This document shows, one piece after another, positions 1-35,830 of a stretch of DNA of 35,830 nt; within the stretch, counting starts at the first letter, position 1; every line of letters begins with the position of its first letter. The notes below the pieces were generated by a model. The model worked only from the letters and a program-made list of their open reading frames with translations. It was not told the DNA's origin and searched no databases. A program made the position numbers and the translations under genes. The stretch spans positions 1 through 35,830 of the IMG/VR virus record IMGVR_UViG_3300010883_000161; one strand, written 5' to 3'. The stretch is from a virus.

Positions 1-80
1 ACTGACAGCGTTGTCTTGAGCATGACATTCAGCCGAGCGATTGCGGCACGGTCTTCGTGGGCTTCTTCCAAAATCGACTC
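1..80. repeat. 80-bp terminal direct repeat (left copy)
   Basis: Bases 1-80 are identical to 35751-35830. Such an exact short overlap at both contig ends is the usual sign of a circular or circularly permuted phage genome that an assembler closed with an overlap. It could instead be a true short terminal repeat of the packaged DNA. A gene reads through the junction without interruption, which shows that the two ends are contiguous. Confidence 0.95.
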
Positions 81-167
81 GATTATCATACGCAGGTTCC
101 GTTGTTGATGTATGCACTGGTTCAGCTTGGTACTTTGTTCACCCCATTCGCGCTCAGTCGGCGACAT
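1..167 (-). CDS. Small tail-anchored membrane protein, 5' part (crosses the contig ends)
   Basis: The gene starts with ATG at 167 on the minus strand, six bases after the o-spanin stop codon (173-171), and stays open to base 1. Joined to 35750-35696 it gives a 73-residue protein. The first ~45 residues are charged and helix-prone (MSPTEREWGEQSTK...). A hydrophobic segment follows near the C terminus (TTLSVLAVVSGLLAW), and the protein ends in VLR. It is the last gene of the late and lysis block. A single C-terminal membrane anchor next to holin and spanin genes suggests a lysis accessory or antiholin-like role, but no family is recognised. Confidence 0.75.
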   Translation of the reverse strand, partial: MSPTEREWGEQSTKLNQCIHQQRNLRMIIESILEEAHEDRAAIARLNVMLKTTLS

Positions 168-170
168 GGC

Positions 171-401
171 TCACTCGTCCAGCACTTGAAGTGCCGAGCA
201 CAGCAATTCAACCCGGCCAATGTAATCAGCCGTCGCGGTGGGAATCTGATCGGCTAGAAGCTCTAGGAGCATGGCGTCTGTCGGCTCAGGGCACTGGGGG
301 ATCGGGCCTATCGTCGGGGGACTTGTGCAGCATCCGAGCCCGAAGCCGAGCAGCAAGGGCGAGACCGCGAGGAACCTTACGCGACAGCTCCGCGAGGACA
401 C
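171..401 (-). CDS. Outer-membrane spanin lipoprotein (Rz1-like), nested in the i-spanin frame
   Basis: Predicted Rz1-like o-spanin of 76 aa. The chosen start is a GTG at 401 that gives a basic N terminus (MSSRSCRVR), a hydrophobic core (FLAVSPLLLGFGLG) and a lipobox-like Cys24-Cys25, followed by a proline-rich stretch typical of Rz1 proteins. It begins out of frame inside the i-spanin gene and extends past its end, the classic Rz/Rz1 arrangement. The lipobox (G-L-G-C) is not canonical at the -3 position. O-spanins bridge to the i-spanin across the periplasm to fuse the membranes at lysis. The frame is open further upstream, but that part has no signal-like start. Confidence 0.65.
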   Translation of the reverse strand: MSSRSCRVRFLAVSPLLLGFGLGCCTSPPTIGPIPQCPEPTDAMLLELLADQIPTATADYIGRVELLCSALQVLDE

Positions 402-543
402 GCTTCGTCCGTTCCAACTGAATACGTCCCGCATCGAATTTGCCCTCCAGTCTGCCATGCTTCTTGGATGCCCGAAGCCAGCCAGCCAGTGCAAGCACCA
501 AAGCCGCGCAAAATGCCAGCAGCAGCGCAAGCAGCTCACTCAT
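286..543 (-). CDS. Inner-membrane spanin (Rz-like)
   Basis: An 85-aa protein with one N-terminal membrane segment (about residues 4-21, rich in Leu and Ala) and a charged, helix-prone remainder (KKHGRLEGKFDAGRIQLERT). This is the topology of an Rz-type i-spanin. The start ATG at 543 overlaps the upstream holin-like stop (ATGA at 540-543). The Rz1-like gene is embedded in another frame at 171-401. It is short for the family (lambda Rz is about 150 aa), so the assignment rests mainly on topology and the nested partner. Confidence 0.65.
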   Translation of the reverse strand: MSELLALLLAFCAALVLALAGWLRASKKHGRLEGKFDAGRIQLERTKRVLAELSRKVPRGLALAARLRARMLHKSPDDRPDPPVP

Positions 544-731
544 TCGCTATTTGATGCGTTCTTTATGTTACCACCCAAAACATTCACGCAACGCAACAAA
601 AAGTCGCTGATGATATTGTCACTTTTGTTCGGCGTCATAGTCGCGATGACAGAAAAGGCACCGATCACCGAAATTGCAGCCTGGAAGATCCCGGCCCAGT
701 CAAGTGCTTGTAGCGTTTTCAAAAATTCCAT
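540..731 (-). CDS. Putative holin
   Basis: A 63-aa protein with a single hydrophobic helix (about residues 12-32, AGIFQAAISVIGAFSVIATM) followed by TPNKSDN and a helical tail. Small phage proteins with this pattern, a membrane helix then a T-P-(N/T)-x-(S/D)-D turn and a C-terminal helix, are common in lysis cassettes and usually annotated as holins. Its stop overlaps the i-spanin start (ATGA). AGGAG lies just upstream of ATG 731. The holin role is inferred from topology and position. Confidence 0.55.
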   Translation of the reverse strand: MEFLKTLQALDWAGIFQAAISVIGAFSVIATMTPNKSDNIISDFLLRCVNVLGGNIKNASNSE

Positions 732-750
732 TTAGTTCTCCTGTGTTGTT

Positions 751-1014
751 TCAGCGACCTGATCGACCGCCGTGTGCATTAGTCCGAGTCCGTTCATCCA
801 GCCGTTCAATCCATCCAGCCGTACCATCGTGTGACATCCTCGACTCGTGACGTTCGATCCGATCAGAGAGCACAGAATAGATTGCGCCACTCGACGTCAG
901 ACCAACGCCGCAAACGGCAACTATGATTGTAATCGTCTGACGCCATCCGTTGAATGTTGGCTCCTCTTGGTTCGCCTCAATTCGACGGAGTAATGCAATG
1001 ACTTCTTCGTCCAT
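751..1014 (-). CDS. Single-pass membrane protein of the lysis cassette
   Basis: An 87-aa protein with a charged N-terminal helix (MDEEVIALLRRIEANQEE), one membrane segment (about residues 28-50, TITIIVAVCGVGLTSSGAIY) and a charged His/Arg-rich tail. The start is placed at ATG 1014, which overlaps the upstream stop as TAATG. An in-frame TTG at 1029 would add five residues. Proteins of this layout often accompany holins. A second holin or antiholin is possible but not shown. Confidence 0.6.
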   Translation of the reverse strand: MDEEVIALLRRIEANQEEPTFNGWRQTITIIVAVCGVGLTSSGAIYSVLSDRIERHESRMSHDGTAGWIERLDERTRTNAHGGRSGR

Positions 1015-1673
1015 TACGGGGCCAAACAACTCATCGTTTTAACGGTCATCCGAATACTTGCATTGGTCGAGAACGTAAACGCTCCACCAGCAGCAGCCTG
1101 CGCGGTTAGCGCCAACCGTTTCCCCGTGACTACTTCACCTTCAAAAACACCCATTGAGGATAAGCCAAAGTATTTCCCAGCCGAATTGATAGACGTTGCG
1201 GCGCTTTGGCTTGTGGTTCCACGTATTCCGCTAAATAAAGTTAGGTTGCCTGCGACGAGAGAGGTTGTTGCCGTAATCCCTAAAGCCGAGTCTGCAACAC
1301 TTGAATAACCGCTGACTTGGAACTCAAACCTAATGTTTACAGGCGAAGGCTGAGTGCAACCCGCTGCGGCGGCATTATATTGGATACCGGTTTTGTTTGG
1401 GTCGGGATCCCACTCCCAACAATTGCCCCAGCCTACGGAGCTGGCCGTTATAACGAAGTCAGTTACGTCGTTTTCCAACTGCGCGCCCGTACCGATGATG
1501 ACCGAATGAGCGTGCACCGCAGCGGTTTCAATGTATGTCACGCTGTGTTCTTTGCAATCGGCAACACTGCTACCACCACCACCACCACCGATAACAATCC
1601 CAGTCGGGGCGGCGTAGGAAAGTGAACCAGGGAAGAGGATCGCAATGGCAATTATTAAAAGCCAAATTTTCAT
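1014..1673 (-). CDS. Secreted Gly/Ala/Ser-rich protein with Sec signal peptide
   Basis: A 219-aa protein of unknown function. Residues 1-21 form a clear Sec signal peptide (MKIWLLIIAIAILFPGSLSYA, then APTG), followed by a run of six glycines. The rest is Ser/Thr/Ala/Val-rich and probably beta-structured, with scattered cysteines (DC, NCW, GC, SCLAP) that could form disulfides in the periplasm. The Shine-Dalgarno is strong: AAGGAGG lies eight bases before ATG 1673 and overlaps the upstream gene's stop. It sits between the fibres and the lysis genes, next to a second secreted protein. Confidence 0.75.
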   Translation of the reverse strand: MKIWLLIIAIAILFPGSLSYAAPTGIVIGGGGGGSSVADCKEHSVTYIETAAVHAHSVIIGTGAQLENDVTDFVITASSVGWGNCWEWDPDPNKTGIQYNAAAAGCTQPSPVNIRFEFQVSGYSSVADSALGITATTSLVAGNLTLFSGIRGTTSQSAATSINSAGKYFGLSSMGVFEGEVVTGKRLALTAQAAAGGAFTFSTNASIRMTVKTMSCLAP

Positions 1674-1686
1674 GCGACTAACCTCC

Positions 1687-2082
1687 TTATCGTGCTCCGC
1701 ATTTGAGCGAAACCGTGACGCTGCTTGCAGTCGCCACCCGGACGAATTCTAATGGCATGACGCTTGCTAGAAAAACAGCCGTTGTATCTCCGGTTAAAGG
1801 CGTCGTGTCTAGGGGCTTTGCCGTCGTACACGCCCGAGTAAGGCACATTTGCGGCGTAACACTCGCCCCAGTACCCCAGACTACGAACGTGATTGCTGGA
1901 CAGGAACGGACACTGATAACCTCAGAGTTAGCGCCCGCAGTAGCCACGTAGGCGATTCCTTCAGGTTTCAGGGTGGTGACTTTTGTTGTTCCACCAACCT
2001 CGCTTTTCCAATCCGCAGCACTCGCCGCAGTTGATGCGACCATGAGAAACCCCAAGGCCATTAACGCAATATATTTCTTCAT
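1687..2082 (-). CDS. Small secreted protein with Sec signal peptide
   Basis: A 131-aa protein of unknown function. It begins with a textbook signal peptide (MKKYIALMALGFLMVASTAASA, then ADW) with an A-x-A type cleavage site. The mature part is about 110 residues, Val/Thr/Ala-rich and probably beta-stranded, with five cysteines (SCP, MC, AC, KC region). GGGAG lies seven bases before ATG 2082. It is probably cotranscribed with the next secreted protein (1014-1673) and with the fibre genes. A periplasmic, surface or virion-decorating role is possible. No family is recognised. Confidence 0.75.
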   Translation of the reverse strand: MKKYIALMALGFLMVASTAASAADWKSEVGGTTKVTTLKPEGIAYVATAGANSEVISVRSCPAITFVVWGTGASVTPQMCLTRACTTAKPLDTTPLTGDTTAVFLASVMPLEFVRVATASSVTVSLKCGAR

Positions 2083-2104
2083 CTTCCAACTCCCTATATG
2101 AAAA

Positions 2105-3082
2105 CTAATCGAGATACTGGTATCCCTTCGGTAAACCCCAAACTTTCGCTTGCCCTACTACATCTGAAACGGTCGCCGCAACCCCATACCCATCAATTAC
2201 GAAACCGCCCATCGGAACAACTCCGACTCCGGTGCAATACAAACGTGCCCCTGCAACGGACCCGCTCCTGGGGGTGGGTACTGTGTCGGGATGGTTCTTA
2301 TAGACGACTTCTCCGTAAGCGTGGATTAAACCGTTTTTCGCGTGGCATGTAATCGAGCCATTCACAGACGAAAAGAGATTATTACCAACAAACCGGCCAG
2401 GGTCAGTGCTCCACGTGCCTGCCGGTTGAGTGATGGACGTAAGCGGAACGCCGCCAACATCTGTTAATGACGTTGAAACTAAGCTCTGAAGTGTCCCGGT
2501 CGCTAACGGCAATGTTCTGATCTTAATAGCCATATCTTGTTTTACCGGGTAGATGCCAATAAGTTCGAGTATCACGGAATCGTAGGTGTCGCTCCAATCA
2601 TCTCCCACAAGTCCAGCGACATTAAGAGTCAGTACAGAACCGCCGGGGTCGCTACTGGCTTCAGCAAGTAATTCAAATTGATTGACTTGCTCCTTTTGCA
2701 TGGCAGTTCGATCGAACGCACCATTGATAGACAATGCGGTAAACGAATCACTTTCGTTTGTGTCAAAGTCGGTCTGTAACAGCGGAACCGCACGACGGAT
2801 TTCCCACGTAATACCTACAAAAAAATCAGTTGGGGGGTCTAGTACGGTTACAACTCCAGATGACGACGATTGTAGGCCGTCCACGCCGCCGCCAGTCAGT
2901 TGATAGTGCCCGGATACTGTTCCATCCGGTGCCTTTGTGAGTAGAAACTCAAAACCGGTCAATTCTATTCGTAACCACACCTCCACTTCTTCTGCCGAGA
3001 AAAATGGGAACACCGTATCCAGTGAGGCAGCGGCACCAGTGCCGTCGTATCTCACTGTCTTTACGCTGCTAGTGACGGTCAT
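2105..3082 (-). CDS. Tail fibre paralogue 2, T7-fibre-like N-terminal domain
   Basis: A 325-aa fibre. The N-terminal ~140 residues match the T7 gp17 N-terminal adaptor pattern, including YDGTG near the start, the WEIRRAVPLLQTDFDTNES stretch and the helix with FDRTAMQKEQVNQ. The adaptor normally docks the fibre to the tail tube. The C-terminal part (WSDTYDSVILELIG... VNGSITCHA... ending KVWGLPKG) is a beta-rich receptor-binding type domain that resembles the C-terminal part of the adjacent fibre at 3110-4009. The Shine-Dalgarno AGGGGGA lies about six bases from ATG 3082. It is much shorter than T7 gp17. Confidence 0.8.
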   Translation of the reverse strand: MTVTSSVKTVRYDGTGAAASLDTVFPFFSAEEVEVWLRIELTGFEFLLTKAPDGTVSGHYQLTGGGVDGLQSSSSGVVTVLDPPTDFFVGITWEIRRAVPLLQTDFDTNESDSFTALSINGAFDRTAMQKEQVNQFELLAEASSDPGGSVLTLNVAGLVGDDWSDTYDSVILELIGIYPVKQDMAIKIRTLPLATGTLQSLVSTSLTDVGGVPLTSITQPAGTWSTDPGRFVGNNLFSSVNGSITCHAKNGLIHAYGEVVYKNHPDTVPTPRSGSVAGARLYCTGVGVVPMGGFVIDGYGVAATVSDVVGQAKVWGLPKGYQYLD

Positions 3083-3109
3083 GGATTTCCCCCTTTATGG
3101 GTGTGTGAT

Positions 3110-4009
3110 TCATCGGTTTGGTAGTCCCCAGAATCTAAACTTGCCGACGAACGTGCCTCCTGTCGGCTCAAAATGGAACCCCTCCAAGCTCGTGTAAGGG
3201 CCACTCCCAACAAAGTAAACACTAGCCCCCGCTATACCAAAAGAAACGCTATCCCTGTAAACGTATTGGCCTGAGCCGAATAGTTTGTTATCTCGGGCGT
3301 GAAACGTGATTGAGCCGTTTACCGCTGATTCGGGATCGGGATCAATGAGCACCGTAGAATCGGTGCCCCAATCGGTTGTGGTTGCAATAGATGTCGACGA
3401 GTCGGAACCTTTAACCGTTGAGACCACACTGGATAAACCCGAGCTGCTTGCACTTCCGTTGTCGCGTACAGAAACCAACATTCGAGCCGCTGATGTCGGG
3501 AATACCCCGTAGAACTCAAGGCGCACAGAATCGTAGATGTCGGTCCATGCGGAATTATCCGGCGTATGAACAAACATTCCAGAGACACCGCCAAGCGACG
3601 AGATTTGATCCAGTAATACCCACTTATTTAATTGCTGCGTTTGCATTACAGCGCGATCAAAAGCACCTTCGACGGATAATGCGGCAAAAGGATCACCCTC
3701 GTTTACGGCGAAGTCGGTCTGTAAAATCGGGATATTACGACGAATCTCCCACGTATCAGTAGCGAGGAAATTCGTAACGCCATCTACGGGGGTCACTGTT
3801 CCAGTAGATGACGCTTGGTTTCCAGAAGCCCCGCCGCCGCTCACGGTGTAATCGGTGTCGCGTACTAGCAGGGTGGAAACTCCTGTTGACTCTATCCTTC
3901 GCCACACTTCTACGTCGGAGTCCTTGAAAAACGCAAAGACTGTAGCCAGCGGTGTGTTTGCGCCAGTGCCGACGTACCTTTTGGTTTGCGTCGTGGTCGA
4001 TACTGTCAT
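3110..4009 (-). CDS. Tail fibre paralogue 1, T7-fibre-like N-terminal domain
   Basis: A 299-aa fibre with the same plan as its neighbour at 2105-3082. It has an N-terminal T7-like adaptor (YVGTGANTPL, WEIRRNIPILQTDF, FDRAVMQTQQLN) and a beta-rich C-terminal domain (DIYDSVRLEFYGVFP, VNGSITFHARDN, ending FRFWGLPNR). ATG 4009 overlaps the stop of the giant internal protein (ATGA at 4006-4009). The shared plan over the full length shows an ancestral gene duplication. The C-terminal halves have diverged more than the adaptors, as expected for receptor-binding tips. Confidence 0.8.
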   Translation of the reverse strand: MTVSTTTQTKRYVGTGANTPLATVFAFFKDSDVEVWRRIESTGVSTLLVRDTDYTVSGGGASGNQASSTGTVTPVDGVTNFLATDTWEIRRNIPILQTDFAVNEGDPFAALSVEGAFDRAVMQTQQLNKWVLLDQISSLGGVSGMFVHTPDNSAWTDIYDSVRLEFYGVFPTSAARMLVSVRDNGSASSSGLSSVVSTVKGSDSSTSIATTTDWGTDSTVLIDPDPESAVNGSITFHARDNKLFGSGQYVYRDSVSFGIAGASVYFVGSGPYTSLEGFHFEPTGGTFVGKFRFWGLPNR

Positions 4010-7000
4010 TTTTCATCCTCAAAAAAGGTGTTCGACGCACCAACGCCGGGATCTGTTTCTAACGATTCGATTGCTTCCAGCCCAATTTTAGCCACTTCAT
4101 TAGCTTGCCTGTACAAAAGGTCTATCATCTGACGCTTCTCTTCCACGGGAATATCTATTTTCGGATTCGATATTACGCGAATTAGTCGGGACACGTCTGA
4201 AACGGTCGATCTCAACCCCTGAAAATCAATCATGGAAAGGTCTCCGTATTTATCTAAAAGAGCCTGGGATTCATCGAAATCCATAGTTGCTAACTGATGC
4301 TTATAGGTTTCAGATATTTTTTGGGCACGGAATGATTTCTCATAAAATTCCGTGATGTAATAGGTTCCCATCGAAGGTTGACGAACTTGGTATCCACGTA
4401 TGAATGGGTTGTCCGATAGATTCTCTGGTATCTTTTCGTTATTTGGCAGGATGCCCAATTCACGCCCCGCCTTGTCCACGAGGCGCATCGCCATTCGCCC
4501 CACGCCACCCCCCCAACCAGTAACGAAGTTTTCCAATACGATCGGCGATGACAAGAAGGAATCGTCTAGCCCTGGTAATTCAGAAATTGCCATTCCGAGT
4601 GCTTTCGATAATTCCGTTGTATAGGGATGGAACTGCTGAGGGGAGAGAAAACCTTCTAAGTAAGCGGGGACTAGCGGCGTCTTTTGGAAAGTTTTCTTGT
4701 TTGCCCAGACCTCTGCTATGGGAACCGCTACGGTAGGCAAAAAGCCGGGGACAAAATCCTGAGACGTCGTTAAAAGGAATTCGTTGAACACATCGGGGTC
4801 TTTTTCTATCAGCGTTTCTGCGATCTTCTCAGTCCCCGTGCCAAAGAGCATTCCGACTTCAAACGGCTTCGGGAACTTGTAGACAATATCGCCGATTTTT
4901 ACCGGCCAAGTAGTTTCCTTCACCCAAATTGGTAGATTCTTATACCAATCTTCATCACGGTTGTTTAGGTACAGAAGGAGCGATCCGATCGCTAACGGAG
5001 TGACCTTCATCGTTGCTCGCTTCGGGTTGTTCTTAAATTCGAGAACCAACCTTCTACTACCATTCAAGTCCGCCCCGAAAAACGGAACTAGCATGTTCAC
5101 GGGTTTTGACATTTTGCCAAGAATATTGAAGTCGAGTCCCACATTGCGAGCGTCCAGGCCCGCTTTGTAGACATTTTCTTTGGTCCGCTCTTTGCCCTTC
5201 ATAGCGATTTTGAACTCTCCGACACGAGTTCCCAATTCACTAAACTCTGATAAAACCTGCAAAGTTTCAAGCGGGGTTTTTACGACGTTCCGTACAGATT
5301 GCACCACGCCACCTGTGCCCATCATCTCTTCAAGCGTTTCTTTCGTGTATTTACGGTCCAGAGACACGAGTGATGCTTGTGGTCCCCCGCTTACCTGAAA
5401 GTCCTGAAAGGCATCATCTTTTAGAACTAAAGACCCCCAGCCGGAAAACACATTAACAAATGGTATGTAAGTGTTTTCAGAAAATAACCCCGCCGTAAAT
5501 TGATCGCGCCACGGGTTGCGGGCAATGAACCCCGGTGCGAGTACCGCGCCAGCGCGCAAAGTTGTTGCAGCAGCCCGTGCGACCCTCCAAAAAATATGTT
5601 GGCTGGCTGGTTCTGCCGGAGCGAACCCTCGATAAACTTCAGGATCAATTTCCCATATAGTTTTCACACCACCGTCAAAAACTGCGATCTGCCCCGGCTG
5701 CTTGCTGAATCCGTTGGGTCGAAATATAGTCAGCTCGGATTCGGCGAACTCCTCCAGAAGTTCAGCTTCCGCCTCTGTTAAGTCTATCTCTTCGCTCCAC
5801 TTCTTAATGGCACGCTTTATTTCTTTCGCATCCACCTTGATAGGCTTGATCTTCGTCTTCACCCTTTCTGCGATGTCAGTACGCCCATGTTTTTCCGCAA
5901 GTCTTGTGAGCATCAATCCTACTTGATTTTTGTCAGCCGCTTTAATGAACAGATAAGTGTTTTTAATATCTGATTCAAGTGGATTTACAATGTCAAGCTC
6001 GCTGCCGAAAAACCTGAATAATGGGTTGTCGCCGCTTCCGCTTAGCTTCTTGCGAGCGATTGACTGGTCATCCTCCATCACACGATTCAGGGGGGCGTAG
6101 TTTTTTCCTGTAGCGAGCAACAACTCAAATAACTCAGGGCTCAGCACACCCGCATCGCGCAGGTATTCAAGGATGTGATGTCGAAACTCAGCAAGTTCCA
6201 CTGCGATAGACTCAAACTCTTCCCGGCCTTCTTCCACTGTACCCTGGGCAATATCCAAGTCGACGCCCGTCCGTGAGGTTAAAACACCCTCATCGTCTAC
6301 CCGCGCAACTTCTAGCGTGCGCTTGGAAATGATATAAGCTGAGAAGTCTTTTAGTCTGCCGGAAATCGGCATGAGAATATCTTTGAAGCTACGCCCTACA
6401 ACGGCATTTGTGTGGAAGTCACGCGGCCCGTATTCAAGGAAACTTGTTGCCCTGGATTCCGATGCCGGTAGTAGCTGCATCAGCTTTGCGGGGTCGTCCA
6501 AAATTGGCAGCGCATCCTTGCCACCCGCCGCTTCAGCCACAAACTTGTTAAGTGGAAACTCATTGTGAAACCAGTCTGCATAAATGGATTCAAAGAACTC
6601 GCGAGGGCTTCGTCTTTTCTGTTTAGCAGCAACGAACGATATGTGTTCTTTGACTTGATCTGTCGCGCTCTTTGTCGTGTTCGGTTCACGAGGTGGCTCG
6701 CTTGGTGGCTCGCCGCCTCCCGGTGGAGCGGGGGGCTTCGGGGGTGTGGGCGGTTCGGAGGGCGGGGCGGCGGGGGCTTCAACCGTACCCTTGGCAGGAG
6801 CGCGGGGCGGCGCGTAATCTGATATGTCTAGGTCTATGGTTCCACTGGGGGCTATGCTTTCGGCGGTAGCTTCTGGTACTGCGGGCTTCTTGGCAAACTC
6901 GACAACTTGTGAAGCCCCAAACACCTCGCGGAGTCGCTTTACGTTGTCGATACCGGCGGACTCGTCAAAGTCACGATACAGACGAACATTGACAATCACC

Positions 7001-10000
7001 CCGTCGTGACCGAGAGACTCGATAGCAGAGCGCACTTTCTTCAGGATTGGAACCCAATCCGCAACTTTCATCGGAAGAGAGTCGCTTTTGCTCATTCCAG
7101 CAAGGGTTTTAATCTGACCATCCGACTCAAGAACGTATGGGTTTTCAAGTCTGACAGTGAGCGACTCTACGTCAGGCCCAAACCTCTCGGCAACAGAACT
7201 CTCTAGTGCAGAATATCTGCCTTCGCCCAAGGCTGGTCCGTTGGCGTCTGCCGCGTAGACAGAATCAGACTCTTCTCGTCCGCTGCCCCTATGAACGTCA
7301 AGCTCTACGCCTTCGCCGGTCTTTACATTGCCCCATATATCAGCAGCCGCATCCCGATCGCCAAGTTTAAGACCCTCTACACCCTCCGCGCTAAACTTCG
7401 GCTCTGCCTTCGGAAGTTCTGCGCGGGGGGTGGCCTTCGCGCTCGCCACAAATTCATCGAACGCTTGAGGTTTACCGAATACGATGCCGGGGCTTGGCGC
7501 GCTTGACGAGCCTGTAACCCATTCCCCCCACTGGTTTGTGAGGATTTCCGTCTTGCCTGCGGAATTTGTCATGGAGCGAAGTTCCGAGACTGATACAATT
7601 TCTGTAGCGGCAACGGAACCCCGCACGCCGACCTCATAACCTTCAATAACAGTTTTCGGGTCATCCGTGACTAGGCCACTCTCCGGGGTCTCGACCTTGA
7701 TGACATAGCCGGGTTTGCCATCCGATGGGCTTTTGTCCCATGACGAGAAGCTGCCGCCATAGCTTCCGGCTGTATGCGGTTTGACCGCGTAGCTAGTCTG
7801 GCCTTGCTGTGATTCAAAACTACCCGACCCGGTAGATTCGATCTTCCCTTCCCTGAGAATGAATTGCATCTCTTCATAGGAAACGCCGCGATAGATGTAT
7901 CCGCTATCCTCTTCAAATGGGACAGAGTTCGAGTAGCCTGAGTTTGGCTTTAGCGTGACTTGTTTGAAACCTTTTTCCGTTTCGACTAGCTCTGATATTC
8001 TTTCGTCGTAGAAAAAATTACCGTCAGGATGCTTTTTCCAATGCGGGGATGGTTTCGGTTCCATGTGAACTATGAACCGATAATTTTTCGGGTCAGCAGT
8101 AACCTCCGCTTGAGCTATTGGCGTGTCGCTAAAGTCACGATTTACAGTTTCTATTCTGATGTCATACCGACCAGAATCCGAAACTTCTCTGAACCGCTGC
8201 GTTAAGGGATTATCTCGAACCTCCTCTGGTAGCGAGTCCATCGGGTTAGGACGATCCATTACCTCGGCGGCGCGGGGGGTGGACAACGCAGGGTGGTCCG
8301 AGGGCGTATGGAACGAAACCCTTTTATCTTTGACCGCCTTTGCGTGGGCTTCTTGACCATCTACCCTGTGCGTTTCTTCGACGTTAAGGTTCCGGTAAAA
8401 CTCTTCCGTCGAAAGAACCGCACCTGAGTCAACGTCATACACGATCTCATTTTTTTCGACCCAAGCGTGTAGGATTCGCTTTTTCTCGCCTTCTGGGGTT
8501 CGACCATCCAAAACGCCTTCAACAACTTCGCCTTCAATCTTATGGGCAAGTTGGGTCGCGCATTTAATGCACAGAGTTTTGGTTTTTTCTCCGCGAAACA
8601 TCTTCTCCATAATTGCGCCCTCGGGCGTGCTCAATTGATGGAATTCCACACTTTGCTCGGCGGGTTGCTCGGGGTCGACTGATCCTTGTTCCGCTTCTTC
8701 CAGCCGCTTCTCAGCCTCTTCCAGTAGGTCACGCTTGCGCCCACCCTTTGCGGGCATGAGCCCAGCCTCGCGCAACTCTGCCACCTTCATGCGCTTGATG
8801 GCTTCGACTGCCTCGCGTGCCTCGGCGCCTGCCGGGGCTTCGGGGCGGGGGGTGGGGGCGTCATCAACAACACGAAGCCCCAGCCTCTCTCTTAGCATCT
8901 TTCGCTTCGCAGCCGTGTTCTCGGCTATTTCGTCGGCGGTGAATTTCTGCGGAAGTCTATCAAGACCCGTCTCGGCGTCCCAATCCGTCTCGGCGTCCCA
9001 ATCCGCGAATTGCCCTGATGTCATCCCTTCGGTTAGCGGCAGCGAGGCGTCCTCTAATTCAGAGAGCATCTCCTGTGCTCTGCGTATTTCAAACTCGTTC
9101 ATACCCGCGAGCTTTTCTTCAGGAATCCGATAACTATTTACGTCAAAGCCGTTCTCTTCCAGCAAGTCCCGAAGGATGTACCAGTCCAAAACCTCCTGCC
9201 TGTAATTAGGATCATCTTCAGGGTGTATTTCGTCAGACGCTAACGGCCTAACAATCTCTACGTCCTCCGTGTGCTCAAAGCGTGGCTTTGCTTCGGCGAC
9301 TCCGGCGGCTTCGGGGGTGGGGGGAGGGACTGGCAGTTCTTTGCCTGCCAATGCCGCCGCTGTCTCAGGCCCAACCTTGTTTTCTAGTTCAACAATTATG
9401 TCTTCTGGTTTGGGCTCAACCTCTTTGGCGCGGTAGGCGCGAGGCTCCGCGTCGAAATTGACCGATAGGATGTCTTCTTCAATATCTTTGCGTTTTTGCA
9501 GGTCACGAAAAACCTCTTCCGGCGTTCGACCCGTTGTCGCATACGTCTTGGCGAACGCTTTAGTGAGATGAGGTTGGAGCCTTTTCGCACCTCCCCGTCC
9601 GGCTTTTAACATGCTAAGGATGATGGCTGCGTCGGTAACGTCGTGCCAATTGGGGATTTTGCCTTCTAATGCGGAGGCAACACCTACCATTGTGGCGACT
9701 TCTGCCGCTAGACCCGCAGAATTGGAGACAAGGGGCGTAAGCCTATTGCTGCCCATGATTTGCGGTACAGCGAATGGAACGAAATGCCCAACGGCCCCTA
9801 CGGACCCGCCGACCACCTGGCCCTTGGCTGTATCAATCAACGCCGCGCTCATTACATCGACGAACTGCTCGCTTGTTTGAATGCTCCCATTTTCGTAGAG
9901 ATTCATCAAAACGCTTCTCAACCCGGCATGTAAGCCGAAAGCCCCGGCTGTGCCGGTCGCTGCGCTGAATAACCCGCCACCAGAAGCAGCCCCCATGACC

Positions 10001-10599
10001 CCGCCCGTAAAGTAAACGGGAAGGTCTAGGACAACTGTGGTTAGCTGGGAGGCAATACGATCGAATGCAGCCGCATCTTCCGCAAGTTGTTGGTCAGGCG
10101 TCTTTTCGCGTAACATCATCCCCGCAATGGATTGCTGGGCACCAACATTAAAAGGGTGTACGAGCCTTTCCGCCGTAGCGAAATCCGCTCCTTCTTCACC
10201 TACCTTGTCAGGCCCAGCGCCTTCCATACCCGGAGGCCACGGCACCGAGTTGGGCGTTTCCGATAGGAAGTTCGTAACCAGTTCCGAGAACGTATAGTCT
10301 GCGTTTCCCGTGGCTTCGCCGTCTGCCGTGGCTTCGCCGTTTGCGCCGGCTGGCTTCTGGCCTAGTTCCTTGATCGACTCGCGAAACTGTTCTTGGATTG
10401 GTTCTGGGTCGAATGTCGGTATGGTCGGGAGCGAGAAGTGCCTCGCAATTTCGTTTTCCGTATAACCGCCAGATTCTAAAGCCGAAACAGTCGGGGCGAT
10501 GTGGGCCGCAATCTCATCTTCCGTAAAATTGTTCTCGCGTAGTAGCGAAATTATATGCCGATCATCTCCGGCACCCGGTTCATCGAGATCGTCTGTCAC
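4006..10599 (-). CDS. Giant polyvalent internal virion protein with ART-like, thiol-protease-like and LPD38-like regions
   Basis: About 2,197 aa from GTG 10599, which overlaps the upstream stop as GTGA; a GTG at 10632 would add 11 residues. Regions seen: small acidic helices (1-75); a Gly/Ala-rich hydrophobic segment (~185-330); a SAP-like stretch (~602-640); a possible papain/transglutaminase-like domain with Cys677, His711 (HAWVE) and Asp722 (~650-760); an ADP-ribosyltransferase-like domain with YRG (Arg904) and a late Glu1000 (~895-1010); a second ART-like domain with HRG (Arg1104) and LGHDGVIV (~1080-1240); a proline-rich hinge (~1260-1310); and a long C-terminal part resembling LPD38 of large polyvalent proteins (RNPWRD, GTRVGEF, PFFGADLNGSRR, PKPFEVGMLFGT; ~1320-2050). 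It lies after the gp14-like and 644-aa proteins, where T7-type phages encode the large ejected protein. Entry into the host with enzymatic activity is inference. Confidence 0.8.
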   Translation of the reverse strand: MTDDLDEPGAGDDRHIISLLRENNFTEDEIAAHIAPTVSALESGGYTENEIARHFSLPTIPTFDPEPIQEQFRESIKELGQKPAGANGEATADGEATGNADYTFSELVTNFLSETPNSVPWPPGMEGAGPDKVGEEGADFATAERLVHPFNVGAQQSIAGMMLREKTPDQQLAEDAAAFDRIASQLTTVVLDLPVYFTGGVMGAASGGGLFSAATGTAGAFGLHAGLRSVLMNLYENGSIQTSEQFVDVMSAALIDTAKGQVVGGSVGAVGHFVPFAVPQIMGSNRLTPLVSNSAGLAAEVATMVGVASALEGKIPNWHDVTDAAIILSMLKAGRGGAKRLQPHLTKAFAKTYATTGRTPEEVFRDLQKRKDIEEDILSVNFDAEPRAYRAKEVEPKPEDIIVELENKVGPETAAALAGKELPVPPPTPEAAGVAEAKPRFEHTEDVEIVRPLASDEIHPEDDPNYRQEVLDWYILRDLLEENGFDVNSYRIPEEKLAGMNEFEIRRAQEMLSELEDASLPLTEGMTSGQFADWDAETDWDAETGLDRLPQKFTADEIAENTAAKRKMLRERLGLRVVDDAPTPRPEAPAGAEAREAVEAIKRMKVAELREAGLMPAKGGRKRDLLEEAEKRLEEAEQGSVDPEQPAEQSVEFHQLSTPEGAIMEKMFRGEKTKTLCIKCATQLAHKIEGEVVEGVLDGRTPEGEKKRILHAWVEKNEIVYDVDSGAVLSTEEFYRNLNVEETHRVDGQEAHAKAVKDKRVSFHTPSDHPALSTPRAAEVMDRPNPMDSLPEEVRDNPLTQRFREVSDSGRYDIRIETVNRDFSDTPIAQAEVTADPKNYRFIVHMEPKPSPHWKKHPDGNFFYDERISELVETEKGFKQVTLKPNSGYSNSVPFEEDSGYIYRGVSYEEMQFILREGKIESTGSGSFESQQGQTSYAVKPHTAGSYGGSFSSWDKSPSDGKPGYVIKVETPESGLVTDDPKTVIEGYEVGVRGSVAATEIVSVSELRSMTNSAGKTEILTNQWGEWVTGSSSAPSPGIVFGKPQAFDEFVASAKATPRAELPKAEPKFSAEGVEGLKLGDRDAAADIWGNVKTGEGVELDVHRGSGREESDSVYAADANGPALGEGRYSALESSVAERFGPDVESLTVRLENPYVLESDGQIKTLAGMSKSDSLPMKVADWVPILKKVRSAIESLGHDGVIVNVRLYRDFDESAGIDNVKRLREVFGASQVVEFAKKPAVPEATAESIAPSGTIDLDISDYAPPRAPAKGTVEAPAAPPSEPPTPPKPPAPPGGGEPPSEPPREPNTTKSATDQVKEHISFVAAKQKRRSPREFFESIYADWFHNEFPLNKFVAEAAGGKDALPILDDPAKLMQLLPASESRATSFLEYGPRDFHTNAVVGRSFKDILMPISGRLKDFSAYIISKRTLEVARVDDEGVLTSRTGVDLDIAQGTVEEGREEFESIAVELAEFRHHILEYLRDAGVLSPELFELLLATGKNYAPLNRVMEDDQSIARKKLSGSGDNPLFRFFGSELDIVNPLESDIKNTYLFIKAADKNQVGLMLTRLAEKHGRTDIAERVKTKIKPIKVDAKEIKRAIKKWSEEIDLTEAEAELLEEFAESELTIFRPNGFSKQPGQIAVFDGGVKTIWEIDPEVYRGFAPAEPASQHIFWRVARAAATTLRAGAVLAPGFIARNPWRDQFTAGLFSENTYIPFVNVFSGWGSLVLKDDAFQDFQVSGGPQASLVSLDRKYTKETLEEMMGTGGVVQSVRNVVKTPLETLQVLSEFSELGTRVGEFKIAMKGKERTKENVYKAGLDARNVGLDFNILGKMSKPVNMLVPFFGADLNGSRRLVLEFKNNPKRATMKVTPLAIGSLLLYLNNRDEDWYKNLPIWVKETTWPVKIGDIVYKFPKPFEVGMLFGTGTEKIAETLIEKDPDVFNEFLLTTSQDFVPGFLPTVAVPIAEVWANKKTFQKTPLVPAYLEGFLSPQQFHPYTTELSKALGMAISELPGLDDSFLSSPIVLENFVTGWGGGVGRMAMRLVDKAGRELGILPNNEKIPENLSDNPFIRGYQVRQPSMGTYYITEFYEKSFRAQKISETYKHQLATMDFDESQALLDKYGDLSMIDFQGLRSTVSDVSRLIRVISNPKIDIPVEEKRQMIDLLYRQANEVAKIGLEAIESLETDPGVGASNTFFEDEK
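8969..9004. repeat. 18-bp perfect tandem duplication inside the giant gene
   Basis: Two exact 18-bp units (8969-8986 and 8987-9004). On the minus strand they encode the repeated hexapeptide WDAETD/WDAETG in a linker of the giant protein. The duplication keeps the frame, so it probably reflects replication slippage in a tolerant linker. Confidence 0.95.
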
Positions 10600-12530
10600 T
10601 GGCACAGGCCCGTTCTGGCACACCACTGCCACGAAGTCTCATTAGGCAGTCTTTCGAGTTCGGGTTCTTCAGTCTTTTCAATCAATTGACCCGCTTCATT
10701 GATATTTCCGTGGTTCTCTTCAGCCCATTTACTAGCCGCTTCGATGGCTTCTTCCTGGGTGCCACCAAATTGAGGGTATTTGTCTAGGCCGTGCTTGCGC
10801 GCAATGGCTTTGGCTTCCTCATCCGTTAGCGGTTTCCCGTCCACCATCGTCGGAATAACAATCTCCTTGCCTCCGGTCTCATCTCCAAACCAAAAACTAC
10901 TGAGAACGACGTTACTTGCAGTGCCATCTCCGTTGTCCACCATTGGGTGTGATGTTGGGAAACCTTGCCACGTAGTAGCCTTTGGAGTTTCAACCGCGTC
11001 TGGAGGGGCAATACTAAAACTATTGATAGTATCTTTAACTTTAAACATGAGATCCACGGCTGTTTGCACCTTTTTGGTCAGGGGCGAAACGAAATTGCCG
11101 ATGCTTCTACCTACGAATCTTTTGTTTTTGGGATCGAGCAAATCGTCCGGCGTCAAACCTTCTTTGATTCCATCGTCAAATAATCCCCGTGCGTGATTGT
11201 AGAACCTTGAATAATCTGCCAGCCCTGCCGGGTCGCTGTTGGGGACATTTGACGGCGTGACCAAAAGGGCTAGAGCCGATTTCATATATTCGGCGAACAT
11301 TTTTTCTTTGATCTTGTTTGCAGGAACTTGCATAGCCTCAACCCGGTCTCGCAAGGTGGGGAAATAACTCCCGCTTAAACCACCTTTTCCGAGGAACGGA
11401 ATCAATTGCTGTACGGAGTTAATGTGATCGTCAGCTTCCGTATCGTTTACCCTGCGTAACAACTCAAATTGTACAATTGGGTTGCCTTCGCCAACTAATA
11501 AGCCTTTATTCTTTTTTTCAAGTTCACCCAGGAAATGTTCTTTGGTCTTAAAGTCGAGAGTAGAATCCAGCACGTTTTGAACGGTCAATACGGTTTCGGG
11601 ATCTTCGTCGTTTATTCTTTCAACAAAGTCTGAGGCTTCGGCCTCTTGTACTTCTTTTTCTAGCTTGTCGCGAGCGGTTTGGGCGGCGTCTTTTGCGGTA
11701 TTGATGGACCGCTGCAATACAATTCTTTCCTTAGGCTTGATGGTTGTTGCTTCTTCCAATGCCTCTTCAGCGGCATCAACATTTATATCAGCTTCAGAAG
11801 GATTGCGAATTGCCTCCTCGATGTAATTAGAAACAGTGTCGTACTCTTTTTGATTTTCGAGCGCCCCTAACTTCACCTGCCAATCTTCCCATTGTCCCTC
11901 TCGCTTTTCTATCGGAACCCAATCACTTTCGGCAAACAGTTCTTGAGCTTGCAAACCATAAATTGCTTTAATAGCAGGATCATCAGATTGGGCGGCTAAG
12001 ACCAAAAGCCCTTCGGCATTACTGTTTAGTGCTGAGAGACCTTGTTCCTGTTGGCGCTCTCCCTGCTTAATCTGAGCATTTTTTGTGTTCGTAAGCTGAA
12101 TGTTGAAGGTTTTTTCCTTAAACATCTTCAACGCGGGCGGCTTTAAGCCCTTGCTTAAATCTGCTAGTAGCTTTTCTTGATCTTTATTAAACTTCTCGGC
12201 GCTTTTGTTAATATCATCATCGTTGGACATTTCCTCTAGCTGCGAGACCGACGCTTGGCTGAATTTTATTGTCGCGGAATTTGCGGCATCGCGATCAATC
12301 TGTGCGTCCAGGCGGGCTTTATGTTCCGCTGCGTATTTGGCGTCTTTCTCTTTTTGCGCGTTTAGACGGTCATTATATGCCGCTGCGAACCCTATAAGCT
12401 CCCCCCCTAAATCTGCCGCCGATTCGATATTCCTCGCATTTGCGTTGCCTACCGCAATAACTTGATTCAGGTCCGTAGGGGTGTACGAAATCTTATTGGT
12501 ATTGATCCCTACCTGTGGGATTTTCGGCAT
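10596..12530 (-). CDS. Internal virion protein, long helical (gp15-like position)
   Basis: A 644-aa protein, mostly charged and helix-prone with long Lys/Glu/Ala/Gln stretches in its first ~330 residues (for example NDRLNAQKEKDAKYAAEHKA), consistent with a coiled-coil virion core or ejection protein. Near the C terminus (~524-617) is a module widely seen in phage virion proteins: an NGDGT turn, EIVIPTMVDGKPLTDEEA, then a helix ending in KWAEENHG. The start ATG 12530 overlaps the preceding stop (TAATG), and its own stop overlaps the giant gene. By position it corresponds to T7 gp15, but direct similarity to gp15 is not visible. Confidence 0.7.
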   Translation of the reverse strand: MPKIPQVGINTNKISYTPTDLNQVIAVGNANARNIESAADLGGELIGFAAAYNDRLNAQKEKDAKYAAEHKARLDAQIDRDAANSATIKFSQASVSQLEEMSNDDDINKSAEKFNKDQEKLLADLSKGLKPPALKMFKEKTFNIQLTNTKNAQIKQGERQQEQGLSALNSNAEGLLVLAAQSDDPAIKAIYGLQAQELFAESDWVPIEKREGQWEDWQVKLGALENQKEYDTVSNYIEEAIRNPSEADINVDAAEEALEEATTIKPKERIVLQRSINTAKDAAQTARDKLEKEVQEAEASDFVERINDEDPETVLTVQNVLDSTLDFKTKEHFLGELEKKNKGLLVGEGNPIVQFELLRRVNDTEADDHINSVQQLIPFLGKGGLSGSYFPTLRDRVEAMQVPANKIKEKMFAEYMKSALALLVTPSNVPNSDPAGLADYSRFYNHARGLFDDGIKEGLTPDDLLDPKNKRFVGRSIGNFVSPLTKKVQTAVDLMFKVKDTINSFSIAPPDAVETPKATTWQGFPTSHPMVDNGDGTASNVVLSSFWFGDETGGKEIVIPTMVDGKPLTDEEAKAIARKHGLDKYPQFGGTQEEAIEAASKWAEENHGNINEAGQLIEKTEEPELERLPNETSWQWCARTGLCQ

Positions 12531-12976
12531 TAAGTATCCTGGCTTTGCAAATACGAGGCACCTGCCCCGATCGCACCCGTAACGCCGCTAAGAATTGACC
12601 CGGTAGCATTGGCTCTAGCAAGTGCTGAGGCCGCGCTTCCCTGACGTTCGATCGAGGCGGCTTGGTCGTTTCTGGATTGTATGGCACGAATTGCGGACAT
12701 TTCGGTTTCCGCAATAGTTTCGGCCATTACATCAAGCGGGGTGCCAGAGTTTACATCGACGCCACTCCCGCCGAAATTAAGCCTTTGCCTACCTTCCAGC
12801 CGCCTACCTTGGCGCAGTATTTGTTGTGCCTCTTCAGGCCCGAGTTTTCGGACAGCCTTGGCATCAGCTTTCGCTATTTTTTTCGCTCTCCTGGCGGCTT
12901 TCTTTTTCGCGCTCGATCCCAAAATTCCGCCAAGAATCGAAGTTCCAACTTGAGCGGCAGCCGCGTATCCAGCCAT
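12530..12976 (-). CDS. Internal virion protein, gp14-like
   Basis: A 148-aa protein. It has an Ala/Gly-rich hydrophobic N terminus (AAAAQVGTSILGGILGSSA), a Lys/Ala/Arg-rich helix (KKKAARRAKKIAKADAKA), and then the pattern QQILRQGRRLEGRQRLNF followed by GSGVDVNSGTPLDV. This is a recurrent signature of T7 gp14-type internal or DNA-ejection proteins. The C terminus is again Ala/Gly-rich (GSILSGVTGAIGAGASYL). It lies between tail tubular protein B and the 644-aa internal protein, the same order as in T7-like virion modules. Confidence 0.75.
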   Translation of the reverse strand: MAGYAAAAQVGTSILGGILGSSAKKKAARRAKKIAKADAKAVRKLGPEEAQQILRQGRRLEGRQRLNFGGSGVDVNSGTPLDVMAETIAETEMSAIRAIQSRNDQAASIERQGSAASALARANATGSILSGVTGAIGAGASYLQSQDT

Positions 12977-12978
12977 AG

Positions 12979-15717
12979 TTATCGTGCTCCCGAACTGCCC
13001 ATGACGTTCATGGCTAAAAGGTTGAAACCAACAGGCAAAGTCTGACGTATTTGGATGACTTTTTCGCGATCGAAACCACCGTCAAGAATCACCTTTATAT
13101 CTCCAGTGAATGGGGCAGCGGGTGAGCCGAACACATCCCCCGCCTGACGCTCGATTATGTTTGTCCAGTTGGCGACATTTCCATCCCATTGATTTACACC
13201 CACTTCCCCGGCTTGCGAGTCAAACAGCCTCAACACAACATGGTCGGGACGTGCCATCTTCCCCATAGAAGCACCTTCCGGGTCATCCAAGTCGAGTGGC
13301 AACGACTCAAAGACGGACGTATAGCCGAGACCCGCAATTAAATTTGCGTGGGCTTTTGTAGTTGTCACGCGCCCAATGCCCGAAGTGGGCTCCGTTACGA
13401 TTACGTCGGGCAAAACGCCGCCATCACCAAGCACCTGAACAGTTTCTCCGATCAAGTGCCCGAAGGTGTCGAAAGTTGACGCCGATGGGCCACTCGACGG
13501 AGTATGCTGCGCGGGGTGGCTGTCCACAAATTGCTGAGATGACGAAACCCCGTCTAACCATTCGTCCTCAAAAAACTCGATATGACGGACTTGAGTCGCT
13601 CCCTCACCAGTACCTAAAGTACGCTTAACGACTAGCCAAACGCGATCGAATGATCCACCTGTATTTTTGTCTACCGAAACAGACTCGACCAATCCATGAT
13701 CCGCTACAACGCCACTATTATTAAATGAACCGCCGAGTTTATGCGTGTGCCACGCAAAGATTTTCTCTTCTGGAACGTAAGTGCAGCCCAATAGGACACC
13801 ATCACTACGCGCGAGCCAAATAATGTTTCGCCGATCGAACTGGTAGTCCATATCTACGATAGAGAGAGTGCGGCCAAATACGTGCCGCGCGAGTAACGCG
13901 AGATCAAATGGTTTTTGTTCTTCTCGGGAGTCTGCCCCATCGTTGCTTTCTATTGATCGGAGACCCTGCGAATTTTTGGTGACGTAGGCCGTTTCGAGTG
14001 CAACATTGACCGGATAGAGGGAACTAACGCCAACGGATGAAATTTTAATACTGTTTGTGTTGTTCGGGCCAAACGGTTCGCCGTCAAGCGTGCCGCGTAA
14101 TGAAAAGATTGCTGAGTTAGTGCCAATCAGCAGCTTTTTGCTCGTCGTAAGCCAACGAACGATATGGATTTGGCCGTCGAATATACCAAATCGCACGCCG
14201 TTAGTAGCAACTACAGACTTCGCGGCATCAACTGCCGTTGTACGCATCACATTAAGCGAGCCTGTGTTACTCGTTGACACGAAGTTTGGCATTGTCGGTT
14301 CGCCCGAGAAACATAAACGCTGCTCGGCTAGAGCCACCGTTGTAGGGTAGTTACCCCCGTACCAAGCCCCTAGATGCCATTCAAGGAGAGCCCCTGGGGC
14401 TCCTCCTATAGTCTGGAACACGATCCCGCTTGCAACAGTTTTGAACGAACTTGGCAAGCTATCAATAATAATATAACCGGGGGCCGTTCCGGCATCGTTC
14501 AACCGTATCATGCGCCCGATGTCGTCTAAACCAAACCCCGCTCCGTCATTTACTGCGTCAAGATCCGATGCGGTAACGGAACATCGTCCCAAGAAAGCGT
14601 GGTTAGTGGTCGTGGCAGCGCCATCACCCTCGTCCAGAAAAGGACCGTCGATAAAGTCGACGTCGACTAGCTGCCACTCCCCATTGGGGTTATCGGTTGT
14701 TCTTTGAATTATCCGCGTCAGTTGAGCTGGCCGGTGGTTTTTGTGGACGATGTAGAGCCGCTCCGGTGACTGTGCAAACCGTATATCTTGGATTTCGTCA
14801 TCTAAATAAGTTGTCGCAATCTCGGTTTTCAAGGCGTCCGCAGGAGGACTTAACGGACTCGACACGAAATTCCAGGGAAGAGGTTGATTGCTGCTGATAA
14901 TAGTTACCGGTGCGCCGCCGGGTGTTAGCGAAAGCTGAAATTTATCTCTGAGCCCGACCTTAGCTTTGAAGAACTCAAAGGTTCCGACACCCGCTGAAGT
15001 TATGTTAATAATTGAGCCTACTGATACTGTGGACACTTGAAAGTGATCCGCATCAACTACGGTGACGAAATAGTTTGTAAACCCATCAAGGCCCCCCGGA
15101 AATTCCAAATCGTTTCCCGTTGGCGCGATTCCCCTAATTCTGAACGGGCCAGCTTGGGATAAGTAGCCATGCGGGGCGTTTGTACCTATCGTATCGGTAG
15201 CGATGTCGACGCCCGAGGGACACGACATCGTAGAGTTAGTGTCCTGCTTTATGTAATAGTCAACACCGAAACTTAGGCCATTGGGCGGGGTGCCGGTGGT
15301 AATCCGAAACGGGCCTTGCCCATCCCGATAGCCGTGACCAGTCCTGAAAATAGAGTTAGGGACAGTGCCCACCGGGTCGGCGAATAATTTAGGATCTGCC
15401 GGGTAATCAAATTCTCTGTCAGGTATTTCAATGATGCTCGTACCCGAGAATATCCGAATCGTGTTTTGCGAAAACTCAAGCTGATACGACGAGCCATCGC
15501 CAGAAACAAACGGGGTGAGAATCGAAGTCCCACCACTAGAAGCAGCAGCGGTTACATACCGCGTTCCACTCCTTCGGTGAAGCCCACCCTCTGGCGTAAC
15601 AATGAAGTTTTCGACTTTCTTTGCGCCAGTGGTGTATTTATCAATGTCTGTACGCCCACGGACTTCCGGCGCTAGAGTTCCACCGCTGAACGCATCTTGT
15701 TTATGGGAGAACCTCAA
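12979..15717 (-). CDS. Tail tubular protein B-like (T7 gp12-like nozzle)
   Basis: A 912-aa tail protein. The N-terminal region FSGGTLAPEVRGRTDIDKY with AKKVENFIVTPEGGLHRRSGTRYV is characteristic of gp12-type tail tube or nozzle proteins, which extend the short tail and connect to the fibres. The rest is long beta-rich repeats. The start is TTG 15717: it forms TTGA with the stop of the preceding gene and has GGAGAG six bases upstream. A TTG at 15738 would add seven residues but lacks that site. It is longer than T7 gp12 (about 790 aa). Confidence 0.85.
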   Translation of the reverse strand: MRFSHKQDAFSGGTLAPEVRGRTDIDKYTTGAKKVENFIVTPEGGLHRRSGTRYVTAAASSGGTSILTPFVSGDGSSYQLEFSQNTIRIFSGTSIIEIPDREFDYPADPKLFADPVGTVPNSIFRTGHGYRDGQGPFRITTGTPPNGLSFGVDYYIKQDTNSTMSCPSGVDIATDTIGTNAPHGYLSQAGPFRIRGIAPTGNDLEFPGGLDGFTNYFVTVVDADHFQVSTVSVGSIINITSAGVGTFEFFKAKVGLRDKFQLSLTPGGAPVTIISSNQPLPWNFVSSPLSPPADALKTEIATTYLDDEIQDIRFAQSPERLYIVHKNHRPAQLTRIIQRTTDNPNGEWQLVDVDFIDGPFLDEGDGAATTTNHAFLGRCSVTASDLDAVNDGAGFGLDDIGRMIRLNDAGTAPGYIIIDSLPSSFKTVASGIVFQTIGGAPGALLEWHLGAWYGGNYPTTVALAEQRLCFSGEPTMPNFVSTSNTGSLNVMRTTAVDAAKSVVATNGVRFGIFDGQIHIVRWLTTSKKLLIGTNSAIFSLRGTLDGEPFGPNNTNSIKISSVGVSSLYPVNVALETAYVTKNSQGLRSIESNDGADSREEQKPFDLALLARHVFGRTLSIVDMDYQFDRRNIIWLARSDGVLLGCTYVPEEKIFAWHTHKLGGSFNNSGVVADHGLVESVSVDKNTGGSFDRVWLVVKRTLGTGEGATQVRHIEFFEDEWLDGVSSSQQFVDSHPAQHTPSSGPSASTFDTFGHLIGETVQVLGDGGVLPDVIVTEPTSGIGRVTTTKAHANLIAGLGYTSVFESLPLDLDDPEGASMGKMARPDHVVLRLFDSQAGEVGVNQWDGNVANWTNIIERQAGDVFGSPAAPFTGDIKVILDGGFDREKVIQIRQTLPVGFNLLAMNVMGSSGAR

Positions 15718-16277
15718 AAGTATCTCTCCGTAATCCAACTATTCTGCTCGATCTTGCGTTGCTTATCCTCTTGACCGTCCGCAGTTTTTGCGACTCGCAA
15801 TGCCTCTTGAAACTGCGATTGCATCTGATCGACCACCGTGCCCGTTTGCGACAACGATTCGGCCCACTCATAGGCGCATCTTGACGCGAGCGCCTCTCTA
15901 AATGCAATGTCCATATCATTCTCGGAGACTCTGCCCACGTAGATAATCTGAAGCGGCGCGTCTAAATCGGTTACGATTGTATTCCCTTCCTTCCTCCACT
16001 CTTCGTCACTTCCGTTATTCACGGTGTAAAGACGCAAATTATCCGAAGGTAGCGTGAACTGGCGGGCGAAACCCCATGCGGGCTTTGCCGTGTCCGCTGC
16101 AAGAGAAATTCGTTTCATCGCAAAGTTCCACGGACTTCCACGCAACAACGCATCGCGAATCTCTTCGTAAGTAGCGTTTGCAATACGCGCTTGTGGCGAT
16201 TGGTCTGTTCGCGAGGTAATGGGTTGCTCGCCCAGCTTTCGCAGTCCCGCGTTAATAATGTCTACATCGGACGCCAT
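15714..16277 (-). CDS. Tail tubular protein A-like (T7 gp11-like gatekeeper)
   Basis: A 187-aa protein. DVDIINAGLRKLGEQPI at the N terminus, ATYEEIRDALLRGSPWNFA (~35-54), WGFARQFTLPSDNLRL (~66-83) and the C-terminal helical region with FREALASRCAYEWAESLS are the standard pattern of tail tubular protein A, the ring between portal and nozzle. AGGAG lies seven bases before ATG 16277. It overlaps the gp12-like start (TTGA) and is close to the length of T7 gp11 (196 aa). Confidence 0.88.
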   Translation of the reverse strand: MASDVDIINAGLRKLGEQPITSRTDQSPQARIANATYEEIRDALLRGSPWNFAMKRISLAADTAKPAWGFARQFTLPSDNLRLYTVNNGSDEEWRKEGNTIVTDLDAPLQIIYVGRVSENDMDIAFREALASRCAYEWAESLSQTGTVVDQMQSQFQEALRVAKTADGQEDKQRKIEQNSWITERYF

Positions 16278-16301
16278 GTATGGCTCCTATGTGAAGGGCA
16301 A

Positions 16302-16317
16302 GGGAACTTAAGCTCCC
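16302..16317 (-). terminator. Short hairpin between decoration and tail-tube genes
   Basis: Read on the minus strand, GGGAGCTTAAGTTCCC can fold with a six-pair stem (one G-U pair) and a TTAA loop. It is preceded by a G-rich run (GGGGTGGAGGGTGGGGG) and has no T-tract after it. It may be a weak or processing structure separating the capsid group from the tail genes. It does not qualify as a strong intrinsic terminator. Confidence 0.25.
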
Positions 16318-16346
16318 CCACCCTCCACCCCAGCGGCAGCTAGGAA

Positions 16347-16847
16347 TCAGTCACCTGCTGTGTAGGTCATTCGCAATGACATCGTGTTGACGTTTGAGCC
16401 CGCAGCAACGAGTGTCGCCGTGACGTCATACTCAAGGTTCGGATCTTCAGCGAGTCCAAGTAGCTCGTAAACCGCTTGCTCGGATGTTGCAATCGTCAAA
16501 GCCGAAGCCGCGCCAACCCGCAACTCTTCATTCAGGATCAGGGCAGCTAGTGACCGTGCGTCCTTGAAGAGATTGTCGTCAACCGCAGCACCACCATTGA
16601 TGCTGTGAAGACCGAAGTTTACATCCGTCATCCCGGTAATCGAAGCGAGAGTGGACATTTGCAGACTCGTGATGACATCGCCGGACTTCACGCGGAAGTA
16701 CCGAACAACGTCAGTGGCTGACTGCGTGCCTGCAAAGGCGATGATTGCGGTCTTCGTGCGAAGTCGACCGCCATTGGTGCGGACGTCAGTTCGCTTCGAT
16801 GGACTTGCGACCAACGATGCAATTTGACTCGAATTAATATCAGGCAT
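16347..16847 (-). CDS. Putative capsid decoration or head-associated protein
   Basis: A 166-aa protein of predicted beta structure. The sequence pattern VVRYFRVKSGDVITSLQM followed by hydrophobic and acidic strands, DVNFGLHSINGGAAVDD and a C-terminal EYDVTATLVAAGSN strand region is common among small phage structural proteins encoded just after a capsid gene. It lacks a signal peptide. CAGGAG lies upstream of ATG 16847. Decoration or head-fibre function is inferred from position and composition. Confidence 0.6.
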   Translation of the reverse strand: MPDINSSQIASLVASPSKRTDVRTNGGRLRTKTAIIAFAGTQSATDVVRYFRVKSGDVITSLQMSTLASITGMTDVNFGLHSINGGAAVDDNLFKDARSLAALILNEELRVGAASALTIATSEQAVYELLGLAEDPNLEYDVTATLVAAGSNVNTMSLRMTYTAGD

Positions 16848-16920
16848 TTCGTTTGTTTCTCCTGCGACACGTCACCGCATCGCGTGTTTGGAAGAGAATC
16901 GGGGCACGACACCGCACCCC

Positions 16921-16938
16921 AATACTCAGCCAAGTATT
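16921..16938 (-). terminator. Hairpin immediately after the capsid stop codon
   Basis: AATACT-CAGCCA-AGTATT is a perfect six-bp inverted repeat that starts one base after the capsid stop (16942-16940). It has no T-tract on the minus strand. A leaky terminator, RNA-processing site or 3'-end stabiliser for the capsid mRNA is possible. Confidence 0.3.
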
Positions 16939-16939
16939 C

Positions 16940-17836
16940 TTACGGGGTTTCGTCGCAAAGAATGCGAACAATGCCCTTTTCGTCCATGCGAACAGCGCCC
17001 TCGTCCATCTCGTACCGGATCTGGGTTCCATGTCGCTTGTCGGGTCGCACGTCGATGTGTCCACGAGGTTCCGTGCCGACACCCAACTTAATCGAGTGCT
17101 TGCACCATGCGTAAACCGACCGATTGTTCCCGGCGATTGGAAGCTGCTCAGACTTCAAGAACTTGAAGCCTAGCCACGTATCCACTTCACCGTGAACAAG
17201 TGCCTTGACGCTATTGAAGTCCGAATCCTTGAACTCCGTATCGTCAAGAAGACCCTTACGGGCAGCCGCGTTGGCAACGATAAACCATTGATAGTCGCCA
17301 CCCTCCATGTTGTTAGAGGCTTCAAGCATCGCCCTCGCCTGGGTGAGCTTTGCCGTTGTGAGACTGGTCCCAGCGACAGCAATTTCATAGCCGGTGTTTC
17401 CAGCGATCACGGTTGACGTATCAAATGCCGCACTTCCGGCACCATCAACACCCGTCGAAGCCACAGCGTCGAAAGCATCAATGATGATCTTGTCTTCCTT
17501 GCGACCGGCAGCCCGTGCAAACGATTGAACGTATGCGTTTGTCGGGTCGTTCAAAGTGCGAACGAGGTCAGGACGGTCAACCATGTCCGCGAGGTCGAAC
17601 GGCTTCAGCGTAAGCATCCGTCGTTTGTGCGGAACGTCCGTCAGTGGCGTATCGCCGTGACGGTTGGTGACTTCGGACATTTCGACCGAATCTATCTGAT
17701 CGAAAAACGCGCGGTCTCCGTTGATCCCGGCCTCTACGGAAACGCCAGCCCGTAGTGCCCCACCCATTTCTTGCTGGAGTAGCGTAATGCCATCCGTGAA
17801 TTGCTTTACAAAAGCAACGTCGATTGTCTGACTCAT
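16940..17836 (-). CDS. Major capsid protein
   Basis: A 298-aa HK97-fold-type capsid protein of the group found in T7-unrelated podoviruses. Recognisable stretches are FVKQFTDGITLLQQEMGGALR (split over residues ~9-29), RAFFDQI, TNRHGDTPLTDVPHKRRML (~58-76), DLADMVDRPDLVRTLNDPTN (~80-99) and the C-terminal KLGVGTEPRGHIDVRPDKR. It has no obvious N-terminal delta domain, in keeping with the separate scaffold gene upstream. AGGAG precedes ATG 17836. A 158-base leader separates it from the scaffold gene, the largest gap in the head module. Confidence 0.88.
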   Translation of the reverse strand: MSQTIDVAFVKQFTDGITLLQQEMGGALRAGVSVEAGINGDRAFFDQIDSVEMSEVTNRHGDTPLTDVPHKRRMLTLKPFDLADMVDRPDLVRTLNDPTNAYVQSFARAAGRKEDKIIIDAFDAVASTGVDGAGSAAFDTSTVIAGNTGYEIAVAGTSLTTAKLTQARAMLEASNNMEGGDYQWFIVANAAARKGLLDDTEFKDSDFNSVKALVHGEVDTWLGFKFLKSEQLPIAGNNRSVYAWCKHSIKLGVGTEPRGHIDVRPDKRHGTQIRYEMDEGAVRMDEKGIVRILCDETP

Positions 17837-17994
17837 TTATGAGTCTCCTGTTTGATGAGAATGATTCAACAAACCGGTTCCCCACAAAACAGTGGACCGT
17901 GTTCTATCGCTTATACGTTGCGACGGACGCCCTACTCTTGGGAAGCACCGGGCCAGCATAATGTGCTGGTTATCCGGGGTATAAATTTTCTCTC
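17837..17994 (-). other. Capsid leader region with a hairpin
   Basis: A gene-free stretch between scaffold and capsid genes. It contains a perfect six-bp hairpin, CCAGCA-TAATG-TGCTGG (17953-17969), flanked by CCGG-rich sequence. There is no T-tract on either side, so it is unlikely to be an intrinsic terminator. A promoter or mRNA leader boosting capsid expression is plausible, but no convincing -35/-10 pair was found. Confidence 0.4.
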
Positions 17995-18858
17995 CTATTC
18001 CTCGTTTGACATTTCCATGCGCGTCAAACTGTCGATGTGTTGCACTGCCATATCGTGCTCAGGGTGTGCCTTGTCTAGCCACGCCTTGCGGAAACCTTCG
18101 TCCCCCTTGACCCTCATAATCTCACGACCGGCCTCGCCTGGTGACAGCGTGGTGCGTGAAGACGTATCGCTACCGACTAGACCGTGTTCTGACATACCGT
18201 CGCTAATCGCGGCAAAAATCCTAATGAGCGCCGGGTTATTTCCAATTATCGTGCCGTCTGCCAGCTCAGTGTTTGCGAGAGTTTCAAAGTCATCCCCTGC
18301 GAACTGCTTCCACGCTTGATGAGCCCCATCGACTTGAGCATCGAAGCTCGCCCCCATTTCGTTTCGCAATTGTTGGACATTTTGATCGGTGAGCTGAACC
18401 GCTTCTTGAAATCTCGTTTCGTGATCCCCCGTTTGAAACTTAGCTTGGGTACTCAAAACGGCTTCTACAAGTTCGGAATTAGCACCGCACTCGTGCATTA
18501 CGTCGATCAATTCGGATTGATATTCTTCGGACCATCCAGACTCAGGAGCAACAAAGTCTCCTAGATCGTAATCCGCAGCACTTATTGGACGGCCTAGCTT
18601 GGTGTGGAACTCGTTCCAATTATCCTCTGTCCAATCTTCCCGAGGCGTCGAAATCTTTTCGCTCCCGATCGCGGACTCTGCGTTGATGTAGCCTCGCGCC
18701 AGTTCGTTCGTGCTCGTAAACTTTGTGATCGAAGGGTTCGACCGGTAATCAGGGCTAAGATCGTTGAGCCAACTTGCCGGTGCCGCGCTGGTCGTCGTTG
18801 CTTCCGATGGTGCCGAAGTAGATGCGCCTTCGGGCTCTGCCGCTGTTTCTTCACTCAT
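17995..18858 (-). CDS. Scaffolding (capsid assembly) protein
   Basis: A 287-aa acidic, helix-prone protein directly upstream of the capsid gene. The N terminus is low-complexity (Glu/Ala/Ser/Thr), then comes the recurrent scaffold pattern DYRSNPSITKFTSTNELARGY with REDWTEDNWNEFHTKLGRP (~68-92), a charged central helical region and a short basic-acidic tail. This matches phage scaffolds that carry the FKSVDELAKGY-like motif. It guides procapsid assembly and is normally removed at maturation. Its ATG overlaps the Bbp19-like stop by eight bases. Confidence 0.82.
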   Translation of the reverse strand: MSEETAAEPEGASTSAPSEATTTSAAPASWLNDLSPDYRSNPSITKFTSTNELARGYINAESAIGSEKISTPREDWTEDNWNEFHTKLGRPISAADYDLGDFVAPESGWSEEYQSELIDVMHECGANSELVEAVLSTQAKFQTGDHETRFQEAVQLTDQNVQQLRNEMGASFDAQVDGAHQAWKQFAGDDFETLANTELADGTIIGNNPALIRIFAAISDGMSEHGLVGSDTSSRTTLSPGEAGREIMRVKGDEGFRKAWLDKAHPEHDMAVQHIDSLTRMEMSNEE

Positions 18859-19135
18859 GTTCTATCTCCCTCATTCTACGTTGCTCCGATTCGTCAAATG
18901 CGCGCCGAAGGTCTTCATTGCTCTTTCGCAGTCTTCGTGCAATTAGAACCCACGTCGATCTACGTCCTTCGTTGAAACTTCCAATATCTCGGTTTCCGTC
19001 AGACGGGAGCGTGCTACTGAACTCGTATCCCAGTTCGCGATAGAGATGATCGAGAACTCGTTTACCGGCATCGGTCTCGAATGTTTCCTGATAATCGCTA
19101 TCAAGCTGCGATTCTTTTTTCTTCCTACCGAACAT
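18851..19135 (-). CDS. Bbp19-like small virion-module protein
   Basis: A 94-aa protein. The central pattern (F-x-T-x-x-G-K-R-V-L-x-x-L, then GSFNEGRRSTWVLIARRL) is that of the Bbp19 family named from Bordetella phage BPP-1, found between portal and scaffold genes of related podoviruses. Its function is unknown. ATG 19135 follows the portal stop by one base; an upstream in-frame ATG at 19150 lies inside the portal gene. Neither has a clear Shine-Dalgarno, so translation is probably coupled. Confidence 0.7.
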   Translation of the reverse strand: MFGRKKKESQLDSDYQETFETDAGKRVLDHLYRELGYEFSSTLPSDGNRDIGSFNEGRRSTWVLIARRLRKSNEDLRRAFDESEQRRMREIEHE

Positions 19136-19136
19136 T

Positions 19137-20768
19137 TTAAGCAACCGCATTGTTGTTTGGCGTAGATTGAGTTTTTTGTAACTTGGAGATGTTATCGACG
19201 CTCTGCGCCATTTCCTGAGCGGCGGCTTGTTCTTCGGCAAGCTCTCGGCTTGCTTGTCGTTTCTCTTCGACTTGCTGTGGAGAGTTCAGCATTGACGGAG
19301 GTACATCTAGGGCCATGCCTAATTCGCGAACGCCTTCGTCGAAGTTCACGACATCGAGCACCCCTTGATCCACTGCGCTGAGATTGGCAACTGCGCTAGA
19401 GAAGTCGATTACCAATTTTGCTGAGTTAGTCTTCTGAGCATTGAATGCTGCCGACTTGTAATCAACGGTGTAATCTGCCGCTATTCCCGATAGCTCGGCT
19501 GGCATAGGGGGCAACCTGCCGCCGCGTGCTTCGATTGCAAACACCCGGTCTATGATCGGGTCGAGGAACTCCGTCTGAATCCGGCCAAGGATGGGCGCTA
19601 GATGGCGTTGCGTTTGGGCCGATAGCTCTAGCACTTGCGTTGCGGTCATTCGCGCGTCTTGCAGTGCTTGCAGTAGGGGCCAGTGGAATGCTGCTCGCAC
19701 ACTTTCCTGATCCATAGTTAGGAGGGTTTTGCTGATGTCAAAACGAGTTGAGCTACGGAGTTCTTGAATCGGCGGATTCATTTGACTGCTAGTCGTATCG
19801 ACGATAATCAGCGCGTGTGGAGCAAACGAAACATCGCTGCCTAGAACCGCTTCGTTTTCCATTATGCGAGGCGGTGCAACTGCGAGTTGACCGGCCATGT
19901 AAGCGGTTTTCTTTTGCTCATTCAGCCCGCCACCGCAGGACAGTGCGTTGTGTCCAGAGCCTCGCCCGTAGATTTCACCGGGTTCTTTAGTCCATCGGGG
20001 TGTGATGAGCGGCATTTCGCGAAAGCCGCCTTCACTCATCACGGCTTTATCCTCAACGGATATAATTAACGAAGACCACGGCATACCTGACGCATCTAAA
20101 CGTCCTGGCTTCTGATCCTTGTTCTTGGTTATGAGCTGTCGGTAATCGTGTCGGTCTTCAAAGCCTTTGCGGTCGATTGCACGGGTTGCGGTTTTGGCCT
20201 TATCTCCGAACTTTTCCACAGCTTGATCGGCTGTGAGCTTGAAGCAACGCGCAACACCCACCACAATCCCGGCGGCGTCCTCCATAACGTAAAGCTCTTG
20301 CAAAGGCCGATTGCTGAACTGAAGTCCAATTCCGGGGACATCATCAATAAACAATCCCCCCGTGCCGAATCCGATTAGATCAATAAACGTCTCGGCCACT
20401 TGGGAGTTAAAATTGGCCGTTGCGGCTTTGATCGCGTGATCCATTCGGACTTCGACGGATTTCAACCAGACTGATGCTTCGCTGGAATCGTTAAGTTCTG
20501 CGTTTTCAAAGCGCAACGCAAACCACCGCTCTGCCGGATTGACGAGTAACGATTGCATCGCCCCGGCCAGCATGTCGAGCATCTGGCTTGCCGTATCGTC
20601 GTAGATACGAGACTTGCGGTTTTGGCCTGGAGTACGGCTCGATGTAAAGTCGCGACGTCCAAACAAATTGTCCGCGATGCTCTGCCATACAGACTCGTAA
20701 TTATACCGAGTTGACATCATCGCATCGGTTCGTGTTTTAACGAACTCGTATTTGGATCTAGGGGGCAA
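19137..20768 (-). CDS. Portal (head-tail connector) protein
   Basis: A 543-aa portal of the podovirus head-tail connector family. Typical stretches are TRYNYESVWQSIADNLFGRR (~20-39), the MLAGAMQSLLVNPAERWFALRF region, FIDLIGFGTGGLFID (~128-142), the YGRGSGHNAL loop and the C-terminal SAKLVIDFSSAVANLSAVDQG helix. It forms the dodecameric DNA gate that binds terminase and the gp11-like ring. The start chosen is TTG 20768, nine bases after GGAGG. A TTG at 20777 abuts that site too closely, although it overlaps the upstream stop. The length agrees with T7 gp8 (536 aa). Confidence 0.88.
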   Translation of the reverse strand: MPPRSKYEFVKTRTDAMMSTRYNYESVWQSIADNLFGRRDFTSSRTPGQNRKSRIYDDTASQMLDMLAGAMQSLLVNPAERWFALRFENAELNDSSEASVWLKSVEVRMDHAIKAATANFNSQVAETFIDLIGFGTGGLFIDDVPGIGLQFSNRPLQELYVMEDAAGIVVGVARCFKLTADQAVEKFGDKAKTATRAIDRKGFEDRHDYRQLITKNKDQKPGRLDASGMPWSSLIISVEDKAVMSEGGFREMPLITPRWTKEPGEIYGRGSGHNALSCGGGLNEQKKTAYMAGQLAVAPPRIMENEAVLGSDVSFAPHALIIVDTTSSQMNPPIQELRSSTRFDISKTLLTMDQESVRAAFHWPLLQALQDARMTATQVLELSAQTQRHLAPILGRIQTEFLDPIIDRVFAIEARGGRLPPMPAELSGIAADYTVDYKSAAFNAQKTNSAKLVIDFSSAVANLSAVDQGVLDVVNFDEGVRELGMALDVPPSMLNSPQQVEEKRQASRELAEEQAAAQEMAQSVDNISKLQKTQSTPNNNAVA

Positions 20769-20773
20769 GGAAA

Positions 20774-21475
20774 TCAACCTCCACTAATCCGTCGTCGTTG
20801 TTCTTCTTCCTGCCGACCTATTTCTCTGGCAGCACCCCGCCGCTTCGACGCATATCTTTTATCACCCGTACCTTGCTTTTTTATTGCTGCGTCAAATTTG
20901 CTACCGGAAAGGCCATACATACCGCTTTTCAGCATATTTGCTCGGCGCTCCGCAGTATCATTTCCGCCCAATAGCGATTGGGCTTGACGCCCGCTTCTCT
21001 CGGCCCGCTTTTCCCTCTTCTTCCTTCCGGCCCGCTCTTGCCCCTGGAGATGAACCGCAGTCGAACCTCTAACAGAATCCCTGCCGCTCCTTAGCCTTTT
21101 GCGGTCTTTTTTATGATGCCTATCGCCTGGACCGTAGTCGCCTCTAAGGTTGGCGGCTTCGGATTTAAGGATGTCCTGATATTTTTTGTTTCTTTGCGAG
21201 CCTGCGCCCTTCAGTTTGTAATCTTCCCAATTCTTGCCCGAGCCAGATACGGTTTCAGTCGCCGTGATCGAGCTATGTTTACTCTTTTTCTTGTGCAGCG
21301 CTCTGGACTTGTGGGGGTCTCCAGACTGACGCCACTTTTTTTTGTTCTCGTCATACGACTGATTTTTTGCTCGGTACGTCTTTCCGTAAAAGCCTCCCCC
21401 CCATTTTTTCTCTGCGGCGATTGGGTCGTATGCAAAGTCTCGCGCGATAAGTTCGTCCAGACTTTCACCCGCCAT
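20774..21475 (-). CDS. Hyperbasic, probably disordered protein of unknown function
   Basis: A 233-aa protein extremely rich in Lys, Arg, Gly, Ser and Gln, with few hydrophobic residues after the first ~30. Examples are NKKKWRQSGDPHKSRALHKK and GRKKREKRAERSGRQAQS. The composition suggests a disordered nucleic-acid-binding or packaging-associated protein. Its N terminus (MAGESLDELIARDFAYDPIAA) is the only part likely to fold. It sits between the large terminase and the portal. No family is recognised. Confidence 0.7.
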   Translation of the reverse strand: MAGESLDELIARDFAYDPIAAEKKWGGGFYGKTYRAKNQSYDENKKKWRQSGDPHKSRALHKKKSKHSSITATETVSGSGKNWEDYKLKGAGSQRNKKYQDILKSEAANLRGDYGPGDRHHKKDRKRLRSGRDSVRGSTAVHLQGQERAGRKKREKRAERSGRQAQSLLGGNDTAERRANMLKSGMYGLSGSKFDAAIKKQGTGDKRYASKRRGAAREIGRQEEEQRRRISGG

Positions 21476-21681
21476 TACAGCATCACCCCACTTCCTATTG
21501 AAACCTTATGCCCAAGAAGAGGCTTTCCTTCTACAGATCCACCAGCGAGCATACTTGAACCTTCGCCCCCAAGTTTTTTCTTTCGTGCCCGTTGCATTGC
21601 ATTTCTCCGTTCATCGTCTTTTATTGTTTTTTTTTCTTTACTCAAAATTTCATCGTCTTCGCTTCCACCCAAGAGGTTCAT
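21475..21681 (-). CDS. Small conserved protein between terminase and portal
   Basis: A 68-aa protein with a charged N-terminal half and a C-terminal pattern SSMLAGGSVEGKPLLG. It resembles very small proteins common at this locus that share an arginine/lysine-rich helix, an S-x-(I/M)-L-(T/A)-G-G step and a K-x-LLG ending. ATG 21681 forms TAATG with the large terminase stop. Its own stop overlaps the next start. Its function is unknown. Confidence 0.65.
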   Translation of the reverse strand: MNLLGGSEDDEILSKEKKTIKDDERRNAMQRARKKKLGGEGSSMLAGGSVEGKPLLGHKVSIGSGVML

Positions 21682-23111
21682 TACGCCGCTCCTGCAAGTG
21701 GGTCGTAATCAAGATCGGTGAAGCTGGGAAATTTGTTGGTGCGGGTTGCGGCACGACCAAACCGAATCGACATTGCATTGACCCGAGTTGAACTCATCAA
21801 GTCGTCTCTTTCTTTCACAACGAGGCCCGACTTACGGTGATAGGTGCGATATTCGCGCCACCACGGTTCGAGGTGGCGGAATACTTTGAATCGCCCTGTC
21901 CTCATTCGCTCAAGCATGATCGTAATACCTGCTTCAAAGCCGTGACCGCCGTCTGCGTGCGTGGCGTGTGTTCGCATCATACGAAGCCCCGCACGGCGAT
22001 AAAGTCCCGCCTCGGTAATGCCCGAGGTTCGATCTCCAATCTTGTGCCCATCATGCGGCCATGACCAGGGCATTCCCTCGTTCCAATGTTTCAGATCGAC
22101 TGCCATAGATTCCGGCGTTCGTTTTGATTCTTTGAATGCGTGAGTGATATAGATGCAATCCGCGTCTCGGTCCCACGCACTTGCAACAGCACCCGTTGGG
22201 TGACCGCCGTAACCGAAGTCAATGGTGCCCAGTACGGGCCAATGCAGCGGGATAGAAAACGCATCTATTGAAATTGACTCTTCGGTGCAGTCAAAGACTC
22301 GTCCTGATCCAAGCATCGGGATGCCACGGGTACGGGCCTCGCGCTCGAACTCTTCGTAAGACGCAACGATTTGCTCGCGTTGGTTGTCGGTGTAGTGACC
22401 GACATCTTCAAGCGTCATCATCGTAAGCGCACGGTCAAATGTGGTCGGGTGCGGATAGAACATATCCACAACCTGAGTCATTCCCTTCAGCGGAGTCATC
22501 GACATCCAGGCCAGACCGTCACGGGCATTTAATCGAGTCAAGCCTTCTGAGTAGTGAGCACGCGGGGGTTCTTCGTCAAACCAAAGCCAGTCGAGGGATT
22601 CCCCCGCCCACTTGTCGATTTCTTGTTCGTAGTTGCGGACACCAATATACGAAGTGCCGCCGCTTGCGTGAGTCACAAAAATTTGAGCTACGGCACCCGT
22701 GACACCTCTGGACTGCTTTGTATCTTTGATACAGGCTTTAGGAATTGTGCCGGTGCCGTAGCCTTCAGGTGTTTCCCCGCCAAGTAAAACCCGCTGGACC
22801 GTATCGCGGACGCCTTCCGCAGATGTTCCGCTAACCCAGCCGCGTGTCGGCTTGTTAAATCGGCGACCTTCCCACCAGTCGGGATAGAGTCCGGTTGCGT
22901 GATATGCAGCCTCGAAACCAGCCGACCATGTTTTGCCGGACTGATTGGCTGCCAGAAATCCGCGTTCCCTGAAACTTGCTCCGTTCGCGTGAAACTCTGC
23001 CTGCTTCGGATAGGGCTTATACATCAAGGCTTTGTTCACCTTGAGTGCGCGCACTTGCCGAATGCGTTCGATCAGTTGCGCGGCCTCTCCGGCGGCACGC
23101 TCATCCTCCAC
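21681..23111 (-). CDS. Terminase large subunit
   Basis: A 476-aa DNA-packaging motor. The ATPase domain shows a Walker A-like AANQSGKT (~54-61) and Walker B LDWLWFDEE (~173-181). The nuclease domain begins around TIDFGYGGHPTG (Asp298) and continues to ERDDLMSSTRVNAM near the C terminus. It pumps DNA into the procapsid through the portal and cuts concatemers. GTG 23111 is the start, one base after the upstream TAG. The length is normal for short podoviral TerL proteins. Confidence 0.93.
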   Translation of the reverse strand: MEDERAAGEAAQLIERIRQVRALKVNKALMYKPYPKQAEFHANGASFRERGFLAANQSGKTWSAGFEAAYHATGLYPDWWEGRRFNKPTRGWVSGTSAEGVRDTVQRVLLGGETPEGYGTGTIPKACIKDTKQSRGVTGAVAQIFVTHASGGTSYIGVRNYEQEIDKWAGESLDWLWFDEEPPRAHYSEGLTRLNARDGLAWMSMTPLKGMTQVVDMFYPHPTTFDRALTMMTLEDVGHYTDNQREQIVASYEEFEREARTRGIPMLGSGRVFDCTEESISIDAFSIPLHWPVLGTIDFGYGGHPTGAVASAWDRDADCIYITHAFKESKRTPESMAVDLKHWNEGMPWSWPHDGHKIGDRTSGITEAGLYRRAGLRMMRTHATHADGGHGFEAGITIMLERMRTGRFKVFRHLEPWWREYRTYHRKSGLVVKERDDLMSSTRVNAMSIRFGRAATRTNKFPSFTDLDYDPLAGAA

Positions 23112-23112
23112 G

Positions 23113-23409
23113 CTATCGACTTCCCTTTGGGCGGTTGTCTTGCACGTTTGCGTAGATGTTTGCCGCGTTCCTGCTCATTGTGCGTGGGTTTTGCTTTGCA
23201 GTCTTTTGCACTTCCTTCTTGGCGGCGGCTGTTCGATCTTCATGCACTGCTACCGCGTGCCATGCTTCAGTGCGGTACTGTTTTCGCCTTTCCAAAGCAT
23301 GTTCTTCAATTTCGTGCTGTTTGTTTGCCTTAATTCGCTTTGCCCTGGGCGTCGATCCTTTGTTTTTCTGGTGCATTGTTTCTTTATCGTAGTCTGAGTT
23401 GTGAGGCAT
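23113..23409 (-). CDS. Small basic hypothetical protein between terminase subunits
   Basis: A 98-aa Lys/Arg/Gln/His-rich protein with no recognisable family. The middle is a charged, helix-prone stretch (EIEEHALERRKQYRTEAWHA). It sits between terS and terL, so a packaging or DNA-binding accessory role is possible, but this is based on position only. Confidence 0.6.
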   Translation of the reverse strand: MPHNSDYDKETMHQKNKGSTPRAKRIKANKQHEIEEHALERRKQYRTEAWHAVAVHEDRTAAAKKEVQKTAKQNPRTMSRNAANIYANVQDNRPKGSR

Positions 23410-23427
23410 CTGTTCCTTCGCTTAATG

Positions 23428-23994
23428 CTATTGGAGGGAGTGACCGTTGGGTGCGGTTTCGTCGCAATCGGCCTCGGTCTCTTCTACTACCTGCTTGTGA
23501 AGATTGGGATCGAGGTCGTGAATATCGCTTGCAAGCTGCTCGCGAAGCTCGTCGATGTTCTTGTCCTTGAGCGCCTCGCTTAGATCCTCTTCCGTATGGA
23601 CATCAAGAAGGAATCCGTGCATCTTTGCCAGGATCTCGTCGCAGCGGTTCCCTGCGGCATAATCCTCGCGAGACTCTCCGGTAGGCGTACCGTCACGAGC
23701 AACGAGTGGCGTTCCTTCGGCTGCGCGTGCCCGACGAGCCCGAACGCTTTCAATAATCTCGGAGCGACTCACCGAAGCGGCGTTCACCGTTTTTTCGGCT
23801 GTTCTTTTCCGCAGGTATTCGATGCGGGCTGCCACATGGGGTTTCTTTGACCGCATGTAAGGAGCGCCACCCTTCGGGCTATACCCGGCGGCGACACTTG
23901 CTTCTACGAGCGTCAACCCTTGGGCGACGGCCAGTGCAAAACGCTCTTGCCGAATGACTCGCATCGGTTGAGCACCGGGGATTCCGATTGGCAT
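23428..23994 (-). CDS. Terminase small subunit
   Basis: A 188-aa protein. Residues ~16-62 (RQERFALAVAQGLTLVEA, then AAGYSPKGGAPYMRSKKP and ARIEYLRKR) form the classic helix-turn-helix region of small terminases that recognises packaging sites. The C-terminal half is acidic and helical (EEDLSEALKDKNIDEL), suitable for oligomerisation and TerL contact. GGAGA lies about seven bases from ATG 23994. It is the first gene of the late minus-strand block. Confidence 0.88.
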   Translation of the reverse strand: MPIGIPGAQPMRVIRQERFALAVAQGLTLVEASVAAGYSPKGGAPYMRSKKPHVAARIEYLRKRTAEKTVNAASVSRSEIIESVRARRARAAEGTPLVARDGTPTGESREDYAAGNRCDEILAKMHGFLLDVHTEEDLSEALKDKNIDELREQLASDIHDLDPNLHKQVVEETEADCDETAPNGHSLQ

Positions 23995-24014
23995 TGCTTT
24001 CTCCAGGCATTTTT

Positions 24015-24069
24015 CGTGGACACAGATAAATCCACCTAGTGGTACAAATAAGCCTCAGTTATGTCCACG
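24015..24069. repeat. 8-bp inverted repeat flanking the late promoter region
   Basis: CGTGGACA (24015-24022) and TGTCCACG (24062-24069) are exact inverted copies 39 bases apart, just upstream of terS. They could be an operator pair or loop-forming site for late-gene control. Eight bases alone is weak evidence. Confidence 0.4.
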
Positions 24070-24073
24070 TCAA
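24045..24073 (-). promoter_or_regulatory. Candidate sigma70-like promoter for the late block
   Basis: On the minus strand TTGACG (24073-24068) is followed after 17 bases by TATTTG (24050-24045), about 50 bases before the terS start. The -35 box matches in five of six positions and the -10 box in three. The right arm of the inverted repeat overlaps the -35 box. Confidence 0.3.
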
Positions 24074-24128
24074 GACAAAATCCCTAAAAAGCAACAAAAA
24101 TGATATGAATGTGTGGCGTAATGGATTT

Positions 24129-24269
24129 ATGGCGAGTAGTTTGAACGAATGGTTGAAACGAGAGACCAATTATCTAACGGACGATCGGGAGCGTCGAGTT
24201 GCACCGACACCCGCCTTAAAGGAGAGAAGCCAAGAGCCTCTCAAGATTAAGGACCGCCGGGGAGAATGA
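24129..24269 (+). CDS. Possible microprotein (46 aa) in the divergent gap
   Basis: An ORF starting MASSLNEWLKRETNYLTDD and ending in a charged tail. It could start earlier (ATG 24105), but neither start has a Shine-Dalgarno. Its stop overlaps a second microORF by ATGA, the coupling style used throughout this genome, which is the only support. It is in a region otherwise rich in control-like repeats, so it may be spurious. Confidence 0.3.
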   Translation: MASSLNEWLKRETNYLTDDRERRVAPTPALKERSQEPLKIKDRRGE

Positions 24270-24409
24270 GAAAAAGCCATTCGCCCATACGCTTCCCAAT
24301 CGAGCAACAATCGCTCGTGAACCTGGCGTATCACATCCGGTGCTCGACCCGACATAACTCAGCGGACCACGGGATGACTACGCCGAGAACAAAGCCGGGA
24401 CGGTCGTAA
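24266..24409 (+). CDS. Possible microprotein (47 aa) coupled to the preceding microORF
   Basis: ATG 24266 overlaps the preceding stop (ATGA) and GGGGAGA lies directly upstream, though very close. It encodes 47 residues beginning MRKSHSPIRFPIEQQ and containing HIRCSTRHNSADHG. No family is recognised. Confidence 0.3.
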   Translation: MRKSHSPIRFPIEQQSLVNLAYHIRCSTRHNSADHGMTTPRTKPGRS

Positions 24410-24766
24410 GAACAAAAAAAAGCGTGCAACCTTCGCCACCCCAAAAACCCCACCTTATTAAAGGCAGGCGAATCTCGTTCTGAGTTCGATTACGATGCCT
24501 ATTGTTGATTCCCACGGGGATAAACCCGAACGTCAACAAACGATACGCCGAATAAATCAATACCTCTCATCACAACAACGATTCTTGCGAAACTCTGAAA
24601 CCCTGGCTTGGATACGCGGGGGAGGTTATTACTCGCGGGGATCCGAGATTTGGGGGGTCCCCTCCTTCTATTTGTCATAATTACACTTATCGGCGGACGA
24701 GGGGGGACGTGCTGGCTCTCGTCGGTCGACGTGGACCCGAACACTAGATGCAGTGGTGTGGGGGTT

Positions 24767-24800
24767 TCTACATCGGCGCGAGTCAGTCTACATCGGCGCG
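24767..24800. repeat. 14-bp direct repeat, period 20
   Basis: TCTACATCGGCGCG occurs at 24767-24780 and 24787-24800, two turns of helix apart. This spacing suits cooperative binding of a protein, as in iterons or operators. Confidence 0.8.
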
Positions 24801-24910
24801 CCTGGTCGACCCTGCGAGCTTCACGAGGTCGTGGGTGTGTCTGACTCAAACCTCTATTCCCACTATCCCTCCAGGCAGCCGGACTCTGAGGTCGACTTGT
24901 TAAATCGGTT

Positions 24911-24931
24911 CACCTGGCCGTCACCTGGCCG
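24911..24931. repeat. 10-bp tandem direct repeat upstream of the clamp gene
   Basis: CACCTGGCCG is present at 24911-24920 and 24922-24931, just before a TTGACA hexamer (24939-24944). The same decamer recurs in the terminator hairpin at 26416-26447. Regulator binding is possible. Confidence 0.6.
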
Positions 24932-24938
24932 GATTATT

Positions 24939-24982
24939 TTGACACGCATAAATAGAAGCCATCTGTCTCGGCGTGCGATACT
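24939..24982 (+). promoter_or_regulatory. TTGACA hexamer, candidate early promoter element
   Basis: A perfect consensus -35 hexamer lies at 24939-24944, about 85 bases before the clamp start. At normal spacing (24962-24967) the -10 is poor. GATACT at 24977-24982 is a better -10 but too far for a standard promoter. Early transcription must begin in this area, but the exact promoter cannot be fixed. Confidence 0.25.
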
Positions 24983-25027
24983 CTGGGAATGCTGGCGCTT
25001 ATGCTGGCGAAACCCTGAGGTGACAGA

Positions 25028-25630
25028 ATGCAAGTCAATCATAGGACGCTTGCGCCGATCCATTGCGCCAGCACAGACGAGACGCGCCACAACATTAATA
25101 CCCTGAGTTTTGAGAGTAGCGGCGAAACGATCGCGACTTCCGGCCATATCCTGGCGCGGTTCATCCCGAGCGAGAAACCAGAGCCGGGACTCTGTGAATT
25201 CGTTGTCGGCGTCAAGTCGATCGCCGAGCTGAACAAATCTCAGCGCAAGAAGACAAGTGAGCCGGTTTCAATTGACGCCGACAAGTCGATCGCTAACGGT
25301 CACGTGTTGTTCGAGAGTCCCGATCCCGAGCAATGTGATTACAGTTCCGCCAAGCTCGACGTCGAATATCCCAATTGGAGACAAGTCCACCCCTATATGG
25401 AACCGGGATCGCGACACGCGGCGCATCACACGGTTGCGATCAGCCTGGCGGTCTTGGAGCCGCTACTCGCTGCCGCGCGCCAGTTCAGCGAGACCCGTAA
25501 GGGGGACGGTAAGATGTTGCGGTTTGAATTCGGCGCGGACCCTGAGACTGCCTTTGTGGCGACCATCGACGACACCGGCTCGGGGGATCGGCTCGAATTC
25601 GTTGTGATGCCGATGCGATTGGATAAGTAG
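25028..25630 (+). CDS. DnaN-like sliding clamp (shortened beta subunit)
   Basis: A 200-aa protein resembling the last two domains of bacterial DNA polymerase III beta clamp. Residues ~19-46 (TRHNINTLSFESSGETIATSGHILA, split here for length) follow the beta-clamp pattern R-x-x-L-x-x-(I/L)-x-(F)...(I/L)-A-T-(D/S)-G-x-x-L-A. EYPNWRQVHP (113-122) matches the interdomain (Y/F)PD-x-x-x-VIP motif, and the protein ends FVVMPMRLDK, almost the E. coli DnaN ending VVMPMRL. GAGGTGA lies five bases before the ATG. Full clamps are about 366 aa. With no phage polymerase visible, it may recruit or compete for host replication factors. Confidence 0.7.
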   Translation: MQVNHRTLAPIHCASTDETRHNINTLSFESSGETIATSGHILARFIPSEKPEPGLCEFVVGVKSIAELNKSQRKKTSEPVSIDADKSIANGHVLFESPDPEQCDYSSAKLDVEYPNWRQVHPYMEPGSRHAAHHTVAISLAVLEPLLAAARQFSETRKGDGKMLRFEFGADPETAFVATIDDTGSGDRLEFVVMPMRLDK

Positions 25631-25732
25631 AGCCGATCCCTAGGCCGACCATATTGCGCGCGGTCCTGGCGCTCTGTGGTCGACTTATTGGATCGGATTT
25701 GCCCGATTCAGTCAAAGCAATTGGAGAAAACA

Positions 25733-25975
25733 ATGCCACGATGTGAAGATTACCCATGCTGCGGTCATGGCCCAGCACCCCTCGGCGACGGTGGAGGCTG
25801 CCCCGATGTCGAGGGTAGGTTTGACTGTGTTCTCTGCGGGCAGAAGCTCGCGAAGTCGGCGCGATCGTCAATATGCCGCGATTGCACAACGTCACGTCAG
25901 AACATGGATCAGGACGACCGCGACTATCAGGACATGCTCGACGAACAGCGAGAAGCTCGCGAGGGGAGGTATTAA
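25733..25975 (+). CDS. Small zinc-binding-type protein (CxxCC/CxxC)
   Basis: An 80-aa protein beginning MPRCEDYPCCGHGP, a start shared by many tiny phage proteins, followed by CVLCG and CRDC pairs that can hold one or two zinc ions, then an acidic helical tail. GGAG lies seven bases before ATG 25733. An in-frame GTG at 25676 has no ribosome site. Its stop overlaps the next start (TAATG). Its function is unknown. A regulator or protein-protein adaptor is plausible. Confidence 0.75.
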   Translation: MPRCEDYPCCGHGPAPLGDGGGCPDVEGRFDCVLCGQKLAKSARSSICRDCTTSRQNMDQDDRDYQDMLDEQREAREGRY

Positions 25976-26190
25976 TGCCCAAAACACTATCGGCAGCATT
26001 GGCGAAGGTAGGCGGCGCATCACCCCCCGAGTGCCAGCTTTGCGGGAAATCTGGCGCGGGTGTGTTGTTCTCGATCTTCAGCCCACACGGTTTCGGCACG
26101 TATTGCAAACCCTGCGAGGATGAAGTCGAGCACCTGGACGAGGGAGATTTTGTTTCATATGTCGAGCACCTGGACGAAGGAGAAAAATAG
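25975..26190 (+). CDS. Small zinc-ribbon-type protein with duplicated tail
   Basis: A 71-aa protein with two cysteine pairs (ECQLCG and YCKPCE) spaced about 25 residues apart, a zinc-ribbon layout. The C terminus contains the heptad VEHLDEG twice, 12 codons apart, from a 17-bp exact duplication. AGGGGAGG lies upstream of the overlapping start. It is translated in tandem with its neighbours on both sides. Its function is unknown. Confidence 0.7.
   Translation: MPKTLSAALAKVGGASPPECQLCGKSGAGVLFSIFSPHGFGTYCKPCEDEVEHLDEGDFVSYVEHLDEGEK
26125..26177 (+). repeat. 17-bp direct repeat at a gene end
   Basis: GTCGAGCACCTGGACGA occurs at 26125-26141 and 26161-26177. The second copy runs into AAGGAG, the ribosome site of the next gene (ATG 26191), whereas the first copy runs into AGGGAG. 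The duplication therefore also copied a ribosome-binding-site-like sequence. Confidence 0.9.
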
Positions 26191-26403
26191 ATGCCCGCAA
26201 AAATCCACAAGTCATTGACGGTGGCCCGCATTACTAAAGCGGCAGAAAGGCAGATGTTCGGAACGGACGACCCAGGGTTTTGCATTAAGTGCGGCGACGA
26301 GGTTTCAGGCTGCGAGCCCGACGCGCGTAAATATCCCTGCGACGAGTGCGGCACCAATACCGTTTTTGGGGCCGAGGAGCTTCTGTTTCATGTAGCGGTT
26401 TAG
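26191..26403 (+). CDS. Small zinc-ribbon protein
   Basis: A 70-aa protein with CIKCGDE and CDECGTN cysteine pairs about 20 residues apart, a typical zinc ribbon. The segment CIKCGDEVSGCEPDARKYPC is common in small phage and plasmid proteins. The ATG immediately follows the previous stop and has AAGGAG eight bases upstream. A strong hairpin follows the stop. Its exact function is unknown. A nucleic-acid-binding or adaptor role is usual for such ribbons. Confidence 0.75.
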   Translation: MPAKIHKSLTVARITKAAERQMFGTDDPGFCIKCGDEVSGCEPDARKYPCDECGTNTVFGAEELLFHVAV

Positions 26404-26415
26404 CTTCAAAAACCT

Positions 26416-26447
26416 AGAGCGGGCACCTGGCCGGAGGTGCTCGCTTT
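26416..26447 (+). terminator. Strong stem-loop terminator in the early block
   Basis: A 13-bp stem (26416-26428 with 26435-26447, including two G-U pairs) closes a GGCCGG loop. The upstream side has an A-run (AAAAA near 26408-26412) and the downstream side TTTGTGGTTTT. It sits between the stop at 26403 and the next start at 26483 and probably attenuates early transcription. The T-tract is interrupted, so it may be leaky. Confidence 0.6.
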
Positions 26448-26482
26448 GTGGTTTTGGAAGTAATCAACCGGAGGCAGCAAAA

Positions 26483-26851
26483 ATGGATGTAATAGACGAA
26501 GATAGGCGCGAGATTGAAACACCATTGTTTCAGGACGCACGAACACCCGAAGAGAAAAAAACCCACTTTTTTTTGATTGGGGGAGTCGACTCGTTTTTGA
26601 GTTCATTCGGACCCCCTGAATGGGCGGGCGTGAAGTCTCGCGCCTATTGGGCGTGCACGCCGGAACAACTCGAAAGCGCCCTGGCCTGGGTCAAATCGCG
26701 TGAAGAGTTCAAGCGGGTCTACATTGAAATAGACAAGAGGGACGCGAAGTCTTTGCACTCGCACCTGAGCCACGGCGGAAAACTCGACTACGTGCACATT
26801 TACACAGTGCGACCGGGGCACCCTTCCCTGGAGGTGGGCGCGGATGTATAA
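26483..26851 (+). CDS. Conserved-type phage hypothetical protein
   Basis: A 122-aa protein with an acidic N terminus, then the pattern PPEWAGVKSRAYWACTPEQLESAL (split around residues ~44-67), REEFKRVYIEI and VHIYTVRPGHPSL. The W-x-x-x-KSR-(A/S)-(F/Y)-W-A-C step and the PGHP ending are familiar from short phage proteins of unknown role. GGAGG lies seven bases before the ATG. It is the first gene after the early terminator and overlaps the next gene by eight bases. Confidence 0.7.
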   Translation: MDVIDEDRREIETPLFQDARTPEEKKTHFFLIGGVDSFLSSFGPPEWAGVKSRAYWACTPEQLESALAWVKSREEFKRVYIEIDKRDAKSLHSHLSHGGKLDYVHIYTVRPGHPSLEVGADV

Positions 26852-27125
26852 ATTCATCGCTGGCGAGACCTATTCGTGCCGATCGGTCTGCGATCACAAC
26901 TGCATATGGGCTTACAACGTACAGAGGCGCAGCGCGAAAACTGTATGGATTTGGGAGGTAGGCGCGGGGCGACGTGAAGACAGCCCCACAATTGAAGTCA
27001 AAGCGCGCCGGATTACCGTCTATAAAGGTGAGGAGACGGTATTCCCCAAAGGACGCTATTCGATGGCCCCGATCCTCTCGGCTGCTTCACCTCTCGGCCT
27101 CAAAGCAATGATAGGGAGCAAGTAG
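26844..27125 (+). CDS. Conserved phage/plasmid hypothetical protein (CDHxC, GRYSMAP)
   Basis: A 93-aa protein with YSCRSVCDHNCIWAYNV near the start, RRSAKTVWIWEV in the middle and GRYSMAPILSA near the end. This combination (T/S-R-S-x-C-D-H-x-C, TAKTV, GRYSMAP) recurs in many phage and plasmid small proteins of unknown function. It is probably a compact beta barrel. It overlaps the upstream stop by eight bases and abuts the next start (TAG ATG). Confidence 0.72.
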   Translation: MYKFIAGETYSCRSVCDHNCIWAYNVQRRSAKTVWIWEVGAGRREDSPTIEVKARRITVYKGEETVFPKGRYSMAPILSAASPLGLKAMIGSK

Positions 27126-27449
27126 ATGAAAGGCGCAACTTTCAAGTTCATTCGAGAGGAGTTCAAAGACACGCTCGATGCCTTAGGTAAAGCCATCGGG
27201 AACGACGGCGAGCGCATCAAGCCCTACGACGCCGCGACGACTGCGGCTCATAGGCTGAAGGAACTCGTCGAGGGCGGTTATATCACGATCGTTCTACACA
27301 AGGTCAGGAAGGAGGATGCCGTCACCTGCGAAGCGTTCGCGCTTTGCTCGAACCCGGCAACGCTCACCATCGAACACCCCATCTTGGGCACTTACGAATC
27401 GTGCGAACGGTGCGAAGTGAAGCTGAACGCCCAAGGGGGTGCGCAGTGA
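27126..27449 (+). CDS. Hypothetical protein with C-terminal zinc-ribbon-like cysteines
   Basis: A 107-aa protein. The N-terminal half is a charged helix (FKFIREEFKDTLDALGKAIG). The C-terminal half has FALCSNPAT and SCERC cysteine pairs separated by ~18 residues, compatible with a zinc ribbon. The ATG follows the previous stop directly. Its stop overlaps the next start (GTGA). Its function is unknown. Confidence 0.65.
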   Translation: MKGATFKFIREEFKDTLDALGKAIGNDGERIKPYDAATTAAHRLKELVEGGYITIVLHKVRKEDAVTCEAFALCSNPATLTIEHPILGTYESCERCEVKLNAQGGAQ

Positions 27450-27651
27450 GCGGATTCAAGTGGCGAGTTAGCTTTACCGGGCGCAAGTCTGGCGCGATCG
27501 GGATCGCATACCCCGTCGAAACCGTGGTCGAATCGAGATGGCGACTAGATGAAAACTCCGTATTGGCACATTGCTACGGCATGGGCTGGGAACATATCGC
27601 ACGATTTAAGATCCTAAGCCGACCGGAAGGGGGTGCGAAGTGAGCGGATTC
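27433..27651 (+). repeat. Duplicated translation-initiation region (25 bp, 24/25 identical)
   Basis: Sequences 27433-27457 and 27627-27651 differ at one base. Both contain AAGGGGGTGCG, an overlapping GTGA stop/start and the codons for SGF. Two consecutive genes thus share the same initiation site, probably by duplication or recombination between them. Confidence 0.9.
27446..27643 (+). CDS. Small hypothetical protein (65 aa)
   Basis: GTG 27446 overlaps the upstream stop as GTGA, with AAGGGGG upstream. The 65-aa product (MSGFKWRVSFTG... ending RPEGGAK) has an alternating beta-strand look and no cysteine pairs. Its initiation region is a near copy of that of the next gene. Its function is unknown. 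Confidence 0.6.
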   Translation: MSGFKWRVSFTGRKSGAIGIAYPVETVVESRWRLDENSVLAHCYGMGWEHIARFKILSRPEGGAK

Positions 27652-27891
27652 GACGACATGCGCGTCCAGATCACCCGTAACTTGATCGCAGGCGCGGCGG
27701 GTCGCACGATATTCTGCCCGGACTGTAAAAGCGTGCTCGACATGCCAAACGTGGTGCTCCTCACGGGCAAAACGAGGGCGGGCGTAGCGTGCGGCGATTG
27801 TTTTGACGCCCTACTGGCAAAACGCGGCGAAAACGCGCAAGACCTGCGAGAGGGCGGGCTGGAAATAGACGATGGGAGGGATCTGAAATGA
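27640..27891 (+). CDS. Small zinc-ribbon-type protein (83 aa)
   Basis: GTG 27640 overlaps the upstream stop (GTGA). The product has CPDCKS and CGDCFD pairs about 35 residues apart, a zinc-binding layout, then a charged tail. The first residues (MSGFDD) and ribosome site duplicate those of the preceding gene. Its function is unknown. Confidence 0.65.
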   Translation: MSGFDDMRVQITRNLIAGAAGRTIFCPDCKSVLDMPNVVLLTGKTRAGVACGDCFDALLAKRGENAQDLREGGLEIDDGRDLK

Positions 27892-28133
27892 ACAACGCGG
27901 GGCACACTTTTGGTTCAAAGATTGGAATCCCTATCAGGCTCGCGGGATTCGGTTGCTATGCGCTTGTGATGGATGGCGAATACGGGGTTGATCTATTCAC
28001 CACGCCGATCGAACGGGGCAACGATTCGCTGCCCGATGGTGATTGGATCGAAGTAATCGAGCCGAGATCGCAGGATTTTTTGGACGCAGTAAACGACTTC
28101 TACGGAACTCATTTTTACATGGAGGACTTTTAG
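27888..28133 (+). CDS. Small acidic hypothetical protein (81 aa)
   Basis: ATG 27888 overlaps the upstream stop by ATGA, with GGGAGG upstream. The product is acidic (for example SLPDGDWIEVIEPRSQDFLD) and ends FYMEDF. No motif is recognised. It is part of the tightly packed early block, where stops and starts touch. Confidence 0.62.
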   Translation: MNNAGHTFGSKIGIPIRLAGFGCYALVMDGEYGVDLFTTPIERGNDSLPDGDWIEVIEPRSQDFLDAVNDFYGTHFYMEDF

Positions 28134-28367
28134 ATGATTGAACGTGTCAAAGTCAAAAACTACATGGTCAACGCGAGACTGTCCGGCGCGGAAGGGGTTG
28201 CGTCAATCGCGTTCAGAGTAGGCGCAAATTCAGAGCGTGAAGCATTTACGCAATGGCAAGCATGGAATGCGAGAAGCGGGTACCGGTATGAATGGATGCC
28301 CCAAGCGTCGAGGTATTCAGAGTCAAATGTCGACCGGGTGCTCGAATCGCAAATAATCGGGGATTAG
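28134..28367 (+). CDS. Small hypothetical protein (77 aa)
   Basis: ATG 28134 directly follows the preceding TAG; GGAGG lies upstream in the end of the previous gene. The product (MIERVKVKNYMVNARLSG...) contains a beta-like N-terminal half and a helix with SEREAFTQWQAW. No family is recognised. Confidence 0.6.
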   Translation: MIERVKVKNYMVNARLSGAEGVASIAFRVGANSEREAFTQWQAWNARSGYRYEWMPQASRYSESNVDRVLESQIIGD

Positions 28368-28380
28368 AGGAGGCGGCAGC

Positions 28381-28746
28381 ATGATTGAACACGGTTGGGT
28401 GATAACGAAAGACCATTTCGCGGAAGGTGACGAAGAGAAAGGCGGCAACAATATGAACGCCGTGGGGATGGTAGGGCCGAGAGACGCGACCCTATCGAGT
28501 GAAGAGATCAAGAAGCACCCGAAGAGGGTACATTTCAAGATGTTTTGCGACGACGACGAGCTTGTTTACGAAGGTTTCAACGTCGAATATGACGGAGACG
28601 CTGACGGGGCGACCGAGGAAGAAAGCGAAGCAGCCTCTTACAGATCCGAGCCCGGTTTCGAGCCACTCGACCACTTTGGAGCCCCAAATTTTGGGTGCAC
28701 CTACATCAAGCTGCGCGTCAAAGATAGGAGCTATGAAACCCTGTGA
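28381..28746 (+). CDS. Acidic hypothetical protein (121 aa)
   Basis: GAGGAGG lies upstream of ATG 28381. The product has a strongly acidic middle (DGDADGATEEESEAAS), a beta-like stretch around KRVHFKMFCDDDELVYEGF and the C-terminal FGCTYIKLRVKDRSYETL. It could be an acidic inhibitor of a DNA-binding host protein, but nothing specific supports this. Its stop overlaps the next start (GTGA). Confidence 0.6.
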   Translation: MIEHGWVITKDHFAEGDEEKGGNNMNAVGMVGPRDATLSSEEIKKHPKRVHFKMFCDDDELVYEGFNVEYDGDADGATEEESEAASYRSEPGFEPLDHFGAPNFGCTYIKLRVKDRSYETL

Positions 28747-28922
28747 AAAAAGCAGTTCCGATCACGGAAAAACAGAACGTGGTAGTGGCGTGGTTCTTAT
28801 GGTGCGACGAGTGCGGCGCGAAGTTCAAAGCCAAGCGAAGAGATGCAAAAAAATGCAGCGGGGCTTGTCGCCAGCGCCATTCCCGGCGGGCTTTGAAGCT
28901 CGAAAAATCGAAGGAGGCATGA
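28743..28922 (+). CDS. Zinc-finger microprotein (59 aa)
   Basis: GTG 28743 overlaps the previous stop (GTGA). The 59-aa product contains WCDECGAKFKAKRRDAKKCS followed by GACRQRHSRRA, giving four cysteines (CxxC and CxxxC) in a basic context. This pattern (K-x-C-S-x-x-C-R-x-x-x-x-R-R) is common in small nucleic-acid-binding zinc fingers. GGAGG near its end serves the next gene. Confidence 0.65.
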   Translation: MKKAVPITEKQNVVVAWFLWCDECGAKFKAKRRDAKKCSGACRQRHSRRALKLEKSKEA

Positions 28923-28925
28923 AAT

Positions 28926-29147
28926 ATGATCGAAGTCACCCGAAAGTCACCGCTCAACGGAGCACCCGTGAGCATGAGCATCAACACTACGGAGTTGAAG
29001 GTTGAGCAATGGGATTTCTGGGCTCGTGCGCCGGGAACACCACTGATTCAAGACCATTTCACCGAGTGCAGCGACGAAGAACGTGAGTTCATTCTCACCG
29101 GCATTCGGCCTGAAGAGTGGGCCAAGCTATTTGGCAGCCCAGAATGA
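28926..29147 (+). CDS. Small hypothetical protein (73 aa)
   Basis: AAGGAGG lies eight bases before ATG 28926. The product has a beta-like N-terminal half (MIEVTRKSPLNGAPVSMSI) and a C-terminal helix rich in Glu (CSDEEREFILTGIRPEEWAK). The stop overlaps the next start by ATGA. The acidic C-terminal half resembles small modulators, but its function is unknown. Confidence 0.62.
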   Translation: MIEVTRKSPLNGAPVSMSINTTELKVEQWDFWARAPGTPLIQDHFTECSDEEREFILTGIRPEEWAKLFGSPE

Positions 29148-29599
29148 GCGTCCAAGAGTCGAGATGCGACACATGCGGTCACGTCCGAAGAACCTACAGG
29201 CGGCGGCTGCCAAAAGGCGACCTGCTCGCGCTGTACGATCTGTGGCAGCGCACGCGGGAAGGGGAGACCTGGGTGCACATCAAGGATCTTCAAGGCAAGA
29301 GCGGCGGCGGCGACTTTGCGAAATTTAGATATTGGGAACTGATCGCCCAGCGAATAAACGATGATCCCAGAAAGAAGGACTCTGGCTTCTGGTGTCTGAC
29401 AAATAAAGGCGCGAGCTTCCTAGCAGATGAGAAACCCCTCTACTCTCACGCGATCGTGCGCGAAGGCGAATGCGTTGGCTTTAGCGGGACTCTAATCTCT
29501 GCACCCGAGGCGTTTCGGGGGGCTGGATTCAGTTACCTTGAACTGATGTCTAAATCCGATTCGCCGCTATTCAGAGAGCGAATTGAGCTTGACTCGTAG
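29144..29599 (+). CDS. Zinc-finger plus winged-helix-like hypothetical protein
   Basis: A 151-aa protein starting at ATG 29144 (ATGA overlap). The N terminus holds CDTCGH, followed by RRTYRRRLPKGDLLALYDLW, a helical GGGDFAKFRYWELIAQR segment and GFWCLTNKGASFLADE, the wing pattern of a winged helix (DFAKLRYWGLI...W-x-(L/I)-T-x-KG). Such proteins are frequent in phages and are probably DNA-binding regulators. The 3' end overlaps the converging Sak4-like gene by 33 bases. Confidence 0.68.
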   Translation: MSVQESRCDTCGHVRRTYRRRLPKGDLLALYDLWQRTREGETWVHIKDLQGKSGGGDFAKFRYWELIAQRINDDPRKKDSGFWCLTNKGASFLADEKPLYSHAIVREGECVGFSGTLISAPEAFRGAGFSYLELMSKSDSPLFRERIELDS

Positions 29600-30502
29600 C
29601 ACGTTGTTGAGTTCGACTTTTTGCTCTGGCGACCAATTTCGATCGACCCAGGACTCGCGCAAGGTTGTAAGCTGATCCCTAGTCGCTACGTCAGTCAATT
29701 CGATGAGCGATTGCGCGAAGTCTTGGTCCGAGACTTGATTATCCGTGTCGCCTTCCGCCCAGCGGGAAAGAGCTTCGCCCGAATCCTCTGAGAGCGGTTG
29801 TCCATCCGAAAACTTGCTCGCGAGCTTTGCGGGGCGTTTCGTGATCGCCCGTTCGTCCTTTTCGTCGGGATTCCAGTTCGGCACGCCTTCTGCGCCGGGG
29901 TAGAGCAGGACGTTTGCCGTCATTTCGTAGACAAATTCCTCCCCTGCAATCGCTTGCCACCCTCGATTGACTGGATTTTTGCCGGGGATGATCCGCAGCT
30001 TTTCCTTGGCCCGAAAGCAGAATATCGCATTCACGCCTAGCTGTAGGATCGAGTTGATTAGCCTACGCCGCTGTTGTTTCGGTTCCTTCCAAGCGGTGAA
30101 CGTCATTTTTTGACGCTTTCGGTAATCGTCGCCCGCCATGCGATCAAGCTCCGTGTCGTGCATTTCGAGCACGCCACCCGGTCCCTCGTGCTCGTGCGAC
30201 ATTGAATCGACGATCAAGACCCCCGCATTTTGTTTGACGCAATGCTCAATCGCCGCCAAGTAGTCGAGGGGTGAGAATGGGGCTTCCATCGCGATATGCC
30301 GGAATTTGAAGTCATCGGCGTAATGTAATGCCCGCCGCGATTCTGTGTCGATGTAGAAGATTTCGCCACCCGTGGCACGTTGCATCCCAGTTGCAAGCCG
30401 GAGTGCTGAATACGTCTTGCCTGATCCAGACGGCCCCACGAGGCCAACTAGCATCGGGACGCGCTCTCTTTTTGCCGGAATGTCTTTGAAAATTCTCGTC
30501 AT
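29567..30502 (-). CDS. Sak4-like RecA-fold ATPase (single-strand annealing/recombination)
   Basis: A 311-aa ATPase. Walker A is GPSGSGKT (23-30), Walker B VLIVDS (95-100), and the region FYIDTESRRAL (~49-59) follows. This is the compact AAA_24/RecA fold of phage Sak4-type proteins, which work with an exonuclease in homologous recombination. The start ATG 30502 overlaps the nuclease stop (ATGA at 30499-30502); a longer upstream frame lies within the nuclease gene. The C-terminal ~60 residues are a charged extension. Sak4 identity is inferred from the fold and from the exonuclease partner. Confidence 0.78.
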   Translation of the reverse strand: MTRIFKDIPAKRERVPMLVGLVGPSGSGKTYSALRLATGMQRATGGEIFYIDTESRRALHYADDFKFRHIAMEAPFSPLDYLAAIEHCVKQNAGVLIVDSMSHEHEGPGGVLEMHDTELDRMAGDDYRKRQKMTFTAWKEPKQQRRRLINSILQLGVNAIFCFRAKEKLRIIPGKNPVNRGWQAIAGEEFVYEMTANVLLYPGAEGVPNWNPDEKDERAITKRPAKLASKFSDGQPLSEDSGEALSRWAEGDTDNQVSDQDFAQSLIELTDVATRDQLTTLRESWVDRNWSPEQKVELNNVLRVKLNSLSE

Positions 30503-31308
30503 CGAATTTCTTCTCTCTCCATCTCTTGATTGACCATCCATTGCGGTGCGTGCACTGTCTGAATCTGGCTTGCTGGACCGGGCCAGAACTCGCGCGATTT
30601 GCCTCGCGCCAAACATTTCGCCCAGGTTTCGATCGCCCTGCGCCATTTCAAGTGAGCAAGCTCGCGGAACTCACCCGACATTTGAACCGGGAAAACCGCG
30701 AATGGTTCCTCTACCTGAACAAACACGTAAGTCATCGTTACACGCTCCAAATCGACGTCTAAGAGACTTGAGATGGCGCTCCTATACGCGGGTTCCTGTA
30801 GCAGCGCGTGAGAGTTCACGATTGACCTAGCGGCTGCGTCGGGAGTCATTGCCGGGTCGGTTTTGAGGTCGATAATGTTCAGCCCGTCGCGATGGTCGAT
30901 GTACCCTGAGCAATCTACGGTTTGACCCGCCTCGGTAGTTTCAGCCCATTCGATTCGTTCCTCTACAATGCCGCCGAACTCGATCCCTATATCCTCAAGC
31001 GACCGGCGAATCCGTGCCGAACCAAGTTCGTAGTTCGCCCACTTCGCTGCGGTGACGGGGAGTTTCCCCTCGGCCAGAGCGTGATCGCGTGCGGCCTTGG
31101 CATCTTTGGTTCGGAAGGAGTCACAGTCGATCACCTCGACTTCATTCGTCCCGCCCATGACAGCAGCGTGCCAGAGCGAGCCGTCGACATTTGAACTTGT
31201 CGATGCGCGGCGAAAGTTTCCGAGCAAGCGGTGAGCAGCCCACCCGGCAAGGGGGTACTGATTCAACTTGTGGGCGATCGAGGGGGAAAGTCTTGGTTCT
31301 TCGCTCAT
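30499..31308 (-). CDS. PD-(D/E)XK exonuclease (RecB/RecE-like)
   Basis: A 269-aa nuclease. The motif order is that of RecB-family PD-(D/E)XK enzymes: GSLWH (43-47), Glu116/117 in GIVEERIEW, SGYID (Asp138), IIDLKT (Asp147, Lys149) and QEPAY (Gln171, Tyr175, the QxxxY motif). These enzymes resect DNA ends and supply single strands to the annealing protein. It is directly coupled to the Sak4-like gene. AGGAG precedes ATG 31308. The length matches phage RecE/Cas4-type exonucleases. Confidence 0.85.
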   Translation of the reverse strand: MSEEPRLSPSIAHKLNQYPLAGWAAHRLLGNFRRASTSSNVDGSLWHAAVMGGTNEVEVIDCDSFRTKDAKAARDHALAEGKLPVTAAKWANYELGSARIRRSLEDIGIEFGGIVEERIEWAETTEAGQTVDCSGYIDHRDGLNIIDLKTDPAMTPDAAARSIVNSHALLQEPAYRSAISSLLDVDLERVTMTYVFVQVEEPFAVFPVQMSGEFRELAHLKWRRAIETWAKCLARGKSREFWPGPASQIQTVHAPQWMVNQEMEREEIR

Positions 31309-31544
31309 CTTTTATACTCCTGACTCGCCCCGGCAGGGTTGCAGCCTACCGGAGCGAGCCCTACTAGCTCTCTGCCGATACATTCGGCGTTTTCAACCGC
31401 ACTACACCCTGAGTGTCCGAAAAGTAGTGCGGAAGAAATGACCAACATAACCGCAAAAACCCTACGAAATCGCAGGGTCTTGTTATGTCGGGTAGGTGGA
31501 GCGAAATCGAACTCAAGCGGTTTTCGCCCGTATAGATGTTTCAT
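31305..31544 (-). CDS. Small membrane or lipoprotein-like protein carrying an internal terminator
   Basis: A 79-aa frame whose start overlaps the upstream stop (ATGA at 31541-31544) and whose stop overlaps the nuclease start (ATGA at 31305-31308), strong signs of a real gene. It has a hydrophobic core (VFAVMLVISSALLF) then GHSGC, which may be lipobox-like, and a cysteine-containing tail. Oddly, an intrinsic-terminator-like hairpin lies within the frame. A shorter start at ATG 31448, just beyond that hairpin, would give a 47-aa product with a signal-like N terminus. Confidence 0.5.
   Translation of the reverse strand: MKHLYGRKPLEFDFAPPTRHNKTLRFRRVFAVMLVISSALLFGHSGCSAVENAECIGRELVGLAPVGCNPAGASQEYKR
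31455..31478 (-). terminator. Intrinsic-terminator-like hairpin inside a short gene
   Basis: On the minus strand ACCCTGCGATTTCGTAGGGT folds with about nine pairs (one G-U) and is followed by TTTT (31458-31455). This is a good intrinsic terminator shape for leftward transcription, placed between the 200-aa gene and the nuclease. It could attenuate expression of the recombination genes. Confidence 0.55.
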
Positions 31545-32143
31545 CTTCCCGGCTCCAGCCGTGAGCCAGCCAGGTCGGAGATGCGGGCGGGAGCGTCGGG
31601 ATTGGCGACTTTACGGACGCTGAGAAGTAAGGGATCGTCTTCGCGCATGTGCAGTGACTGGCCTTCAAACTCATCTTTCAGAGCGTCGAAGATGGTTGCC
31701 AAGAGTTCTCCCCGAATATCGCCCCCCCACTCCGCACCCTCTGACAGAACATCGCTGAGCGTCTGGGCGAGGTCTTCAAGGTCGACGGAGTGCTCGACGG
31801 GATCAACCTGATAAATCGACACGAAGTCACCGGCTTCTGCGAGCGCGCTGTTAAGCGCCTGAACCTGATCGCGTGCCTGGTCTAGCGAAAGGAACTGGGT
31901 GAGTTGGCCCGCCAACTCGATTCTGCCGGTTTTATCATCTTCGGGCTGCTCATACCACTGTTCCTCGATGTCCACGCGCAGGGAAATGTAATCTTCCATC
32001 GTCCTCTCTTTATGCCAATAGCTGACGTCAAGTTTGGATTTGCGATCAGTCGTATGAACCGTCACGTCGATGGCGCGGGTGTCAACCTTGTATGCGTCCG
32101 TGGTGCTTGCAGTGATGGCACCATTCGACAGTTCGACTTTCAT
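31541..32143 (-). CDS. Hypothetical protein, first gene of the recombination block
   Basis: A 200-aa acidic protein. The N-terminal half is beta-rich (KVELSNGAITASTTDAYKV), and the C-terminal half is helical and acidic (DLEDLAQTLSDVLSEGAEW). AGGGGGA lies upstream of ATG 32143. It is translated ahead of the small membrane protein, nuclease and Sak4-like ATPase. A single-stranded-DNA-binding or recombination accessory role would fit the context, but no OB-fold signature is evident. No family is recognised. Confidence 0.65.
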   Translation of the reverse strand: MKVELSNGAITASTTDAYKVDTRAIDVTVHTTDRKSKLDVSYWHKERTMEDYISLRVDIEEQWYEQPEDDKTGRIELAGQLTQFLSLDQARDQVQALNSALAEAGDFVSIYQVDPVEHSVDLEDLAQTLSDVLSEGAEWGGDIRGELLATIFDALKDEFEGQSLHMREDDPLLLSVRKVANPDAPARISDLAGSRLEPGR

Positions 32144-32166
32144 GTTTTCGCGTCCCCCTTTTTGAA

Positions 32167-32194
32167 CTTATAGCGATCCGGTATGTCTACGCAA
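32167..32194 (-). promoter_or_regulatory. Candidate promoter for the recombination block
   Basis: On the minus strand TTGCGT (32194-32189), 16 bases, then TATAAG (32172-32167), ending 23 bases before the first gene's start codon. The -10 matches sigma70 in five of six positions, and the -35 is weak. Confidence 0.4.
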
Positions 32195-32242
32195 GAGAAA
32201 ATGAGAGGTCCGTGTTATTTGATGTCATTCGTGTAAAAAAAC

Positions 32243-32268
32243 TTGCGAATTATTTCGGAATCTATAGT
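32243..32268 (+). promoter_or_regulatory. Candidate promoter for the replication block
   Basis: TTGCGA (32243-32248) and TATAGT (32263-32268) lie upstream of the start at 32297. The spacing (14) is short for sigma70. The layout CTTGCG ... CGGA-TC ... TATA-GTT resembles the oppositely oriented promoter at 32167-32194. Confidence 0.3.
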
Positions 32269-32296
32269 TTGAAAATTGACGGAGGAAAGTAGAGGG

Positions 32297-32596
32297 ATGA
32301 CGAAGTTACTTCGCGACGAAATCTCACTCGTCGAAGCTGTCGAGGTGATGAGTAGACGCATCGAAGTGTTGGAGCGAGACAAGCACGATCTTCAAGATTT
32401 GCTAACCAAGCAATTCGATCGGGGCAAGCGGAAGGAACGGGACCATCGCAGGTTGAATTGGCTTGAGAGCCACCCAGCGATGATCGACCATTTCGAGGGG
32501 TACTGGTTTTACGCCGAAAGCGACAAACGAGAGATCAGTATTCGCGGAGCAATAGATACGGCGATGAAGGCATCGAATACAAAATCGGATACTTAG
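32297..32596 (+). CDS. Coiled-coil hypothetical protein (99 aa)
   Basis: First gene of the replication block. GGAGG lies 11 bases before ATG 32297; a TTG at 32276 would precede that site. The first ~45 residues form a likely coiled coil (VEAVEVMSRRIEVLERDKHD), followed by RKERDHRRLNWLESHPAMID and FEGYWFYAES. The R-R-L-x-W-L-E step is seen in various small phage proteins. Its function is unknown. Confidence 0.62.
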   Translation: MTKLLRDEISLVEAVEVMSRRIEVLERDKHDLQDLLTKQFDRGKRKERDHRRLNWLESHPAMIDHFEGYWFYAESDKREISIRGAIDTAMKASNTKSDT

Positions 32597-32627
32597 AAAT
32601 TACGATACCACTGGGGGGTGGGGCACG

Positions 32628-33410
32628 ATGGCAAACAGGGTTGTGAGAGGGGAGTTCAACGCAAGTGAGTCAATGGCGGCTCGTTCGCTGATGGCCGAGT
32701 TGGTCTTCGTTAAACTCCTGTTGGTGGTAGACGACTACGGTCGGTGCGATGCGCGACCCCGTTTATTGTTGAGCCAATTGTTCCCGATGCGGGAAGAGGT
32801 CAACGCTTCAGATTTGGCGATCTGGGTGTATGAGCTTGCGTCGGGCGACGATCCGCCACTCGTAATTTACGAGGTGGAGGGACGAAAATTCATCGAATTG
32901 GTGAACTATGAGACGCATCGAGGAAATTCCAAGCGTGCCTCGGTGTCAAGATTTCCACACCCAAACGCTGAGAGTCAACCTGTGCGTCCCCTGATTCCCC
33001 CGGATCCCCCGGATCCCCACTTGGAGGGGATAGGAGTGGAAGGGGAGGGGAGTGTCGCTAAAGCTCCAGTTCCGCCGCCGGAAGTTCCAAAGCTCCCGCC
33101 GAAGACCCTTGAGGCCATGATCGCCGTCAAACCCGATGGCGTGGTGTATTCCCCCGAAGATATTTACGCATGGTTCGGGTGGATTATCCCGAAAATGCGG
33201 CTGGCTGGGAAAAAAGATTTTGTGGCGTCTGCTCGGAACTGGTGGCCTCGCGTTCGACCTGGCGATGTAGCCGAATCTCGGGAGTGGGCAGGCTTGGTTA
33301 AGGCTCGCGAAGGGGCCGCCCAGATCCGCTCTGAAATCGCTGCGCGTGACCAAGCTCAAAAGCAGTTCACACTTGATGATATTGCAAAGGCGTCCGATGC
33401 CCTTGGATAA
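32628..33410 (+). CDS. Replication initiator / helicase-loader-like protein
   Basis: A 260-aa protein. The N-terminal ~110 residues (FNASESMAARSLMAELVFVK, LLLVVDDYGRCDARPRLLLS, QLFPM) match the phage replication protein pattern in which a winged helix precedes VDDYGRxDARP. A Pro/Glu/Gly-rich linker follows (~120-160), then a helical C-terminal domain (SPEDIYAWFGWIIPKMRL, NWWPRVRP). Proteins of this type bind the origin and bring in a helicase. The next gene is a RecA/DnaB-like ATPase, which fits. A run of G's lies upstream of ATG 32628. Confidence 0.72.
   Translation: MANRVVRGEFNASESMAARSLMAELVFVKLLLVVDDYGRCDARPRLLLSQLFPMREEVNASDLAIWVYELASGDDPPLVIYEVEGRKFIELVNYETHRGNSKRASVSRFPHPNAESQPVRPLIPPDPPDPHLEGIGVEGEGSVAKAPVPPPEVPKLPPKTLEAMIAVKPDGVVYSPEDIYAWFGWIIPKMRLAGKKDFVASARNWWPRVRPGDVAESREWAGLVKAREGAAQIRSEIAARDQAQKQFTLDDIAKASDALG
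32997..33053. repeat. Short tandem repeats and purine tract in the initiator gene
   Basis: CCCCCGGAT is repeated (32997-33005, 33006-33014, with a further CCCC), followed by a purine-rich run (33023-33053). Both lie in the linker of the initiator-like gene. In lambdoid phages the origin lies inside the initiator gene at the same type of place, so this is a candidate origin. The repeats are also explained by a Pro/Gly-rich linker. Confidence 0.45.
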
Positions 33411-34386
33411 TCCGAAAGCCAGGGAGCATTTAGAAATGCTCAACTTGATGCCAATCGGAGATCGCAGCGAGTACGCGATGACAATCCCCGACATGGCGGC
33501 TTTTGAGGCTGCACTCACCTTGTCAGGTTGTCCAAACGACGAGGTGGATGAGTTGATTTCGCAGCTCATTTTTTATCGCGAAAACAAAGTCGATGATGTG
33601 TCGATCACACTCATGCAGGTATTGGCTGAATCGGTAAAGCAGCCGACTGAGAACAGCGCGGTCGACAAGCTCACCACCATCGAGTTGTCTTCGCAGCCTC
33701 GATTTCCTACCGGGGTGGCTGCTGTCGACAATATGACATTCGGTGGAGGCTACGGGTGCACAACCGTCGCCGGAAACGCCAAGAGCGGCAAAACCACCTT
33801 CGCCATCGGAGCCGCCGTCGAGGCATCACTGGCAGGGTGGCGGGTAATCTATCTGAACTGTGAGTTGGACCGCTCGGAAGCCATCCAGGCCTTCATGCGT
33901 AAGTGTGGTGGCACGATTCCATCGCAGGTCTCAGAGCGGCTCACGCTAGTTACACCCGACGTTGGCTTTCAACCTCGCGATGCGATTGGCCGGATTCGAG
34001 AGGCTGTTGGTTGGGGGGACGACAAGATCCTTTGCGTCTTCGACTCGATCAACGCCTTGGTTGACCTGAGCGGCGAGGGCGATCGAGACTATTGGGGCGC
34101 GCTGTCGGTTTGGCGGAACTTTGCGGTGCGTGCTGCGAAGTTGTCAAAGGGCAGCCTTGCGTTTCTCGTCGTCAGCGAGACCAATAGGCTAGGAATGGTG
34201 AAAGGCGGCAGCCTCGAATTTAAGTCGTCGTGTGTGATAAAAATCGAGAAAGACAAATGCGACAACGCGATGGTTGAACTCGATGTCATGCTGTCCCGTT
34301 CGTCGCCTGCTGGAAGCCTGGGCCGATTCTATCGAGACTGGGGTCGCGGAGCATTCGTCCAATGCGACAACAGCTTTAAGGCTTAA
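33397..34386 (+). CDS. RecA/DnaB-family ATPase (replicative helicase-like)
   Basis: A 329-aa protein with an N-terminal helical region (~1-90) and a RecA-like ATPase domain: PTGVAAVDNMTFGGGYGC (the KaiC/DnaB start), Walker A AGNAKSGKTT (125-134), YLNCELDR (152-159), Walker B ILCVFDSIN (211-219) and LAFLVVSETNR (254-264). It is smaller than DnaB and lacks the full linker and primase-binding domain. It may be a helicase or a RadA/DnaC-like partner of host helicase. ATG 33397 is six bases after AAAGG and overlaps the initiator gene by 14 bases. Confidence 0.75.
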   Translation: MPLDNPKAREHLEMLNLMPIGDRSEYAMTIPDMAAFEAALTLSGCPNDEVDELISQLIFYRENKVDDVSITLMQVLAESVKQPTENSAVDKLTTIELSSQPRFPTGVAAVDNMTFGGGYGCTTVAGNAKSGKTTFAIGAAVEASLAGWRVIYLNCELDRSEAIQAFMRKCGGTIPSQVSERLTLVTPDVGFQPRDAIGRIREAVGWGDDKILCVFDSINALVDLSGEGDRDYWGALSVWRNFAVRAAKLSKGSLAFLVVSETNRLGMVKGGSLEFKSSCVIKIEKDKCDNAMVELDVMLSRSSPAGSLGRFYRDWGRGAFVQCDNSFKA

Positions 34387-34398
34387 CAAAGGGGAACG

Positions 34399-34740
34399 GT
34401 GAAAACCGGAACGAGATGCTTTTCGATGAGGACCGAGGACGATTTGCCGGATACGAACGGCCATTATTGGACTCAAAATCTATATTGCCAGAACGGAAAA
34501 TGCCGCAGCACATGGTCGGGCAACCGTAAGAATCCAAGAAAATGCACCTTTGCGAGAAATCGTGCTGCACCGCAGATGACGGACCAGCTAAAAATCGACA
34601 TCGAGCTTTACAAACGACACATGGCAGTTGGGGGTGCGTTTATCCCGTTTGCAAAAAGTCTGGGTATGACCCGGCACGAGGCCAGCGCGGCTAAACGGCG
34701 AGCCATGCGATACTTCGCCACGATGGACGGTCGAAATTGA
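34399..34740 (+). CDS. Hypothetical protein with Cys pair and HTH-like C terminus
   Basis: A 113-aa protein starting at GTG 34399 with GGGGAA upstream. The centre has YCQNGKCRSTW, which could bind zinc together with KCTF. The C-terminal half (PFAKSLGMTRHEASAAKRRA) resembles a helix-turn-helix. It is coupled to the resolvase gene (TTGA). Its function is unknown. DNA binding is plausible. Confidence 0.6.
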   Translation: MKTGTRCFSMRTEDDLPDTNGHYWTQNLYCQNGKCRSTWSGNRKNPRKCTFARNRAAPQMTDQLKIDIELYKRHMAVGGAFIPFAKSLGMTRHEASAAKRRAMRYFATMDGRN

Positions 34741-35252
34741 AACGACGAATCATCGCAATTGACCCCGGAACTGACCGCAGCGCGGTGGTGACCATCGACA
34801 TCGACGGTGAAGTGAACGGCCAGATCCTCGACAATCACGTTCTTGAGAAATGGCTGAGAGATTTTCACCACAAAAAGGATTGGTGTTGTGTTATTGAGAT
34901 GATCGCCTGCTATGGACAACGTGTTGGCCGGGAGGTCTTTGAAACCTGTGTTGTCATAGGTCGGTATTTGTCGGCCTGGGAAACTCGCACGATAGCCGAA
35001 CCGGCACGCTTGGTTCGCCGAGATGTGAAGATGGAGTTGTGCTCAACCAATCGCGCCAACGATGCCGATATTCGGGCTGCATTGATCGACCTGTACGGCC
35101 CCGGCAAGGATAAGGCTATCGGAAAAAAGGCCAGTCCTGGCCCACTGTACGGTTTTAGGAAGGATATGTGGGCGGCTCTGGCTGTGGCTGTGACGTATGA
35201 GAGAATGCTTGAAAACGGCGAAGTTCCAACTAAAAACGAGGTGGTTGAATGA
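34737..35252 (+). CDS. RuvC-like Holliday junction resolvase
   Basis: A 171-aa protein with the RNase H-fold layout of RuvC. IAIDPGTDRSA holds Asp9, VIEMIACYG holds Glu54, and FRKDMWAALAVA holds Asp143. These acids are the expected metal ligands. The start must be TTG 34737, since the first motif begins at residue 7, and it overlaps the previous stop (TTGA). Phages use such enzymes to cut branched DNA before packaging. The length is like E. coli RuvC (173 aa). Confidence 0.8.
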   Translation: MKRRIIAIDPGTDRSAVVTIDIDGEVNGQILDNHVLEKWLRDFHHKKDWCCVIEMIACYGQRVGREVFETCVVIGRYLSAWETRTIAEPARLVRRDVKMELCSTNRANDADIRAALIDLYGPGKDKAIGKKASPGPLYGFRKDMWAALAVAVTYERMLENGEVPTKNEVVE

Positions 35253-35560
35253 TGAAGATTAAGGACGGTGTTCGGTTTTGCTCTCCCGCGATGGCGATGT
35301 GCCACGCAACCTTTGTCGTCGATCAAGTATGCCGCGATTTCGGAGTCGATTGTGTCATCACGGGTGGAGTAGAAGAACACCAACATCCGTCGAAGCATAT
35401 ATATGGTGGTGGGCTCGACTACCGGACCCGCGACCTAATTGAAGGAGCCCGCTACGACTTTGCCGAGTGTGTGGCCGAGGCTCTCGGAGACGGGTTTGAT
35501 GTTGTGCTGGAAATAGATCATCTCCATGTCGAATACGATGTATCAAATCTCGTCGTTTAA
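35249..35560 (+). CDS. M15-like zinc peptidase domain (candidate endolysin)
   Basis: A 103-aa protein. SKHIYGGGLDYRTRD gives the H-x6-D pair (His50, Asp57), and VVLEIDHLHVEYD gives E-x-x-H (Glu88, His91). This is the zinc and catalytic set of the M15/VanY/VanX peptidases that cut D-Ala-containing peptides. It is about as small as the minimal domain. It has no signal peptide, so it would need a holin. It is encoded on the strand opposite the lysis cassette, at the end of the replication block. The start overlaps the resolvase stop (ATGA). Confidence 0.72.
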   Translation: MMKIKDGVRFCSPAMAMCHATFVVDQVCRDFGVDCVITGGVEEHQHPSKHIYGGGLDYRTRDLIEGARYDFAECVAEALGDGFDVVLEIDHLHVEYDVSNLVV

Positions 35561-35699
35561 CACTGAGCCCCGGCTACCTGGCTGGGTGCCGTGCTCGTGC
35601 GGCGACTTCTGGTGCGAGATTCACGACACACACGCACACGATTGCACATGCCCGCCCGTCGAAGAGTGGACGGAAAGCCCATACCGCAACTTGCGCTAA
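35538..35699 (+). CDS. Cys/His-rich microprotein (53 aa)
   Basis: ATG 35538 lies within the end of the M15-like gene, in another frame. The 53-aa product contains CSCGDFWCEIHDTHAHDCTC, six cysteines-plus-histidines arranged for zinc binding, then PPVEEWTESPY. This C-x-CGDFWC-x-I-H ... HDC-x-CPP-(I/V)-EEW pattern is a recurring tiny phage protein of unknown role. Its stop overlaps the converging membrane-protein gene. Confidence 0.72.
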   Translation: MYQISSFNTEPRLPGWVPCSCGDFWCEIHDTHAHDCTCPPVEEWTESPYRNLR

Positions 35700-35830
35700 C
35701 GCAGCACCATCTCAAGGGTCCACGCTAACAACCCCGACACAACGGCCAGCACTGACAGCGTTGTCTTGAGCATGACATTCAGCCGAGCGATTGCGGCACG
35801 GTCTTCGTGGGCTTCTTCCAAAATCGACTC
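35696..35830 (-). CDS. Small tail-anchored membrane protein, 3' part (continues from 1-167)
   Basis: This is the right-hand copy of the gene described at 1-167. The reading frame enters from the contig edge, carries the hydrophobic segment and ends with TAG at 35698-35696. Its stop region overlaps the 3' end of the plus-strand cysteine-rich microprotein (stop at 35697-35699), so the late block and the replication block converge with no gap and no obvious bidirectional terminator. Confidence 0.75.
   Translation of the reverse strand, partial: ESILEEAHEDRAAIARLNVMLKTTLSVLAVVSGLLAWTLEMVLR
35751..35830. repeat. 80-bp terminal direct repeat (right copy)
   Basis: Exact copy of bases 1-80. One copy should be removed to obtain the unique genome of about 35,750 bp. 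Confidence 0.95.

Follow-up and report, generated by a model that had tools for sequence, protein, structure and literature searches.

The window, a viral DNA record of 35,830 nt, encodes a giant protein that is best explained, with a probability of roughly 0.6, as an ejection protein with effector cargo inserted mid-protein, namely the third internal protein, and the largest, of a short-tailed phage of the T7-like kind. Its gene stands in the position of T7 gp16, its two terminal modules recur in relatives that mostly carry little between them, and one domain within its insert recurs in three other giant phage proteins.

A giant gene in the T7 gp16 position

The giant protein of 2,197 aa is encoded by an uninterrupted minus-strand frame with a GTG start at position 10599 and a stop at 4006-4008. 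The frame covers 6,594 of 35,830 nt (18.4% of the viral record), in agreement with an earlier note on this DNA that had described a protein of about 2,200 residues occupying nearly a fifth of the genome. The frame shares GTGA with the stop of the upstream gene and ATGA with the start of the downstream gene (4 bases each), the usual sign of translational coupling. Among the 171 other listed ORFs of at least 60 aa, 169 are shorter than 600 aa and the other two, of 644 and 919 aa, are nearby virion genes, so the giant frame lies far beyond chance. The giant and its neighbors are arranged as follows.

3110-4009, minus strand: tail fibre protein, resembling the N-terminal part of phage tail fibres (phrog_13893, E = 6.5e-13)
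4006-10599, minus strand: giant ORF, 2,197 aa, in the T7 gp16 slot (ORF and synteny)
10596-12530, minus strand: internal protein in the gp15 slot, 644 aa, candidate partner (58 loci have a homologue next to the giant on its upstream side)
12530-12976, minus strand: gp14-like internal virion protein, 148 aa (phrog_418, E = 2.5e-18)
12979-15738, minus strand: tail tubular protein B (phrog_376, E = 2.9e-117)

PHROG profiles identify the neighboring genes as terminase large subunit, head-tail adaptor, capsid, tail tubes A and B and a gp14-like protein. The gp14-like gene is followed by the 644 aa protein, which has no PHROG match, then by the giant and two fibre proteins. The order of portal, scaffold, capsid, tail tubes A and B, gp14-like, gp15-slot, giant and fibre genes recurs in HTVC034P, Lederberg, HTVC204P and ct8d5349. 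The locus is thus of T7 gene order with the giant in place of gp16. In the ejection-protein cluster as reviewed, a gp14-like gene is followed by gp15 and then by the larger gp16 (PMC8954989); the giant is the third gene of such a cluster, with the gp14-like gene assigned by phrog_418 and gp15 by position only. The slot after the internal virion genes that the earlier note had proposed is borne out by this order and by the gp15-slot homologue found upstream in 58 loci.

Several further observations concern the surrounding genes. The two fibre genes of the window (2105-3082 and 3110-4009, minus strand) are tandem paralogues with 39.9% identity over 321 columns (E = 1e-63). In the relatives L002-L005, an acetyltransferase gene separates tail tube B from the gp14-like gene, while none is present at this point of the window (12976-12979). 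In two other loci (L093:15526-18750 and L094:15815-19111) the slot is filled by a protein of 1,075-1,099 aa without detectable similarity to the giant, and tail tube B is 36-38% identical to that of the window. By sequence comparison the slot is kept there, with the protein apparently replaced or diverged beyond recognition. Both loci were candidates for close relatives by tail tube B and were rejected for the unrelated protein in the slot.

Two conserved modules and a variable insert

To collect relatives, viral contigs were scanned with an alignment of the C-terminal part, keeping 80 of 242, and about 85 were compared overall. Most relatives are about 1,200 aa long and consist of an N-terminal module joined almost directly to a C-terminal module. 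The two modules were handled separately in the comparison and leave-one-out HMMs were built without the window protein. The giant is divided into the following parts.

9409-10551, minus strand: N-module, residues 17-397 (leave-one-out HMM, E = 5e-70; common to cargo-free relatives)
6583-9408, minus strand: insert, residues 398-1339, 942 aa (most relatives lack it)
6565-6816, minus strand: proline-rich linker, residues 1262-1345 (23% Pro)
4051-6582, minus strand: C-module, residues 1340-2183 (leave-one-out HMM, E = 7e-230; phrog_9854, E = 5e-72)
4459-4953, minus strand: LPD38 domain, residues 1883-2047 (PF18857, E = 4.3e-39)

The LPD38-like part named in the earlier note is confirmed by PF18857 at residues 1883-2047 (135 bits against a cut-off of 27), and its proline hinge corresponds to a stretch at 1260-1345 with 23% Pro. 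LPD38 was the only Pfam match to the giant and an NCBIfam search gave no match. The hydrophobic part described earlier holds only in that the N-terminal region is mildly hydrophobic: no 19-residue window reaches a mean hydropathy of 1.4 and no clear membrane helices are seen by this measure. A backbone model calculated on the relative L018 is helical and of moderate confidence (pLDDT 63, pTM 0.52), with no Foldseek match in the PDB below 0.001. Neither the PDB profile search nor Foldseek with this moderate-confidence model matched the family to T7 gp16 or to another ejection protein of solved structure.

The presence of the N-module coincides with that of the gene in the gp15 slot. In 58 loci, an iterated profile search placed a homologue of the 644 aa protein immediately upstream of the giant. 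Among loci with at least 900 bases upstream of the giant, N-module and gp15-slot gene occur together in 55 of 55 and are both absent in 21 of 21, a count inflated by kinship. In L065, the C-module nests among those of N-module bearers on the tree, yet both the N-module and the gp15-slot gene are missing. The N-terminal part of T7 gp16 binds gp15 (PMC8954989). From the co-occurrence, L065 included, and the T7 interaction we infer that the gp15-slot protein is the binding partner of the N-module.

The region between the modules is where relatives differ. In 63 relatives with both modules the linker has a median length of 66 aa, and in 14 of these it exceeds 200 aa. The added residues of these 14, some of which are near-identical to each other, are located at the same place as the insert of the window. 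The cargo differs by phage, comprising a zeta-toxin-like kinase, a histidine phosphatase, other stretches or nothing: L016 carries His_Phos_1 (8e-41) and Zeta_toxin (9e-11), L034 carries Zeta_toxin (2e-16), and L021 contains stretches in which a likeness to ART and ParB domains is visible by eye. Cargo-bearing relatives sit on separate branches of the C-module tree, which suggests that cargo has been gained repeatedly; the branch of the window is long and its placement unsure.

Added domains are also seen elsewhere in this protein group. In relatives without the N-module (L044, L049, L050, L058, L062, L063, L067 and L071), the C-module is followed by 560-807 aa, which offers a second site for added domains. 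One LPD38 protein (L074:5093-12520) has an N6/N4 DNA methylase domain upstream (E = 1.2e-17).

A probable ART-like domain within the insert

Queries with the whole insert returned nothing in viral contigs, genomes, phages, plasmids or the PDB. A model of the insert gave only dsRNA-binding and similar Foldseek matches in the PDB (E > 0.05), which are meaningless at its pLDDT of 46. The earlier note had divided this region into several enzyme-like parts, which correspond to the following features.

6835-7359, minus strand: ART2 domain, predicted, residues 1081-1255 (45-53% identity to three LPD38 giants; Foldseek BFVD, E = 7e-8)
7510-7917, minus strand: ART1 candidate, residues 895-1030 (motif only, YRG...)
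8320-8652, minus strand: thiol-protease-like candidate, residues 650-760 (motif only, Cys in a helix followed by a HAW strand)
8680-8832, minus strand: SAP-like stretch, candidate, residues 590-640 (no Pfam match at E <= 10; SAP and Rho_N in L095)

A short query with ART2 identified homologues at 45-53% identity in the viral contigs L095, L096 and L097, all within giants of 2,852 to 3,905 aa that contain the LPD38 module. An ART2 alignment used as query recovered only the same three viruses in viral contigs and nothing in genomes. The L097 copy, ca. 48-50% identical to that of the window, matches most of the ART-PolyVal profile PF18760 (E = 5.4e-4, profile positions 6-126) at 21.2 bits, below the family cut-off of 31.2. 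The ART2 domain of the window itself has no Pfam match and no PDB match by profile or Foldseek. Searching PF18760 directly in 22 records gave no match, and neither did an hhalign comparison of the ART2 alignment with a confident PF18760 domain; a single hhalign comparison with the second ART-like domain of L095 gave 75% probability. The Foldseek search of BFVD matched the ART2 model to a large polyvalent protein of an uncultured phage (E = 7e-8). Together, these comparisons make ART2 a probable, divergent ART-PolyVal domain.

In the pattern typical of the ART superfamily, [HR]G is followed by GxGxY and later by an acidic residue. In the four ART2 copies, the Gly and Tyr positions are invariant and the catalytic positions are occupied by His/Arg, Tyr and Glu/Gln/Val. 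At the late position the window and L095 have Glu, L096 has Gln and L097 has Val, and because of this variation the activity of ART2 is considered putative.

The domains found around ART2 vary among its hosts. In L096 (4413-12968), the ART2 copy of the 2,852 aa LPD38 protein is immediately preceded by a GGDEF (diguanylate cyclase) domain. In L095 (3456-15170), ART2 of the 3,905 aa LPD38 protein adjoins a Rho_N domain, and the protein also contains SAP domains and a second ART-like domain.

The earlier note had named a lack of enzymatic folds at residues 600-1250 as a ground for its refutation; on this point structure prediction gave a mixed outcome, separating ART2 from the remainder of the region. 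AlphaFold returned a fairly confident alpha/beta domain at residues 1089-1239, with block means mostly 67-90 and near 50 at weak loops. Residues 600-1088 yielded a low-confidence model since no homologues were found for an alignment (single-sequence AlphaFold); block pLDDT is ca. 35-65 in the thiol-protease-like stretch and below 40 in the ART1 candidate. The ART1, thiol-protease-like and SAP-like slices have no relative in Pfam (E <= 10), PDB sequences, phages, plasmids, viral contigs or genomes. Of the two ART-like parts proposed earlier, that at 1081-1255 is consequently upheld by transitive evidence while the first, at 895-1030, is a motif for which no relative was found. The proposed SAP-like and thiol-protease-like parts likewise gained no support from these searches, and all three are kept as motif-based candidates that the analysis did not refute.

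The insert could alternatively be a structural or spacing element, or a decayed remnant, within an otherwise ordinary ejection protein, with no enzyme acting in the host. Most of it lacks a recognizable relative, cargo-free relatives such as HTVC034P are evidently viable and the catalytic positions of ART2 vary, all of which fit this explanation. However, confident enzyme families occupy the same slot in relatives, and 45-53% identity of ART2 across very different giants is unlike the drift of a spacer. On balance, we regard a spacer or remnant as doubtful and favor an ejection protein carrying effector cargo.

Probable delivery and relation to known systems

Iyer et al. (2017, PMC5512222) described polyvalent proteins with their LPD38 domain, noted that they are encoded among virion genes and proposed their delivery; LPD38 was reported only from polyvalent proteins of the phage type (PMC5512222). 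The earlier view of the giant as a polyvalent-type protein among internal virion genes is well supported by LPD38, the T7-like gene order and the 58 loci; one chain combines LPD38 with one probable ART-like domain and is encoded among late virion genes. By analogy, a role in the virion is supported as well. Mass spectrometry of purified JC1 virions ranked the LPD38 protein gp69 second, on the strength of 51 unique peptides (PMC9144972). The C-module of PTXU04_00025, a long-form protein of an E. coli phage, is a homologue of that of the window (24% identity over ca. 750 residues, E = 2e-28); PTXU04_00025 is needed for plaque formation and belongs to a set of seven genes that on expression either were toxic or disturbed infection (PMC11879866). 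Synteny and the detection of the JC1 protein in virions make it likely that the giant is delivered with the DNA. Every delivery step is drawn by analogy, which would also suit a late protein that is produced during infection and stays out of the virion, but the slot between internal virion and fibre genes, the overlapping start and stop at both ends and the presence of the JC1 LPD38 protein in virions make that explanation highly improbable.

As an ejection protein, the giant would be packaged through its helical C-module (LPD38), which may also help carry DNA across the inner membrane, while the N-module would dock with the gp15-slot protein. On infection, the giant would exit the head with its gp14-like and gp15-like partners, and the insert between the modules would in consequence enter the host cytoplasm with the first DNA. 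In the published model of T7 gp16 within the envelope, the central part of the protein lies in the cytoplasm and is flanked by two membrane regions (PMC8954989); a similar layout, if adopted by the giant, would place the insert on the cytoplasmic side. There, ART2 would modify a host macromolecule and the remaining insert stretches would act as well. The takeover or anti-defence role raised in the earlier note draws no support from these results. A different function would be that of a DarB-kind anti-restriction protein, which travels with the DNA and protects through DNA binding, with no modification of host proteins. Several LPD38 proteins do have methylase or helicase parts and JC1 gp69 was called DarB-like (PMC9144972), but the Pfam search of the giant found no methylase, helicase or DNA-binding family, and we consider this function improbable.

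Like the LPD38 polyvalent proteins of phages (PMC5512222), the giant is a large, probably multidomain protein encoded among virion genes, with its probable enzyme domain upstream of LPD38. In contrast to them, it possesses a second conserved, N-terminal module tied to a gp15-slot partner and carries its cargo between the modules, with one enzyme domain supported and no metallopeptidase found. It resembles T7 gp16 (PMC8954989) as the largest internal protein, last of the gp14-gp15-gp16 set and mostly helical. The giant is however ca. 880 aa longer, contains an insert and has no detectable sequence or fold match to gp16. No Pfam match to a transglycosylase domain was found in its N-terminal region; to our knowledge, the gp16-type N-terminal transglycosylase is phage-specific and absent from P22-like phages. 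The HTVC010P-type pelagiphage proteins, such as HTVC034P gp44 (1,229 aa), share slot, neighbors and homologous N- and C-modules, but have 44 aa between the modules in HTVC034P instead of 942 aa. JC1 gp69, a Bcep22 DarB-like protein (PMC9144972), similarly has LPD38 near its C-terminus and takes up over a fifth of its genome, whereas it differs in its length of 4,515 aa and in having transglycosylase-, methylase- and helicase-like parts, which are not seen in the giant.

A limited literature search found no earlier description of a division into a constant carrier, accompanied by a partner gene, and a slot for exchangeable cargo. Polyvalent proteins were earlier proposed from mixtures of domains; the present comparison separates carrier from cargo, the carrier being defined by the cargo-free relatives of ca. 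1,200 aa. We tentatively suggest, at somewhat less than even odds, that the gp16-slot ejection protein is a general protein-delivery carrier of short-tailed phages, in which unrelated enzymes are swapped between fixed modules and threaded, along with the first DNA, into the cytoplasm of the host. Dozens of phages allow the place of insertion to be recognized, and two questions thereby become testable in cultured phages, namely whether the inserted enzymes are delivered to the cytoplasm and what effect they have on the bacterial host.
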